A DNA stretch of 64,000 bases from Zygotorulaspora mrakii (taxonomy: Eukaryota > Ascomycota > Saccharomycetes > Saccharomycetales > Saccharomycetaceae): positions 1-64,000 of the forward strand of contig NC_050722.1 in NCBI RefSeq assembly GCF_013402915.1. Direction: 5' to 3'. Position numbers and translations under genes: made by a program. Every line of letters begins with the position of its first letter. The stretch's first letter is position 1. The notes below the pieces were generated by a model. That model was not told the DNA's origin. It saw only the letters and a program-made list of their open reading frames with translations, and searched no databases. Positions 1 to 64,000 of the stretch are shown in pieces.

Positions 1-486
1 CGCACCCCTACACCGCACCCCTACACCGCACCCCTACACCGCACCCCTACACCGCACCCCTACACCGCACCCCTACACCGCACCCCTACACCGCACCCCT
101 ACACCGCACCCCTACACCGCACCCCTACACCGCACCCCTACACCGCACCCCTACACCGCACCCCTACACCGCACCCCTACACCGCACCCCTACACCGCAC
201 CCCTACACCGCACCCCTACACCGCACCCCTACACCGCACCCCTACACCGCACCCCTACACCGCACCCCTACACCGCACCCCTACACCGCACCCCTACACC
301 GCACCCCTACACCGCACCCCTACACCGCCCCCTACACCGCTCCCCTACACCGCTCCCCTACACCGCTCCCCTACACCGCTCCCCTACACCGCTCCCCTAC
401 ACCGCTCCCCTACACCGCTCCCTACACCGCTCCCCTACACCGCTCCCCTACACCGCTCCCCTACACCGCTCCCCTACACCGCTCCC
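1..486. repeat. Telomere repeat array, 13-bp unit, two blocks
   Basis: The window opens with 25 exact tandem copies of CGCACCCCTACAC (1-325). One 12-base unit (326-337) follows, then about eleven copies in which the fourth base is T (CGCTCCCCTACAC), one of them a base short. The C-rich strand reads into the chromosome, so this is a left end. The long homogeneous unit resembles the precise repeats made by telomerases of many Saccharomycetaceae rather than the irregular TG1-3 of S. cerevisiae. The CACCCCTACACC portion resembles Rap1-type half-sites; that binding role is inferred. Confidence 0.95.
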
Positions 487-3400
487 CTCCCTCTTCCATT
501 TTTCACCTTCTATTTCTTTTCTATTTCATACACCCCTACACTCTCACATCTCTCATTCATTTCACATTCTTTTTTTCGCTCTTTTCTTTTTTTACTTTAC
601 ACACCCTACTCTCACATCTTCCTCCACCCTTCCATTTTTTCTTCACTTCCATTTCTCATTTCACACGACTCCACATTCCTTCATTTCCACTTCACTCTCT
701 CCTTTCACTCCACCACCACTACCACCTCACTTTCACACCTTTCCCCCTCTCTTTTCTTTTTTCATCACATCACTCATTCCCATTTCCCATTTCCTCACCA
801 TCTTCAACCATACATCACATTTCATTCACTCTTTTTCTCGACTTCCCTTTCCACTTTTCTTTTTTTCCATCATTCACTCCTCTACACCATTCTCCAACCA
901 TACTACTCCCATACTCCACACCCCTACCACTTTCTCCTTCACTTCCCATTTCCTCAACACTCTTTTTCACATTTCCACTCTCACTTCCCCACTCCCCAAC
1001 TACAACACACTCTCAGACTCCTTTTCTTCACCCTTTACTACTACACTACTACACAACTACACAACGACATTTCACTTTCTCATCTTCTCTTTCTTTCTTC
1101 TTTCTACTTCCCCTCCTACTTTCATCACCACTTCACCATCCCTCTCCCCTCACTCCACTTACACATCACTTCTTTCACCTCTTCATCCCACTTCCATCCC
1201 TCATTCATACACTTTCACATCCTCTTCATTCATCTCACATTCACCCCCAAACACTTCTTCATCTCTTCACCTCATTCTACCTCTACCATACACCACGCTT
1301 CTTTTTTCTTTTTCCCTTTTCCCTTCTCTTTCTTCCATCCGCTCCTCTACTTCAACATTCCCCACCATCTCCATTCATACACTCATACATTCATACATTT
1401 CCTTTCTTCACTTCACTTCCCTCCCATCCCCTCATTCCACTCAAACCACATTTCCATTCTCCATCACTTTCTCTCAACCACTCACTCAACTCTCAACTCC
1501 TTTCTCTCTCTACTCACCACTTCATTCCTCTTTTCTTTTTCTTCTTTCTTTCCCACTTCTCACTCTCATTCACTCTTCACTTCCACAACTCATCCTACCT
1601 TCATCTCATTCTTTTCATCACACTCACATCTCCTCACTCCCTCCTTTCACTCTCATCTTCTCTACTCTTCAACCACCACACATCTTTTTCATCTTTTCAT
1701 CTTTTCTTTTTTCTCTTTCATTTCTACTCTCACTTCATTCCTCACTCCACTCAACCACTCTCTCTTCCCACCTTCCCTCATTCCCACACCAACATCCAAA
1801 CTTTTCATCTCTTCCACGCTACCAACCATCCATTTCCATTCACACATCTACTCAACTTCTCTACCCTACTTCACTACACACTCTTTCTATTTACTCTCTT
1901 CCTCTCTTTCATTCTAACTTCCTTTTACCTCTCTACTCCTATTTCACTACACACTCTTTCATTCTACTCTCCCTTTTCACTCGCACATTTCCTTTTCACA
2001 TCTACATACACCATTCATACCACACTTCTCATACATTCATCATTTCTATTCCATCTTTTCATCACCTCATTTTACACATCTACTCCTTTTTTACTACTCA
2101 ACTCCCGACATTTACTCTTTCTCCTCACTCCCTTTTCACTTTCAACTACATCTTTTTTTCTTCGCTCTCTCATTCTTTCATCTTTCTTTTCTACTCGACT
2201 TCACTCCCCTCCTCATCTTTCATACAATTTCACTTTTACATTTCATTCTTTTCTTTCTTTTTACATACACCCTACTCTACTACATACTTCCATCCATTTC
2301 ACTCCACTCCCTTACACTCCCCTACACCGCACCCCTACCGAACTCATTTCATCTTCACTTTTCTACCATACTACTCTCCTTTCTTTCCTTTCCGTTTCTA
2401 CTACTCTTCGCTTCTCCACAACACTCCCCACCAAACTCTTTTCCTCTTTCATTCACTTCAACTTCTTTCTCCTTCCATTCACTTCAACTCTCATTCACTC
2501 TCCATCTTTTCATCTCCATTCATACATACTCAACTTTCTTTTCTTTTCACTTCAACTCCATCTCCCTCTTCATCTCCCTCTTCATCACCACTCTTTTCTC
2601 AACTATTCACTCTACTCTCACACTCCCTCTCTTCTTTTCTTCTTTCTCACACCCTCTCCTTTCTCGACTCTACTCTCCTACCAACACTTTCCATTTCTCT
2701 CTATTTTTACTACTTTTTCTTACTTTCTACTCCCATTCACTCCATTTCACTCTTCACATCAACTTCCAACCCTTTTCATCTTCTCATACACTTTTTTTTC
2801 CATTTCACATCCACTCCTTTTCCCTATACAACCACTCACTCATACTCCTTTTCCCTTCTCTACCATTCCCTTCAACTTTCCTATTCCTCTCCTACACTTC
2901 CTTTTTTCCACTCAACTACTCATCACTTCCCTCATCATTCATTTCACACCTACATCACGCTCTACCCACTTCTCTCCTCTTCTCCTTCTTTCCTTTCTCC
3001 TCTTTTCCTCAACTCTTCTTCTCTACTCGAACACACATTCTCGTTTCACCTCTTTCTATTCATTCCATTTCCTTTTACCTCTCATTCACACTCCATTTTC
3101 TTTTTCTCTTCACTTCGACCTTCCTTTTTTCTCTTACACTTCTTTCCTTCTACTCAACTACTCATCACATCTTTCACCTATCTCTTTCCACTTCACTCTT
3201 TTCATCATTCCTTTCACCCCTACTCCACTTCTTCACTCACTCCCTTTTCCTACTTCTTTCTCCTTTTTCTCTCCTACTCTTTTCATCTTTTCACCCAACC
3301 ATTCCCTTCACGTTCTCTTTTTCCCTTCCACTCCACACTCTTTCATCTTTCAACTTTACATCTTCACTTTTCATCATTTCTACCACTTCTCATCACTTCT

Positions 3401-3988
3401 TCTTTCTACTCCATCTTTTCATCACCTCGCTCTACTCAACTACTCATCCTCATTCCCTTTTCCATTCCTCTTCTCCTACTTCACTACCCACTTCCCACTT
3501 CCTTTCCTTTTCTCTACTCTACTCCACTACTAACTCATCCATTTCTCTCTACTTTCATTCTCTTTTACAACTCCAAAACTCTCTCATCCTAACCATCTTT
3601 TCATATTTTCCGTTTTTTACACTCTCAACTTCCCATTTCTTCCCACTCTTCTCATTACTCTTTTACTTCATTCATTCTCATCTCTTCTCTTACTTCCCTT
3701 TCTACGTTACTCTACTACTCTCCTCCCCATACTTTCATTTAACTTCCTTCTTTTTCACTTCCACTATTACCCAAACATCAACTTCATTCCATCTTCCTCT
3801 CTTCTTCAAACTACACATTCCTCTACCTTTCACTTTTCCTCTTTCTTCCACTTTTCCTCTTTCTTCCACTTTCCTACTTCCCTCACACTACTCCCCATCT
3901 CTCATCTTCTACGCACCTACACTCAACCGCTTTTTTCCTTCATACTTCCTTCATACTACTCCCGACGCTTTTCTCCTACTCTACACCA

Positions 3989-4125
3989 CCCCTTCCTTTC
4001 ACTCCCGTTCTATTCCTCACTCTTTCATCTACCCATCACTCCTTCCTTTCACTCCCGTTCTACTCCCCACTCTTTCATCTACACTTCACTCCTTCCTTTC
4101 ACTCCCGTTCTACTCCACATTCTAC
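3989..4125. repeat. 50-bp tandem repeat, about 2.7 units
   Basis: Units start near 3991, 4041 and 4091. Each begins with CCTTCCTTTCACTCCCGTTC and continues through a CTCTTTCATCTAC segment. Divergence between units is slight. The repeat lies inside the G-depleted tract and is non-coding. Confidence 0.8.
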
Positions 4126-4317
4126 TGCTATTTTCTACATCATTTCTTTCTCATCACTACGCTCTACCACCCCACTTCCTCTTTATTTTCCTTTTTCTTT
4201 TCTCCATTTCACACTTACATCCCATATCTCCTTTCCCCTACACCTTTCCCGTACCGCCTATTTTCATTCTACCCTCAACTCTTTTCATCTCTTTTACTCC
4301 ATAACCCTTTATGATTC

Positions 4318-4366
4318 CACTTCCTCTTCCTCTTCCTCTTCCTCTTCCTCTTCCTCTTCCTCTTTT
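4318..4366. repeat. Hexanucleotide microsatellite (TTCCTC)n
   Basis: About eight uninterrupted copies of the hexamer TTCCTC. They give a spurious Pro-Leu run in one frame. Confidence 0.9.
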
Positions 4367-5290
4367 CCATATCTTTCATACCACTCCCTCACCGCTCTCA
4401 TTTCGATTTCATCCGCCATTCAACTTCCATTCACCCCCTACCCTCTTCATCTATTACACTTCTCCCCTCATCTTTCATATTTTCCGCGTCTCATTCATTC
4501 GTTTTCTTCATTTCATCTTTTCCTTACATCACTCACCGTTTCACTTCTCTTCTCCTTCCCTCTTATTTTCAACCCCTCTCTTTCCACATTTCTTCATCCC
4601 CTTTTCACCAACCTACCACCTCACCTATTTCTTATCTACATATTTTTCTCCTCTTTGAATTACAACAACACACTTCCAACTCCTCTTCTTTCAAACTTCT
4701 ATTTCATCTTTCAATTATTACTTTTTTTTCTCTATTTCACCTCATTCATTCCTCTCTTTCTAACTCTTCTACCTCACTACTCTACTTCCTTCCTCCTTCT
4801 ACCCCCACTTATTCTTCCACTTTACTACTATACCTTACTCCATACTTCTATTTCCGCCACTCTACTCTTCTACACCTTTTCTTTCATTGAAACCTCTTTA
4901 CTATTCCCTTCTCCTTCACTCTACTTTTTCATTTCTTCTTACTTCACTCTATATTCACCATTCCTTTTCTTCTCGCTAACATATTTACACTTTTTTTCAT
5001 CACTCATCACTCTTTTACTAACCATTTTCACGATTCTTTTCTTCTATCCCTTTTTTACTTCTTTAATCTACAATGATTCTTTTACCTCAAAACTGACTTC
5101 TTCTTTTACCAACTATCTATTCTAAACCAACTACTAAACTATACATTACTCTTTTCATCACTACTCTCTCACGTATAACCAATATATTACTTAAATTATC
5201 TTTTCGCTTACCACTTTTACCTCCTTTCTCTTCCTTTCCTTGATTTACCATCGAGATCCATAAACAACTTCTTCTTTTCCCATCAAAAAG

Positions 5291-5437
5291 CGACAACAAC
5301 AACAACAACAACAACAACAAAAACAAAAACAAAAACAACAATAACAATAACAATAACAACGATAAATAACAACAACAACAACAACAACAATAACAATAAC
5401 AACGATAACAACGATAACAACGATAACGATAACAGCC
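5291..5437. repeat. Compound (ACA/ATA/CGA)n microsatellite
   Basis: Trinucleotide runs of ACA with AAC AAA, AAC AAT and AAC GAT variants extend for about 145 bp. The minus strand reads as runs of Cys, Tyr, Val and Ile in the overlapping frames, which I take as artefacts. Confidence 0.9.
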
Positions 5438-5630
5438 ACATATTTCCTTCAAACTGCTTACACTGGACTATCCAATTCTTTTATTCTTTATTCTCCCTTC
5501 TTTCCTCTACTCACTCCTGCTAACTTTTTCCTTTTACTTCTCACATTCCTTTACAAACATACATTATCCTATTTAAAATTTATTATTACAAACTTTCAAC
5601 TACATTATCTTATTTACAACTTATTATTAA

Positions 5631-5800
5631 ATTCCTTTATTTACATTCCTTTATTTACATTCCTTTATTTACATTCCTTTATTTACATTCCTTTATTTAC
5701 TTTCCTTTATTTACATTCTTTTATTTACATTCTTTTATTTACTTTCCTTTATTAAAATCCTTTATTTACTTTCTTCATTCACATTCCTTTATTTACATCT
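5631..5800. repeat. 14-bp tandem repeat
   Basis: About twelve imperfect copies of ATTCCTTTATTTAC. The first units are nearly perfect; later ones show C/T and A/T changes and one degenerate unit near 5750. Confidence 0.9.
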
Positions 5801-6710
5801 ATTTTCTATTTACACTTCTTAACTCACGTCCTTTACCACCCACTTACCCTACCTTCCTTACCTCACCACTTTTACCCCGTCGCATTTCGACAAATAATTC
5901 CTCTTTTCTCCTTTTTTAAAATCTATACCACTTCCGAACTCACTCAATAACCCCATTTCACCTCTACTTCCACCAAATCAGCCTTCATTCCCTTTTTTCT
6001 ATCCTCTTTCTTCACCCACTATCCCCCACTTAACGCATCGCTTCTTCTCAATAAACTCGCATTTTGACCAACTTTAACATTTAATTTAACTTCAATATCT
6101 ATTGCCATCCCTTATTTAATATTTCCCTTCCCTCTCCCTGCCTATTCACTTCCCTTGCCCTGCTTCTTCCATCACCCTCCTCGATTACCATTCCCTCCAC
6201 ATTCCATCAATCCATACCACTTTGCCTGTATGTAAACACTCGCAAACCATTCCTTAATTTACATCTGCAAACCCATCCTCAGCATCCTACACAACGCCAC
6301 AGAATATATTACGCCCACCATTCCCATCCTTACATTTACCTCCGTACCCCATTCCGCCATCTCTACACCATCGCCCAGACATTCGCTCCACAAACCCATA
6401 CAAACAGACGTCAGACCCACACATCTTCTCTCTTTGCCCCTCTGTATATCCCTCAATATCAACTTCGACTCAAAAAACTCTAAGCTCTACTTCTTTATTT
6501 AACGTTTTCTCTCTATTTTACTACTTCTTTTTCATTTTCGACACTTTTCACTTTTTTAAATTTTGAGAAATTTCTCCCCGACATGAAATAATCGCGTGCC
6601 TGCAAACATTTTTTTGGAATTTGATTTTTTTGCTCTCTCGAGGACCATGTACTTTGGGACCGTTACAAGTTGACATTACAAGAAAAGGAGCACTCTAACG
6701 TAGATTCATA
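5801..6710. other. Subtelomeric stretch without a gene
   Basis: Composition returns from G-depleted to normal across this stretch. No open frame here has coding character. The last 150 bp lead into the 3' side of the helicase element. Confidence 0.6.
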
Positions 6711-6713
6711 ATG

Positions 6714-6825
6714 TTTTATCACCAAAATCCGCACCATTCATTGGCAATACATCAGTATATCGAAAAAATGCGAAAACCTAAAACCCTGAGATCACTCGTT
6801 TTTGTTACAAATTATATACCGTTAT
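6714..6825. repeat. Element 3'-side repeat, copy 1
   Basis: About 110 bp here recur almost exactly at 12256-12366, in the same orientation. Both contain CATTCATTGGCAATACATCA and the following CGAAAAAATGCGAAAACC. It lies just beyond the 3' end of the helicase frame and marks the 3' side of the subtelomeric element. Weaker similarity runs on into the coding 3' end (6855-7260 against 12390-12690). Confidence 0.9.
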
Positions 6826-7009
6826 ATGCGCATCCATCTCTACCCTACGATTGTGCCTTTGTATTCTACCACCAGCTCCACAGCATATTCTACGAGACGT
6901 TGTACACTCACTTTTGGCAAGATCACAAACTACGATTACATGATATCTCAGAACACTACACCCTTAAACCTACTCAACTGCAAAGTCCCACGGCTTCTAT
7001 AAATCTATA

Positions 7010-7399
7010 CTACATATCACTCGCCTCACCTTCTATCAACACCTTGTTCAATCCACACTCCTCCACATACGTGCCCAGTACAAACCTGTACACAGGCACC
7101 CGCTCATCGTAAGCGCACACTCGCTTACACATCACATTGCCCAACCATTGCCCAAATACTTCAAACTTACGGTACCCTGGTAACACCCCACTCACCATAT
7201 CGTGAACATCCCCTTTCTCGTACACACAGTACAACAGGAGCACCAACAGCCGGAACTCATCCAAATCAAAACAGTCCCCCCGACCATGCCCGTCCCCCCA
7301 AAGTGTACCCGAAACAACTTCCAGCATGCGTCGGTGCGACCGCAGAAATATCTCCTTGTCTAACATTCTTGAATACCTGCTATACGGCTCTCTGTTCCC
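7010..7399 (-). pseudogene. C-terminal extension of the helicase beyond an amber codon
   Basis: After the TAG that ends the main helicase frame (7400-7402), the same frame stays open for a further 129 codons, down to a stop at 7010. The translated segment has normal protein character (rich in Val, Leu, Gly, Asp and Glu) and is not repetitive. The degraded second element at 12.5-12.7 kb matches DNA on this side of the TAG. I read it as the original C-terminus of the helicase, now separated by one nonsense change. Stop-codon readthrough, a sequencing error or an independent small gene starting at Met (7340) are alternatives. Confidence 0.65.
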
Positions 7400-10300
7400 C
7401 TACTCCATATCAATTCCGAATGGTTTCGATAGTCGACCTTCAAACACTAACGTCGCCACGTTTGCTTTCGACCGGACCACTGCGTGCCAAAAGTATGCCC
7501 ATTGCAACAATGCTCTTGACGTCACGTCGTCGTTGCATGTAATCCCCTCAATCGTCTCCGTGTATTCGGATTCCATCGCTTCCTCATATAGTCTGCTCCA
7601 CACCGCCTTCTGCCGCAGCACATGTTGCACGATGTTATGTCCTCGCCCCAGCTGCGCAAAATTAAAGAGGTGTCTCATATTTTGCCGTGCCGAGACAAGT
7701 CGAAGAAGAGCAAGTGCCTCCAGGATGATTTTTCCCATGTGCTTCCCAAACGTCTCACACTGGCAATACTCGTTCGACATGAAACAGGTCCGACAAACAC
7801 TCTCCGATAGGTTCATTTCCGCAGCTGTGAGTATGTGGTCAGCTGGCACCCCGTATATCAGATCCTTCATTCTGGGCAGGTCTGCCGATGTGCTATCGAA
7901 CAATAACGTACGCAACTCGCTCGCATACAGCCCTGTAGTTTTATTTTGGATGTTGTCGAGAATAAAGTCAAACATCCGCGAATGACCTTGATCCTCCTCC
8001 TCATCTCCCTCCTCTTCCGAAGGGACGTTTAACCTTACACTATGGACAATCCTGCGCACTTCGCCAATCTCCCTCGGACAACTTTGCTCCTCCCACGAGT
8101 TGCAACACAGCTGGTGGTCTGGTGCTGGCACCGAGTAGAACGACGCCACTGTTTCCGTTATACACTTGCTCCAGTTCACATCCCGCAAGTCCTCGTGTGC
8201 AACTGCATCCCTGAACTCCTTTTTCTTTCCAGCTATCCGAACCACCTCGAGGTACCCACTGCCCCTGATCCGTCCAACCATCTGTAAAAAGTCTATCACA
8301 TCCACATCACAGTCTGCCAGACACACATAGTCCACCGCATTGCAATCAAGACCGTTCGATATCAGCTTGGTCCCCATGATCACGCACACTGGACTCGATG
8401 CCGACTCGAACTCGCGAAATACCGAGAGCTTCACCCGGTCCGCCATCTCCGAATCAACCGCCGCCACTGCCGCTACCTTCTTCCACCGCGCGTAGCAGTG
8501 ACGCATCCGCGCCTTGTTGCTGAAGAAAATGATCGCCTTGCCTGTAGCAGTACCCAGCAGATAACTGTTCACACGCTGCTCGATTGCTCCTCCAAACTCC
8601 TTCTGCGGAACAAGTGTCACTTCCTTCAGCACTTTCTGGTTGGGCACCTGGTGTACAGCGTTCGTCCATCGCGCATTCCTCACCATGTACCGTGATAGAT
8701 TCAATTGCTGGCACAGCTCGTCCATCAGCCATGCCGGAAGCGTAGCACTTATAAAAACTATCTTAAGAAACTCCCTCCATCGCAGTGAGTGTATCTCTCT
8801 TAATTCCTCCCTGAAATCCTGCTCTAGCCACAGTGCGTGTGCTTCATCGAGAATAAAGTACCCCTTCTGCCGTACGCACATCAGTTCTTCCTGCCACCCG
8901 TTGATGGAGGAAAATGTCGCGTGCGTCCCAAACATATCAAATGTACCTACTAGCACATCTGTATTTTTCAGCTTACTTTTCCACTCCGCTGAACCTAGTA
9001 ATTTCAGATCTGCAACCGCAAGTCCCACTTCTTCTAGTCTCTGCATGGTTGCTATTTTGAGTGACACATATGGTACAGCTACAAAGTGCACGTATTTTCC
9101 GGGTCGTGTGCGCTTTAAAACGAGCATTGGTAACACAAAAGTCATGGTTTTGCCAAAACCTGTTGGTGCCTGAAGCGCCAGCACATTTCTGTCACCTGTC
9201 AATATCATATTCGTAAACCTCTCCTGCTCCACCGACCTGAACTTGAATCCGCTGATAATACCTGACCCTGCCTCGCATAGATTGGTGTAGTCACCAATCG
9301 TCCCTTCATCCGGTTCAGATGCAGCGCTACTTGTGCAAGCCGTGTCAGTGATGAGAGGGCCATTCTGTGTTAATTTCTGGAAAATTTGACACAACTTTTT
9401 TGCTGAGACAAACGGGACCTCCCCTGGACCAACGGTACGTGAGTTATCAAACCCGTACACTGCAGCATCCACCGACACTGAATGTCCAAACCCACGAGCA
9501 ACCGCCTGTCCCAGTTCCAGGGACTGGTCGTACAGCTGCCCCGCAATGAAATGCTTCCACAGAGCCGACAAACCATGTCGCATCGACCGTATCCTATGGC
9601 TCTCTCTCATTGCTGTCGCTGTCGGATACTTGAGAAGCATGTTCGAAAACGTTGACCGATGCACCAACACCAACTTCCTTACGTCCAGAAAGACCATACT
9701 CTTGAAAATAGCATTGCCAATCGTCTGTGGCGATGCATTATTTAGGCGGTTTCGTAGCTCCATTTGGTGATAATACAGCTCGGCGTTAAAGTTTATGTCC
9801 TCCACTTCTTCTTCAGTGTCATGCGTATCTGTAAGCGGCTCCTGAGGTGTGAGGGCACCCATGATGGCAGATATATTGATTTTAGAGATGTCGTCACCCA
9901 AAAGTACTATTGTGAACGGCCGCAGGATATAAATAAACCAGAATAGCTGTGCAGACACTCTTGTATCCAGAAATAGCAAGCGGGTGTCGTATTTTGTGTT
10001 TTTGTTATACCTTGACCGAATGATGAACACGCGATCGTCGGAATCAAAGTACAGGTTTCGGTGCGAACCGCCAAAACTAATGATGCTCAGTTCCGGAAAT
10101 CTAAGCGCCAGACCGGGATTGATCCAGACTGCCAACATCAAGAGTTTTGTTATAGTGTTGACGAGCTTTAGTATACTGGCGCGGACCTGCTCATTCTGCG
10201 CACTTGCCTGCTCTCGAAATCGCATGGTATACCCACTGACAGCCTCCGCACCTATTACATTGAACACGGAGTCCTGTCCAGAAAGGTTTTCTACCACACA

Positions 10301-11644
10301 TATACTCCTATTCGCCATTACAGTCATGTATACGTCGGACACACTTCCGAACTCCAGCCACCGGTGCAGTTCCTCCACATGTGCCTCGAGGTCCCTGTTC
10401 AAGTCACTTTTCATCTGAGCTACATATTCGAATGAGATCAATTTACCCTCCACACGTACAGCCCGCTCATCAGGATTCACCGTCACTCGCACCGTGGCCT
10501 CAATTCCTTCTTCTTTAGCAACCTTATGGTACAAACGTCTGAACCACCCCCAATAGTTAATCACAGAGAGATAGTTGCGACTTGCAAGCCAGTAGGCGGT
10601 CTCAGACACATTTTCTGTAGTGGCAAAGCATGTGAAAACTATCAGGCACCTTATCGTATCCATGATCCGTCGCGCCTTAGTCACTGTGTTCTCCGGACAC
10701 GGGACATCAGTACGGTCCCACACTGGAAAGTTGAACGCGCACATTCTTACCCAGCGAGCCAAATATTCACGGTAAATGTTCTCCCGAAGACAGTTATCGA
10801 AACATCTTCCGAGGGCTTTCATCTTGTAAACAATGGTATCCTGTCTTTCAGGATCATGTGTTAGCATTTCGATAACCCTATGAGGAAGAAAAGCATGCTC
10901 CGCGAAACAAGACAGGCGCCAGGCGTTGAACAGAAGAAATAAATACGGCGCGAGTGTCACCCCATACTGGTTTATCGTGCTCGGAGCAAACTTCTTTACC
11001 ATCGACGTAATACCATCCTTCATGTCTATGTTCAAATAGTTAGAGGCACTGTGCTCCGCCTTCAGGTATGCGAAGTTCAGATAATTCTGTCCAAAAACAA
11101 CGTAAGCGGTCTTCATTTCACGGAACTCTCGCAATACCTCGTAATCTTCCTCAGAAAAAGTAAACTCACGCACCTTAATAACGCGGGAAAGAACACTGTT
11201 ATCTTTGTCCAAGTGTAAATCGACACCTGCGTCAAGCATATCTACACTCTGCGCTAACACTGATAGTCGTATGTATTTGTGCTTTCTGGCACGTATATTT
11301 ACTCTATGGCACTGCAGGGTGAAAGATCTTCTCACACTTCCAGGATTCCGCCTGTAGAGTTCCTTTGATTGGGCGACGGTTTTCCCGTCTCGCAATTCTG
11401 CGAAATCATATGGCCTCACCTGTATGAAACTGAATAGTTCGGGGTCTGCTACTGGCAGTATAACACTTTCAGAAGTCAGATATCTATCCCAAGCACTCAA
11501 GTCCTGGTCCAGAATAACATTTTGGCGCTGTTTTGATAGTTTTCTTCGGCTTCGCCATGAGGGGTTGACCACCTTTTTTTCTTTCCTGTCCACCAGCCAT
11601 CCGTTTACTACTACATATTTGTCGCTTACCTCTACTATAGTCAT
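7400..11644 (-). CDS. Subtelomeric RecQ/TLH-like helicase with Sir1-like N-terminus and tyrosine-recombinase-like middle domain
   Basis: Protein of 1414 residues from the ATG at 11644. That start is preferred over an upstream GTG because the Sir1-like similarity begins at once. Residues 1-90 resemble the N-terminus of Sir1 (VNGWLVD at 13-19, a basic stretch, then a Trp and an ELF segment). Residues 490-735 have tyrosine-recombinase landmarks: GLALRFPEL with Arg near 515, a basic hairpin, SMRHGLSALW with Arg-His at 689-690, GHS at 720-722 and Tyr 730. Residues 800-1170 carry helicase motifs: APTGFGKT (826-833), DEAH (933-936), SATLP (966-970), IIFFSN, GTKLISNGLD and QMVGRIRG (1121-1128). A Cys cluster (C1284, C1287, C1294, C1296) may bind zinc. 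The overall type recalls telomere-linked helicases (TLH) and Y' helicases. A single TAG probably truncates it. The helicase call is firm; the Sir1 and recombinase domains are by eye. Confidence 0.85.
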   Translation of the reverse strand: MTIVEVSDKYVVVNGWLVDRKEKKVVNPSWRSRRKLSKQRQNVILDQDLSAWDRYLTSESVILPVADPELFSFIQVRPYDFAELRDGKTVAQSKELYRRNPGSVRRSFTLQCHRVNIRARKHKYIRLSVLAQSVDMLDAGVDLHLDKDNSVLSRVIKVREFTFSEEDYEVLREFREMKTAYVVFGQNYLNFAYLKAEHSASNYLNIDMKDGITSMVKKFAPSTINQYGVTLAPYLFLLFNAWRLSCFAEHAFLPHRVIEMLTHDPERQDTIVYKMKALGRCFDNCLRENIYREYLARWVRMCAFNFPVWDRTDVPCPENTVTKARRIMDTIRCLIVFTCFATTENVSETAYWLASRNYLSVINYWGWFRRLYHKVAKEEGIEATVRVTVNPDERAVRVEGKLISFEYVAQMKSDLNRDLEAHVEELHRWLEFGSVSDVYMTVMANRSICVVENLSGQDSVFNVIGAEAVSGYTMRFREQASAQNEQVRASILKLVNTITKLLMLAVWINPGLALRFPELSIISFGGSHRNLYFDSDDRVFIIRSRYNKNTKYDTRLLFLDTRVSAQLFWFIYILRPFTIVLLGDDISKINISAIMGALTPQEPLTDTHDTEEEVEDINFNAELYYHQMELRNRLNNASPQTIGNAIFKSMVFLDVRKLVLVHRSTFSNMLLKYPTATAMRESHRIRSMRHGLSALWKHFIAGQLYDQSLELGQAVARGFGHSVSVDAAVYGFDNSRTVGPGEVPFVSAKKLCQIFQKLTQNGPLITDTACTSSAASEPDEGTIGDYTNLCEAGSGIISGFKFRSVEQERFTNMILTGDRNVLALQAPTGFGKTMTFVLPMLVLKRTRPGKYVHFVAVPYVSLKIATMQRLEEVGLAVADLKLLGSAEWKSKLKNTDVLVGTFDMFGTHATFSSINGWQEELMCVRQKGYFILDEAHALWLEQDFREELREIHSLRWREFLKIVFISATLPAWLMDELCQQLNLSRYMVRNARWTNAVHQVPNQKVLKEVTLVPQKEFGGAIEQRVNSYLLGTATGKAIIFFSNKARMRHCYARWKKVAAVAAVDSEMADRVKLSVFREFESASSPVCVIMGTKLISNGLDCNAVDYVCLADCDVDVIDFLQMVGRIRGSGYLEVVRIAGKKKEFRDAVAHEDLRDVNWSKCITETVASFYSVPAPDHQLCCNSWEEQSCPREIGEVRRIVHSVRLNVPSEEEGDEEEDQGHSRMFDFILDNIQNKTTGLYASELRTLLFDSTSADLPRMKDLIYGVPADHILTAAEMNLSESVCRTCFMSNEYCQCETFGKHMGKIILEALALLRLVSARQNMRHLFNFAQLGRGHNIVQHVLRQKAVWSRLYEEAMESEYTETIEGITCNDDVTSRALLQWAYFWHAVVRSKANVATLVFEGRLSKPFGIDME

Positions 11645-12240
11645 TCTACCAAGCTTTTCCTTTAATGTTACCCGCCCTGCTATTTTTATAATCCAGAAAA
11701 ACTTTTCTTTCGGATTCCGCTTCCTATTATATTCCACCGGTCGCGCTCGAACTCGCGAACAAATTTACAGCCACCCATCCGTACACTACGACCAAATCTC
11801 TCTTCAATCTAAACTGCCCGTAACTCATGCACTACAGAACCTGCAGCTTTTGCCTTTTGAGTGCAGCCTTATTCGACAAGCTGGTTTCCCAGAACACTTT
11901 AAGTGCCTCGAAAATGTCTTTTTCTGATATCTTAAGGGCACTTCTGGTTTCAACTTTCACCTTCGCTAACATTTCGGTTTTTGTGACTAAGCATTCAAAA
12001 TTCTGGGCTAGAACACTTGCAGTCTTTTAATGATAGTGTGCGAAATTTCATAGCAGTCGGTGTATTGTGGCCAATTTTACACCCAGGGCCGTCAAACTCA
12101 CGTCGTCAGGGCCGCCAAACTCACGTCCCATACAAAAATCAGGGCCGTCAAACTCACGTTTATTATGGTGGGACCGTCAAACTCACGTCCTCGCATATTA
12201 ATGTGACACGATAGCCATAGAATAATGTGAGTTTTTCCAT
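11645..12240 (-). promoter_or_regulatory. 5' flank of the helicase element with four CCGYCAAACTCACGT motifs
   Basis: This stretch lies upstream of the leftward helicase. The 15-mer CCGTCAAACTCACGT occurs at 12089, 12145 and 12174, with a CCGCCAAAC variant at 12112 (spacing 23, 33 and 29 bp). The deleted second copy has two CCGCCAAAGTCACGT versions at 13542 and 13575, also 33 bp apart. Conservation of a short motif array at the same place in both copies suggests a binding site for a regulator or telomere-associated factor. The ACTCACGT part resembles a Cbf1/bHLH half-site. Function is inferred. Confidence 0.5.
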
Positions 12241-13600
12241 GTAGATTTATATTTTTTTATCACCAAAATCAGCACCATTCATTGGCAATACATCAGTATA
12301 TCGAAAAAATGCGAAAACCTAAAACCCTGAGATCACTCGTTTTCGTTACAAATTATATACCAGTATATTAAGATTTGTTTCTACTCTGCAAATGTGCCTT
12401 TGTATCCCACCATCAACTCCACAGCACATTTTATGACGGCTTGTACACTCTCTCATCTCCAGATCACACATGACGATACCCGCGTTCTCTTTTCGAAAAC
12501 GCTAGATGAACACCCATTATTCTCCACGTCCATCGAATCAGTGACAGTCAATACATAAGACTCCGAAATTCTCCTCAAACTTCTGGTACCCTGGTAGTAT
12601 GCTCCTCATCATATCGTGACCATCCCCTGCTTATGCACACAGTATAGCAAGGACTACCAACAGCCGCAGATCGTTGACTTGTCATACATGCCGCCTTGCG
12701 ATACAAAATCATCCATGGCCTCCTCACCAACGTACTCACTAAAATAATAGACCCTGTTTCAATCATGACGTTCCCTCACATATACGTCTTCACTTTACAA
12801 GTAATATTATCTTCATGCTTTACCGGCCCCTCATTCGATGCCACTACCCTATAACAACTCCCCTACAGTTTCTCGCTACCTAACAGCAACTGTTCATTAC
12901 CATCATAAATAACCAGTCTTTCCTATCATCCCGGTATATCAAAGCATCTACTTCACTAATCCTCCTCCTCTCTTCCCACCATTTTTTCATAACTCATCCC
13001 TTTCTTTACCTTTTTATCTAACTTAAGCATCATGTTACCAGTCCTTTGTATCACCCACCCCCACTTGTTTGTTCTTTTCTTCTCACTTTTTACACACATC
13101 ACATTCATTCCCGTCACTCTTCGCCTTACAGCCAGCTCGCTGTGAAAAAAACTATCGTTCTTATCGGCCAACCGCGCGAGCTGTGAAAAACTTATTCCCC
13201 GTTGCTGATGATCATTTCACTGGTTTCCTCATGTGCTACGAGAATCACCATGGCTCATCCAACCGATCTCTCAGGCACTTGACACTTTATGTGCCAATAG
13301 AGCTTCACACTCTTCATTCATTTTTAAAAAAACCGCAGCGGAAATGTCACTCCTTCATGATCTAGACGACAATCTCTTTTCAACTTTCAGCCACTCTCAA
13401 ATGCCTAAACAGCACGCTAGAGGCCCAAAACTGTAGGCTAGTACACTTGCACTAATTACCAGTAACTATGCAAAGTTACAGCTTTGTACCTCTTCTTGTT
13501 CGCTAGAAAACCCTACTACCACCAAAAACCAGTAGGCACTACCGCCAAAGTCACGTCCCATAGTAAATCCACTACCGCCAAAGTCACGTCGGGGCATAAG
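12241..13600 (-). pseudogene. Internally deleted second copy of the helicase element
   Basis: The left part (12256-12690) repeats the 3' repeat and the extreme C-terminal coding region of copy 1 with many changes. The right part (13340-13600) matches the upstream flank of copy 1, including two CCGCCAAAGTCACGT motifs. The helicase body is missing, so this is a tandem, same-orientation copy of about 1.3 kb instead of 5.5 kb. Frames are broken throughout. Part of it (13140-13450) also recurs at 27690-27945. Confidence 0.75.
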
Positions 13601-14839
13601 AATGAAGAAATTGGAAAAAAGAAACGCAAGTAGTAAAGAAATGCACCAGCTCAAAAGTTCCAACTTGCTTTTTTGAAAATTCTCGTATCTCATGCATTCC
13701 TCCTTTCATAAAGAAATAAATGACATCATTACTGCAGTAGGAAAAAACTTCGAAAGTGATCTAATAAAGCTGGGCTTTGATCAATGCCCTCTAGATACGA
13801 ATCTCGATCCCGAGAAGCAAGCAAACGCTTTTTCTCCAAGACCTTGCTTCTCTCGTCAGTAAAATCCATCCATGTTCGAAGATGCTTATCATCAAACATG
13901 GCATAAGCGGAAAGGGGGTTGTTCAAAAAAACCCTCTGTACACACTTTCATTTGTGGAACGTGCTGTCAAAGAAGAATTGGAACGAAGGAGTCCAAATCT
14001 ATCAGGTTTGAATATACACTCTTAGATACTTCTCCGTAATATAGTACAATAGCATGCAATGCTACGCATTTAATGTCATGTGACCTCGATGATTGCCGAG
14101 CACACAATTGCCAATTTTTTCATCCTCATTAGGCTCAAGTCAAGTTTTGATCATAGGACCGGTGGTAGTATGATGCCTTTTCTTATTTTGCAAAACTGTT
14201 CAAATATGAACGTTCCAATATTAGGTGTATATAGCGGCAAATCTGCTTTCTATTGAAACTTATTTCAATACCACAGCATTTCTTATCGTAAATATACCTG
14301 AAGTACAGTATGAATAGATCACACCATGATCTAATCCCCCACAATCCGGCGTCAGCAGACTGCTACTTGCACCGTGACAACTTGACCTTTATTTAACTTG
14401 TCGCTTTGAAAAACATATATCAGAATAGAACTGTGTTTTATTATTTTTGGCAATCTAGTTGTTTCTTGGGTACAGACCATTTCTTCTGAAAACTATTTCA
14501 GCAAAAACAGAAATTTAGGGAAAACGCTACAATAGTTGAATGATAGTTAGAATAAAACGACGCTAAAATATCCTTGTTTCCAAATGGTTGTACTTTTTCT
14601 TTGGGAGAGATTTTGTATATTTAGTCGAAATCTATCAGGTTTTATTACGAATGAATGATGACTAACCCGCCAATCGTAAGCTTTATGGACATAATAGTTG
14701 AACATAATGAAGCCACACGCGTATTCAGAGTTTTATATCTTATGATCGATGATAACATGATTTCGGGTCTACCATAAAACCTGAGGTGTCTCCTAAGTCC
14801 AGGGGTGTAAATGTTGAATTCGAAAATAGATACCGAGTA
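13601..14839. other. No recognisable gene
   Basis: A short leftward frame of 65 codons (13729-13926) has protein-like composition but no family I recognise, and no neighbour that supports it. The rest has frequent stops in all frames. I see no RNA gene or repeat here. Confidence 0.5.
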
Positions 14840-15552
14840 CTAAGCCTTACAGGTGTGCTGGATGGCGTGCCAGCACCACTCCATAAAAGAGTGCATTATG
14901 TAAGACATATGCCAGTCGCAATACGTCTGTTCGCCCACTCCGCTATTGTAGCGTTGCGCACACTTTTTGTTTAGTATTAAACAATCACGAACGTCGTAGC
15001 ACCTTTCATCTACACACTGCCCTATTTCCGACTCACTATCGGATCTCCTGTGGCGCTGAGAAGCCTTCAAGGAAACCGTCTCGTCTGAACCATTATTCGT
15101 AGACCTTCAATCCTGCCAGTGTTCTATGCCTCTGATACATGCCTCCCTTGAACGTCATACATTGGTTGTATCACATATTGAATGATATCTGTACAATAAT
15201 CAGTCTCATTGTCGAATGGCCTAGGTCCAGAATACGATGAGAGATTTAACCAAGGTTGCCCCTTTTCAGCATATGTTGTAGGTGGGACTTCTAAAATTTC
15301 TGATCTCAATCTAAAAGCAGGCAAATCTTCATTTGCAAATCTGCATGTACGAAAGGTCTTACCTGTGTTATCACTTAAAGCATCAATATAGCTATTCTCT
15401 ACCAGCCAACAAAGTTGCTGTTGCGTTGCCCCGGTAGGTGTGTGCATCATGACCTGACTTAAATGTTCGACGTTAACAGCTAAGGTTGTCCGAGCAATAG
15501 AAGAGGTGATCAAAATCACTACTAGTAAGACTTCAAATGATCTTGTTGGCAT
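14840..15552 (-). pseudogene. Putative secreted, Cys-rich protein, broken
   Basis: The first part (15124-15552, from the ATG at 15552) starts with a clear signal peptide (hydrophobic core VLLVVILITSS, small residues before the predicted cut). It has two N-glycosylation sequons and three Cys. A TAG ends it. After about 50 bp and a change of frame, a second part (14840 to about 15100) shows a dibasic RHRR site followed by a segment with many Cys. Signal peptide, glycosylated pro-region, Kex2-type site and Cys-rich tail is a layout used by secreted yeast precursors, including killer-type toxins and other peptides. No specific family is recognised and a toxin role is not claimed. The frame break could be real decay, or the two parts could be separate small genes. 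Confidence 0.4.
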
Positions 15553-16078
15553 ATTTTTCTGTTCACTTTTAATTGTTGTTCTGAGACAGCAGCCGACCAA
15601 GCCAAATACGTTTTCTAATAACAGATTGTGCGCTCATTTATAGCACTCCACCCTATCTGTTGAACGCAATTGTATGTGATTCACGTAATATCAAGTACTT
15701 GCCAATATTCTAATATAATTTTCTTACTACCACTACCTAGTTGATCCCATCCGACATGCGTTTAACTTCCTGAGGCAATGAACTGCTGAGCGATTTCCCA
15801 GAGATATCATATATAAAAACTGTGCCCTACTGGTACGTTTCCTATTTTTCCCGAATCATGCAATACGAGATAGGGTGAACGTGAGGCTATAATTAGCTTC
15901 GAATAAAGTTGACATTTATCTATCTGCTCATTTCAGAAAATGCTATTTTTTAGTCATTCATCATGACGTGTTGATATGAATTTATTTTCCTCTTATCCTT
16001 TCACTTGTTCATATTCGTTCAATAGCCTGTATGTTTTGCCGCTAATAGGAGGACTGACTAATGCGTTTTAATGCCAAT

Positions 16079-16324
16079 TTAGCGGCAGGTGTCCAGGCGC
16101 ATAATATGGAGAGCGGAGTTATCTTCGTTGTTGACGGTTTGCCTTTCTGAATGTACGAGAATCAACGTAGTATTTTCTAGTACCTGTGAACATAGCAAGG
16201 GAGGATCCACTGCAGATCTCAGCTTTTCTTTGAATATGGTCTGCTCGTTTTCCATCATGAGTTTATCGTAAATCTTATGCGTAGATATGGGATCCAGGAA
16301 AATAAGAAGCAACAAAAGTGTCAT
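16079..16324 (-). CDS. Small putative secreted protein, unknown
   Basis: An 81-codon leftward frame whose first residues (MTLLLLLIFLDPISTHK) look like a signal peptide. It has two Cys and one sequon. A longer leftward frame (16275-16460) overlaps its start in another frame, so this may be the decayed remnant of a larger gene. It lies directly downstream of the repeat at 16460-16930, which could have supplied its promoter. No family recognised. Confidence 0.3.
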   Translation of the reverse strand: MTLLLLLIFLDPISTHKIYDKLMMENEQTIFKEKLRSAVDPPLLCSQVLENTTLILVHSERQTVNNEDNSALHIMRLDTCR

Positions 16325-16459
16325 CGTTACTCTGGAAATACGCTGAAAATTCTTTCAATTTAGATTTATCTGATATAATTGTCTGCAATATATGCCTTTC
16401 TGTTCCTGGCTTTAAGTCAAGTTTCCCATTAATGAATGTATAACAGAATGTGCCCTCCA

Positions 16460-16930
16460 TAGTATTTGGAAAGAATATCTTCTTCGGAGTTGCTAATAGT
16501 AACTGGATTGGATATTGATAATGATACTATGATTCAATCATAGAGATATATAAATCCTTCGTTTCCTATAACATGAATTGAGATAAAACTAATTGGTATT
16601 CGTACCTGACATTTTGCACCTATTGAACCAGAAGAAGGGACAACGATTGAAGTATTTTCATCGTCATCACACCCATTTCTAATCCCATAGAATCCGTAGT
16701 CTAACTGTTATTTCTTGTTCCATGCCATAGACTCTTTAGAAGTCAGATTCCTGAATTGTAAACGTCTCGCGATAGATTGTCATCCGATTTCTTTCCAGTA
16801 TCGATTGATATTCTGCTGGAGCCTCATCTGACTTCGTTCATTTTGTTGTACAGACCAATTTTCTTTTTTCTGATTCCTATAAGTCATCTCTTTCATATAT
16901 CTTACAATATCGATCTATACTTCACTTTTC
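16460..16930. repeat. Dispersed ~470-bp repeat, copy A
   Basis: From about 16606 to 16925 this is nearly identical to 39692-40006 in the same orientation (for example, both contain TTCATCGTCATCACACCCAT and TCTCGCGATAGATTGTCATC). Weaker similarity extends leftward to 16460 and 39517. There are no long open frames, terminal repeats or LTR features. It could be a duplicated promoter or subtelomeric segment. Confidence 0.85.
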
Positions 16931-18738
16931 GCAAATTTAACCGTTATATTGTAAACCAGTTTGCAGTTATTTCTATCTAATAACATCGTGCTTTTGCTAA
17001 TCCAAGTGGTTGTCAAAAGCGCTACAGAATATATACTTTTAGATGATAGTATCTTCTTATCAAAAATGCGAAAAAGAAATACCACCTGTGATTTGATGAC
17101 GTACAAAAACAAAAAAGAAAATTTCGATGATTATCAAATGACTACTAACGACCTAGATCGGAAAGCGCGCAAGTGCATTGAACTTATAATCTCTTTGAGA
17201 CCTGTACACTTGACAATCTTAAAAAGAGATCAACTTGAACTTCAATTGGTTCTAGAAGACAAAGCAAATAAAGAAGAGTCTTTTCTAAAAAAGAGATGAC
17301 ATGGTCAAGATCACTGGAGGTGATTCGCCAGGTCAAGTGGTGGAAAAATGGCATTTTCGAAAGATAGAGTCTAAGGAATATATAAAGTATAGAATGGGAG
17401 TACATATTGCTTTAACCTGTGTTGACTGCATTATAATATCATTCAAACGAAAAATGTCTGGCGATGCGAAAGGCTCAGCGGTAATCAAAGCAAAATTTAC
17501 CTGATCACACCGGAGAGGCCTCGGTGAAAAAAGATTCATTTAGGGCTATACAAAGGTTTACTATATTCTGTCTTCTGCCAGAATATTCGACGTCACGTAG
17601 CACGCTCTTTGCGAGAATCGTACATGTTGCATAGTTTGAGTGTGATAGAGTAATCAAAGTTTTCCAATGTGCTAAGTATTCTTGCAAAAGACCAGAGCAC
17701 TTGAACCGGTATCACCTGCTGGACCTCTATATGGTCATTCATTTATTCATGGGAGAAAAAATCGCTAATCTTAATAATTGTGATACGATAATCACTGGCA
17801 AAGCGATACCGAATCCGAATTCGCATTCAAAGCATGGTAAACTAAGATGTCATCATTCTCAGGTGCAAAAACTTCTTTTTTTTTGTTTCAGAGGTCATGA
17901 TTTGCAAAGCGATCTTTTAGCAGTAAAATGCTTGTTGTGTTGGCGATCTCTACATGTTAGCTTTTCGGTAATTCGAAATTCTTTCAACTTTAATTTTTTT
18001 AATAAAAGAGGAAACGGCAAGTCTACACGAAATTGGATAGCTTGACCTTTTGGAACATCAGCATGTCATAGTATCAACCTTAACTTTCCCACGTTCTCTT
18101 TTGTTACTGTTGCATTCTTCCAATGGCGTGTCGCTGATTCTTGTTAACGCGTCTCTAGTGATACGTCTCCGTCCATACCGTTGGAAGTCTGGTTATCTTC
18201 GTTGTCAATAGATTTCTCCTTCTGAGCGCAAAATGATTCTTCAAGAAATTGAAAAATATAATTCACATATTGAAAAGCCATAAGTCTTTACTCTGCTCTG
18301 CCGCTTGGCATTTGTACTCCTTTCGCAACTAGTCATTTTATGAAGAGCTGTTTAGGGGAAAGAAAAGAACAAATCGTAACAGAAACAAATGAGAAATCAG
18401 GTCTCCCTTCTATACAACCGAGGACGATCTGAAAGCACCTATCACTATGTAAAGCATGAACATTGAAAGATGGAATATTATCTGCTGCAATATCCAAACT
18501 AATCAGGTTTGGTCAGTAAAACAAGAAATAGTTCCATTGAAGTTAGCTGGTTTTTTCCACTCTCTTCTGGCCTTAATAGTATGGGACAAATAAGTAATAT
18601 TTTACTCAAACTTTGTTTTTCCTGGTCGGAATTGACTGGACTATGTATCTGAGGCTTCATGTATATCTTTGATTTCAGCCTCTTCGGTACGAGTTGGGAC
18701 GAGATTGTTTTCTCGCTCATTTTTGTATATCCGAAAAG
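16931..18738. other. Decayed sequence, no confident gene
   Basis: Three rightward frames (16961-17299, 17301-17504 and 17701-18045) have some protein character. The first two abut in different frames, as a frameshifted old gene would. None matches a family I know. I see no RNA gene. Confidence 0.4.
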
Positions 18739-18855
18739 TGTGGCATTCCCAAAACCTTATTCAAGGTCACTTTAAAAATTCAAAATCAGGAAAGACTTTA
18801 TGAGAATAGTGGGGTTTGATGACGAAAGACATTAAATCTATTCATGCTTGCCACA
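18739..18855. promoter_or_regulatory. Candidate Met31/Met32 core sites upstream of BDS1
   Basis: TGTGGC occurs at 18739-18744 (plus) and 18850-18855 (minus), about 170-285 bp before the BDS1 start. TGTGGC is the core of the Met31/Met32 site used by sulfur-assimilation genes in S. cerevisiae. A third copy (21502-21507, minus) precedes SOA1. The hexamer is short, so chance is possible. Confidence 0.35.
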
Positions 18856-19023
18856 CCAATGAGCGCAGTTTATATAAGAGAACAATATTTCTACGCACCT
18901 ATTTTCCTCTAAGAGAGTCTCATCCAGCATACTAATAAGTAGTAAGAGCTAGGATTTGTTTTTTTAAGCCTGTCCTAGGAGTAAACCGAGAATTGACGCT
19001 ACGAAACTAAACAGTAAGGAAGT

Positions 19024-20955
19024 ATGATTGATTCCTCGAGGAGGGAACAAGAATGTTCGCGCTTGTTGCCTAAAGGGAGTCAACCGTCCACGCTAGCGGC
19101 AAACCACGAAATGGCAAAGGACCTTCCGTTCTCAGACCGCGGCGATTTTGAGGATGCTATCCGAGGATATGTTGGCTCAATACACGATGAGCAAATACTA
19201 GGTTCTGATGGCAGTATAGTATGGAGCATGAAGCCGTATGATTTTTTGAAAACAGATAATTCCTCAGCTACTGTTAATCCCAGTCTGTGGAGGCAAGCGC
19301 AACTCAATGCAATTCATGGACTTTTTGAAATCACCAATGGTGTTTATCAGATAAGGGGGCTAGACATTGCAAATATGACTATAATTGAAGGCGATACCTC
19401 CTTAATAATCATAGATACTCTTTTCACTACGGAGACAGCCCGGGAATCATTGAAACTTTACTATGAGCATCGCCCTCAAAAGCCTGTGGGTACCGTAATA
19501 TATACGCATAGTCATTCCGACCATTACGGGGGAGTTAAAGGTGTGGTTAACGAAGCAGATGTAAAAGCCGGAAAGGTACAAATAATTGCGCCAGTAGGTT
19601 TCATGGAAAGCGTTGTAGCGGAAAACTTCCTAGCAGGGAACGCGATGCATCGACGTGCACAGTATCAATTCGGTATGTTACTTCCTAAGGGAACACGAGG
19701 GCTTGTTGATTGTGGGATAGGAAAAGCAGCATCCCATGGCACTGTTACACTGATTGCGCCAACAAGTACTGTTGCAGATCCGTTCGAAGAACGAACAATT
19801 GACGGTGTTGAGTTTGTATTCCAGCTTGTTCCAGGATCGGAAGCTCCTTCAGAAATGCTTATTTACTTGCCACAACAGCGCATACTCAATATGGCTGAAG
19901 ATGTCACGCACCATATGCATAATTTGTACGCTATTCGAGGTGTCGAGGTACGTGACGGTAATCAGTGGGCCAAATACATTGATGCGGCTCGCGTAGCTTT
20001 TGGTGGCCAAACAGATATTTTAATTGCCCAACATCACTGGCCCACCACAGGGCGGGAGCGCGTCAACGCAGTACTGAAGAAGCAGCGTGATATGTATAAA
20101 TTTATTCATGACCAAACCCTTAGATTACTTAATCAAGGTTACACTAGTAGAGACATTTCCGAGATTCTTCGTATGCCGTCCAACCTTGAGCATGAATGGT
20201 CAACACGAGGCTACTACGGTACCCTAAGTCATAATGTAAAGGGTGTGTATCAGAAATATATGGGATGGTATGATGCCAACCCAGCCAATCTTAACCCATT
20301 GCCACCTGTGGCCAGTGCGAAGAAGGTAATAGAGTATATGGGGGGCGCTGAGGCTGTGTTAGCGCGGGCTTACAAGGACTTCCAAAAAGGCGAGTTTCGT
20401 TGGGTTGCAAGCGTTGTGAATAAACTAGTTTTTGCTGAGCCAGCCAACCGTCAGGCCCGGGAGCTTTGTGCTGATGCATTGGAACAATTAGGGTATCAGT
20501 CAGAAGCAAGCACATGGCGTAGCGCATACCTGGTAGGCGCTATGGAATTGCGTGAGGGTGTGCCAAAAAGACCAAGTACCGGTAAACGCAATAACCTTGG
20601 CGCACTAAATAATGCAATGCTATTTGACTTCCTTGCCGTGAGATTAAATGCAAGCAGGGCGGAAGGTATGTTGATTGTTGCAAATTGGTGCTTCGTTGAT
20701 TCAAATGAACGGTTTGTTCTTACTCTGGAAAACTGTGCCCTAACGAATGTGAGAGGTTTACAGGCAGATGTAGATGCAACGGTTACTCTTAGTAGAGACA
20801 CATTGGAAGCATTAATAGATAAGGAAACTAATTTGGATGATGCTGTAAAGAAAGAAAAAGTGTCAATTGAAGGTGATCAACTAAAAATTGAACAATTTTG
20901 GACCTTGTTCGATGATTTTGACCAATCTTTTCCTGTGATCGAACCCATGAAATAA
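19024..20955 (+). CDS. BDS1: Alkyl/aryl-sulfatase, bacterial-type metallo-beta-lactamase fold
   Basis: Protein of 643 residues, close to S. cerevisiae Bds1 (646). It hydrolyses alkyl or aryl sulfate esters and releases sulfate for assimilation. The metal-binding motif THSHSDHYGG lies at 161-170 (H162, H164, D166, H167), and further His and Glu ligands follow in the MAEDVTHHMHN segment. An alkyl-sulfatase dimerisation region follows, and the last 120 or so residues fit an SCP2-like substrate-binding domain. The family is widespread in bacteria, and the yeast gene is a known case of horizontal transfer. Start: the ATG at 19024 gives the family length. The next gene, same strand, is a sulfur-compound transporter, which fits a sulfur-scavenging pair. 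Subtelomeric position matches the patchy distribution of BDS1. Confidence 0.93.
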   Translation: MIDSSRREQECSRLLPKGSQPSTLAANHEMAKDLPFSDRGDFEDAIRGYVGSIHDEQILGSDGSIVWSMKPYDFLKTDNSSATVNPSLWRQAQLNAIHGLFEITNGVYQIRGLDIANMTIIEGDTSLIIIDTLFTTETARESLKLYYEHRPQKPVGTVIYTHSHSDHYGGVKGVVNEADVKAGKVQIIAPVGFMESVVAENFLAGNAMHRRAQYQFGMLLPKGTRGLVDCGIGKAASHGTVTLIAPTSTVADPFEERTIDGVEFVFQLVPGSEAPSEMLIYLPQQRILNMAEDVTHHMHNLYAIRGVEVRDGNQWAKYIDAARVAFGGQTDILIAQHHWPTTGRERVNAVLKKQRDMYKFIHDQTLRLLNQGYTSRDISEILRMPSNLEHEWSTRGYYGTLSHNVKGVYQKYMGWYDANPANLNPLPPVASAKKVIEYMGGAEAVLARAYKDFQKGEFRWVASVVNKLVFAEPANRQARELCADALEQLGYQSEASTWRSAYLVGAMELREGVPKRPSTGKRNNLGALNNAMLFDFLAVRLNASRAEGMLIVANWCFVDSNERFVLTLENCALTNVRGLQADVDATVTLSRDTLEALIDKETNLDDAVKKEKVSIEGDQLKIEQFWTLFDDFDQSFPVIEPMK

Positions 20956-21745
20956 GACTCTTCGAAAGTTTCAAAAAATTTTAAGGATCAAGACAGTCCT
21001 AAAAGGTTATAATTCCAGTTATAGATTTGATTCATTAATTTTCCAGTAAAGCGGACTTTATCAAAGTGAAGATTCCTACTTGAGATCGGAGATCGTTGCA
21101 AAAACAAGGCAAATCAAATTGCTATATTAGGCTATGTGTTGTATGGATGTAGATCGAATGCAGAATGTATAAGTTTTCTTTTTTTTGAGGCATTCGTTGC
21201 CGAGAGAATTCGTGGTTTTTTTCACTTTCACATCTTTAGTTAATTATTGTGCATCGTGTTTTATCACCACATTTCATGTCAAGGAAGGAAAAATGATAGA
21301 AAATAGACAGGTCTAAACGAAAGAGAAAAAACTTTGAAGACACTTTGACTTTGTCTGTCTCTGAAGACTGGCGTGTTGTAGGAAATACTCCGAAGACATT
21401 GACAGTAAAACAAAGTGATGAAAATAAACATGACATTCAGAGTAGATTCTCTTGGCAATTCGCCGAAAAATTGGCGGTCCTCGAACATCTGACTACTATT
21501 TGCCACAATTGAGTAAATTTAAGCTTATTCTGAGTATATGTGGATATCTTTGATCAAACTCACTCGCTTAGGGTGCTACAGCTGAAAGCCTTCGGTGTGT
21601 AATCGAATCCCGTTACACGAGTTGGCCATAGAAAAGTTGATTCCAAAGCGGCTTTTAGAATTTGCTTAGTATATTAGGAACGTTTCTGGTAGGATTATTG
21701 TCAAGCTACCTTAATTCCTCTTTTTTACTTTATGTTTCGTAGCTG
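20956..21745. other. Intergenic between BDS1 and SOA1
   Basis: No coding frame with support. It contains a GCCACA (reverse TGTGGC) site at 21502-21507 and an AT-rich leader before the SOA1 start. A hairpin-like GTGTAATCGAATCCCGTTACAC at about 21588 looks like a tRNA T-arm but has no tRNA body. Confidence 0.5.
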
Positions 21746-23449
21746 ATGAAAAACGGCTTTATCGTCACCGATATGTCTGTCAACAAGGAAGATGGATCAA
21801 AATTTGAAAAAGTTTTAACTGGTGCTACTACTTCTCAGTTAGAGTACTCCTCTTTTAACGAGCTGGACTCTTCGTCAATTGATGCTTTCAATGATAGTAA
21901 GTTCCAAGAAGATAATGGAAACCCCTTTTTGAATCCAATTGTGGAGAAGCATTATCGTGAACTGTACGTATCCACCAAATATGAATGTGTTGAAAGGTTC
22001 GATCCATTCTTTACGTGGACAAAAAAAGAAGAAAAAAAGGTTGTGAATAAACTAGACTGGCATGTTACTCTCCTTTCATGTTTCCTATTTGTGGCATTGC
22101 AGGTCGACAGAGGTAATTTGTTACAAGGGGTTGCTGATAACCTACTCCACGACTTAGGTCTCAATTCTAGCAATTATAATGTCGGAAATACGATATTCTT
22201 TCTGACTTTTTTATGTGCCGAATTACCTTCTCAACTCATTTCGAAAAAAATAGGAGCCGATAATTGGATTCCAATGCAAATGACGGCTTGGGCCCTGGTG
22301 GCTACTCTGCAATGCCGAATGAAAGGTAAAAATTCTTTCTATGCGTGTAGAGCACTCTTGGGTTTACTGGAAGGCGGCTTTGTTCCTGATTTGGTACTTT
22401 GGATGTCATATTTTTACAACTCTTCAGAACTTTCGATAAGGCTGTCATTTTTTTGGGTGACTTTATCTTTAACTCAAATCGTCACTTCTTTTGTGGCATA
22501 CGGAGTTTTTCACATGAGAGGTATTGGTGGAATGGCAGGCTGGCAGTGGTTATTTTTGATTGAGGGCATTTTCACTCTATTCATTGGCGTCAGTGCTTAC
22601 TTCTTGATGGTACCTTCTGTGGTTCAAACAAAGAAGCCATGGAACAAGAAAGGATGGTTTACTGAAAGAGAAGAAAAAATAATTGTGAACAAGATTCTCA
22701 GAGATGATCCAACAAAAGGAGATATGAACAATAGGCAAGGAATGTCATTGAAAATGTTATGGAAAGCGCTCACAGATTACTATTTGTGGCCTATCTATTT
22801 AATAGGTCTTGTTGCTTATATTCCAACGAACGTCTTAACAACTTATCTGACTATGGTATTGCGAAATATTGGTTTCACAACTTTCGAAGTTAATCTGCTG
22901 GCTATCCCAAGCTTTATCCTTCATATTATACTGCTACTCGGACTGACATGGTTGACGGAAAAATGCAATAATAGGCTTGGCTTGAGCCTGTTACAGCCGT
23001 TGTATACCGTTCCTCTTCTTGCGGTTCTCCGCTTTTGGAAAGCAACAATGTTTAACAAGTGGGGGACATATGCAATTATCACCCTGCTGCTAGGTAATCC
23101 CTATATCCATGCAATTTGTGTGTCCCTGTGCTCTAGAAACTCTCAGTCAGTTAAAACGAGAACTGTTTCTACTTCCTTGTACAATATGTTTGTGCAAGCT
23201 GGTCTCATTATATCTTCAAATGTATATGCAATAAAAGATGCGCCAATATACCGCAGAGGAAATGCAGTACTCTTTGGCTTGGCACTTGCTATGTTTCCTA
23301 TCTTGATAGGGAGTAAGTTTCTTTATGTCTATATCAACAAACAGAGAGATAAGACTTGGGATTGTATGTCAGAAGAGGAAAGAGACCACTACTTGAATAC
23401 TACTACTGAAGTTGGTTCACGTAGACTGGATTTCAGATTCTATCATTGA
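21746..23449 (+). CDS. SOA1: Sulfur-compound transporter of the allantoate/anion MFS family
   Basis: Protein of 567 residues with a long acidic cytosolic N-terminus (about 110 residues) and twelve predicted membrane segments. The signature FTEREEKIIVNKILRDDPTK in the central loop, the WTKKEEKKVVNKLDWH stretch before the first helix and the tail RRLDFRFYH closely resemble S. cerevisiae YIL166C (Soa1). Soa1 imports sulfonates, sulfite and thiosulfate across the plasma membrane. It belongs to the Dal5 branch of the anion:cation symporters. Its neighbour BDS1 frees sulfate from organic esters, so the two likely serve sulfur scavenging. A second in-frame Met ten codons on (MSVNKEDG) is an alternative start. 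Substrate is inferred from the family. Confidence 0.85.
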   Translation: MKNGFIVTDMSVNKEDGSKFEKVLTGATTSQLEYSSFNELDSSSIDAFNDSKFQEDNGNPFLNPIVEKHYRELYVSTKYECVERFDPFFTWTKKEEKKVVNKLDWHVTLLSCFLFVALQVDRGNLLQGVADNLLHDLGLNSSNYNVGNTIFFLTFLCAELPSQLISKKIGADNWIPMQMTAWALVATLQCRMKGKNSFYACRALLGLLEGGFVPDLVLWMSYFYNSSELSIRLSFFWVTLSLTQIVTSFVAYGVFHMRGIGGMAGWQWLFLIEGIFTLFIGVSAYFLMVPSVVQTKKPWNKKGWFTEREEKIIVNKILRDDPTKGDMNNRQGMSLKMLWKALTDYYLWPIYLIGLVAYIPTNVLTTYLTMVLRNIGFTTFEVNLLAIPSFILHIILLLGLTWLTEKCNNRLGLSLLQPLYTVPLLAVLRFWKATMFNKWGTYAIITLLLGNPYIHAICVSLCSRNSQSVKTRTVSTSLYNMFVQAGLIISSNVYAIKDAPIYRRGNAVLFGLALAMFPILIGSKFLYVYINKQRDKTWDCMSEEERDHYLNTTTEVGSRRLDFRFYH

Positions 23450-26400
23450 ACTATGTTGTAGTATAGTTAGATGGGTTCTCGCGCTCATATTTCTACCTAA
23501 CCTGGTTCCAGCCGATTGCTGATGAAAGCATCATGCATTCAGCTGATTACGACTATCCTCCTCAGCTTTTATAAAAAGCAAAAAATTTGTATCACTTTTA
23601 CGCCAAACTTTATATTGGATGTTCTTATTGAGAACTTAGTGTGCGATTCTTGCATTATAAATCCTCTAACTTACAGTAATTTTTTCCATCTATGGCGCTA
23701 GTTTCGCCATACATTGATGTTATTGGACGATGTTGCGTTTGGAAGTTGACACATTCAATATGAATGCTATAAGTAGATTTTGAGATATTTATTAATAACT
23801 ATGTAAGACAACCCAAAAGAAAGTAACATGCTGCTGATGGTTCGCTTGGTTTTCGTATAAGCGTTAATTAATATTATACCCACCAACCTAAGTGTAATGT
23901 TCGTATGAGGTCCATAGTAAAACAAAAGAACGATTGAGATTATATTATAATTGTTATATTTTGAAGTAGTATTCGTGTCAATAAAAAATGTGCAATGGAA
24001 TTTGAGCTAAATTTTTATTATTTTATATTCCTAACAAAGCAGGACAATAATAATTACATGCTTCAAATAGAGCAGAAATATTGTTTAATTTTATTGAATA
24101 ATCTGCAGCCAGGTTAATAGCAATATTCAATGATAATTAAAAATAATTAATTTATTATATAAGGCCTACCTACTAAACCTATTGTTGTTTTATTCAGAAA
24201 AAATAATAGAATATACTGCTTAAAAAATTAAAACAAGATGCATTTGTATCAAGGACTTCTTATGAAGTGTGTGATTCACCTCTTACTTTATCAATATTTT
24301 AGTTCAGGCAACATGTTCAGCTACGCTTAAAATAGTTTATTATTGCTGAAAGTTTGTCACCAGAAAAAAAAGGTTTCAATGAAATATTAAAAAAAATTTA
24401 AAAATTGAATATCTATCAAGAAATATAAAAAAATTTAAAAATTAAATATCTATCAAGAAATATAAAAAAATTTTCAAAAATAAAAAATAGTACACCAAAA
24501 ACATATTGTTTTATATAATATGACTATTGTAGTTAAATGTATATCAATTAAAGAATTTTAGGACTAAGTTAAAAGCAAAACACTCCAAATTTTTTTATTT
24601 CGTAGCGTCTCTTCCTTAGGTGTAGCAAAACGAGAAAGGTTTTTTCGTCCTGCAAGTTATCATAACAGCGTCCCAAAGACACAATAGCTCCTAAATATCT
24701 CGATAATGTGAAAGAAAATAAATTTCAAGTGTAAACTTCATGCGAAAACTAGCCGTTTTCCATGCCAGCGGCAATTTGTTGAACTATAGATTGATATGGT
24801 GACAGAATTGATATACTAAAAAGATAACTTATATTGGAGTCATATGAAGCCCTAAGGGAGGATCACTCAATCCCGGAGAGTTATCTGCTAATAATCTATC
24901 AAGAGGCGTTTACAATACAGGAATCTGACAACGAAGGATCTATGGCAAAATATAGGAAGTAACTGTTATACTAGATTCAATGGGATTGGAAAAAAATGGT
25001 ATCGACAACACGAATTGTTATCAGGCAAGAGTGCAAGTACTATATTATTAACTTTTTTATGGTTCAATAGATGAAGAATAGCAGGTATAAACACCGGCAT
25101 GTCTCCACGATATCCGATCTCACTTTATTTAGTTTTATCTCATTTTATAATATGGGAGATCAGGGACTCATATATCTCTTAAATCAAGCTCCACACTAAT
25201 ATCATTGATTTTAACCAAGCTTTCGTAAATATCTCAAAGGATGTCTCACTCTCCAACCGCAATTGCATTGTAATCAATTGAGGGGGGGGGGGGGGCACCC
25301 TTTTTTTGTTACCAGGGAACTACCTGAAAACTCTGAGGATTCTGGTATTCTTCCGTACCAATATTTCAAATTAGGTAACATGCAATATGGCATACTAATA
25401 AATGCAAATTACAGTAAAGTTTTTAAGTCAAAAATTTTGGCGTGATATTGTTCCTTAAGTTCAGTTGAGAGGCGCGAGCACAATTAACAAACAAGACGCT
25501 CCAGCAATAATTTGACTGGATATTTATAGTTAAATACTTTTTTGTACCATTTTTTCTCGAGGATCGACAAAAAAATGTTTTCTGCGCAATAGGAATAACT
25601 TTAATATGTATTAGTAACTCGAAAAGCTTGATCTAACCGAAAGCTCGACATCGGTTATATATTTTTTATTTTTTTGTATTCTTTACTGTCGTTTGTTGTA
25701 CCTTAAAGGACTTAGGTGAAACTACGGTAGACGACAAGCTTTATTATTCAAGAAACATTGTGTACACTACCAATGACGACTATCCTTATTTTAATTTCGT
25801 TCTAAGGAGCTATCTTGATTGTATCTGAGTTCTACCAGGCGCTAAGCCATGTCGCTGAAGTCAAAAATATACAATTAAAGAAGCTAATAAACGAGACAGA
25901 ATCGCTGAGGATATGAATAGGGGAGGTGTGACTCCAAATTTTTATTAACCTATTGGCCTTTTGCAATCTCATTTTGACATATTTCAAAAGAACCCCAATG
26001 TAAGCTGCAAGGTTTGGAATGACAAAATAATGTACTGGTAGCAACATACCATAATATACTTCGACTCAGAATGAATTTTTCTATATTGAATGTCCCAAAG
26101 GTACTTTGCGGACACTTTTTAATCTGGGTGTGCCTGCCGTGAGATAACAAGTAGAGTAGATAATATAAAGTGCTCATAAGATAAAAAAGACAATTTACTG
26201 TACTTCATTAGTTAATACAGCGTCTTAAACTCCTTTAACAATGCTACACAAAAAAAAATTGTGGAAACACCGTTGGCAATCAATCTCTTCATATAAACGG
26301 GCCTTTTTGGAGTAAATATCTTTATCGCTTTGGATAGAAAGATATTTACGAAACGCATAAAAGACTTAATGAGATTAGAAAATGCGAAAGGCAGATAGAA

Positions 26401-26830
26401 TGAGTATAAAAACATAAAAGTGTGAAAAGTACGGAAAAAATACTATTTCAACTCAATTAGTATTTTTGTCCGAAAAGATGAAGTCTTAAGCAACTGGGCA
26501 GTAATAACGAAGTTGCAAGTCAATACATCACTTAGAATCATCATACCTGAAAATTTTGTACTTGCTCCTTCTCAGCCTCAACCGTCCAATATTATATATA
26601 AATAGATGGTTTCAAATTCAATCCAAACTTCCCAAGAATGAAACAGCTGATAAAAGTGGAATCACTTTCGTCACATTTTTATCCTCGCGAATGAACTTCA
26701 AAGGAAAACCTAACGGGTTGAGCTACGCAACAGGCCTGAAGCACTGAGTTCTCCTTTGTTAGACGAGAACTAGATTATTGCAGATACAGATGCTTCAATG
26801 TTCATTAAAAAGCGCAAACCACCGGAACAT
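23450..26830. other. Long AT-rich gene-free region
   Basis: More than 3.3 kb with no gene I can support. 23.8-24.6 kb is extremely AT-rich. A 36-bp tandem of about 2.5 units (AAATATCTATCAAGAAATAT core) lies at about 24386-24480, and a G14 homopolymer at 25282-25295. Leftward frames at 25832-26177 are short and overlap in different frames, as an old broken gene might. No RNA gene seen. Confidence 0.6.
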
Positions 26831-27378
26831 ATTTCACAGCCTCAGCATGCGATGATAGTGAAAATCTTGAAGAATTGCGCAGTTACCAAAGTGAGCCAGT
26901 ATCAAGTGGTCTGTCCAGGCTTGACGCAATAAAATGGTGGCACGCAAATCGCTGCAAGTATCCATCTCTCTTCAAGCTAGCCATGTCTCTGTTATACACT
27001 ATAGTAAGCTCATGTGATGTAGAGCACTACTTTTCTCTTGCTGGAAGAGTTGTTAGGAAAGACAGAGCACGGCTTCATTATAAGAATGTACGAACTCCAA
27101 TGCTTTTAAGAAATCGGTTTTTAAAATTTGGCTTTTACGAGCCATCTCCGATTCTCGTGCTAGACTCAGAAAATGAGACAGACTTCGACCTTGATAATGA
27201 ATACAATGACATAGATTGTTACCTATCAGACAGTTCTGAGGAAATCCATGACAGCCAAGATGACAGTGCTGCAACTGCAAGGCTTGCGTCTCAAGAGGAC
27301 ATTAATAAACCTGGTTCAGCTATGTATATTATGAGCAGGCCGCCGTCATATCGTAGATATTTCATTTCACATTCTTAA
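26831..27378 (+). pseudogene. C-terminal remnant of a hAT transposase
   Basis: The open part carries the hAT dimerisation domain: WWHANRCKYPSLFKLAMSLL, then a DVEHYFS motif and LLRNRFLKFG. The acidic tail is typical of yeast hAT elements. The frame can be followed upstream to about 26831 without an ATG in good context, and the N-terminal, DDE and zinc-finger parts are missing. The same domain, diverged, is found at 35904-36338. A relic, or a captured C-terminal domain. Confidence 0.75.
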
Positions 27379-27499
27379 TCCAAATATCATAAATTTCATT
27401 ATGGACGATAATACTTGGGTTACTCAACTCGTATACGCTGCCTTAATAAAAAGTAACTATTTTTTTTAACCATGAGTAGGTTTTCACAGGAGATTTACT

Positions 27500-28050
27500 T
27501 TCTCACTTTTACAGAGTAAGTTGTTTTCTTTACCCGGTTACTCGGTGAACAAGTTTGCATTTATGTCGTTCATCATTTTTCCCAAACCGCGTCAGCCGCG
27601 GTGCCTGTATAATTCCGCGGATGAAAATGGAATAACTCATTCTCGAGCTCTCCCCCCGCTTCGTCTTTCTATCTCGAGTTTTGAAAAAAATTTATCGTTC
27701 TTATCAGCAAAGCGCGCGAGCTGCGAAAAACTCATTTCCCTTCGCAGAAGATGATTTGGCTGTTTTCCTCATGCACTACGAAGATCGCTATAGCTCATCC
27801 AACAGGTCTCTGTGCCACTTGACTCTTTGTATGTAATAGAACTGCATTCTCGTCATCTATATTTTTTAAAGATCCACATAAATGTCACTCTTCATTGCCC
27901 AAAAGCACCGTGGAGGCCCCCAATTGCAGGCTGATACACTCCACTTAGACCTTTATTTTTTTGTGCAAAATTTCAGATTTGTTATTTCTGTCGCTCCAGA
28001 GAAATCTCTATCCCAGTAAAAATGGACTTGCACCACCGTCAAAAAATCCT
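27500..28050. repeat. Relic of the subtelomeric element flank
   Basis: 27690-27945 matches 13140-13450 (GCGCGAGCTGYGAAAAACT followed by a conserved TTTCCTCATG stretch and GCTCATCCAAC). A short CACCACCGTCAAA at about 28032 recalls the motif array upstream of the helicase. No coding frame. This indicates that the subtelomeric element once extended, or was inserted, this far inward. Confidence 0.7.
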
Positions 28051-28525
28051 TAATGCGGGTACCACCCCGAAAAACGCAACGAAGTAGAAGAATTTGTAAT
28101 GCTCCGGAGCGACACACTTCCATAGCAACGCTTTCCCATAGACAATCCAGAAGGTAGCATCGGTTTTCCTATTTAACCTGTAAACTTGACAATTCAGGAT
28201 CGAAGATTTGTCGACCTGCGACGCACATCCACGTCACAGCTTTGCCATACACACAACAGCTGTGCAGTTGGTTTTTACGATATCCCCTAAATTTATATTC
28301 TTTTAAATTAAACGCAAACAGAATAAACTTGTGAAGGCAAATATGTATATGCTGCATGCTATTCGTTCCACCGAAAATATCGAAAATTTTAAGCCTATTT
28401 TTTAATGTGTTCCGAGCAAATAACAGATTACTTAAATATCTAGATTAAATATGGCTCACTCTATTTTTGTATTCGAATTTGGCTTTGATAAGATCCTCTT
28501 TGCGTTGTCTAAAGCTAGTCCTTCG
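28051..28525. other. Intergenic, downstream of CPS1
   Basis: No supported gene; it contains the 3' flank of the leftward CPS1. Confidence 0.5.
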
Positions 28526-30262
28526 CTACGGTAGACTATCTTCATTAGCTCCTTCCTGAACATTAACAATATATTCGTAAACAAATGCAATTGAGGTAAG
28601 GTGCGCTGATGCTGGGATTGTTTCATCAACCGAGTGAACTGTCTTCCATAAACCTTGAGGGAGAACATTTCCGAAGAATCGGTAGATATTTTTTGTCAAA
28701 GCCCAGTAATGTTTAGTGTCACTGTTGGCAGATATTGTGTTTGTTGTCACATAAACCTCGGCTTCAAAATTATTTCTCAGAAGACCATTTTGAAACACAT
28801 TTTGAATAGTACCCGAAAAGATGTCCCACACTTGAGAACCTTTGGTAGGAGAATAAGGCGATGGTTCTAAGGGCTTGTATCCCGTGACAGTTATAGATCC
28901 AACATCTGTACATGGGATTACCTCTTCATCGGCTAAATACAGACCATAGCCGTACTTTTCAGCAACTTCTCTTGCGACACTCAAATCACTCTCTAAGACT
29001 TCTTGGACGGAAGATTGGATGTCTATTCTATGATTGACCAAAAATGTAGATACCTGAGGAAGTGCATTTGCCTTCATTCCTCCATGGAAAACGTCCACAG
29101 CTTGGGAGGTCCTTATCAGTTCTCTCATCTCCGGTCTTTGTGATATGAACTCGACAAGATTCTTTCTTTCTTTTTCGTCGAAGCGTGCTTCAATAATAGC
29201 TTTTTTGAATTCGGCGGGTAAACTATTACTGTGCTCAGCCATGCAGACCAGAAAACCATAAAATGGATTTTCTAGAGAGAATTCAAATTTGAAAGGCTTA
29301 TTCTCCAAAGATGAGATTATCTCTGCAGCGACGCCGATTGTAGTATGTTCTGGTGGAATTGAAGAGTGACCACCGTTTCCGAGTACCGTAATATTCACAT
29401 CAAGATATCCTTTCTCTTGTACCACGGGCGCTGCAATGAAAACGTTTTTAGAAATCTCAGCAACCATGGATCCTTCATCAACAATCGAATAAATTCCATT
29501 ATCACCATATCTTTCGTGCAAAAATTTTCCCATTGTACGGGCTCCGTGAAGACCTGCTGTTTCCTCGTCAAATCCCAACGCAACAATTACAGTTCGGGTG
29601 GGCTCAAATCCATCTTCAATCAATTGTTCTATAGCCGCCAGTTGGGCGATCAACAATGTTTTACAGTCAAGAGCACCTCTACCATATATTAAATCACTTG
29701 AAGCATCATAATGTCCCGAAAATGGAGGATAAGTCCATTGAGAAACAGTTTCAGGATCAACTGGAACCACGTCTTGATGAGATGTTAACATCATAGGCTT
29801 CAATTTTTTGTCTTTCCCTTCCCATGTGAAGAGTAGGTTAACCTCATTAACTTTTTCAAGCTTCAAGTGCTTCGAGACCAAGGGAAAAGAGTTCACAAGA
29901 TAATCATGAAGTTTGAAGAACTCGTGATAGTACTCAATATCTTCAGAAGGGCTTGGGTTGTCGTCAAAAACCTCTGTTGGAATTTGGATGGCTCCTGCAA
30001 GTCTAGATATTGCTTTCTCTTTGAAATCAGGGCTTTCAAAAATCATCATGATAGACTTATTAAATTCAGGTAAAATTGGATCCATTCTGCCGCATTGCTC
30101 AATATAATCAACACCAATATGGTTGTGGTAGGACCAAGAAAACATATTGCTCAACGCACCTACAATTAGCATTCCAGCACCAATCGCCATAGCCACCCTA
30201 CGCTTGGAAATCAACTGATTGTACTTGGGAATGTTTCTCTCTGTTTTAGTATCTAAAAGCAT
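28526..30262 (-). CDS. CPS1: Vacuolar carboxypeptidase S
   Basis: Protein of 578 residues (S. cerevisiae Cps1 is 576). Residues 1-24 or so are cytosolic and end in a Lys/Arg-rich stretch, a single membrane anchor follows (VAMAIGAGMLIVGALSNMF), then the lumenal M20 metallopeptidase. Zinc and catalytic residues are visible in LTSHQDVVPVD (His and Asp), YGRGALDCK (bridging Asp) and GFDEETAGLHG (Glu pair). Several N-glycosylation sequons fit vacuolar delivery through the MVB pathway. Cps1 removes C-terminal residues from di- and short peptides under nitrogen limitation. It is divergent from a DAL5-type permease gene; members of that family import dipeptides, so the two may act in sequence. Confidence 0.95.
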   Translation of the reverse strand: MLLDTKTERNIPKYNQLISKRRVAMAIGAGMLIVGALSNMFSWSYHNHIGVDYIEQCGRMDPILPEFNKSIMMIFESPDFKEKAISRLAGAIQIPTEVFDDNPSPSEDIEYYHEFFKLHDYLVNSFPLVSKHLKLEKVNEVNLLFTWEGKDKKLKPMMLTSHQDVVPVDPETVSQWTYPPFSGHYDASSDLIYGRGALDCKTLLIAQLAAIEQLIEDGFEPTRTVIVALGFDEETAGLHGARTMGKFLHERYGDNGIYSIVDEGSMVAEISKNVFIAAPVVQEKGYLDVNITVLGNGGHSSIPPEHTTIGVAAEIISSLENKPFKFEFSLENPFYGFLVCMAEHSNSLPAEFKKAIIEARFDEKERKNLVEFISQRPEMRELIRTSQAVDVFHGGMKANALPQVSTFLVNHRIDIQSSVQEVLESDLSVAREVAEKYGYGLYLADEEVIPCTDVGSITVTGYKPLEPSPYSPTKGSQVWDIFSGTIQNVFQNGLLRNNFEAEVYVTTNTISANSDTKHYWALTKNIYRFFGNVLPQGLWKTVHSVDETIPASAHLTSIAFVYEYIVNVQEGANEDSLP

Positions 30263-30907
30263 TGTTCAATTTCTATAATGGATTCCTGTAACATGCTGTA
30301 TGGTACTTGAAACCCACCGTCTACTCTATATATATTCATTTTTAAGGCAAAAAGACAAAGTTTAGGCATACTGCTGTCTATGAGTTAACAAAATATTGAT
30401 TAACTTCCTACAGAATGGGAATCATCATGATTGCAATGTTGCGGATCTTTTATCTTTAGGTGATAAAGCGGAGGTATTTCTCAAAGTCGATGCGTCGAAC
30501 TAGTAGATTTAAACCCTTACGTGCGGACGAGAAATCGAAATCAATTGATGCGGAGATCATTAAACACGAAGTTTCACGCCACAAACGGGATGGCAAGACT
30601 TAATTATACCGATACACTAAACTAAGTAGAAGATAACAAAACTGCAACAATGTAACAGATTCCCTCTGTAAAAATCGGTAAGACAATCTATCAATAATCA
30701 TTGTGGCAGAGTAATCTTGGTGAGAGTGAACAAGCATGGTTATCAATATGTTATTGAATGCAAAGCCTTCATCTCGTATCTGCACTTAACTAGAGAGTTC
30801 AACGTTCCTTACAAACTCAGATAATTATATATTAAGCCTGCTTTTCGCATTTCAGTATCATCCGTTGAATTAGTCACATAGTTGAACGACACAAGGAATC
30901 AAAGAAA
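30263..30907. promoter_or_regulatory. Divergent CPS1 / DAL5-type promoter with GATAA sites
   Basis: The 645-bp shared promoter contains GATAA at 30462-30466, 30632-30636 and 30820-30824, and its complement TTATC at 30450-30454. The first two form a close inverted pair. GATAA elements bind Gln3/Gat1 in nitrogen catabolite repression. Their number fits control by nitrogen quality, though AT-rich DNA gives some by chance. TATA-like sequence precedes both genes. Confidence 0.5.
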
Positions 30908-32560
30908 ATGAAAGATCAGGTAAAAGTTGATTGCGCACCATCTCCCGTCGAGTCTTGTGATTCAAATGGCTCGTTGTCCCTAGAAAAAAACCACGGGGGT
31001 GCTCCGTTGCACAATGATGAAAGTGAAGATGAACCAATTCAGACCATTCTATCAGCCCGGGGTAAACCAGTGAAAGTTTGGGCGGACTTTGATGATGCTA
31101 TGGACCTTGCTGACAAAGCCAGTTATCTGGAGCTCACGCCTGAAGAGGATAAAAAACTGTGCAGAAAAATCGACCTGCACATGTTTCCCTTAATGTCACT
31201 ACTATATGCTATTCAGTATATGGACAAAACATCCAACGGTAATGCCGCAATTATGGGCTTAATTACTGATCTTAAAATGGTTGGCGATCAATACTCTTGG
31301 GCCAGTTCAGCTTTCTACTTCGGTTATTTAGGCGGGCTGTTTGTACTACCCCCTTTACTGCAAAAGTCAAAATATTTCATGAAGACCTTAGCAGCCATTA
31401 TTATTCTTTGGGGTATGGTTTTAATTGTTCATGCAGCACCTAATGTGAATTTCGCTTCATTTGTGTTTCTTCGCTGCCTCTTGGGGTTTTTAGAAAGTGC
31501 AATCACTCCTGCGTTCACAGTTATAACGGCTCAGTACTGGAGAAAAGAAGAACACTTCTTGCGAATCTGTATATGGTTCGGATTCAACGGTTTTGGTGCC
31601 ATTTGGGGTTGCTCCATAGCATATGGTTTATTTATAAGAGCAGATGTCTATTCAATTCCTGCTTGGAAGATTGTGTTCATTGTCAACGGTTGCATCACCG
31701 TGTTCGTGGATTTCTTGATGTTATTTATCCTTCCGGACGCTCCTCAAAAGGCCTGGTTCCTATCTAAGCGGGAAAAGCTTTTATTGATTTTGAGGATTAA
31801 GGGAAACCAGCAAGGTTTCGGTAACCATCGTATCAAGAAACATCAAATATGGGAGGCATTCAGGGACCTAAGGACGTGGATATATTTTTTTTACGCTATA
31901 AGCGCCTCCATTCCCAATGGTGGTATAACAAATTTTCAGACAATTTTACTGCATGGCGATTTCGAATACACAACAAAGCAGACATTGGTGATTTCAATCG
32001 CTATTTCTTTTGTTTCGTGGCTAGGAGTTCCGCTATTTGGTTATGCTTCAAGTTACTATCTTAAAAAGAAATCCAAGTATTTAGGGAGCTGTCTAATTTG
32101 GTCAATTATATCTTTGGTCATTGTGTTACTTGGGGTTTGTCTCTTAGCTTTTCTCGAAAGCAGCAAACAAGGAAGACTAGCAGGTTTGGTCTTTATTTTA
32201 TTGTCACCCGTTGCTCTAATTTCCGTATTAGCTAATATATCTGCAAATACTCTCGGTTATACAAAAAAATGGACTGTCATGTCCATTATGCTTATCGGTT
32301 ACTGCGCCGGTAATATAGCGGGTCCCCATACTTTTATAGAATCGCAGGCTCCTCACTATCAGGGTGCTAAGGTAACCCTCGTAGTGTGTTTCGCTGTCGG
32401 AATCGCTCTTTTGACAGGACTCTACATCTTGAACGTGTCAGAAAATAAAAAGAGAGACAGATATGCAATGGAAAACACAATGGAGGAAAACGCCATTCAA
32501 AATATAGAGTTCGCTGATTTGACAGATTTCGAAAATCCGTTGTTCAGGTACACATTATAG
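30908..32560 (+). CDS. DAL5-family MFS permease
   Basis: Protein of 550 residues with a ~90-residue acidic N-terminus, twelve predicted membrane segments and a C-terminus ending FENPLFRYTL, a hallmark of the Dal5 branch of the anion:cation symporters. The first transmembrane entry (KKLCRKIDLHMFPLMSLLYAIQYMDKTSNGNAA) contains the family's DK loop signature. Dal5 itself imports allantoate, ureidosuccinate and dipeptides; other members carry cysteine (Yct1), nicotinate (Tna1) or sulfur compounds (Soa1). It is divergent from the carboxypeptidase gene CPS1, and a Zn2Cys6 regulator lies on its other side. I infer dipeptide or related nitrogen-source uptake but cannot fix the substrate. Confidence 0.88.
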   Translation: MKDQVKVDCAPSPVESCDSNGSLSLEKNHGGAPLHNDESEDEPIQTILSARGKPVKVWADFDDAMDLADKASYLELTPEEDKKLCRKIDLHMFPLMSLLYAIQYMDKTSNGNAAIMGLITDLKMVGDQYSWASSAFYFGYLGGLFVLPPLLQKSKYFMKTLAAIIILWGMVLIVHAAPNVNFASFVFLRCLLGFLESAITPAFTVITAQYWRKEEHFLRICIWFGFNGFGAIWGCSIAYGLFIRADVYSIPAWKIVFIVNGCITVFVDFLMLFILPDAPQKAWFLSKREKLLLILRIKGNQQGFGNHRIKKHQIWEAFRDLRTWIYFFYAISASIPNGGITNFQTILLHGDFEYTTKQTLVISIAISFVSWLGVPLFGYASSYYLKKKSKYLGSCLIWSIISLVIVLLGVCLLAFLESSKQGRLAGLVFILLSPVALISVLANISANTLGYTKKWTVMSIMLIGYCAGNIAGPHTFIESQAPHYQGAKVTLVVCFAVGIALLTGLYILNVSENKKRDRYAMENTMEENAIQNIEFADLTDFENPLFRYTL

Positions 32561-33329
32561 AAACCTTTAAGAGTTAAGTTAGCGGTCTGCTATTGAGACA
32601 TTTCTAGTCATTTTCAACTTGTCTGCTGAAGCAATACTAAGGAACTGGATAGAGATATTTCTGGTCCAGTCTGATCTGTTGAAATTGTATGGTACCGCAC
32701 TTGACCATTGTTTTATGTAGGCGAAGTTTCTCCCTATCTATCTATAATTACTTGTTACTTATTTCTTTTCATCCTTATACGTTTATGAATGGAATTATAA
32801 TGTACAATAATACGTTCAGACAAGACCTTGGACCTACATGAAAAGGACCAATCACGTTTCTAGTTGTGATACAGTCACGAATGGTTCACACAGATTTTTA
32901 TGTATAAAACTTTGAAAGTCAATTTATATCTATCTTAACTCATGTGAATTACTCCAATCAAGTAAACATAATACTTAAAGTAGTGTGCAGAGTTTTTGCA
33001 TGAGTAATTAATTTTCAAAGGTGAGGCAACTTTACATGATGGATTGCACACCTAATGTGAAAAGTATAGCACGTTGAAAAGTACCGATGAACCTCCGAAT
33101 GACGAGTTTATCACACACCATAGATGCAGATCTCATCTTTTGAGCTACTATTGCATAGCCCTCATCCGTATGACGTTTTTGTTTACGAATTTTCAAATGC
33201 TTACCGCAAAAATTCAGAGCGCAGCTTCAAAATTGAGACATTGCTTTGATTCATGATCTTTAAGGTGCCTAAAAAGATATACGAGATATGTTGACTCAAA
33301 ATTCCGAAGTTATAACTGTAACAAAACTT
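32561..33329. other. Intergenic between convergent genes
   Basis: AT-rich 3' flanks of the permease (rightward) and the Zn2Cys6 gene (leftward). Short frames here lack support. Confidence 0.5.
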
Positions 33330-35108
33330 TCACCTGGTCGACTGAGCAACATTCGCCTTTACAACAGCGGAACAAGTTGTATCGCAAGAACCTCTTCCTT
33401 TGCACAATGTTCTTTCCTTTATTTCAACTATTTTTCGAAAAAGTTCACGGAGTACAGGTGGCCAAAGGCACTCTATTTGCTGCAGGGCATCGCAGCATTT
33501 CTCCAATAAAATAGCACGTATATCACCAGAAATGTAATCAATCGAATCACAAGTTGTGTAACGCTCCTTGTGACTCAAATTAGAGAAATTAATGCCCTCG
33601 GTAGGATAAGTTTCCAAGTTTGATATTACTATAAGAATGGCTTCAAGTGGATACGTGTTTCTCGCAAACCAAAGACAGCCTCGCCCCGAGTTCGGTAACT
33701 GAGAAATCAGGATAAAAGATTCATTCATCAATAGTAAAGACTGAATGAGAAGCTCCTTGTGGTGACAGCTAAGATCCACCAGCTTTTCTTGATCGCTCGT
33801 CTCGACAATGATTTTCATAACAACAAGGAAATACGCTGCTCTTCTAAGGAACAGCTGGTTTCCAGCCTTTACGAAATCCTTATCAGATGTCGGTAAATAT
33901 TGTGAATCTGAAATCTTCTCATTTATTGACTTGACTACTCTTTGAACTTTCTTGAAATCTTTCTTCAATTTCCTGACGTCATGTGCACTCGGGCCATTGA
34001 TCTTGTTTAGTGACGTTCTAGAACGGGCACATATCCTAGCACTAAAAAACCTAGCGAAAAACGCTAAAACATGCACACTCTCAGGTAGTGCATCTGATAT
34101 CTCAGTGATTTCGCTAACGCGAGGATCGACTTGGGTTGGAAGTCCATGATAGACAGATACCAACGAATCAAGGTACGTGACAAATCCATATAATATTTCC
34201 TTCAATGGCTTCTCAGGGAGTTGAGAAGTTTTCCTATGAAGACCTGCCATTTGGCAATAACGTTGGAGAGTTGAAATGGCAGCAGCAAGTCCATAGCAAT
34301 TGAGAGATGATACGTAGTACATCAAGCCCAAAGACGAAATTGCCGGGATTGAAGGGCAAATGTCAGTCTTCAGCAAATATCTTATATTTTCCACGCATTC
34401 GAAATATTCCATTTTATGTCTATCTAAATCCGAACTGGCAAAATCTGGAGGCCCATGATATAAAGAGTTCAGTTGAATTGAGACGCAGCTTGAAAAAAAC
34501 ACTCCAAACATTAGTATCAATGCGTTCAGATCTGAAAAAGAATATGGCTCCTCCCAATATGTTTTCCACTTCAGTAAGAAGTCATCTCGATCAATAATTG
34601 GAACTAAAGGAAAGATTTCACTGAAAAAATGAGAAATGAAATGATCACCAAGTTCCTTCGCGGGTATTTTCGCTTTGAGCTGCCGAAGACTCAATATTTT
34701 GGTAGTGAACCTCGAAAAGTCGAAAACATCATTAACACCTGAATTGCCTTGCGTGATGGTGAAAGTATCGTCCAACTTTGAAAACAGACCGTAAAATGGA
34801 AAGTGATTTGTAGGAATAAAAACTGAGACTTCACCAGTGAGGTTGGTGACTATCTGAAAGTTATTGCTCGTTGTTTTATTGTTAGCTTCAACGAGAAAGT
34901 GGAGGGTGGAGCTGTCCTCTGAACTATTCGATACCAAAGCACTCTTTTTGAGACCAGCTCTTGTTGGGTATAAACAAATGATACCAAGTCGTGTGCAACG
35001 CTCACATTTGGGCTTGTCTTTATCGCACTTTCGCTTACCTGCGATGCACCTTTCGCATGACTTCACTTCCCTGTTTCTGGTTATACGCCTGCGTCCTGAT
35101 TTGTTCAT
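33330..35108 (-). CDS. Zn2Cys6 (Gal4-type) transcription factor
   Basis: Protein of 592 residues. The binuclear zinc cluster is at the N-terminus with Cys 18, 21, 28, 35, 38 and 45 (C-x2-C-x6-C-x6-C-x2-C-x6-C), preceded by a basic RRRITRNR stretch. Residues 140-420 look like the fungal-specific middle homology domain, with ISHFFSEIFPLVPIIDRDDFLLKW and the DSLVSVYHGLPTQVD segment. It presumably binds CGG-type sites in the nucleus. It is convergent with the DAL5-type permease and could regulate the permease/CPS1 pair, but position alone does not show this. No one-to-one S. cerevisiae orthologue recognised. Confidence 0.93.
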   Translation of the reverse strand: MNKSGRRRITRNREVKSCERCIAGKRKCDKDKPKCERCTRLGIICLYPTRAGLKKSALVSNSSEDSSTLHFLVEANNKTTSNNFQIVTNLTGEVSVFIPTNHFPFYGLFSKLDDTFTITQGNSGVNDVFDFSRFTTKILSLRQLKAKIPAKELGDHFISHFFSEIFPLVPIIDRDDFLLKWKTYWEEPYSFSDLNALILMFGVFFSSCVSIQLNSLYHGPPDFASSDLDRHKMEYFECVENIRYLLKTDICPSIPAISSLGLMYYVSSLNCYGLAAAISTLQRYCQMAGLHRKTSQLPEKPLKEILYGFVTYLDSLVSVYHGLPTQVDPRVSEITEISDALPESVHVLAFFARFFSARICARSRTSLNKINGPSAHDVRKLKKDFKKVQRVVKSINEKISDSQYLPTSDKDFVKAGNQLFLRRAAYFLVVMKIIVETSDQEKLVDLSCHHKELLIQSLLLMNESFILISQLPNSGRGCLWFARNTYPLEAILIVISNLETYPTEGINFSNLSHKERYTTCDSIDYISGDIRAILLEKCCDALQQIECLWPPVLRELFRKIVEIKERTLCKGRGSCDTTCSAVVKANVAQSTR

Positions 35109-35758
35109 AATCGCTGTCGCGAAATCATTTACTTAGCAGACGCTAAGCGAAACAGTTGTAGAAGAAATCCCAAGTATATAAGTCAACCCCCTCTGCTCCA
35201 CTCGTTAGTTCCTATCTGCGTAAAAAGTCAAACATTCAGAAAATCAATCTGTTTCGCAATTCTCTCCTGGAAAAAATCGGCGCACGCTTTCTTCTCGCTT
35301 AAAACTCCTATCTGGGCGCAGTGATAAATAGATTTACACAATGCTTGAATCATATCGCTAAAAATGATGTACGGGATGATCAGTATCTTGGTAAATATGG
35401 TGTAGAGGAGCATTCGTAGTGATAGTCAGTGGCCTGAGTTAAGATCTTCATACATTGGGTTTTCACAATGCATGTCTCATCTCGTTGTACTCTTCTTTTA
35501 GTTAGCCAATTCAAAGTTTCCCTATTCTCTCATTCAAAAACTGAGTGCTTAGCATGTATTCATTGACTTCTAATTTCATCCTCAAAAGATAAACTTTTGC
35601 TATCAAACTCCTTAAAAAAAGAAGCAAGTTACTCACCCACACAGTAGAGTCCATCACTAACTCGTCCGATTGAAATTGGAACATACTCCTTAATAATAGT
35701 TACATGTTTCTAACTATCTAGTGATTTTTTGCCAATAAATATTAACTAAAAAAACTTG
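35109..35758. other. Intergenic, upstream of the Zn2Cys6 gene
   Basis: Promoter side of the regulator; no gene supported. Confidence 0.5.
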
Positions 35759-38700
35759 TATTCGTGTATTACGAATACAGTCAGAGAATCATTAGGTTAG
35801 CAGGATAAGAACCATCCTTACCGTATATAAGACTCTTTAAGACAGAGTGCTACTTACACAGGTGATTGAAAACCCTGTTGATTACTCGAGTTCATCGATA
35901 AAATCAGAATCCGATTCGACAAAAAATTGGCTCGCAGTCATCATTACGCTCGGACGCAAAAAACATCGAGTTCCCAACTCTATACATGTCACTTTCATCG
36001 TCTTCTATCCATTGCTCAAACGGTATATCATTCACCGGGGGCGAGTTGTTGCCTAGTCCGAAGCACTTCAATCGATTACGAAGAATCATAGTGCGCTTCA
36101 AATTGGTGCTTGAGAGTGAAAACCTGTTCTCTAGTACTCTTTTACTAATGGAGAAACACCTTTCGACGTCTGCTGTTGAGAGTTTCCTGTGGTAAAGGGA
36201 CATAGCCAAGTTAAATAGATTAGAATATCTGTCTTGAGTATCTAGCCAATAGTCGAGATAATCAATGTCTGCATCGATGAGCTCTTCCAGGTACAATTCC
36301 CTTTCCGTTTTCACATTCCTCTCAATGATACGAGTCATCTGCTTATGTTTCCTAGGTAGATTTTTTTAGAATTTTGTACACTTCTTCTCTTGATCCTAAG
36401 GGTTTTTTAGTTGGTGTTTCTCGATGGTGCTGGTTTCCGTTGCGGTTTCTTTTTGGACTCGAGAAATGGGACAGGTATCCTGCCATATATCTATTTGCAA
36501 CCTCGAGAATATGCTGGTAAAACTCTTCATCAAAATTACTCATTAAAATTTCTGTCTTGCAATATGATTGAAGGTGTGCGATCCAATATCCAGGCTCAGC
36601 GAAAGCAATATCTAGATACTTCTTGAACTTTGGATATGCATTCTCATTGGCAAAAAGGACTTCCTTTCTCACGCCATCCTCGACATCCCGCAAATGGCCT
36701 TTTTCCAAACTTAAATTTCTTAAATGCCTTTCATCTGTTGACCAGCTCTTTACTTGCTTGCAGGTTTAGAAAAAAGCAGCGATTTGCATAAAATATTCAA
36801 TGCCATTCGGAAGTGTATTGAGTTGATCGTCTTGTTAAAAAAAATGTGTATTCGTAGAAAATTCGAGCAACCCGAAGGAAAAAGATGATGGTCTTCATCT
36901 CATTTGGCTCGTAGCAAAATACCTCTAAGTCCTCCGGCATTAGCTGATACTTGCTATCTAAGCCATGATCGAATTAGGAATTTCGAATAGGACCTGTTAG
37001 TTTCAATAATATAGAAAGCTGGCGATAACAAACAAGAACCTGGTAACGCTGTGCATTGCTATAGTTCTTGATGTGTACTCTGTCAGCTTACTTCTTATAA
37101 GAGCATTGTTTTTCATCAGAAAAACTAGTCGATCAATTCTGGAAAATAATGGCTTCTGCGACTTTTCGAACGCTGCCATTATATCAAAAGACTCCGTTCA
37201 AAACATGATTCATGCACCGTACTTTTATCAAGCCTCCTTCCTTGTTTACGCCTGGGGCACCCCTTATAACATTTTCAAGATCGTTTAGCGTCAATATATT
37301 GTTGCTCTCATTATCGACAGTAATGCTACTGACTTTATGCGCAATTGAAAACTTACCTAATGTATTGAGGAAGGCTTGTTTTGAATTGTTCCCCGTATGT
37401 CTCACGTGGCTTAAACCCACGACTTCAATGACATGAGCATTTGGAAATCCATTTGCGATCACATCGTGAATTGGCAGTTTCCGTTCGTATCTAGCTAAAT
37501 TCGGACAGAAAAAAACAATAACTGCAAGATAGCTCCTTTGATTCGAGGATGTCCACATACCTAACAAAACATTCTAGTTAAAAGAGGTTGCCAAAACGTC
37601 CCGCATTTGATGATTGAACTCCTCATCATACTTTATCATCAGATTTACCAACCCTTTTCGCGAGCGGAGGTAGTCGCCATTCCTAACATACGCGCTGTAT
37701 AGTAGTTTCTTGTATGCAGGGGCCTCAGCTGTACTAAATTGAATGATGGTCTCAATGAAAAAATTTAGTAGTGTTATTTTGAGCTCATTCACAGACATGA
37801 AGTGCAGTAGTTCTTTTCTGAATGCGAAGGGTTTGCAATTCGTCGAAATCACGCCTTTAAAATCAGTTATTTGTGGTTGCATATTCCTCAATTTGTTCTG
37901 AAACAACTCAAAATCGCCCTTGTGGTTTTACCTGATATGGGCAATGATATTAGAAGAAGTAGTATTGCCATCGTGAGAGAACAAATGTTCGCAATCACTA
38001 TGTTTACAGATTGCATATGGTTCTTCTGCAGTATATTTAGTAACCCACATATCATATGGCGTCCCCTGAGCCTAACATCAAAGTTTTTTCCTTATATTTT
38101 TCTCCCAAAAGAGAGCTTTCTGCACTGGGTGAATGCTGGGTTTTTCCAAAGGATTGAATGAAAACTCATCAAAGCGGAAGTTGTACTTTTTCTGCAGGCC
38201 TCTTCTACAGTGGAAAAGCTGCAATCATTTTTTTCTTTGCTTGAACATATTTCGGTCTGGGCGTCGCTTGCCTCATAAGAATCAGAATCATTATAGCCAT
38301 AAAATCGCTCCGGTCTAAGAGACTTATCATGCGGTTTAAGACCATAGTGCAGGGCACCAGGATAAAAATATATTATCTGATTCACACTTGTTGTTCCTAA
38401 GCTTCCTGACATGCTTTGGATTATAGCGCCCTTATTTCCATTAGAAAAGGTCGGAAGACCCACCCTATGATCGATTTCTAAAGATCCCTTTGATGATGGA
38501 CTAAGAATATGCTGCCTTACTTCGAGCGGACTTTGTTGTCCACATGGCTCTGCCTGTTCAGATTCCTTATTTGCTGGCAACCCTGTATCATTACCAGAAT
38601 TGTCCAGTACATTCTCTTCAAGACTAGGTCCGGCAGAGACATCCTCTACTTCATTTCCATTGTTGTTCCCTTTTAAGCTTGCGGTATCACCTGAAATGTT

Positions 38701-39043
38701 GTCGGGTGTTTCATGGACTACTGTTTCAGTGCAGCTGAGGCCTTCAATCGAATCACGCCTCCTTCGCTCATCTTTATATTGGGCACCATTGTTGAGCTGC
38801 TAATAATTTTGCCTATTCCTATCTCTTAAATTATACATTGAAGTGCTAAAAGACTGTTTTTTAACCTCAAATCATTACCAATATGTAAAATGCAAGTTAT
38901 CATTACACAGCTTTTCACGCGTTTGAGTCTTAGCTACAATATGTATCCGTCAGTTGTATTCGTTCCATTCCGCTAAAAAAAAGTACTGTCAAGAATATAT
39001 TCGTCATGAAGTACGTAGTATTCGTGAGTGTATTCGTTATTCG
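35759..39043 (-). mobile_element. Decayed hAT transposon
   Basis: The boundaries are my estimate. The right side has five TATTCG motifs in 87 bp (38957, 38998, 39019, 39031 and 39038), and the left side has TATTCG at 35759 and its reverse complement at 35772. Clustered subterminal hexamers are typical transposase-binding sites of hAT elements. The interior holds a broken leftward transposase (separate entry). An 8-bp target duplication and exact terminal inverted repeats could not be fixed by eye. Confidence 0.6.
35904..38802 (-). pseudogene. hAT transposase pseudogene
   Basis: Reading leftward: 38092-38802 is a Ser/Asn/acidic N-terminal region with no usable ATG at its start. 37574-37906 holds the helical region before the catalytic core. 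37184-37567 carries MWTSSNQRSYLAVIVFF, a TVDNESNN motif and CMNHVLNGVF, classic hAT catalytic-domain landmarks. 36352-36708 lies in the insertion region. 35904-36338 is the C-terminal dimerisation domain (RYSNLFNLAMSLY, DVERCFSISKRV). The second and third parts are in one frame separated by a single TAG; the others change frame. So it is a full-length but inactivated copy. Related domesticated hAT proteins act in mating-type switching in Kluyveromyces (Kat1); this one is too damaged for that. Confidence 0.85.
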
Positions 39044-39516
39044 TCCCCAGTGCTGGCTAATAGCATCTCTCTGAACATTATACGCAGTAATTTCGTTCCT
39101 CCTTGGAGTACGTATAAAGTTTTCTTCCTGGAATATGCGAATGATCTTATCTTGACAAGCAATTAACATACTTTTTACTATCTTTCAGCTCCTATACCTA
39201 AATCTATGACACGAGCAAGCAATTAAGTTATGGAAATTTTGGCTGATTTTGGTTTTTATGTAAATACTACAATTTCTTGCCATTTCTTAATTCAAGCAGG
39301 TTGGTGACAGTGAATTGAAGTATTTAAGTTCCGTTTCTTATAGAATCTTCCAAACGAAAATGGGCTATGGGAGCTGCTTTTCCTAGTAAACTTTTATTTG
39401 TAGAACTAGTTCTCTATTTTTCTTTCTGATGTCAAGACAGCTCTGGTGTTAACAGAAAAGCAGTTTATACACTGCCATTAGCTAGAAGAATGTGATATCT
39501 TACAGGTCAAACCATC
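39044..39516. other. Intergenic, no feature
   Basis: AT-rich sequence between the hAT relic and the dispersed repeat; no open frame of note. Confidence 0.5.
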
Positions 39517-40010
39517 GAGTATTTGGAAGAAAGATTTTCTTCGGAGTTGTGGATAGTGACCTGGTTAGACATTGATAATAATAACATGGTGTTCGGTTTG
39601 GAGATATATAAGCCCTTGTTTCTTATTTGATAAAGTGAAATAAAGCTAATTGAACTTAGATTAATATCTGGAAAAAACGTCAGTATTCATACCTGACATT
39701 TTGCACCTATTGAACCATAAGAGAGGACGGCGATTGAAGTATTTTCATCGTCATCACACCCATTTCTAATCCCATAGAATCCGTAGTCTAACTGTTATTT
39801 CTTGTTCCATGCCATAGACTCTTTCGTAGTCAGATTCCTGAATTGTAAACGTCTCGCGATAGATTGTCATCCGATTTCTTTCCAGTATCGATTAATATTC
39901 TGTTAGGGCTTCATCTGACTTCGTTCTTTTTGTTGTACAGACCAATTCTCTTGTGTCTGATTCCTATAAGTCATCTCTTTCATACATCTTACAATATCGA
40001 TCTATATTTA
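39517..40010. repeat. Dispersed ~470-bp repeat, copy B
   Basis: Matches 16460-16930 in the same orientation, 23 kb away. The 39692-40006 core differs by only a few bases; the outer 170 bp are more diverged. No gene follows it on the left, unlike copy A. Confidence 0.85.
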
Positions 40011-40695
40011 ACAAGATTGTTGCCAAAAGAAACATTCATTGTTTATCTAGAAGTCACATCTAACCTATACGTAACTCTGATAGATAGCATTCCGTTTGAC
40101 ACATTTAATGATACATTAAGGACAGAAAAAAAAGCTACAACGCTAAATGCCAAACTAGTGGTTGGTTAAACAATGCCTCACCTTTGATTTCAAACCCAAA
40201 AATGCCGACTCTATTCCCATTGTAGAAAAACTCAACATTTGAATTAAATAGTCTCACCGAAAAAATTAGTACACAAACCGTTGTACGATATATATTCAAT
40301 ACCAACTACTTCTTTTGAGGCGAACTTTTTGCTTGCCATAGTTTATCTCTCAATTTGTTGAAGTGAAGTTCGCGAGTACAGTAACTGGTTTATTTCACAT
40401 AGAACTGAAAGTCCAGTGGGTTTCTTCTACTTGTTAGACGCACAATACCAGTTCAAAAAACCACCAGAGAGTAAGTATTTCAGTTCTCATGCCCATCAGC
40501 AAAGATAGATAATCATGTGCTTTTCTTGAAGTTTTTAGCTAGGTTCGGCAATCACTTCTTTAATTTCCGTGATGTGGAAATAAAAAAATTAGTTCCGTGA
40601 AGAGACCTTGATTAAATTTCAAATAAAAGGCCAACAGCTAGAGTACCACTTGCTAGCCTTCTGATATATGTTTATAAAAGCTGCAAGGGAAATAA
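40011..40695. other. Upstream region of LOT6
   Basis: No supported gene. TATA-like TTTATAAAAG lies at about 40670, shortly before the LOT6 start. Confidence 0.45.
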
Positions 40696-41271
40696 ATGAA
40701 GGAATTCACAATAGGAGTGATCATTGGCTCTACGCGAAGCGCAAGGATTTGTCCAATGGTGACGCAGTATGTTGTTGACACAATAAACTCTCAACAATGG
40801 CAAAAAAGTTTCACACTTTCCGTGGTAGACCTCAAAGTTTGGAACCTCCCTATGTTTGACGAACCTAAAGTCCCCGCAACAATAAAGCAGTCAGAAGACT
40901 ACGAGCATGACATCTCCAGAAAGTGGAGCAAAGAAGTAAGCACATATGATGCCTTCATTTTTATTGCTCCACAGTACAACTGGGGCTATCCATCATGCTT
41001 AAAGAATGCAATCGATTATTTGTTTAATGAATGGACTGGTAAACCTGCAATGATTGTAACATACGGTAGCCATGGCGGTGAAAAATGCTATTCTCAGCTG
41101 AAACAGGTACTTGAGGGGCTCAATATGAAGGTATCAGACCAGGGCGTTTTGATATGCTATCCGACTAAGAAAGAGATACTCAATGGAATCCCACGCGATT
41201 TCCATTTCGATCAGCTTCCTGGACTCGATGAGATCGTAAAGCACGCATTTTCAAGATTGTTGTCTCTTTAA
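40696..41271 (+). CDS. LOT6: NAD(P)H:quinone oxidoreductase, FMN-dependent
   Basis: Protein of 191 residues, the same length as S. cerevisiae Lot6. It has a flavodoxin-like fold: the FMN phosphate loop near the N-terminus is IIGSTRSARICP (9-20), and PQYNWGYPSCLKNAIDYLFNEW (about 92-113) forms the second FMN-contact segment, followed by the conserved YGSHGG. Such enzymes reduce quinones by two electrons and act in the cytosol against oxidative stress; in S. cerevisiae, Lot6 associates with the 20S proteasome. The gene is intact. Confidence 0.93.
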   Translation: MKEFTIGVIIGSTRSARICPMVTQYVVDTINSQQWQKSFTLSVVDLKVWNLPMFDEPKVPATIKQSEDYEHDISRKWSKEVSTYDAFIFIAPQYNWGYPSCLKNAIDYLFNEWTGKPAMIVTYGSHGGEKCYSQLKQVLEGLNMKVSDQGVLICYPTKKEILNGIPRDFHFDQLPGLDEIVKHAFSRLLSL

Positions 41272-42169
41272 ATGCAAGCAACCATTCATCCAGTCAAAAA
41301 GCTGTTCAATTAACAACTGTGACATTCAAATTCCCAGTTCCATTCAGTGCCATATTGAAACGACCTACGAATGTTCGAGATTTAGGCGCCTCTTAGTATA
41401 GTACGTAGCTTTTATATTTAACCTCCACAAACCTCTTTCAAGAAAAGACTCAATGTGAGAATGTGGTGTAAGTGACGTGGGGGGCAGGTCGTTGTATACG
41501 GTATTTTATTTTATCATTTGACATCCACCGAGAGCGAGGCTAAAAGCTTGAATGCTTTTTTTCGGTCTCGAAAGCCAAGAGAAAAATCGCCGCCACGCCA
41601 GTCTCCATGGGAGACAAAGGAGTTCATGAAGACGGCATCGAAAAGATATCTCGCCTAATGAAAAAATGATATCTATTAATCGATCGAGTGAAGTAAGCTA
41701 GGATTTTAAGAAAGGCTTCATTACAATAAACAATTTATACCTGCAGTCACTGTCATAGAATAGTAATCCAAGGAGTACTAAATAATTTGAGCAAACACCC
41801 TTTTCAGTTAAAGCAACAATGATGACGTCTGAGTCACACACTTTTTTTTTCAGTTGGAAGTCAGATCTTGTCGTAAATCTAACTCATCAAAATGAGTTGT
41901 TCATATAGATTCGCTAAATGAAGGAGACAGAGATTGCGTGGATGTGGTCGAAAATACCTATAATAGACAACGTTTTTTTTCCAACCAGACGTCGTGTTCA
42001 TTGTGCTGGCAGATAACTTTAACTCTCTCTGGTTACCCAGACCACAAGACTACAACGTTGGTGATGGAGCTAAATAGTATAGATATACGTGGAATAAAAG
42101 GATACTTTAAAAAGTATGCCTAACAGTGTATACTGTCTCAGTTTCGTTTTGAATTAAAATTTGATCAAT
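41272..42169. other. Intergenic, no feature
   Basis: No open frame with support and no repeat. A short polypyrimidine run lies at about 41841. Confidence 0.5.
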
Positions 42170-42607
42170 ATGGCATTGACAATGAAGATGTGTGTTGAAC
42201 CTGAGGTCACAAACAACGCAACAGCAGTTTGTTCTTCTCTCCCCGGAGACATTGTTTGCTATGGTATCGCTGCTTTTATTGGTTTGCCCATCTTAACTAT
42301 TGGTGTTTTCTTCATTTCATTCTTTGCTCGTAGTGACTGCAAAATTATTGGAAACCGTGAGTTAGCTAGTTTGTCTATGTCCATTGCAAAAGTATGGATT
42401 GCCGCTTCTGGACTGCTCTTTATAAGAGCTACTTGTTTTGGTTTTTCGTTGCTTGCTACTGTGTTCTGTCCAGCTTCGATTGGAATCGCATTGTTTTTCC
42501 AGGTTCTTGCTATTGTTGCAACTTCTGGTCTGTCAAAAGAAGTTAGTACTCCTCCTAGTGAGAAGCATGAATCTGTCAATCGTCCTAATGCCGATCAGAG
42601 TGGATAA
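42170..42607 (+). CDS. Small membrane protein, unknown
   Basis: 145 residues from the ATG at 42170; a TTG nine bases earlier is not used. Three to four hydrophobic segments are visible: about 30-52 (VCYGIAAFIGLPILTIGVFF), about 75-98, and about 100-122 (SIGIALFFQVLAIVATSG). The N-terminus has several Cys and an NAT sequon. The C-terminus is polar with Ser, Pro and Asn. No family recognised. Codon and amino-acid use look coding, so I accept it as a gene. Neighbours (LOT6 and the ADH6-type gene) give no clue. Confidence 0.6.
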   Translation: MALTMKMCVEPEVTNNATAVCSSLPGDIVCYGIAAFIGLPILTIGVFFISFFARSDCKIIGNRELASLSMSIAKVWIAASGLLFIRATCFGFSLLATVFCPASIGIALFFQVLAIVATSGLSKEVSTPPSEKHESVNRPNADQSG

Positions 42608-43573
42608 AGAGAAGTAAAATAGCACAAGTAAGCCTATCACATGAGATCATGACCCTTACTCAAAACGGTTTGTAGTACATTCATAGTTTAACAATGGTTT
42701 CATAAATGACCGATGCAGCATTTAGCTAACATAAGTGCAAAACTCAATATCATTCTCTTGACGGTAAAATATTTCTTGGCAAGAAGTGCACGAGAAATTA
42801 TTTAGTCCTCGATATAGTCATATTTATTATACATCGGCTTGGAATTATAAAGTCAAACGACTCTCTCTGGTTGACATGAAAAATATGGATTCAATACTAT
42901 CATCAAACGTGATTTAACTTTCTCATGCGAATTTCAATATAGCATTACTTTGGATTAGCTTATTGTAAATCTCCACTGATAGCGATCACCAGAGGGAGGT
43001 AATACAGCTTTCAGGTCAACAGTCGTTATTCGTGGTCAACTAGGGTAACAGCTTTCGAGCACACATTTTTACTAGTCGAAGGAACTTTTAAGATGCGCTT
43101 TTCTTGGTTCTCAGTAGCAGTGATAACTCTTTACGAGCTAAGTTGGTCTAGTTGTACTGCGATATTTTCTTGGTGAATTTGTCAGATATTTGCATAGTTT
43201 GTCCAAGACTCTGGCGTTTTGGACTTTCCCAATAATATTTCCTCCAACGAAATGTTGAATGTAACGTGTTTCTCAGTTTATCGGGCCGTTTACGGCAAAT
43301 ACCAATCAACAGTCAAAATCCACCCTATTGGATAAGGGTACTCGAGTTATAACTCCAGACATCATCAAACTTGGTAAACCTAACCAAGCTGAGTAAACGC
43401 TGACATTCAGTTTCTTACCAAACACATAAGTATTCATCTACTATTTTTACCAGATAGATGTCACCTGATGACGATGATACCTGAAGACGGTGAGTGAGTA
43501 TTTGTATGATTTATATGATTTATATGATTTATACGATTTATCAAAAAAATGTTTGCGCAATTCTCCATGTTCC
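42608..43573. other. Intergenic with a short 9-bp tandem
   Basis: About four copies of TATGATTTA at 43505-43541, just downstream of the leftward dehydrogenase. Nothing else is supported. Confidence 0.6.
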
Positions 43574-44650
43574 TCAGAATTCCTTGTCATAGTCAATAAA
43601 AGTGAATCTGTACTTCACATCCCCCTTCTCCATTCTTTCAAAAGCTTCATGTACCCCAGATTCTCCGATTTTTAAGGTTTCCACCCATATTTTCAAATTT
43701 TCATTAGCGACCATATCTAATAAGATTTTCAGCTCTGCTGGAGAGCCTAAAGCACTGTTTGAAATGCTAACACCCATCAAACCTAATGGTTTCAAAGTCA
43801 GCTTCTCACTCAGACTTGGTGCTGCAATCGACACAATATGACCGCCTACCTTCATGACCTTTGGCATGATATCAAAATCGACCTCCGTTAGAGAGCTTGA
43901 GCAAACAACAATTAAGTCAAATGTATCAAAATATTTGGTACCCCAATCCGGTTCTTCTTTTGTTGCAATGAAATGGTGAGCACCCATTTTTGTAGCGTCC
44001 TCTTTCTTCGCGTACGAACGTGATATAGCATATACGTCGGCACCCATTGCATTAGCAAAAATCAGACCCATGTGACCAATTCCTCCAATACCAACTATAC
44101 CGACTTTCTTTCCTGGACCACATCCATTTCTTAGCAAAGGAGAAAAGACTGTGATACCCCCACACAACAATGGGGCAGCAAGATGACTAGGAATTTCCTT
44201 GGGAATTGGAATTACAAAGTGCTCGTGCACTCTAATGTGGTCTGAATATCCACCCTGGGAAATGTAACCATCCTCATAAGCTTGGCTGTAGGTCGTCACA
44301 AACTTTGGGCAATAAGGTTCATTACCACTCTCACAGCGGTCACACTCCAAACAGGAGTAAACTTGAGCTCCTACCCCAACCCTGTCACCAATTTTCAGTC
44401 CAGTGTGACATTTAGGTCCTAAAGATACCACACGACCAATAATCTCATGCCCAACTACGAGATTTTTTGGTACTTTACCCCAATCACCCGACGCACAATG
44501 GATGTCCGAGCCACAGACTCCACAGGCCTCGATTTCTACATCTATATCATAATCACCATATGGTTTTGGGTCGAACGTTACCCTTTTCGGGTGCTTCCAA
44601 TCAGTTGGATCAACAATACCAATACCATGAAACTTTTCGATATGAGACAT
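43574..44650 (-). CDS. ADH6: NADPH-dependent medium-chain alcohol dehydrogenase
   Basis: Protein of 358 residues (S. cerevisiae Adh6 is 360, Adh7 361). Catalytic zinc ligands lie in CGVCGSDIHCASGDW and GHEIIGRVV. The structural zinc cluster is YSCLECDRCESGNEPYCP. A GxGGIGHMG nucleotide-binding motif follows, with the downstream SRS stretch typical of NADPH preference. The cinnamyl alcohol dehydrogenase subfamily reduces branched-chain, aromatic and furan aldehydes in the cytosol. Intact. Adh6 and Adh7 cannot be told apart; a single pre-duplication orthologue is likely. Confidence 0.9.
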   Translation of the reverse strand: MSHIEKFHGIGIVDPTDWKHPKRVTFDPKPYGDYDIDVEIEACGVCGSDIHCASGDWGKVPKNLVVGHEIIGRVVSLGPKCHTGLKIGDRVGVGAQVYSCLECDRCESGNEPYCPKFVTTYSQAYEDGYISQGGYSDHIRVHEHFVIPIPKEIPSHLAAPLLCGGITVFSPLLRNGCGPGKKVGIVGIGGIGHMGLIFANAMGADVYAISRSYAKKEDATKMGAHHFIATKEEPDWGTKYFDTFDLIVVCSSSLTEVDFDIMPKVMKVGGHIVSIAAPSLSEKLTLKPLGLMGVSISNSALGSPAELKILLDMVANENLKIWVETLKIGESGVHEAFERMEKGDVKYRFTFIDYDKEF

Positions 44651-47277
44651 TCTGTAATATTTCTTTCAGCTTACTAGATATAGCTAGAGAAGGACATATA
44701 CATTGATAACCCTATGTAAGATGAAAAGGCTATCGGTATTTATAGAGATCCTAAATGATTAATTATCTTTTCGATACTGAAAGTGGCGAATTAACGATAT
44801 CTAGCTCTCACATTACTAATCAAATCGGATCTTACTTTGCTGCCTTCAACTTGTACGGAAAAAAAGACGTCGATAGATACTTTTTCGTTGTCGCGAGTCA
44901 CCGGTCTCTTCGAATCCCTCTGTGTTCGAAATATGAAAACACCTTTTCATACTGCTTGACAGCGCTCCGCGGAAAAATTCCACTAAATCGTTTCCCGTAG
45001 CAAGAAATCTTGTTCGCTTTGCTTAGGAATAAAAGTGCCGCGAGTGGAAGGGTAATGTAGACTATTTCTTTTTCGAAACCAGATGGTTTATCATCCGAAC
45101 CGGTCTGTATTAACCAATGAGAGGACCACAGGCTCCTTATTGATTTGCAAAGCTTTGAATGATGAGATGGGCGAAACAAGGAGGTAGTTTAGCATTGTTA
45201 CTCATACGACTCTCAATTGGGAAGCATTGCGGCCGAAAAAGATGAAAGGCAGTAAGCGTTTTCTGCAACAAACGGCTCATTTCAGCTGTAACGCAACCGG
45301 GAAACGTTATTGAAAGTCTTCGATGATCATGGTATCTCCTGATATCTCTCAATCCTATACAGTATCATCATTGATATTGTAAAGTCTGTTTGCCATTAGA
45401 CTTTCGGTGTGTTTAAGCAGTACAATAAATCATGTTGGTTCCACTTGAGTTCATTCTTAACTTTATCGGCTAAAATAAAAAGTGATGCTATTTTTCCTGA
45501 CAGCGGTTGTTTCGCATTTTATTTCAATCTCTGGCGATTATGAGACCTGGAAATTCGGTGTATGCTTATATAGACCCACAATTCTTCACCAGTAGGTGTA
45601 CATGCGCTATAAGGTTGTACCCTTCGGGTGGTCGGCCTTTACAGCCACCGCGTTGTGCGCTGAGAAAACAGAGGGACCTGAAGTAAAGAGTTGTCATTGT
45701 ATTGCTGATAAACGCGGGCACACACAGCGAACTTCACAACAGTAAACCGAGCGAATGTAAGTCCTTCTTTTCTGACGTAAGAACAGTTGTGGGAAAATTG
45801 TAGTCAAACCTGTTTTTGCAATAAGCAAAACTGTGTGTTAGCATTGCCACCATTATAATCCCAATGACGGCAAGCTAGGTTTTTTCTTCTTAAGCAATAG
45901 TAGATTTAATTCATAGAAAGATAGTTTGCTTACTCTCGCCTCCTGACTAATCTTTTTTACATAATGGAGCAGATTTGCCTTGTAGCAACTGACCCACGTA
46001 ACAAACATACATCACAGTATAGAGTGGCATTTGGTAAAGGCATCCATATATGATTTCTTCAGGGCAGTATTTCTCAGTATCCGATAAGTAGAGCCGTTCG
46101 ACCTGAGTATTGACCTAAGTTCGAGTTAGGGAAGAAGCAAGATATTATTTTTTTGTTGGAAAGCTGCTCCAAAAAAAGACATCGGTAAAGTATTGTAATA
46201 GTTGTACTTCTGCTTCGTGTAACCGAAATATAAGGCATGAAAACTTTACTAAAGCCCTTCCCATTTACTGCAACTGCTTTCCTTTTTGCAAATTTCGACA
46301 AAATCTACACTAATCCACTGCCGGTGGTGTCCCTGCGCCAAGCCATAATTGAATGCAATGCAAATCTCGCAAAGACACATATTCACAAGTTTTTAGTGAT
46401 TGAGTCCTAGGTACTACTGGGCTACTCGATGTTTTGCTCCTTTTTAAGCTCAATTAGCCAGTAAACTCGGTCTACGAGATAACTTCAAGGTGTTCGGTAT
46501 CATCATCGCTATGGATCGCTTAAACACAATTATTAACCCCTAATTAATTATTTCACTTTTTGTCCTTCTGCATTCATATTGTCACCCGAAGAGTGGGGTT
46601 ATTCTAGTAATTTTATTCCTCCAGGAAAGGAACAGAGAATCGCTTTCGTAATGAGATCGGAAGTCAAAAATTCCGTGGTGAATGGGTAAATTTGCTAAAT
46701 ACCAGAGCAGGAGATCACATTAGTTTACTTTAAGAACAATTACAAAACGTCAATTCGCGAAATATATCAAAAGAAATCCCAATCACGCCTCTTCCCAAAG
46801 AGCTTAGATTTTGCTTTAGTTGCTTCACTTTTAGACCGTTTGACTATCAGCTATTAATTGACGCCTATAGTAGAATACACATTTTCATGTTTACAATTAC
46901 AAGTTCCACCCTTATACAGCTTATTGTGTGCTTTTTGATTGCCATATACCTTTTTATAATCGCCTGCAAGCATATGATATACTCTCAAGTACAATGAGCA
47001 TATTTTGTCAATACCACCACAGCTCGTTCAAGTTCCGTGATGACCACGCATTATTTTGAGAAAAATTTTCGCCATTGTTTCGTACGGCTGATCACGCGAG
47101 AAATGATGCGAAGCGATGGCCTCTTTATTCTGAATGGGAAGTATGAAATGCTATTTGAACACTGGTCAAATATTGTTATAGTCTTTCCAAATCTTGATAA
47201 GAGTTTTTTTCCTGGTTAAATAAATTGGCTCTACAAAGAACAGCTTACAGTTGGCCTTACCGCATTCATTCTAAAAC
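44651..47277. other. Long intergenic region, no confident gene
   Basis: 2.6 kb. Leftward frames at 44898-45179 and 45137-45352 overlap each other and are unrecognised; the first has a hydrophobic stretch (YITLPLAALLFL) and may be an old gene fragment. No RNA gene or repeat stands out. Confidence 0.45.
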
Positions 47278-48222
47278 ATGTCTGCATCTTTGCATACCAG
47301 TTTCCTCCACTCTTCGTATGATAATCCTTTCATGAATGCGTCCGGCGTTCATTGTATGACAACTAAGGAACTCGAAGAGCTGAGTGAATCAAAAGCTGGT
47401 GGTTTCATTACCAAGAGTGCTACTACCCTGCAAAGAGATGGTAACCCTGAACCTCGTTATTTCTCCGTTCCACTGGGTAGTATTAACTCTATGGGCTTGC
47501 CAAACGCCGGGTTCGAGTACTATATGAGCTATGTCCTTGATTATCAAGAAAAAAATCCAAATTTAAACCCTCCTTTTTTTTCTGTAGCTGGCATGAGTGT
47601 GGAAGAAAATCTGAAACTCTTGAGAAGAATTCAAGATAGCGAGTTCTATGGAGTTACGGAGCTAAACCTATCATGTCCTAATGTTCCTGGTAAGCCTCAG
47701 GTTGCGTATGATTTTGAATTAACCAAAGAAATTCTGACAAAAGTATTTGAGTTTTTCAAAAAACCATTGGGTGTTAAATTACCGCCATATTTTGACTTTG
47801 CTCATTTCAATATAATGACAGACATTTTGAATCAGTTTCCTCTATGTTACGTTAACTGCATCAATAGCATCGGGAATGGTCTTTATATCGATAGCGAGAA
47901 CGAATCTGTTGTTATCAGGCCTAAAGACGGTTTTGGTGGCATCGGTGGTGATTATGTTAAGCCAACGGCATTAGCTAATGTACGGGCATTCTATACCCGT
48001 TTGAATCCGAATATCAAAATCATTGGGACAGGTGGCATAAGGTCGGGACAAGATGCATTTGAACATTTGTTGTGTGGTGCAACCATGCTGCAGGTCGGTA
48101 CCGAACTCTATAAGGAAGGGCCTTCGATCTTTGATCGCTTAGAATGTGAGTTGAAAGATATAATGAACAAGAAGGGTTATGCCACAATTGATGAGTTTCG
48201 CGGAAAGCTAAAAGGTCTGTAG
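47278..48222 (+). CDS. URA1: Dihydroorotate dehydrogenase, class 1A, fumarate-linked
   Basis: Protein of 314 residues, identical in length to S. cerevisiae Ura1. It is a cytosolic FMN enzyme that oxidises dihydroorotate to orotate with fumarate as acceptor, the fourth step of pyrimidine synthesis. Landmarks: FMN-binding N-terminal [11 protein letters not shown] and [25 protein letters not shown], the active-site loop [12 protein letters not shown] with catalytic Cys133, VKLPPYFD, and the FMN phosphate motifs [19 protein letters not shown] and QVGTEL. No mitochondrial targeting segment, as expected. The class 1A enzyme came to yeasts by transfer from lactic-acid bacteria and allows uracil synthesis without oxygen. 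Confidence 0.96.
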
Positions 48223-48623
48223 CTAAGTAAAGTGTTTGTATGAAGACTGAATCCTGAAAGAAGACTAGCATTCCGATATTTTCTATCCATGTTTAAATAA
48301 TTCCCACAGGGCAAGCAGCATGAGCCCCAGAAATTCAACCTAAGTCCATTTTACAAAATGTGACGCATTTATTAAAAAGATTAATAAGCTTTCATATACT
48401 GCTTATGATTTGTAACCATATCTACTCAAAAGTCAGACTTGTTTTCTTAGTATAAAAAATAACAAAAGCAAAGTATAATTGAACGAAGGCATTTCCTATC
48501 ATTTTTGGGGTTTCTCCTTTATATAAGATCCCTGCTCTTCAATATTACCACCTTTGCACAACAACTCAAACAGCAGCTAACAACGAGTGGAGTTATCAAA
48601 CGTAAGAACTCACTATACTCGCC
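48223..48623. promoter_or_regulatory. 3' flank of URA1 and remnant promoter
   Basis: A TATA-like TTTATATAAGA at about 48519 and a CA-rich leader precede the ATG of the fragment at 48624. This looks like a once-functional yeast promoter. Confidence 0.35.
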
Positions 48624-48770
48624 ATGGCATTTAAGCAGGTGTTTGTCAACGGAGACTAGGTTTCAGGAAAATCCTTGAATTCCTTTTCCATTAAACAATT
48701 CGAATTTGTTGCTGTACTCACACAAGGTGCCACACCATTGTTGAAAAATGAAAAATTTAGCATTGTTTGA
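48624..48770 (+). pseudogene. N-terminal gene fragment with an in-frame TAG
   Basis: An ATG in a purine-poor but yeast-like context opens MAFKQVFVNGD, then TAG, then about 36 more codons in the same frame before TGA. The TATA and leader-like upstream sequence supports a former gene start. The parent family is not recognised. It might also be chance. Confidence 0.35.
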
Positions 48771-49702
48771 AATAGCTTACTTCTTTCAAAGCTAAAATTG
48801 AGACTCTAAAGCAGTGGGAATAGATTGCATATTTGAAAGGTACAAAAAACAATTATTTTTTTAGCCTTGTTATCAAACTCAAGCAACGATTAGCCAAGCT
48901 TTCACTTGGCTATGATTGTACGACTCATGAAAAATCCTGAGTTTTAGAAATTTACTCAAAAAGGTCCAGAAAGTCACATAGCAGTCCATGTGTATCAATA
49001 AAAATGAAAACTCATGTGTGCTTATGTCAAATATAAACAGTTGATGTACTGCCATCATTGAAAGTCAAAACCTCTACCGATACGTTAATCCGAGTTATTT
49101 TCTTAAGATTAGTTCATGTGTTTGACACGAAATAGCTCTACGATAAACTTTTTCGATAACAGTTGAGTCTTCAATGTTGAGGTCAACTCTGCTTTGAAGC
49201 ACTGTGAATGCCATAAGGTAAAGTTCTATATGCCATAATGCGGTCCACTATCCCTCTTATAGCTCAAGGACTTGTCTGGTGCGCTGGATAGACGTTTTGA
49301 GCCCATGAACATCGATGTAAACTGGCCTTTCGAACCAACTGAGTACAAATATAATCTCAACTTTTCACCGCACCTTTTTCCATGCCGCTGCTTCTTCCTT
49401 TGCTGCTTTTAGTGAGAACGCGCAAGCAATGCTCCCAATCATGATGTATTCATTTGTTTGCACTGAAGCAAATCTGTTGAAAATACTCTTGCTTTAATTG
49501 ATCAACGAAAAAAAGGCAGAAAAATATATGTTGGATAGGCAATACAGTCGACCGTTAACTTTTGACAATTTTGGAGTTCGAAATGAAAAAGAAACAATTG
49601 ATTTCTGTCAAAATAATAACAAACACAGCCTGATAGTCCTCGTTGAAACAAACATCAATTAATGATTTCCTTGATTCTTCTGCGTATTGTATTGTATAAA
49701 AA
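48771..49702. other. No gene seen
   Basis: Frequent stops in all frames; no repeat or RNA gene stands out. Confidence 0.5.
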
Positions 49703-50015
49703 AACATAAATAAGCGTATTTAGTTATTGGATTCGATATAAATAGGCGTACAAAGATATAAACATTTGTAAATGTACGTGTAAGCTGACCCAATTTTTTG
49801 TAAGTACCCGTATTTGGTGATATACACGATATAAACAGACGTATATAGTGATAGTACCCTCGTAAACAAACGTCTTCAATGATAATACGTTTGTAAACAG
49901 ACGTGCATAGGGACATAATATTTGTAAACACACGTATACAGTGATATGTGGTTTGTAAATAGACGTGCATAATTACAATATATTATGTAAATAAGCGTAG
50001 ATTATGACAATGAAA
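49703..50015. repeat. 31-bp periodic array with forkhead-type motifs
   Basis: Ten imperfect units start at 49703, 49735, 49765, 49797, 49828, 49859, 49890, 49921, 49952 and 49984, spaced 30-32 bp. Most units begin with a match to RYAAAYA (GTAAACA, GTAAATA, ATAAACA or ATAAATA), followed by a RRCGTR-like core and a degenerate AT-rich spacer. RYAAAYA is the forkhead (Fkh1/Fkh2) consensus. Weaker units may continue to about 50130. The array lies 1.2 kb telomere-proximal of the mating cassette. The S. cerevisiae recombination enhancer, which guides donor choice, works through clustered Fkh1 sites, so an analogous role is an attractive inference. Confidence 0.8.
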
Positions 50016-50819
50016 TTGTACGTATATAATGATAGCATTTCTTCAAATAAACATAATTTCTGACGAATTTACTGTAACTCTATATAAAGACGATAGATGG
50101 CCTGTAAGTACATCTATTATAAGGAATGATTGTCTGTACTTATATGTGAATAATGACGTATTCCTGAACGCTTCGGATCTCATTCAATCCACACCTTGCT
50201 ACACACTTGAGCTTCCTTACCTCCTCAATAATATTTGATCTAATTAACAATTAATATTATGGGATTCAACATAGCAATTAGAGCATCTCTTTCGTAGTAT
50301 TAAAGCTAGAAATTAAAAAAAACTTTAATCATGTATTTCCTTCAACCTTGAACGAAACGGCCATATCCCATCAGCACCAATCACGAAAAAGAAGATACTC
50401 GGTACACCACATATTATATTGAAAGTCTGCCTTTGCTAGTCACATGGGGTGTCTAGGTCTAAAGTTTGGAATAACGGCTGGTAAGAAGATATCTCTTAAG
50501 GTATTTTTCAGAAACGAAGAGTCCTATTGGGATTCTGTTCAAAATTTTGATCCTGAACTTGCTCTACCTACCACTGGAACTCAAGAAACATCATAAAGAA
50601 ACATCATAAGCACTGTACGTACTTTGCGTAAATATCTGGTGGTGTATCTGCAAATAATACTATTAGGAAATATATTTAGGTTAGTGAACTCGAAATATTT
50701 ATTTTTCAGTAGTAAATAATAGACCAGGTCTTGAACTATGCCAATTTTCGTCAAGTGTGGTTTACCTTTTAATAAAACTGTGACTTTATACTTATTTTAA
50801 CACACATTTAATTCAAACA
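50016..50819. other. Left flank of the mating cassette
   Basis: There is a 50-codon frame at 50444-50596 (starting MGCLGLKFGITAGKK) with no known relative and no other support. The rest is AT-rich and non-coding. Confidence 0.4.
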
Positions 50820-51151
50820 TTAAGTCTTTCGTTATTGGTGCTCAACTCATAAAGGATTTCCAGGACCCCGTCTCTGCCGTCTCTGCCGTCTCCATAACTC
50901 AACTAGCAAACGCGGTAGCTACACAACCACGCATCCCAAGCATCATCCAGTTGACCCACCAAATCACAACACTACTTCAACGCAATCCATCCCCACTCCT
51001 CGCCCAAGCTTCTCAACTCTACTTCCAAGCACTACTTTCCCCAAACCAACAAGACATCATCAATGCAAATACAAATCTACAAAATCTTTTAATTAACTCT
51101 CCCGCTCATATCTTTGATCCACCCACTCCACAAACCCACACTTCGGCTTGA
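50820..51151 (+). pseudogene. Truncated 3' end of an unidentified gene at the cassette edge
   Basis: An open frame of about 110 codons without a proper ATG ends at a TGA (51149-51151). The translation is helical and rich in Gln, Leu, Pro and Asn (LLQRNPSPLLAQASQLYFQ), with a Pro/Thr tail. It lies directly beside the a1 3' end. Silent cassettes of non-WGD yeasts often carry clipped copies of the genes flanking MAT, as DIC1 does on the other side here. I cannot identify the parent. Confidence 0.45.
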
Positions 51152-51247
51152 CAAAATTAAACTGCTGCGGGAAACTGTCCAAAACACAGATGAGACGAAA
51201 TTGAGTAGTTAAATTAGATATATCACTATACACGATTGTTTACATTT

Positions 51248-51930
51248 TTAAGTTGACTTGGTCCTCATCCTTTTATTAGAGAACTGTTTGAGTGTTAGTA
51301 GATACTCAGTAGATTTCATAAACAGAGAATACATACCCATATCCTTACTTGACTGCAGCTTATCTTACATTTCTTGGCTATTGCCATACGCTCTCTGGAG
51401 TTTAAAATTTGTTTTTTAGAATATACTTGTTCCAAGAAATATGTTGTACTTTTAGGAAGTCGCTGTACTCGCTTGATGTTGCTTTTGACAGGCAAAATAG
51501 TACGTGCTTCTGCATTTCTGTCCGTGTTACATATGCTGTACACCGCTTGATATTTCGTACTTGATTTGCTAGTTTCTCCCTCTTTGTCTACGAAGTTTTG
51601 ACTGAACTTGCTGCAGTTTTCATGTATCTTTTTTTGAAGTAACTTTCTGTCACTTTCAGAAATACAGAGTTCGAAAAGGAGCTACTAGTGTTAGTATAAT
51701 GTCTTTCTGTAAGCCATTTGAAACAAAATCTTGTAACCTACAGGTTGAATAGCATCGAAGCTTTCCTGAATTCTTTGGTCCAATTCTTCAATTCCAGTTT
51801 GGAAACTTTTATCAGCTACCTCTTGTTGTGCATTTTCCTCAGTGTTGAAACCATTTTCTGTCTTAGTTGAAGATTCACAAAGCTGGATGATCATGCTTAA
51901 TGTTGACAGTACACTGCCTAAGTTCTGCAT
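51248..51930 (-). CDS. MATA1: Mating-type a1 homeodomain protein, three exons
   Basis: Exons on the minus strand: 51930-51742, 51681-51337 and 51283-51248, giving 189 residues from the ATG at 51930. Intron 2 (51336-51284, 53 bp) has GTATGT, branch point TACTAAC (51300-51294) and CAG; it splits the recognition helix as QVRIW / FSNKRMRTKST, matching S. cerevisiae a1. Intron 1 (51741-51682, 60 bp) has TACTAAC (51696-51690) and a TAG end, but its best donor is GTAGGT. The homeodomain core FLEQVYSKKQILNSRERMAI is clear. With alpha2, a1 represses haploid genes in diploids. The N-terminus could extend upstream, because the frame is open to 52131. Being near a telomere and flanked by DIC1 debris, this copy is probably silent (HMR/HML-type). 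Confidence 0.9.
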
Positions 51931-52152
51931 ATTGCTACCGATTTCATTATTTAGGACTTGGGGAATGAAATGTCGACAGTTTTTTGGGGCTCTATATACA
52001 CATCCTTTTTCTACTATTGAAACGAAATGCGACGCGTCACATCTTGAGGCAACTGAACTTAGGAAATAAAGGTACTTAAAAATCGAGATATATATAATGT
52101 AGCGTACCAATGAGCACTGTATCATTTTCACTCAAAAGATTTGGCAGCAGTG
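51931..52152. promoter_or_regulatory. Divergent a1/a2 promoter
   Basis: The 222 bp between the a1 and a2 start codons include a TATATATAAT stretch at about 52088. Divergent a1 and a2 transcription from a shared promoter is the usual arrangement at MATa in non-WGD yeasts. Confidence 0.6.
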
Positions 52153-53433
52153 ATGTTTTTTACAGAATGCATGCTTCCTAAAAGGGGGGATATTGATGAA
52201 GAGTACACAGATTTCATCTTTTTTAAAGATGAGAGTAGAAAATCTTCAAATAGGGTAAAGTTCAAGTTTGTTGGTCAAAAAATCCATGAAGATAAACAGG
52301 TAGAGGAGTTTAATCTATCTGTTGAATATAAGTCTTCAAAGATGGGTATGCTAATAACACGGCCAAGAAATCGTTTCATTATTATGAGAACGATTCTGTA
52401 TAACACCATTATAAGATCCTTAGAGAAATGTGATCTCTCATCCTTGAAAGACGTCTCCGCAATCACTTCACAACTATGGGGGAAGAATGATGGAATATTT
52501 CAGCTATACTTTGAGCTTCTTTCACAATTTGAAGAGCACTGGCATCTAAACATTTATCCTGAGTATCGTTACCATAAGGTAAATAAAATAAGTCGGCAAC
52601 TGGAAAATAAGCTCGTGTATCAGAATATGTTGAATCGAATGCGCTATTTTACAGCTTCTTCGCTGTTATCCAAATTGGAGGATATTGTAACACTCCCCGC
52701 TGCTTCTGCTACGGATGCAGCTGGTACTGCTCCCACTGCTGCAGAACCTTTTAGTTCCACCTATACATACTCCTCTTTCCATTCCTCTCAGATACGTGCC
52801 AACCATCTACACCACTACCACTACCAAAACCGCCAGAAGAGGCAAAGTACAACTACAAGAAGCAATTCTCAACAGCCAAACCTTCCATCCTTGCAAAACC
52901 CGCATTCTTCAGAGACTCTCCAGAACTGTCATTGGAAAATCAAAAAATCCTCGTCCTGCAAAAGAACTCGAAATCACAACTTTGCGCTCCCGAAACAAGA
53001 TCACAGATGTGATCGCATCAAATTCGACTTTCCCAAGAAGAAGCTTCTTCCTCCAGATCTCAACACTGTTTCCAACAACACCAACCCCTCTCGATTCCCA
53101 TCCACTTCCTCCATGAAAAAGCCTCTGCAATATTCAACCCTTCCTAGCCCCCACTATTCCCCCTTACTCCCCCGCATACCCACTGCTAGCCGCCTAGCAA
53201 GCTCCAAAGCTGACCACTGCCATCGTACTGCAGGGGCTTCACATTCATACAACATCTCTTCCAGCTCTTTCCCCTCCCTTGCTTACTTCACTAAGCCTAC
53301 AGAGATAGATTTCACTCTTCAAACCAGGCTTTCAACCTTGCCCTATGTTCCAGAACCAAAATCGCTCTCTAATGTGGAAGATCTCTTTATCGAAAGTGAC
53401 AGAATTGTGCTGTTCTCTTCCAGAAATCCTTAA
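52153..53433 (+). CDS. MATA2: Mating-type a2 HMG-box protein
   Basis: Protein of 426 residues from the ATG at 52153; the frame opens 12 bases earlier with TTG. Residues 70-145 or so fit a MATA-type HMG box: ITRPRNRFIIMRTILYN, VSAITSQLWGKNDGIFQLYF and HWHLNIYPEYRYHKVNK. In yeasts that keep it, a2 activates a-specific genes together with Mcm1; S. cerevisiae lost it. After residue 180 the protein is rich in Ser, Thr, Pro, Asn and His, and its DNA is G-poor with a second open frame (52715-53116), so the C-terminal half evolves differently and may be partly shared flanking sequence. It is longer than I would expect for the family. Confidence 0.82.
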   Translation: MFFTECMLPKRGDIDEEYTDFIFFKDESRKSSNRVKFKFVGQKIHEDKQVEEFNLSVEYKSSKMGMLITRPRNRFIIMRTILYNTIIRSLEKCDLSSLKDVSAITSQLWGKNDGIFQLYFELLSQFEEHWHLNIYPEYRYHKVNKISRQLENKLVYQNMLNRMRYFTASSLLSKLEDIVTLPAASATDAAGTAPTAAEPFSSTYTYSSFHSSQIRANHLHHYHYQNRQKRQSTTTRSNSQQPNLPSLQNPHSSETLQNCHWKIKKSSSCKRTRNHNFALPKQDHRCDRIKFDFPKKKLLPPDLNTVSNNTNPSRFPSTSSMKKPLQYSTLPSPHYSPLLPRIPTASRLASSKADHCHRTAGASHSYNISSSSFPSLAYFTKPTEIDFTLQTRLSTLPYVPEPKSLSNVEDLFIESDRIVLFSSRNP

Positions 53434-53697
53434 AAGCGTGAGACCCCCTCCCCCTATGAAGTAAATTCCATATGAATCTATCTAGCTTACACCTTATTTA
53501 AAAACCAATTACTGCTTGCAGTCGCCTTTGCGCATTTCCAGCATCATGCTAACTTCCTTTCCATCACTTTCGCGATGTCATAAACCTATTCTTGTCATCG
53601 CGACGAGCTGAGAAAAAGCAGTCGATTCCCGCGCAACCCAATTGTGGACAAAAGCCATGAACTGTTTCTAGTTAATGGAATCCATCCATACACATGC

Positions 53698-53721
53698 GTA
53701 TATATATATATATATATATAA
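53698..53721. repeat. (TA)n microsatellite
   Basis: About eleven TA dinucleotides between a2 and the DIC1 fragment. Confidence 0.9.
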
Positions 53722-53768
53722 ACTCATAATCAGCAAGAATAGTGAACCCTAGTCCCCCAGTCACAACT

Positions 53769-53918
53769 ATGCAACCAAACACCCCTCAGCAATCTGCCCC
53801 CATCTACCCTTGGTGGTATGGTGGAGCTGGCGGCGTATTCGCCTGCATCATAACTCACCCATTGGATCTTGCAAAAATGCTTCTATATCTAACCAATAAC
53901 ATCTTGAAAAAGCAGTAA
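53769..53918 (+). pseudogene. DIC1: 5' fragment of DIC1, mitochondrial dicarboxylate carrier
   Basis: The ATG at 53769 opens a frame whose residues 13-37 (YPWWYGGAGGVFACIITHPL and DLAKM) match the start of Dic1, including the first PxD carrier motif. After about 53879 the similarity stops, and twelve unrelated codons lead to TAA at 53916. The complete gene has about 300 codons. DIC1 is the ancestral neighbour of MAT in non-WGD yeasts, so a clipped copy marks the end of the homology shared between MAT and a silent cassette. Confidence 0.88.
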
Positions 53919-54097
53919 CTTAAATTACATCTGTTTCACGTACAAGTCAATTAAAATTTATCCATCCAGTTTTCATCACAACCGATTCATTAAATGTAGA
54001 TGGGAACTGAATGGATAAATTTATACTAGTGTAGGATCAAAGCATATGAAAAAGCCCTAGAGCGGATAAACTTCATAGAGAGTGGCGAAAGCTCAGA

Positions 54098-55243
54098 TTA
54101 ATTTCCCATTTTTTTACCGTATTTTTCTTTCGCTTCAAAAAAACATTTTATGTATATTTTGCTTTGCTCAGTATAGCTGCAGAATAGAGTAAGTTCCCTC
54201 AAAAAATAATGGGAAGGGTCAACACTATTGTCAATTGCATGTCGCTGCTCAGAATTATCTTCCGATTTAATATGCTTCGGCTCGCTCGGCTGATTAATTG
54301 TGGTTTCCGGCTTTGCGTCTTCCGCATTCGAGGAAGAAATAACATTATCTAAAGACAAAATCTTAAGCAGAGTGGCGCCAGAGCAAGGTGTTCGCATTAA
54401 AACAAAGAATAGTCTTTGATCTATAAATTTCAAATTGTTCCTAATTTGTTTTAAGCCCTCCAGATAAAGTGGCTGCACGTCAAAAATAAGACCTATAAGC
54501 TCTTTACTTATCTTGAGTAATTCTATCAGTTTTTTCAATTTCCAGCAACTGATCAATTCGCAATGCCGTAAAAGATTTTCTTGAAATTTTTTCAATGATG
54601 CCCTACTCACTACTTTAGGCCTCTCCGAATATCTATTCAAAGGCGGTAGAAAATTCACTGTGGGCGATTTGATCTTTTTTAACAACTCTTCTTCTTTCAT
54701 GTACTCTATGTTAAAGGAGTCCTTTTGTCCGTTATTTCTTGTCAACCAAGAACGTTTTCCCAGTTTTAATGAAAGATCTGTGCGCTCAAGCTCTGTATAC
54801 TGCTGCCTGTATAGTTCCGAAAGGTCACAGGTGCTGTTCTCCAAAGCTCTTTCAAACACAATATATTTCGCTCGTACTGGTTTCTTTCCTCCAAAAAACT
54901 TCACAGTAAATGCTGCATGTGTCGCGTTACTTCTATCGCATTTTCTGCAATAGTACTTTTCCCTTGACTTGACGAATGTAACATAGTCTTTGATCCCCAT
55001 CAACCGAAAAAACATTGAGTGCCTTGTTAAAAAATAGTTACTTGCAGTTTTTTCCAACCTTCTCAGCGAGTTGTAGATGCTATATTCACGAAAAAATGCT
55101 GAGCAACTTTCATCTACAATTTCTATACCCCCAGTTAAATCAGGGTTTAGTGCTTTACCATTTAGGTTGATCAAAAACCCATCAACTATAGTAAATTGAC
55201 CTTCAGGCAAGGTAATAAACGGATAAACTGGGCTTTCTTCCAT
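54098..55243 (-). CDS. SIR1/KOS-family silencing protein (KOS3-like)
   Basis: Protein of 381 residues from the ATG at 55243; an upstream TTG is not preferred. Residues 8-115 resemble an Orc-interaction region of Sir1: FTIVDGFLINLNGKALNP, then a Tyr-rich helix, SNYFLTRHSMFFRLMGIKDY, a CRKC pair at 99-102 and ATHAAF, which Sir1 also has as ATHIAY. Sir1 binds the Orc1 BAH domain at silencers to start silencing of mating cassettes; KOS genes (kin of Sir1) are its relatives, and KOS3 is the form in non-WGD yeasts. The rest (about 200-381) is helical and unassigned, with a Glu/Lys/Ser-rich segment. Placement beside a silent-type cassette fits the function. By-eye homology; no search run. Confidence 0.75.
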   Translation of the reverse strand: MEESPVYPFITLPEGQFTIVDGFLINLNGKALNPDLTGGIEIVDESCSAFFREYSIYNSLRRLEKTASNYFLTRHSMFFRLMGIKDYVTFVKSREKYYCRKCDRSNATHAAFTVKFFGGKKPVRAKYIVFERALENSTCDLSELYRQQYTELERTDLSLKLGKRSWLTRNNGQKDSFNIEYMKEEELLKKIKSPTVNFLPPLNRYSERPKVVSRASLKKFQENLLRHCELISCWKLKKLIELLKISKELIGLIFDVQPLYLEGLKQIRNNLKFIDQRLFFVLMRTPCSGATLLKILSLDNVISSSNAEDAKPETTINQPSEPKHIKSEDNSEQRHAIDNSVDPSHYFLRELTLFCSYTEQSKIYIKCFFEAKEKYGKKMGN

Positions 55244-56071
55244 GTTACTGATCAAACTGCTTTAGCCACTTGAATATTTTTGATATCTTCAGATCACGTC
55301 TTTCATATACAGTTTATCTATCTATCCTTTAGCTTTCAATTGTTATGTCGGATGTTGCGCCCTCCTCCATCTCCCTCGCCGCTTCATGTTTTTTCCTCCA
55401 CAAAAACAAAGAAATGCTGGTACTCTCGTACACCCAACTGTAGGCAGCCTAATTAAGAATTAAGCGCCCCAAATGATTTGAAAAAGAGAGTACATTTATT
55501 AATGGGTAACACCTTGTTAGTGAAATGTGGTTTCAATCCCTTTAGATAGCCAATTTTTGAAGTTACATAAGTACTTGTTTTTTCGCTTTCGAGGACCAAA
55601 ACCATGAAAACACGACACGATTGGAAATAGATCATCAGTCATTTGGTAATATGCTCTCAATACTATACGCCCACATAAATATATGTGTTTTGAGATCTCT
55701 TCACGTGACTTATATTTTCTGAAAAATCGGCGGTTTCTCAGAAGGGAAGATTATATAAGAGTTTTCTGAGGTGAGATGTTCTGCAAGCCCTCTGAAGTCA
55801 AAAAGATGCTTCTGTGTTTGGGGATTTATTTAAGATTTTTTATACCCTTATTTCTGATTCATGTAACATAGGTAAATTTTGTTTTTTTTTAGATTTAATT
55901 CCATCATCACGAGATCAAGCATAAGGGTGGTGGAACAGGAAAAACAAAGAGTAGGGGAGTTATCACATGAATCATCACTTATTAATTAGGAGAAGAAAGA
56001 AAGGTGAGGATAGCAGTTAGGAAAGAACATCCTTTTAGTGTTAAAGTATAGACCTAGTCATACATGACGCA
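55244..56071. promoter_or_regulatory. Divergent KOS-type / ATG2 promoter
   Basis: Contains a palindromic TCACGTGA (55701-55708), a good Cbf1-type E-box. A short leftward frame at 55453-55635 is unsupported. Confidence 0.45.
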
Positions 56072-59000
56072 ATGGGACTCTGGCTACCACAGATGATTCA
56101 GAAGAGATTATTGCTATATGTCCTTCAACAAATATCAGTTTTATCAAATATTGATCTGTCGAATTTGCATGTATCGTTGGGATCTAGCTCGCAGTTTTCG
56201 TTTGATGATCTCAATTTAGCTGTTGATGATATTAAGATACCATATCTCTCTCTGAGAAGTGGATCGATCAAACATTTAGAAATCGAGCTTACTGTATCAG
56301 GTGGAGTGAGCATTTGTGGAAAGGGCGTGTTGTTTGTGGTAAAACCCTTAATTGACGACCAGGATAACGATCCCAACTCTTTTTCTTTAACAAAAAGCAT
56401 CCATGATTTGACAAATTCGATAATACAATATTCTGAATCTGATAAGCATTCATTTAGTGTGTACAAAGATCCAGAATCGGATGGGAGTACTAGTCCTTTA
56501 GCTGATAGTACTGAAAGCACCAGTAGTAGTGGGAAGGAGAGTGAGCCAATTATTGCAGTTGGTGCACTAGAGAATATGAAGAACAAGATTTTAAATGTCG
56601 CATTATCCAAATTAATGGTGCGGTTTGAAAATATCAAATTTAGGTTTCTCTTGGAGGAGAACATAATTGAGGCCAGCTTGGGTGAAATAGAGCTGAATAC
56701 CGAAGATAATAATATTCGTAAAGTGGAAATTCATGATTTTAAAGTTGTTTGTGTTAAGAATTCGGAGCCGAATGACACAGAGTACCTTTCTGATGATAAT
56801 ATGTCTAATAGTGTACTTTACTCATCGAAGGAAGCTTCATCAATTTATATGAGTGCTTTGGAAGGTTTAAAATCTCCTCCGGACGGTCAGGAAGACTCTA
56901 TACTTGAAGACAATGAACTTTCTTTAGGTTTGACCGCTATCGAGCATATAAGCATCTCATTTCAGGGATTGTCTTCGTTAGACGATTTAGCTTTAAGGGA
57001 TCTTAAGGTTAAAATACAGAACGCTTCCATTGACCTGGAGAGCTTGCTCACAATGAGTGACACTACAATAGGATTTGTTTCCCGAGTTTTTACAACAAGA
57101 AAAACGGAGGACGTACCGCAGGCTAGCAATTTGAAAGGCTATAAACGTTTTCAAAAGGAGCAAGGTATATTAGAAGGCTTTGACAATCTAGCTGTTGACA
57201 TGAATTATCTATCCGTCCACTTTGGGGAGGGAGTGAGCATGGTATTTAACAATATGAACTATACTTGCTGGGAAAATAGAGAACAAACAATGTTAATTGA
57301 TACAATGACACTGAAGGGTGATGGAATTGACCTTCAATCATCGCCAGCTCCAATTCTAAGAGCCGTATTAAATTCTAATGAAGTCGAAATCAATATACTG
57401 CACAGTTTGATTCTCAAAGTTGATAAGCTTGCTTTAGGTAAGCTTGCAAAAGTACAGCATCGCTTACAAGAGTTTTCAGTGAGAAATATACGCCCTCCTC
57501 CCAAGAAAAGTCATGCTTCATCGCGATATAAGGAGGAAAGAGTGTACAAATTTTGTGCAAAACCGATTACTGTCTTGTTGAACATCGGTGCTTATCAACT
57601 CTATCTCTCAACCTCAGAAATTTTCAGTAGGCTTCCCAATGACATTATTAAGATTAAGAATGTTACAATTGGTAGAAGAACTGAGCAAAAGGATCATTCA
57701 ATGGTAACACTCGACGATCTGTCTATCATTGCATCAAAATCAAGAATGCAATTGATATCATTCGATGAAAATTTCAAGGAATCCTCGCTAACAAGCAAGA
57801 TGTTAGTAAGGGTGCGTGAAATTGCAGTTAGTCACGAATTTGAGCATTTAAAGCGACTTTTTCTGGATTTTCAAGATATACATTCCATTATCAAAATAAA
57901 TGACAAGAAACCCAATGTGGATAAGCATAAGGTGTTCATGAAGAGAAGTGTCCGAATATTGAAATCATCTAATATTGTGTACAAAAAAACAGATCAGGCA
58001 TTATATTCAATTATTTTGGATAATGTCGATATCAAAATTAGGTCTTTTTATAATGAGCATTTTGGAGACTTACAGACAAATATTTCCAGCATTTTGCTTG
58101 CTGCCAGCATGGACGGCAGTTTTTTTGGCTTTTGCAAAGATTTTTTATGTAAGAGAAACACTGCCAGTCAGCAAGAAGTACTGGCCTCTTCAATTACGAC
58201 AGAAGATATAAAAAAACCTCTGATTTTCTTCCAGGCCAAAGCTAATGGTAAAATCAAGACTATACTCAGAGAAATGTCTCTTCACTACTATGCAAAGTGG
58301 CTTGATTTCTTTTCGAGCAAAAGCAATGATTCGAGCTCTGAAAAAAGTAATTTACAAAATTCCATTCCATGGGAGCTTAAAATGATTAACTGTTCGATAA
58401 AGCTTCACCCATATAGAATAAAACCATGCTTAGCAATTATTATGGAGCATATACATTTGACTGGACGAACTGCGATGGAGCAGGTTAAAATAGTTGCAAA
58501 AAATGGTGCTATTCTTTTGATTGATGATGTTCAAAATATAAAATTTGTCGAAAAGCGGCACTATCCTTCTCTTGTCAACTTTTATGTTTATCAAGGGTTC
58601 TCCGAAGTAGGCAAGATCGACTCTGTTAGTATTCAGAGCAAGAGAGTTGCGAATGCGACATCTGCTAAGATTAAAGCTAATAACATTGGCTTATCTCTTT
58701 GCGCTGACTCTGCACATACGCTTGTGCAACTTTTTATGGATCTCAAGATACCCATTACATTTCCTGATGATGAAAAGTATAGCCTCACTGTTCCATCTGC
58801 GATAGATGTCTTTAAGCATATTGACAGCGATTTTTTTTGTTCATCTCATATTAAAAAAAATTCAGACTGTTATGAAAATGATGAGGAAGATTTGATTCAT
58901 GTAGATAGCAGCTTTCTAGATGATGACACTAATAATCAGCACCAGCAAGTCATGAAAGAGAATTATACGATCGATACGTCGTCGGAGTCTACAAGTTCTA

Positions 59001-60736
59001 ACATGAGGCTGCAAGAGTCCTACTTAGACACAACCATCAGGGAGGATCATGAATCGCTAACAGAATTAAAAGAACACATAGATATTGTAATTGAGTTAGA
59101 GGTGGCAAAAATGACAATAAAACTTTTTGATGGGTACGATTGGAAGTTCACAAGGAAGTCAATATCACAAAAAATAGAAGAGATTGATCGCGAACTTAAG
59201 AAGCGCAGTGAAACTACCAACTCAAATGAGCGTCTAGAGGGTGCCATCTTTGACTCGATTTACATCTCGGGAAATCCTTCCGATTCAGTAGATCTGAAAA
59301 AGAGGGTCAATGACGAAATTCAGGGTGAATTTATGTCAGGTTTAGGGAGTAGAAAGGCAGACCTTCACCCTTCCCGCTATTATAAGGCATTGGTGGAATT
59401 GAACCAGTTGGGACTAATCTTCACAGGCTATCCAATGGGCACACCTACGCGTTCGGAATCAGCTGGTACCGCCGAAGTCCTCAACAAATGCGAGATTTTG
59501 GTACAAAGTTTTGATGTAATAGACAACGTACCGACTTCTACGTGGAATAAACTACTGACCATACTTCGTCACGAGCAATGGCCGCTGGATAGGCCAATGC
59601 TAAATATGAATGTTTGCCTGCTTCGGCCAGTTGACTTTTTGGCAGCCACAGAATTGAGATTCGATATCAAACTTGCCCCATTACGCCTCCATGTAGACCA
59701 GGATACTCTCGACTTTTTAGTTAAGTTTGGGGAATTTAAGGACATGAGGTTTGAACTGATTGATAAATACCCTGATATTCCCTTTATACAAAAGCTTACA
59801 ACAAATTCTGTGAAGCTCAAACTCGACTATAAGCCAAAAAAAGTTGACTATTCTGGATTGAGGTCTGGTCATACTAGTGAATTGATGAACTTTTTCATTT
59901 TAGACGGAGCAAATATAACTCTGAAGGGTGTGGCATTGTACGGAATAAGTGGCTTTTCGGAGCTCAATACAATTCTAAAATCTGTATGGACACCAGATAT
60001 CACTTCAAGGCAATTACCAGGAGTCTTAAAAGGCTTTGCACCCGTTAAATCTATATTGGCTCTTGGCTCCGGGGCCAGAGCATTAGTTTCCGTACCATTG
60101 GCCGAGTATAAGCAAGACCGTAGACTGGGAAGGAGTCTTAAACAAGGGTGTAACGTATTTGTCAGGACAGCTACAGGTGACTTCGTAAAACTTGGTGCAA
60201 GGTTAGCTTCGGGGACTCAGACTGTATTGGAAAGCACAGAGGAGTTTTTCGGTGGTGATGGTGCACAAGGGAGACTTTTTAAGTACGATGATCCTTTGAT
60301 GGATATCAACGGTTTACTGGAGGAGGATCAGCTTGTCGGAGGTAGCAATCCTACGATAAAAGGTCGCGGTCCTGCTGCATTGGTGATAGATCCCTCAAAA
60401 TGTAACGAAGGAGAACCTAAAATAGTTAGTCTCTATGCTGACCAGCCCCTGGATCTACATAAAGGTCTCGAAGAAGCATATTCTTCACTCGAAAAGCACA
60501 TGCATCTTGTTTATGACGTTATATGGAAAACTCAGGGTGAAATAAAAGATTCACGCTCAGGCACGGCTGCTGCCGCAGTCTCTGTCGCCAAAGTAGCGCC
60601 AGTCGCCATAATAAGACCTCTGATAGGGGCAACCGAGGCGATTGCAAAAGCACTTCAGGGCATCTCCAATCAACTTGATAAAGAGCAAGTGAATGATCTC
60701 AATGACAAATATAAATCAAGGAGTGGCAAGAAATAG
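56072..60736 (+). CDS. ATG2: Autophagy lipid-transfer protein Atg2
   Basis: Protein of 1554 residues (S. cerevisiae Atg2 is 1592). The N-terminus (WLPQMIQKRLLLYVLQQISV, SNIDLSNLHVSLGSSSQFSF) is the chorein-type lipid-channel entrance and aligns almost without gaps with yeast Atg2. The C-terminal 300 residues contain the Atg2 C-terminal block: KGVALYGISG, ITSRQLPGVLKGFAPVKSIL, and a GTAAAAVSVAKVAPVAIIRP amphipathic segment. Atg2 with Atg18 tethers the growing phagophore to ER exit sites and transfers phospholipid. Start: the ATG at 56072 matches the family start; an ATG eight bases upstream is out of frame. Intact core gene, marking the end of the subtelomeric zone. Confidence 0.97.
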   Translation: MGLWLPQMIQKRLLLYVLQQISVLSNIDLSNLHVSLGSSSQFSFDDLNLAVDDIKIPYLSLRSGSIKHLEIELTVSGGVSICGKGVLFVVKPLIDDQDNDPNSFSLTKSIHDLTNSIIQYSESDKHSFSVYKDPESDGSTSPLADSTESTSSSGKESEPIIAVGALENMKNKILNVALSKLMVRFENIKFRFLLEENIIEASLGEIELNTEDNNIRKVEIHDFKVVCVKNSEPNDTEYLSDDNMSNSVLYSSKEASSIYMSALEGLKSPPDGQEDSILEDNELSLGLTAIEHISISFQGLSSLDDLALRDLKVKIQNASIDLESLLTMSDTTIGFVSRVFTTRKTEDVPQASNLKGYKRFQKEQGILEGFDNLAVDMNYLSVHFGEGVSMVFNNMNYTCWENREQTMLIDTMTLKGDGIDLQSSPAPILRAVLNSNEVEINILHSLILKVDKLALGKLAKVQHRLQEFSVRNIRPPPKKSHASSRYKEERVYKFCAKPITVLLNIGAYQLYLSTSEIFSRLPNDIIKIKNVTIGRRTEQKDHSMVTLDDLSIIASKSRMQLISFDENFKESSLTSKMLVRVREIAVSHEFEHLKRLFLDFQDIHSIIKINDKKPNVDKHKVFMKRSVRILKSSNIVYKKTDQALYSIILDNVDIKIRSFYNEHFGDLQTNISSILLAASMDGSFFGFCKDFLCKRNTASQQEVLASSITTEDIKKPLIFFQAKANGKIKTILREMSLHYYAKWLDFFSSKSNDSSSEKSNLQNSIPWELKMINCSIKLHPYRIKPCLAIIMEHIHLTGRTAMEQVKIVAKNGAILLIDDVQNIKFVEKRHYPSLVNFYVYQGFSEVGKIDSVSIQSKRVANATSAKIKANNIGLSLCADSAHTLVQLFMDLKIPITFPDDEKYSLTVPSAIDVFKHIDSDFFCSSHIKKNSDCYENDEEDLIHVDSSFLDDDTNNQHQQVMKENYTIDTSSESTSSNMRLQESYLDTTIREDHESLTELKEHIDIVIELEVAKMTIKLFDGYDWKFTRKSISQKIEEIDRELKKRSETTNSNERLEGAIFDSIYISGNPSDSVDLKKRVNDEIQGEFMSGLGSRKADLHPSRYYKALVELNQLGLIFTGYPMGTPTRSESAGTAEVLNKCEILVQSFDVIDNVPTSTWNKLLTILRHEQWPLDRPMLNMNVCLLRPVDFLAATELRFDIKLAPLRLHVDQDTLDFLVKFGEFKDMRFELIDKYPDIPFIQKLTTNSVKLKLDYKPKKVDYSGLRSGHTSELMNFFILDGANITLKGVALYGISGFSELNTILKSVWTPDITSRQLPGVLKGFAPVKSILALGSGARALVSVPLAEYKQDRRLGRSLKQGCNVFVRTATGDFVKLGARLASGTQTVLESTEEFFGGDGAQGRLFKYDDPLMDINGLLEEDQLVGGSNPTIKGRGPAALVIDPSKCNEGEPKIVSLYADQPLDLHKGLEEAYSSLEKHMHLVYDVIWKTQGEIKDSRSGTAAAAVSVAKVAPVAIIRPLIGATEAIAKALQGISNQLDKEQVNDLNDKYKSRSGKK

Positions 60737-61292
60737 TTAGCATATTTGTATGCAACCAAAAGCGCTCTACGATATGTTATATTCATGACGTTTACGGGTC
60801 AGTTCACATAAAAACAGCAAAGAACTCTGATATGAAACGTATTCATGAATAATTCCAAGCGCTGAGGTGAAAAAATCTATTGTAATCTCTTGTAAGAATG
60901 TCCTTATTTAAGGGCCACTTGTATATTGTTGCACAAATGTATATGGAAAAATAATTTACGTCATTTGGTATCTATCATGTTTTACGAGATTCAAATGATC
61001 AACACAGCATGCATAACATTCATGGCAAATACGTGAACAAACAAGTGTAGGTAAAACGGATGTTTCATTACAGTGTACATTTCTGTTCCTTAGGCAATTG
61101 TCTGTTGCACGTGAAAATAAGATCCAGAGCTTCAACAGTGCTTGAAGGAGTACCGTATTTGTCCCTTTACTGCTCAAATTTTTTTAGTATAGTCTGTCTG
61201 GAGATTAGTCAAAATTGAACCGTCTTCAAACCAGGCATAGATAGACAAACTAATCCAGCTACAATTTTCTTTTTCAGGTCCGCGAATTTGAC
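60737..61292. other. Intergenic between ATG2 and LRG1
   Basis: Promoter of LRG1. A leftward frame at 60956-61177 is unsupported. Confidence 0.5.
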
Positions 61293-64000
61293 ATGTCTAC
61301 ACAGCTAGATCTGAAGCGAAATCACCAACATGAGCACACTGCATCTTCGACTGAGTATTCAAATAATCGACAAATCCGGAACATGAAGAAAAAATGCGCA
61401 CATTGTCACAAGGATATCCAAGGACAGGGAAAAACGACTCTGAAAGCATTAAACAACTATTACCATGAAGAGTGCTTTACCTGCAGAGACTGTGGTGTCT
61501 TGTTAAAGCCAAAGTACTTTCCGTATGAGCTTCCAGGAACAAACGAAACGATATTACTTTGTCAATATGACTATTTTAGGCGGCACAATTTACTTTGCCA
61601 TGTATGTGATAAGCCCCTTCGAGGTCTGTATTACACGGCTTTCGGAAACAGATACGATGAAGAGCATTTTTCCTGCTCAATATGTGGAGTACCATGTGGA
61701 GTAAAAAAATGCTTTATGCACGAGGATAAGCTATATTGTAAATACCATTTTTTGAAATTCTTTTCCAAGCGATGTAGCGGCTGCGATTATCCAATATCAG
61801 ACCAGTACATTGAGTTCCCTAAGGGCGACGAAATTCATTGTTGGCATCCCGAGTGCTACGGTATTCATAAGTACTGGCATGTCAATTTATCTGCGGAGAC
61901 TCTTGGACTGTTAGCGCTTCCGGTGGTTCGGTATGAAGAAGGAAATATAGACAATAACATCAATCCTATACCGAAGGAACTTGATAGACAAATGCAGGCA
62001 TTTAATTCTATCATGTCCAGGACGTGGTCAGTTTTATATAGGTTTGAAGAGGAGACAGCTGCCTGTATATCAGATATGTTTCAATATTTGACTATATTCG
62101 ATCAAATGAAGGGTATAGAGGCAACAGCACTTTTCGTGTTGAAAATAGAATGCCTTTTCAAGGCAATAGGAACTTTCGAGGTATTTAATTCTGGCACAGC
62201 GCCCAAAGATCGCAATTATCAAACTATTGGTCCTGAGGAAGCAGCGAATGAAGCCGACAGCTCGACTTCCAAATATAGCAAATTTCCAAGAAATCTCTCT
62301 ACAAAAATCATGATATATCTTCAGCTTCTGCGCAAACTCAGTTCTGAATCGAAAGATACCAAAGTGAATCTTTCCTCTTTCATGTCTGTAATTACAGGTT
62401 TGACCCATTTTTTGAAGTTACTAACGAGGTATGGTTTTCACACGGCACTGGAAAAAAATAAACTTAATCGTTCTGCAACAATACTGTTAAGATTCTTAAG
62501 GGAAATTGAAAAGAATGAACTGTTTGAGAAGGATCCTTTTTCATATATCGACGTTTCCATAAATGCCACTGACAACTGTGCCGAGTGTGGTAGATACATA
62601 CAGGAAGAATGTGTCCAATTTCAGGACAATAGATGGCATCTATCTTGCTTTTCATGTTCGATGTGTAAGCAGAGGATTGATACTCATGATTTGGGGGATG
62701 CGACTTACAATAAGAGCTTGAAGCGAATAATGTGTTCGCGTTGTTCACCGAACGATCCAGCCTCGATTCCAGGTTTCAAATATATCACCAAACTGGCACA
62801 GTTGGTATTTCTTTTGAAGATAGCATTAGTTAGGTCCAAAGCAGTCATGGAAGTACAGATGAAAACCAAAGCTAGCAAAACCAGCATAAGTGAAGCTCAT
62901 AACTCTGTTTCTATGCAACAAACGTACATTAGAACCTTAAATGACATCAAGAGACTAAGATCAAGGAGGGAGTATGTGCGAGTAACGCACGATAAAGAAG
63001 AAGCAAGAAAGTCTGTCATTTTAGAAACTTCAGAGGTCGACTTAAATGGATATGCATCTAAAAAAAACAAAGGTCTTCTCATTCACACTGATCCACTTAC
63101 AAATGGAAACGATACAACACATTCAAACGTATTTGCGGACACAAAAACCTTAACATTAGATGATATATCTCGTATTGTTGCTGTTGAGCAGGCCAGAGAA
63201 TTGAGGCCCAACGCCTTCACTCACTTCAAAAAGTTACGTGAAAATGATGAGGAAACTGCAAATGTCATCTCCAAGAAAAGTGGTGTGTACTACTCTGAAT
63301 TGACATCAGATGAACTATTGATAATTCAATCTATCAGCCTTTCTTTACTTGCTTCTAATAACAAAATAGTCCCTGATGATAATTCTCTCCGTAGGTTGAT
63401 TCCATTAAAACAAAAGATGGAAAAGTCGAGCCCCGGCAATTTTTGGTGGAAAATGAAAATTATGATGAACAAAGAGACAAAAAAGCCAAGTGATGGAAAA
63501 GTTTTTGGAACCCCTTTAGAAGTGCTGTCAAATAAATGGGGTGTTGAATCTGATTTAGGTATTGGTCCATCAAGGATACGCATTCCGATAATCATTGATG
63601 AATTAATATCATCCTTGAGACAAATGGATATGTCTGTCGAAGGAATTTTCAGGAAAAATGGAAATATTAAACGTTTAAAAATTTTGACATTAGATATTGA
63701 TAATAATCCAAGTGAACCACCAGATTTTTCAAAAGAAAATGCAATTCAATTATCTGCTCTTTTAAAAAAATACATCAGAGAATTACCCGATCCACTGTTG
63801 ACAACCGCATTGTACAACTTGTGGATCAACTCTGCAAAGATTAATTCAAGCTCTGAAAAACAGATGACAATAGCATTGGTTTATAGTATGCTACCAGTGT
63901 ACAACAGAAACGTTTTAGAGGTGATGTTATCATTTTTGTGTTGGACAGCATCGTTTTCTCATATTGAAAATGAGATGGGCTCAAAGATGGACATTCATAA
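61293..64000 (+). CDS. LRG1: Rho GTPase-activating protein with LIM domains, 5' part
   Basis: The ATG at 61293 opens a frame that stays open to the window end (902 codons; S. cerevisiae Lrg1 has 1017). LIM1 starts at C35 (CAHCHK), LIM2 follows near residue 98 (CHVCDKPLRGLYYTAFGNRY), then a CSGC-type third zinc module. A further LIM is at C429 (CAECGRYIQEECVQF). The RhoGAP domain begins near residue 738, with the catalytic arginine finger in GIFRKNG (R787). Lrg1 inactivates Rho1 and limits cell-wall glucan synthesis and PKC signalling at the plasma membrane. The gene is cut by the window; the missing 3' end should hold the rest of the RhoGAP domain. Confidence 0.95.
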   Translation, partial: MSTQLDLKRNHQHEHTASSTEYSNNRQIRNMKKKCAHCHKDIQGQGKTTLKALNNYYHEECFTCRDCGVLLKPKYFPYELPGTNETILLCQYDYFRRHNLLCHVCDKPLRGLYYTAFGNRYDEEHFSCSICGVPCGVKKCFMHEDKLYCKYHFLKFFSKRCSGCDYPISDQYIEFPKGDEIHCWHPECYGIHKYWHVNLSAETLGLLALPVVRYEEGNIDNNINPIPKELDRQMQAFNSIMSRTWSVLYRFEEETAACISDMFQYLTIFDQMKGIEATALFVLKIECLFKAIGTFEVFNSGTAPKDRNYQTIGPEEAANEADSSTSKYSKFPRNLSTKIMIYLQLLRKLSSESKDTKVNLSSFMSVITGLTHFLKLLTRYGFHTALEKNKLNRSATILLRFLREIEKNELFEKDPFSYIDVSINATDNCAECGRYIQEECVQFQDNRWHLSCFSCSMCKQRIDTHDLGDATYNKSLKRIMCSRCSPNDPASIPGFKYITKLAQLVFLLKIALVRSKAVMEVQMKTKASKTSISEAHNSVSMQQTYIRTLNDIKRLRSRREYVRVTHDKEEARKSVILETSEVDLNGYASKKNKGLLIHTDPLTNGNDTTHSNVFADTKTLTLDDISRIVAVEQARELRPNAFTHFKKLRENDEETANVISKKSGVYYSELTSDELLIIQSISLSLLASNNKIVPDDNSLRRLIPLKQKMEKSSPGNFWWKMKIMMNKETKKPSDGKVFGTPLEVLSNKWGVESDLGIGPSRIRIPIIIDELISSLRQMDMSVEGIFRKNGNIKRLKILTLDIDNNPSEPPDFSKENAIQLSALLKKYIRELPDPLLTTALYNLWINSAKINSSSEKQMTIALVYSMLPVYNRNVLEVMLSFLCWTASFSHIENEMGSKMDIH

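Follow-up and report, generated by a model that had tools for sequence, protein, structure and literature searches.

The window is a 64,000-nt stretch corresponding to bases 1–64,000 of contig C4, in a searched genome of 10.45 Mb and nine contigs, and its end is designated C4L. The window opens with a telomere (1–488) of about 37 copies of 13-base repeats (CGCACCCCTACAC in the outer part, CGCTCCCCTACAC in the inner part), followed by a strongly strand-biased, C/T-rich subtelomeric tract (489–6654) with a GC skew of −0.87 to −0.95 per 2 kb over positions 1–6000. Inward of the telomere and the tract, an open reading frame on the minus strand (7400–11644) encodes a protein of 1414 residues from its ATG, assigned to the Y′ family by comparison with Yrf1. 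An in-frame stop at 7400–7402 closes the frame; past it, 129 more residues and a stop (7010–7399, minus strand) resemble the C-terminus of relative P0003. The earlier note overlooked this continuation. Another relative, P0001, bears the name Zygotorulaspora mrakii HG535_0A00110.

The C/T-rich tract is common to other chromosome ends, with counterparts at C1L, C1R, C2R, C3L, C4R, C5L and C6R. Protein-level relatives, many of them decayed, lie near nine chromosome ends (C4L in the window, C1L, C4R, C6R, C5R, C1R, C3L, C3R and C2R). At C1R, C3L, C2R and C5L, the tract is followed by a short unit that resembles window positions 12202–13604 and lacks the helicase gene; the match reaches 13608 at C1R and C3L, 13262 at C2R and 13178 at C5L. 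C1R and C3L show equal identities to the window over most stretches, and the C4R copy is a chimera of one part at 63% and one at 92–97%, clearly pointing to ectopic recombination among chromosome ends here too. This comparison, made with window positions 1–16000, covered the chromosome ends except C7R and C8R. Neither a match to positions 1–16000 nor a telomere repeat was found at C2L, C3R (last 9.9 kb), C6L, C7L, C8L and contig C9, and the assembly may therefore be incomplete there.

The N-terminal segment of the protein (residues 6–125; 11270–11629, minus strand) is a domain of the Sir1 ORC-binding (OIR) type, as judged by Pfam and profile comparison. Pfam PF11603 matches it from profile position 2 to 119 of 120, i.e. 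as a full domain (1e-20; 74.8 bits, with the cut-off at 24), placing the Sir1-like start noticed in the earlier note far above chance. A profile built from seven N-termini, one of them partial, matches three Sir1 crystal sequences (1zhi, 1z1a and 1zbx) over the whole domain, at 1.1e-7 to 2.1e-7. The match does not disappear among homologues of the helicase, being retained in the five relatives scanned. Within this genome, all five PF11603 matches above the cut-off lie in regions where the window protein finds a match too, at most 45 kb from a contig end; a sixth match, below the cut-off, is located elsewhere, and no stand-alone Sir1-type gene above the cut-off was found. The genome also contains three BAH matches above cut-off.

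The module differs from Sir1 in its setting, as it is part of a helicase, whereas Sir1 is a silencing protein. At the positions aligned with Sir1 R493 and D503, which we take to be Sir1–Orc1 contacts, the window protein has K9 and D19, retaining the K/R and D character of the Sir1 ORC-interacting region, and P0004 has R and D. The module may bind Orc1. P0005 and S. cerevisiae Y′ have other residues at the same two positions, which favors a module that has lost Orc1 binding and serves some other contact, a reading that we consider somewhat improbable.

The helicase occupies residues 799–1134 (8243–9250, minus strand) and is an SF2 enzyme of the DEAD/DEAH type, with Pfam matches to DEAD (residues 807–972) and Helicase_C (residues 1031–1126). 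Membership of RecQ was rejected: the NCBIfam recQ model scores 20.6 bits where its cut-off is 640, leaving strict RecQ kinship, which a full RecQ-like motif set had suggested, unsupported. The description as a telomere-linked helicase is borne out. Like Y′ elements, the gene is repeated at chromosome ends, beside telomere repeats.

A search with a Yrf1 query matched 275 proteins; among the 120 matches listed are Yrf1-6p of strain YJM1399 (P0006) and the S288C Y′ helicases P0022 and P0023. The window protein aligns colinearly with P0006 from the Sir1 domain to the helicase (residues 10–1183 against 38–1255; 23% identity, 8e-73), and its identity is 44% to P0004 (in the alignment) and 34% to P0005. 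All five relatives scanned with Pfam (P0004, P0005, P0006, P0096 and P0098) contain Sir1, DEAD and Helicase_C in the same order as the window protein. A lineage-specific fusion was accordingly rejected, the layout being shared by Yrf1 and the four further relatives. The earlier note knew of no described protein with this layout, but the colinear Yrf1 shares both its Sir1 and its helicase domains, so that the arrangement belongs to the Y′ family and is not unique. The Sir1 and helicase make-up of Yrf1 was already published in 2019 (PMC6726248, section 12), the one paper in the literature searched that turned up for a Sir1 domain together with a helicase. In addition to these domains, Yrf1 shares with the window protein a recombinase fold, as predicted by modeling, and a repeated, subtelomeric location, but contains a Thr/Ser/Asn-rich repeat stretch that is missing from the window protein.

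Residues 485–760 (9365–10192, minus strand) form a putative tyrosine-recombinase catalytic core, assigned from its residues and its modeled fold; in the predicted model, the structural match starts at residue 386. Specifically, the core contains Arg515, the first catalytic-type Arg (RFPEL; 10100–10102); Lys548, between the second and third strands (10001–10003); Arg689, the second catalytic-type Arg (MRHG; 9578–9580); His721 (GHS; 9482–9484); and Tyr730, the putative nucleophile, nine residues past His721 (9455–9457), all on the minus strand. These five residues and E518 are invariant in 8/8 aligned sequences, and the His-to-Tyr spacing is nine in 9/9. All six signature columns fall among the 26 invariant columns of 291, for which the figure of 2.9e-7 is post hoc, comes from related sequences and is not a probability. 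The tyrosine-recombinase-like core proposed in the earlier note is thus supported by the modeled fold and by the invariant Arg...Arg...GHS...Tyr pattern. Its reading of that pattern as Arg...RH...GHS...Tyr holds for R515, R689, H721 and Y730 and fails for H690, which lies outside the signature and is Gln in seven of eight relatives. The second His/Lys position of the signature, which varies across the tyrosine-recombinase superfamily, is not kept (Arg, Leu, Met or Ser).

A sequence-profile search of the recombinase part against Pfam and PDB sequences gave no match, and Foldseek on its own gave no productive result. Two structure models were made; they are not independent, since the 12 sequences used for the second had all been used for the first as well. 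Yrf1's own predicted model has the same recombinase fold. Within the reach of sequence and models, both the Sir1 and the recombinase assignments are right. The likeness to XerH, Cre and Tn1549 integrase consists of the modeled catalytic-domain fold, the Arg-Lys-Arg-His-Tyr set and the His-to-Tyr spacing of nine; unlike these enzymes, the window recombinase lacks a sequence-profile match, has its second His replaced, has a long spacing between Lys and the second Arg (141 residues; 108 in P0006) and is fused to Sir1 and helicase parts.

The recombinase part evolves under purifying selection. Comparison of the window copy with the C1L copy gives a dN/dS of 0.13 for the recombinase part (seven synonymous and three non-synonymous changes) and of 0.20 for the helicase; the overall value of 0.32 takes in an aligned end past the matching stretch and was set aside. 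Synonymous sites are saturated between the window and C4R copies, for which dN reaches 0.23 over the recombinase part and 0.22 over the 131 aligned codons of the helicase. The low dN/dS, together with a dN near that of the helicase, therefore indicates that the recombinase part is under constraint much like the helicase.

The S288C helicases P0022 and P0023 lack the Arg-I motif, and P0022 lacks 129 residues present in P0006 (452–580), which carry the first catalytic-type Arg. This absence may have hidden the recombinase domain from annotators. Section 12 of PMC6726248 leaves a recombinase unmentioned in its account of Yrf1, and none of the papers listed by our search, which lay largely outside subscription papers and preprints, describes a recombinase in Y′ or telomere-linked helicases. 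The recombinase domain of the Y′ family appears new to print within the literature searched.

A 15-bp motif, CCGYCAAASTCACGT, is present in one to four copies at the centromere-side ends of the units. Allowing at most one mismatch, the genome has 15 occurrences of the motif, 14 of them subtelomeric, whereas the reversed pattern, taken as a control, occurs once. In unit 1, a four-copy array at the centromere-side end (12089–12188, plus strand; 445–544 bp upstream of the start codon) is followed by the terminus CTCGCATATTAATG (12190–12203, plus strand; 1–2 bases ambiguous), which directly adjoins a truncated older unit 2. Unit 2 (12202–13604) is short, keeps both element flanks and lacks the helicase gene; its motif copies are at 13542–13556 and 13575–13589, and its terminus, GGGGCATAAGAATG, ends at 13604. 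Past the last motif copy, each unit continues for about 14 bases as far as GCATAAGAAT(G/A) or a close variant, where it gives way to the flank.

Six unit ends (window unit 1, window unit 2, C1R (= C3L), C5L, C5R and C6R) adjoin six different flanks. For window unit 2, C1R and C5R, likeness between the units extends to the terminus and breaks off directly past it; in window unit 1, C5L and C6R, whose motif copy has two mismatches, the terminus was placed by likeness of the end sequence. A further motif array in the interior of C1R stops earlier than the shared terminus. Three of the six flanks belong to the 3′ region of an older unit, with junctions at approximately window equivalents 6662, 6884 and 7074, and no telomere repeat was seen at these three junctions. 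A 43-base block near 6655–6700 differs between two groups of chromosome ends. In S. cerevisiae Y′, internal telomeric repeats lie between tandem units, whereas the tandem-unit junction at 12203 has none; this is a trait of the DNA element and not a basis of the protein kinship. The four-copy terminal array likewise counts as a difference from S. cerevisiae Yrf1/Y′.

A sharp end against unrelated flanks is what an enzyme that defines the end should produce, and not what homologous recombination should; the centromere-side end looks enzymatically defined. C1R contains a single copy of a segment that insertion of unit 1 into unit 2 should double; joining of unit 1 to a truncated chromosome end is therefore the preferred reading of the sequence over two-ended insertion. 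Like Cryptons and Starship captains, the element is fungal and has its recombinase gene near one element end, reading inward, as is the case for the Starship captain gene; unlike either, its protein has no Pfam match to their families, and the element is telomere-linked, with helicase and Sir1 parts. A Crypton has two precise ends and short flanking repeats; the units examined show one precise end, in six places, and the other end was not found.

We conclude that the locus is probably a Zygotorulaspora Y′-type subtelomeric element whose one large protein combines three working parts, a tyrosine recombinase between an N-terminal Sir1-type module, directed at the BAH domain of Orc1, and an SF2 helicase, and we propose a mechanism on this basis. 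The recombinase would recognize and bind the terminal array and end, and cut and join DNA there, and a unit with its own telomere-side DNA would be joined to truncated chromosome ends; alternatively, the unit could be excised as a circle and then reinserted. The Sir1-type module would target the protein to Orc1 at ORC-bound subtelomeric or silent chromatin, leading to joining at chromosome ends, and the helicase would open DNA for strand exchange or for replication of the unit. The precision of the element ends raises the likelihood that the recombinase moves the element. On the best reading of sequence and models, Y′ elements are mobile elements of the tyrosine-recombinase kind that carry an Orc1-directed module, or descendants of such elements.

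In the main rival reading, the recombinase domain has been domesticated into a DNA-binding fold that does not cut, as is said of Ndc10; the protein would be a subtelomeric chromatin or helicase factor, and the units would spread between chromosome ends through homologous recombination and break-induced replication alone. The obvious ectopic recombination at C1R/C3L and C4R and the loss of the second His position are in its favor, but the Arg, Lys, Arg, His and Tyr kept in all eight sequences are more than DNA binding alone needs, and sharp unit ends joined to unrelated flanks also speak against it; we consider it unlikely. Another alternative is that a retroelement copies a Y′-type RNA and the product is joined to chromosome ends, with the recombinase incidental. 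One fixed end with a variable or missing other side, a typical outcome when cDNA is joined to ends, would suit this reading, as would the A-rich flank of unit 2 and the mobilization of Y′ RNA by Ty1 in telomerase-negative S. cerevisiae, reported in PMC7175516. We consider it highly improbable: the fixed end is on the promoter side of the gene, 559 bp before the start codon; no poly(A) run is seen by eye at the other junctions; and the conservation of the catalytic-type residues is left unexplained.

Under the favored reading, that of a recombinase-driven, Orc1-directed element, a conserved recombinase with active-site-type residues provides a possible origin and mode of movement for Y′ elements and could explain how chromosome-end elements move, and the biology of telomerase-negative survivors gains a candidate enzyme. 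Fusion to a Sir1-type module points to a way in which such an element could be aimed at, or be silenced by, ORC-bound chromosome ends. A broader proposal, which we regard as rather doubtful, is that Y′ elements, including those of S. cerevisiae, are telomere-capping tyrosine-recombinase transposons whose Orc1-binding module leads the protein to chromosome ends, and that Sir1 descends from this module. The presence of a Sir1-type module in an element protein raises the question of whether Sir1 was derived from such an element.

The gene for the Y'-family protein of the window, which joins a Sir1-type domain, a tyrosine-recombinase part and an SF2 helicase, ends at an in-frame stop codon (window 7400–7402). 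Beyond this stop, the same frame continues to resemble the C terminus of the related protein P0003 as far as position 7010.

At the opposite end of the same chromosome lies a chimeric copy (C4:1302750–1306208), in which residues 259–930 are 63% identical and residues 923–1414 are 92–97% identical. In addition, a decayed fragment of the recombinase region, L044 (C1:715022–715285; 87 residues, 41%, with stops present), sits at an internal chromosomal site and is possibly the relic of an internal insertion.

The motif RYPEL, which carries the first catalytic-type Arg of the tyrosine-recombinase core, is absent from the S. cerevisiae S288C Y' helicase models P0022 and P0023. Specifically, P0022 is without a 129-residue stretch that is present in P0006, Yrf1-6p of strain YJM1399, and that includes this Arg. 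Among the database records, P0100 carries the label of a helicase from Streptococcus mutans, yet across the covered part it shows 99% likeness to yeast Yrf1, and it probably represents a contaminated assembly.

An alkyl-sulfatase-type gene with PF14863, PF14864 and a metallo-beta-lactamase fold is also located close to the chromosome end (window 19024–20955).

Between the gene and the telomere, a tract of ~6 kb (window 489–6654), common to seven other chromosome ends, is very poor in G on the plus strand, with a GC skew of −0.87 to −0.95 per 2 kb across window 1–6000. The telomere repeats themselves (window 1–488) form two blocks, an outer block of CGCACCCCTACAC and an inner block of CGCTCCCCTACAC, and the order is identical at C1R, C2R and C4L, the last being the end in the window. 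This arrangement would fit a change in the template for the repeats, or an inner block that is carried along when the subtelomere spreads.
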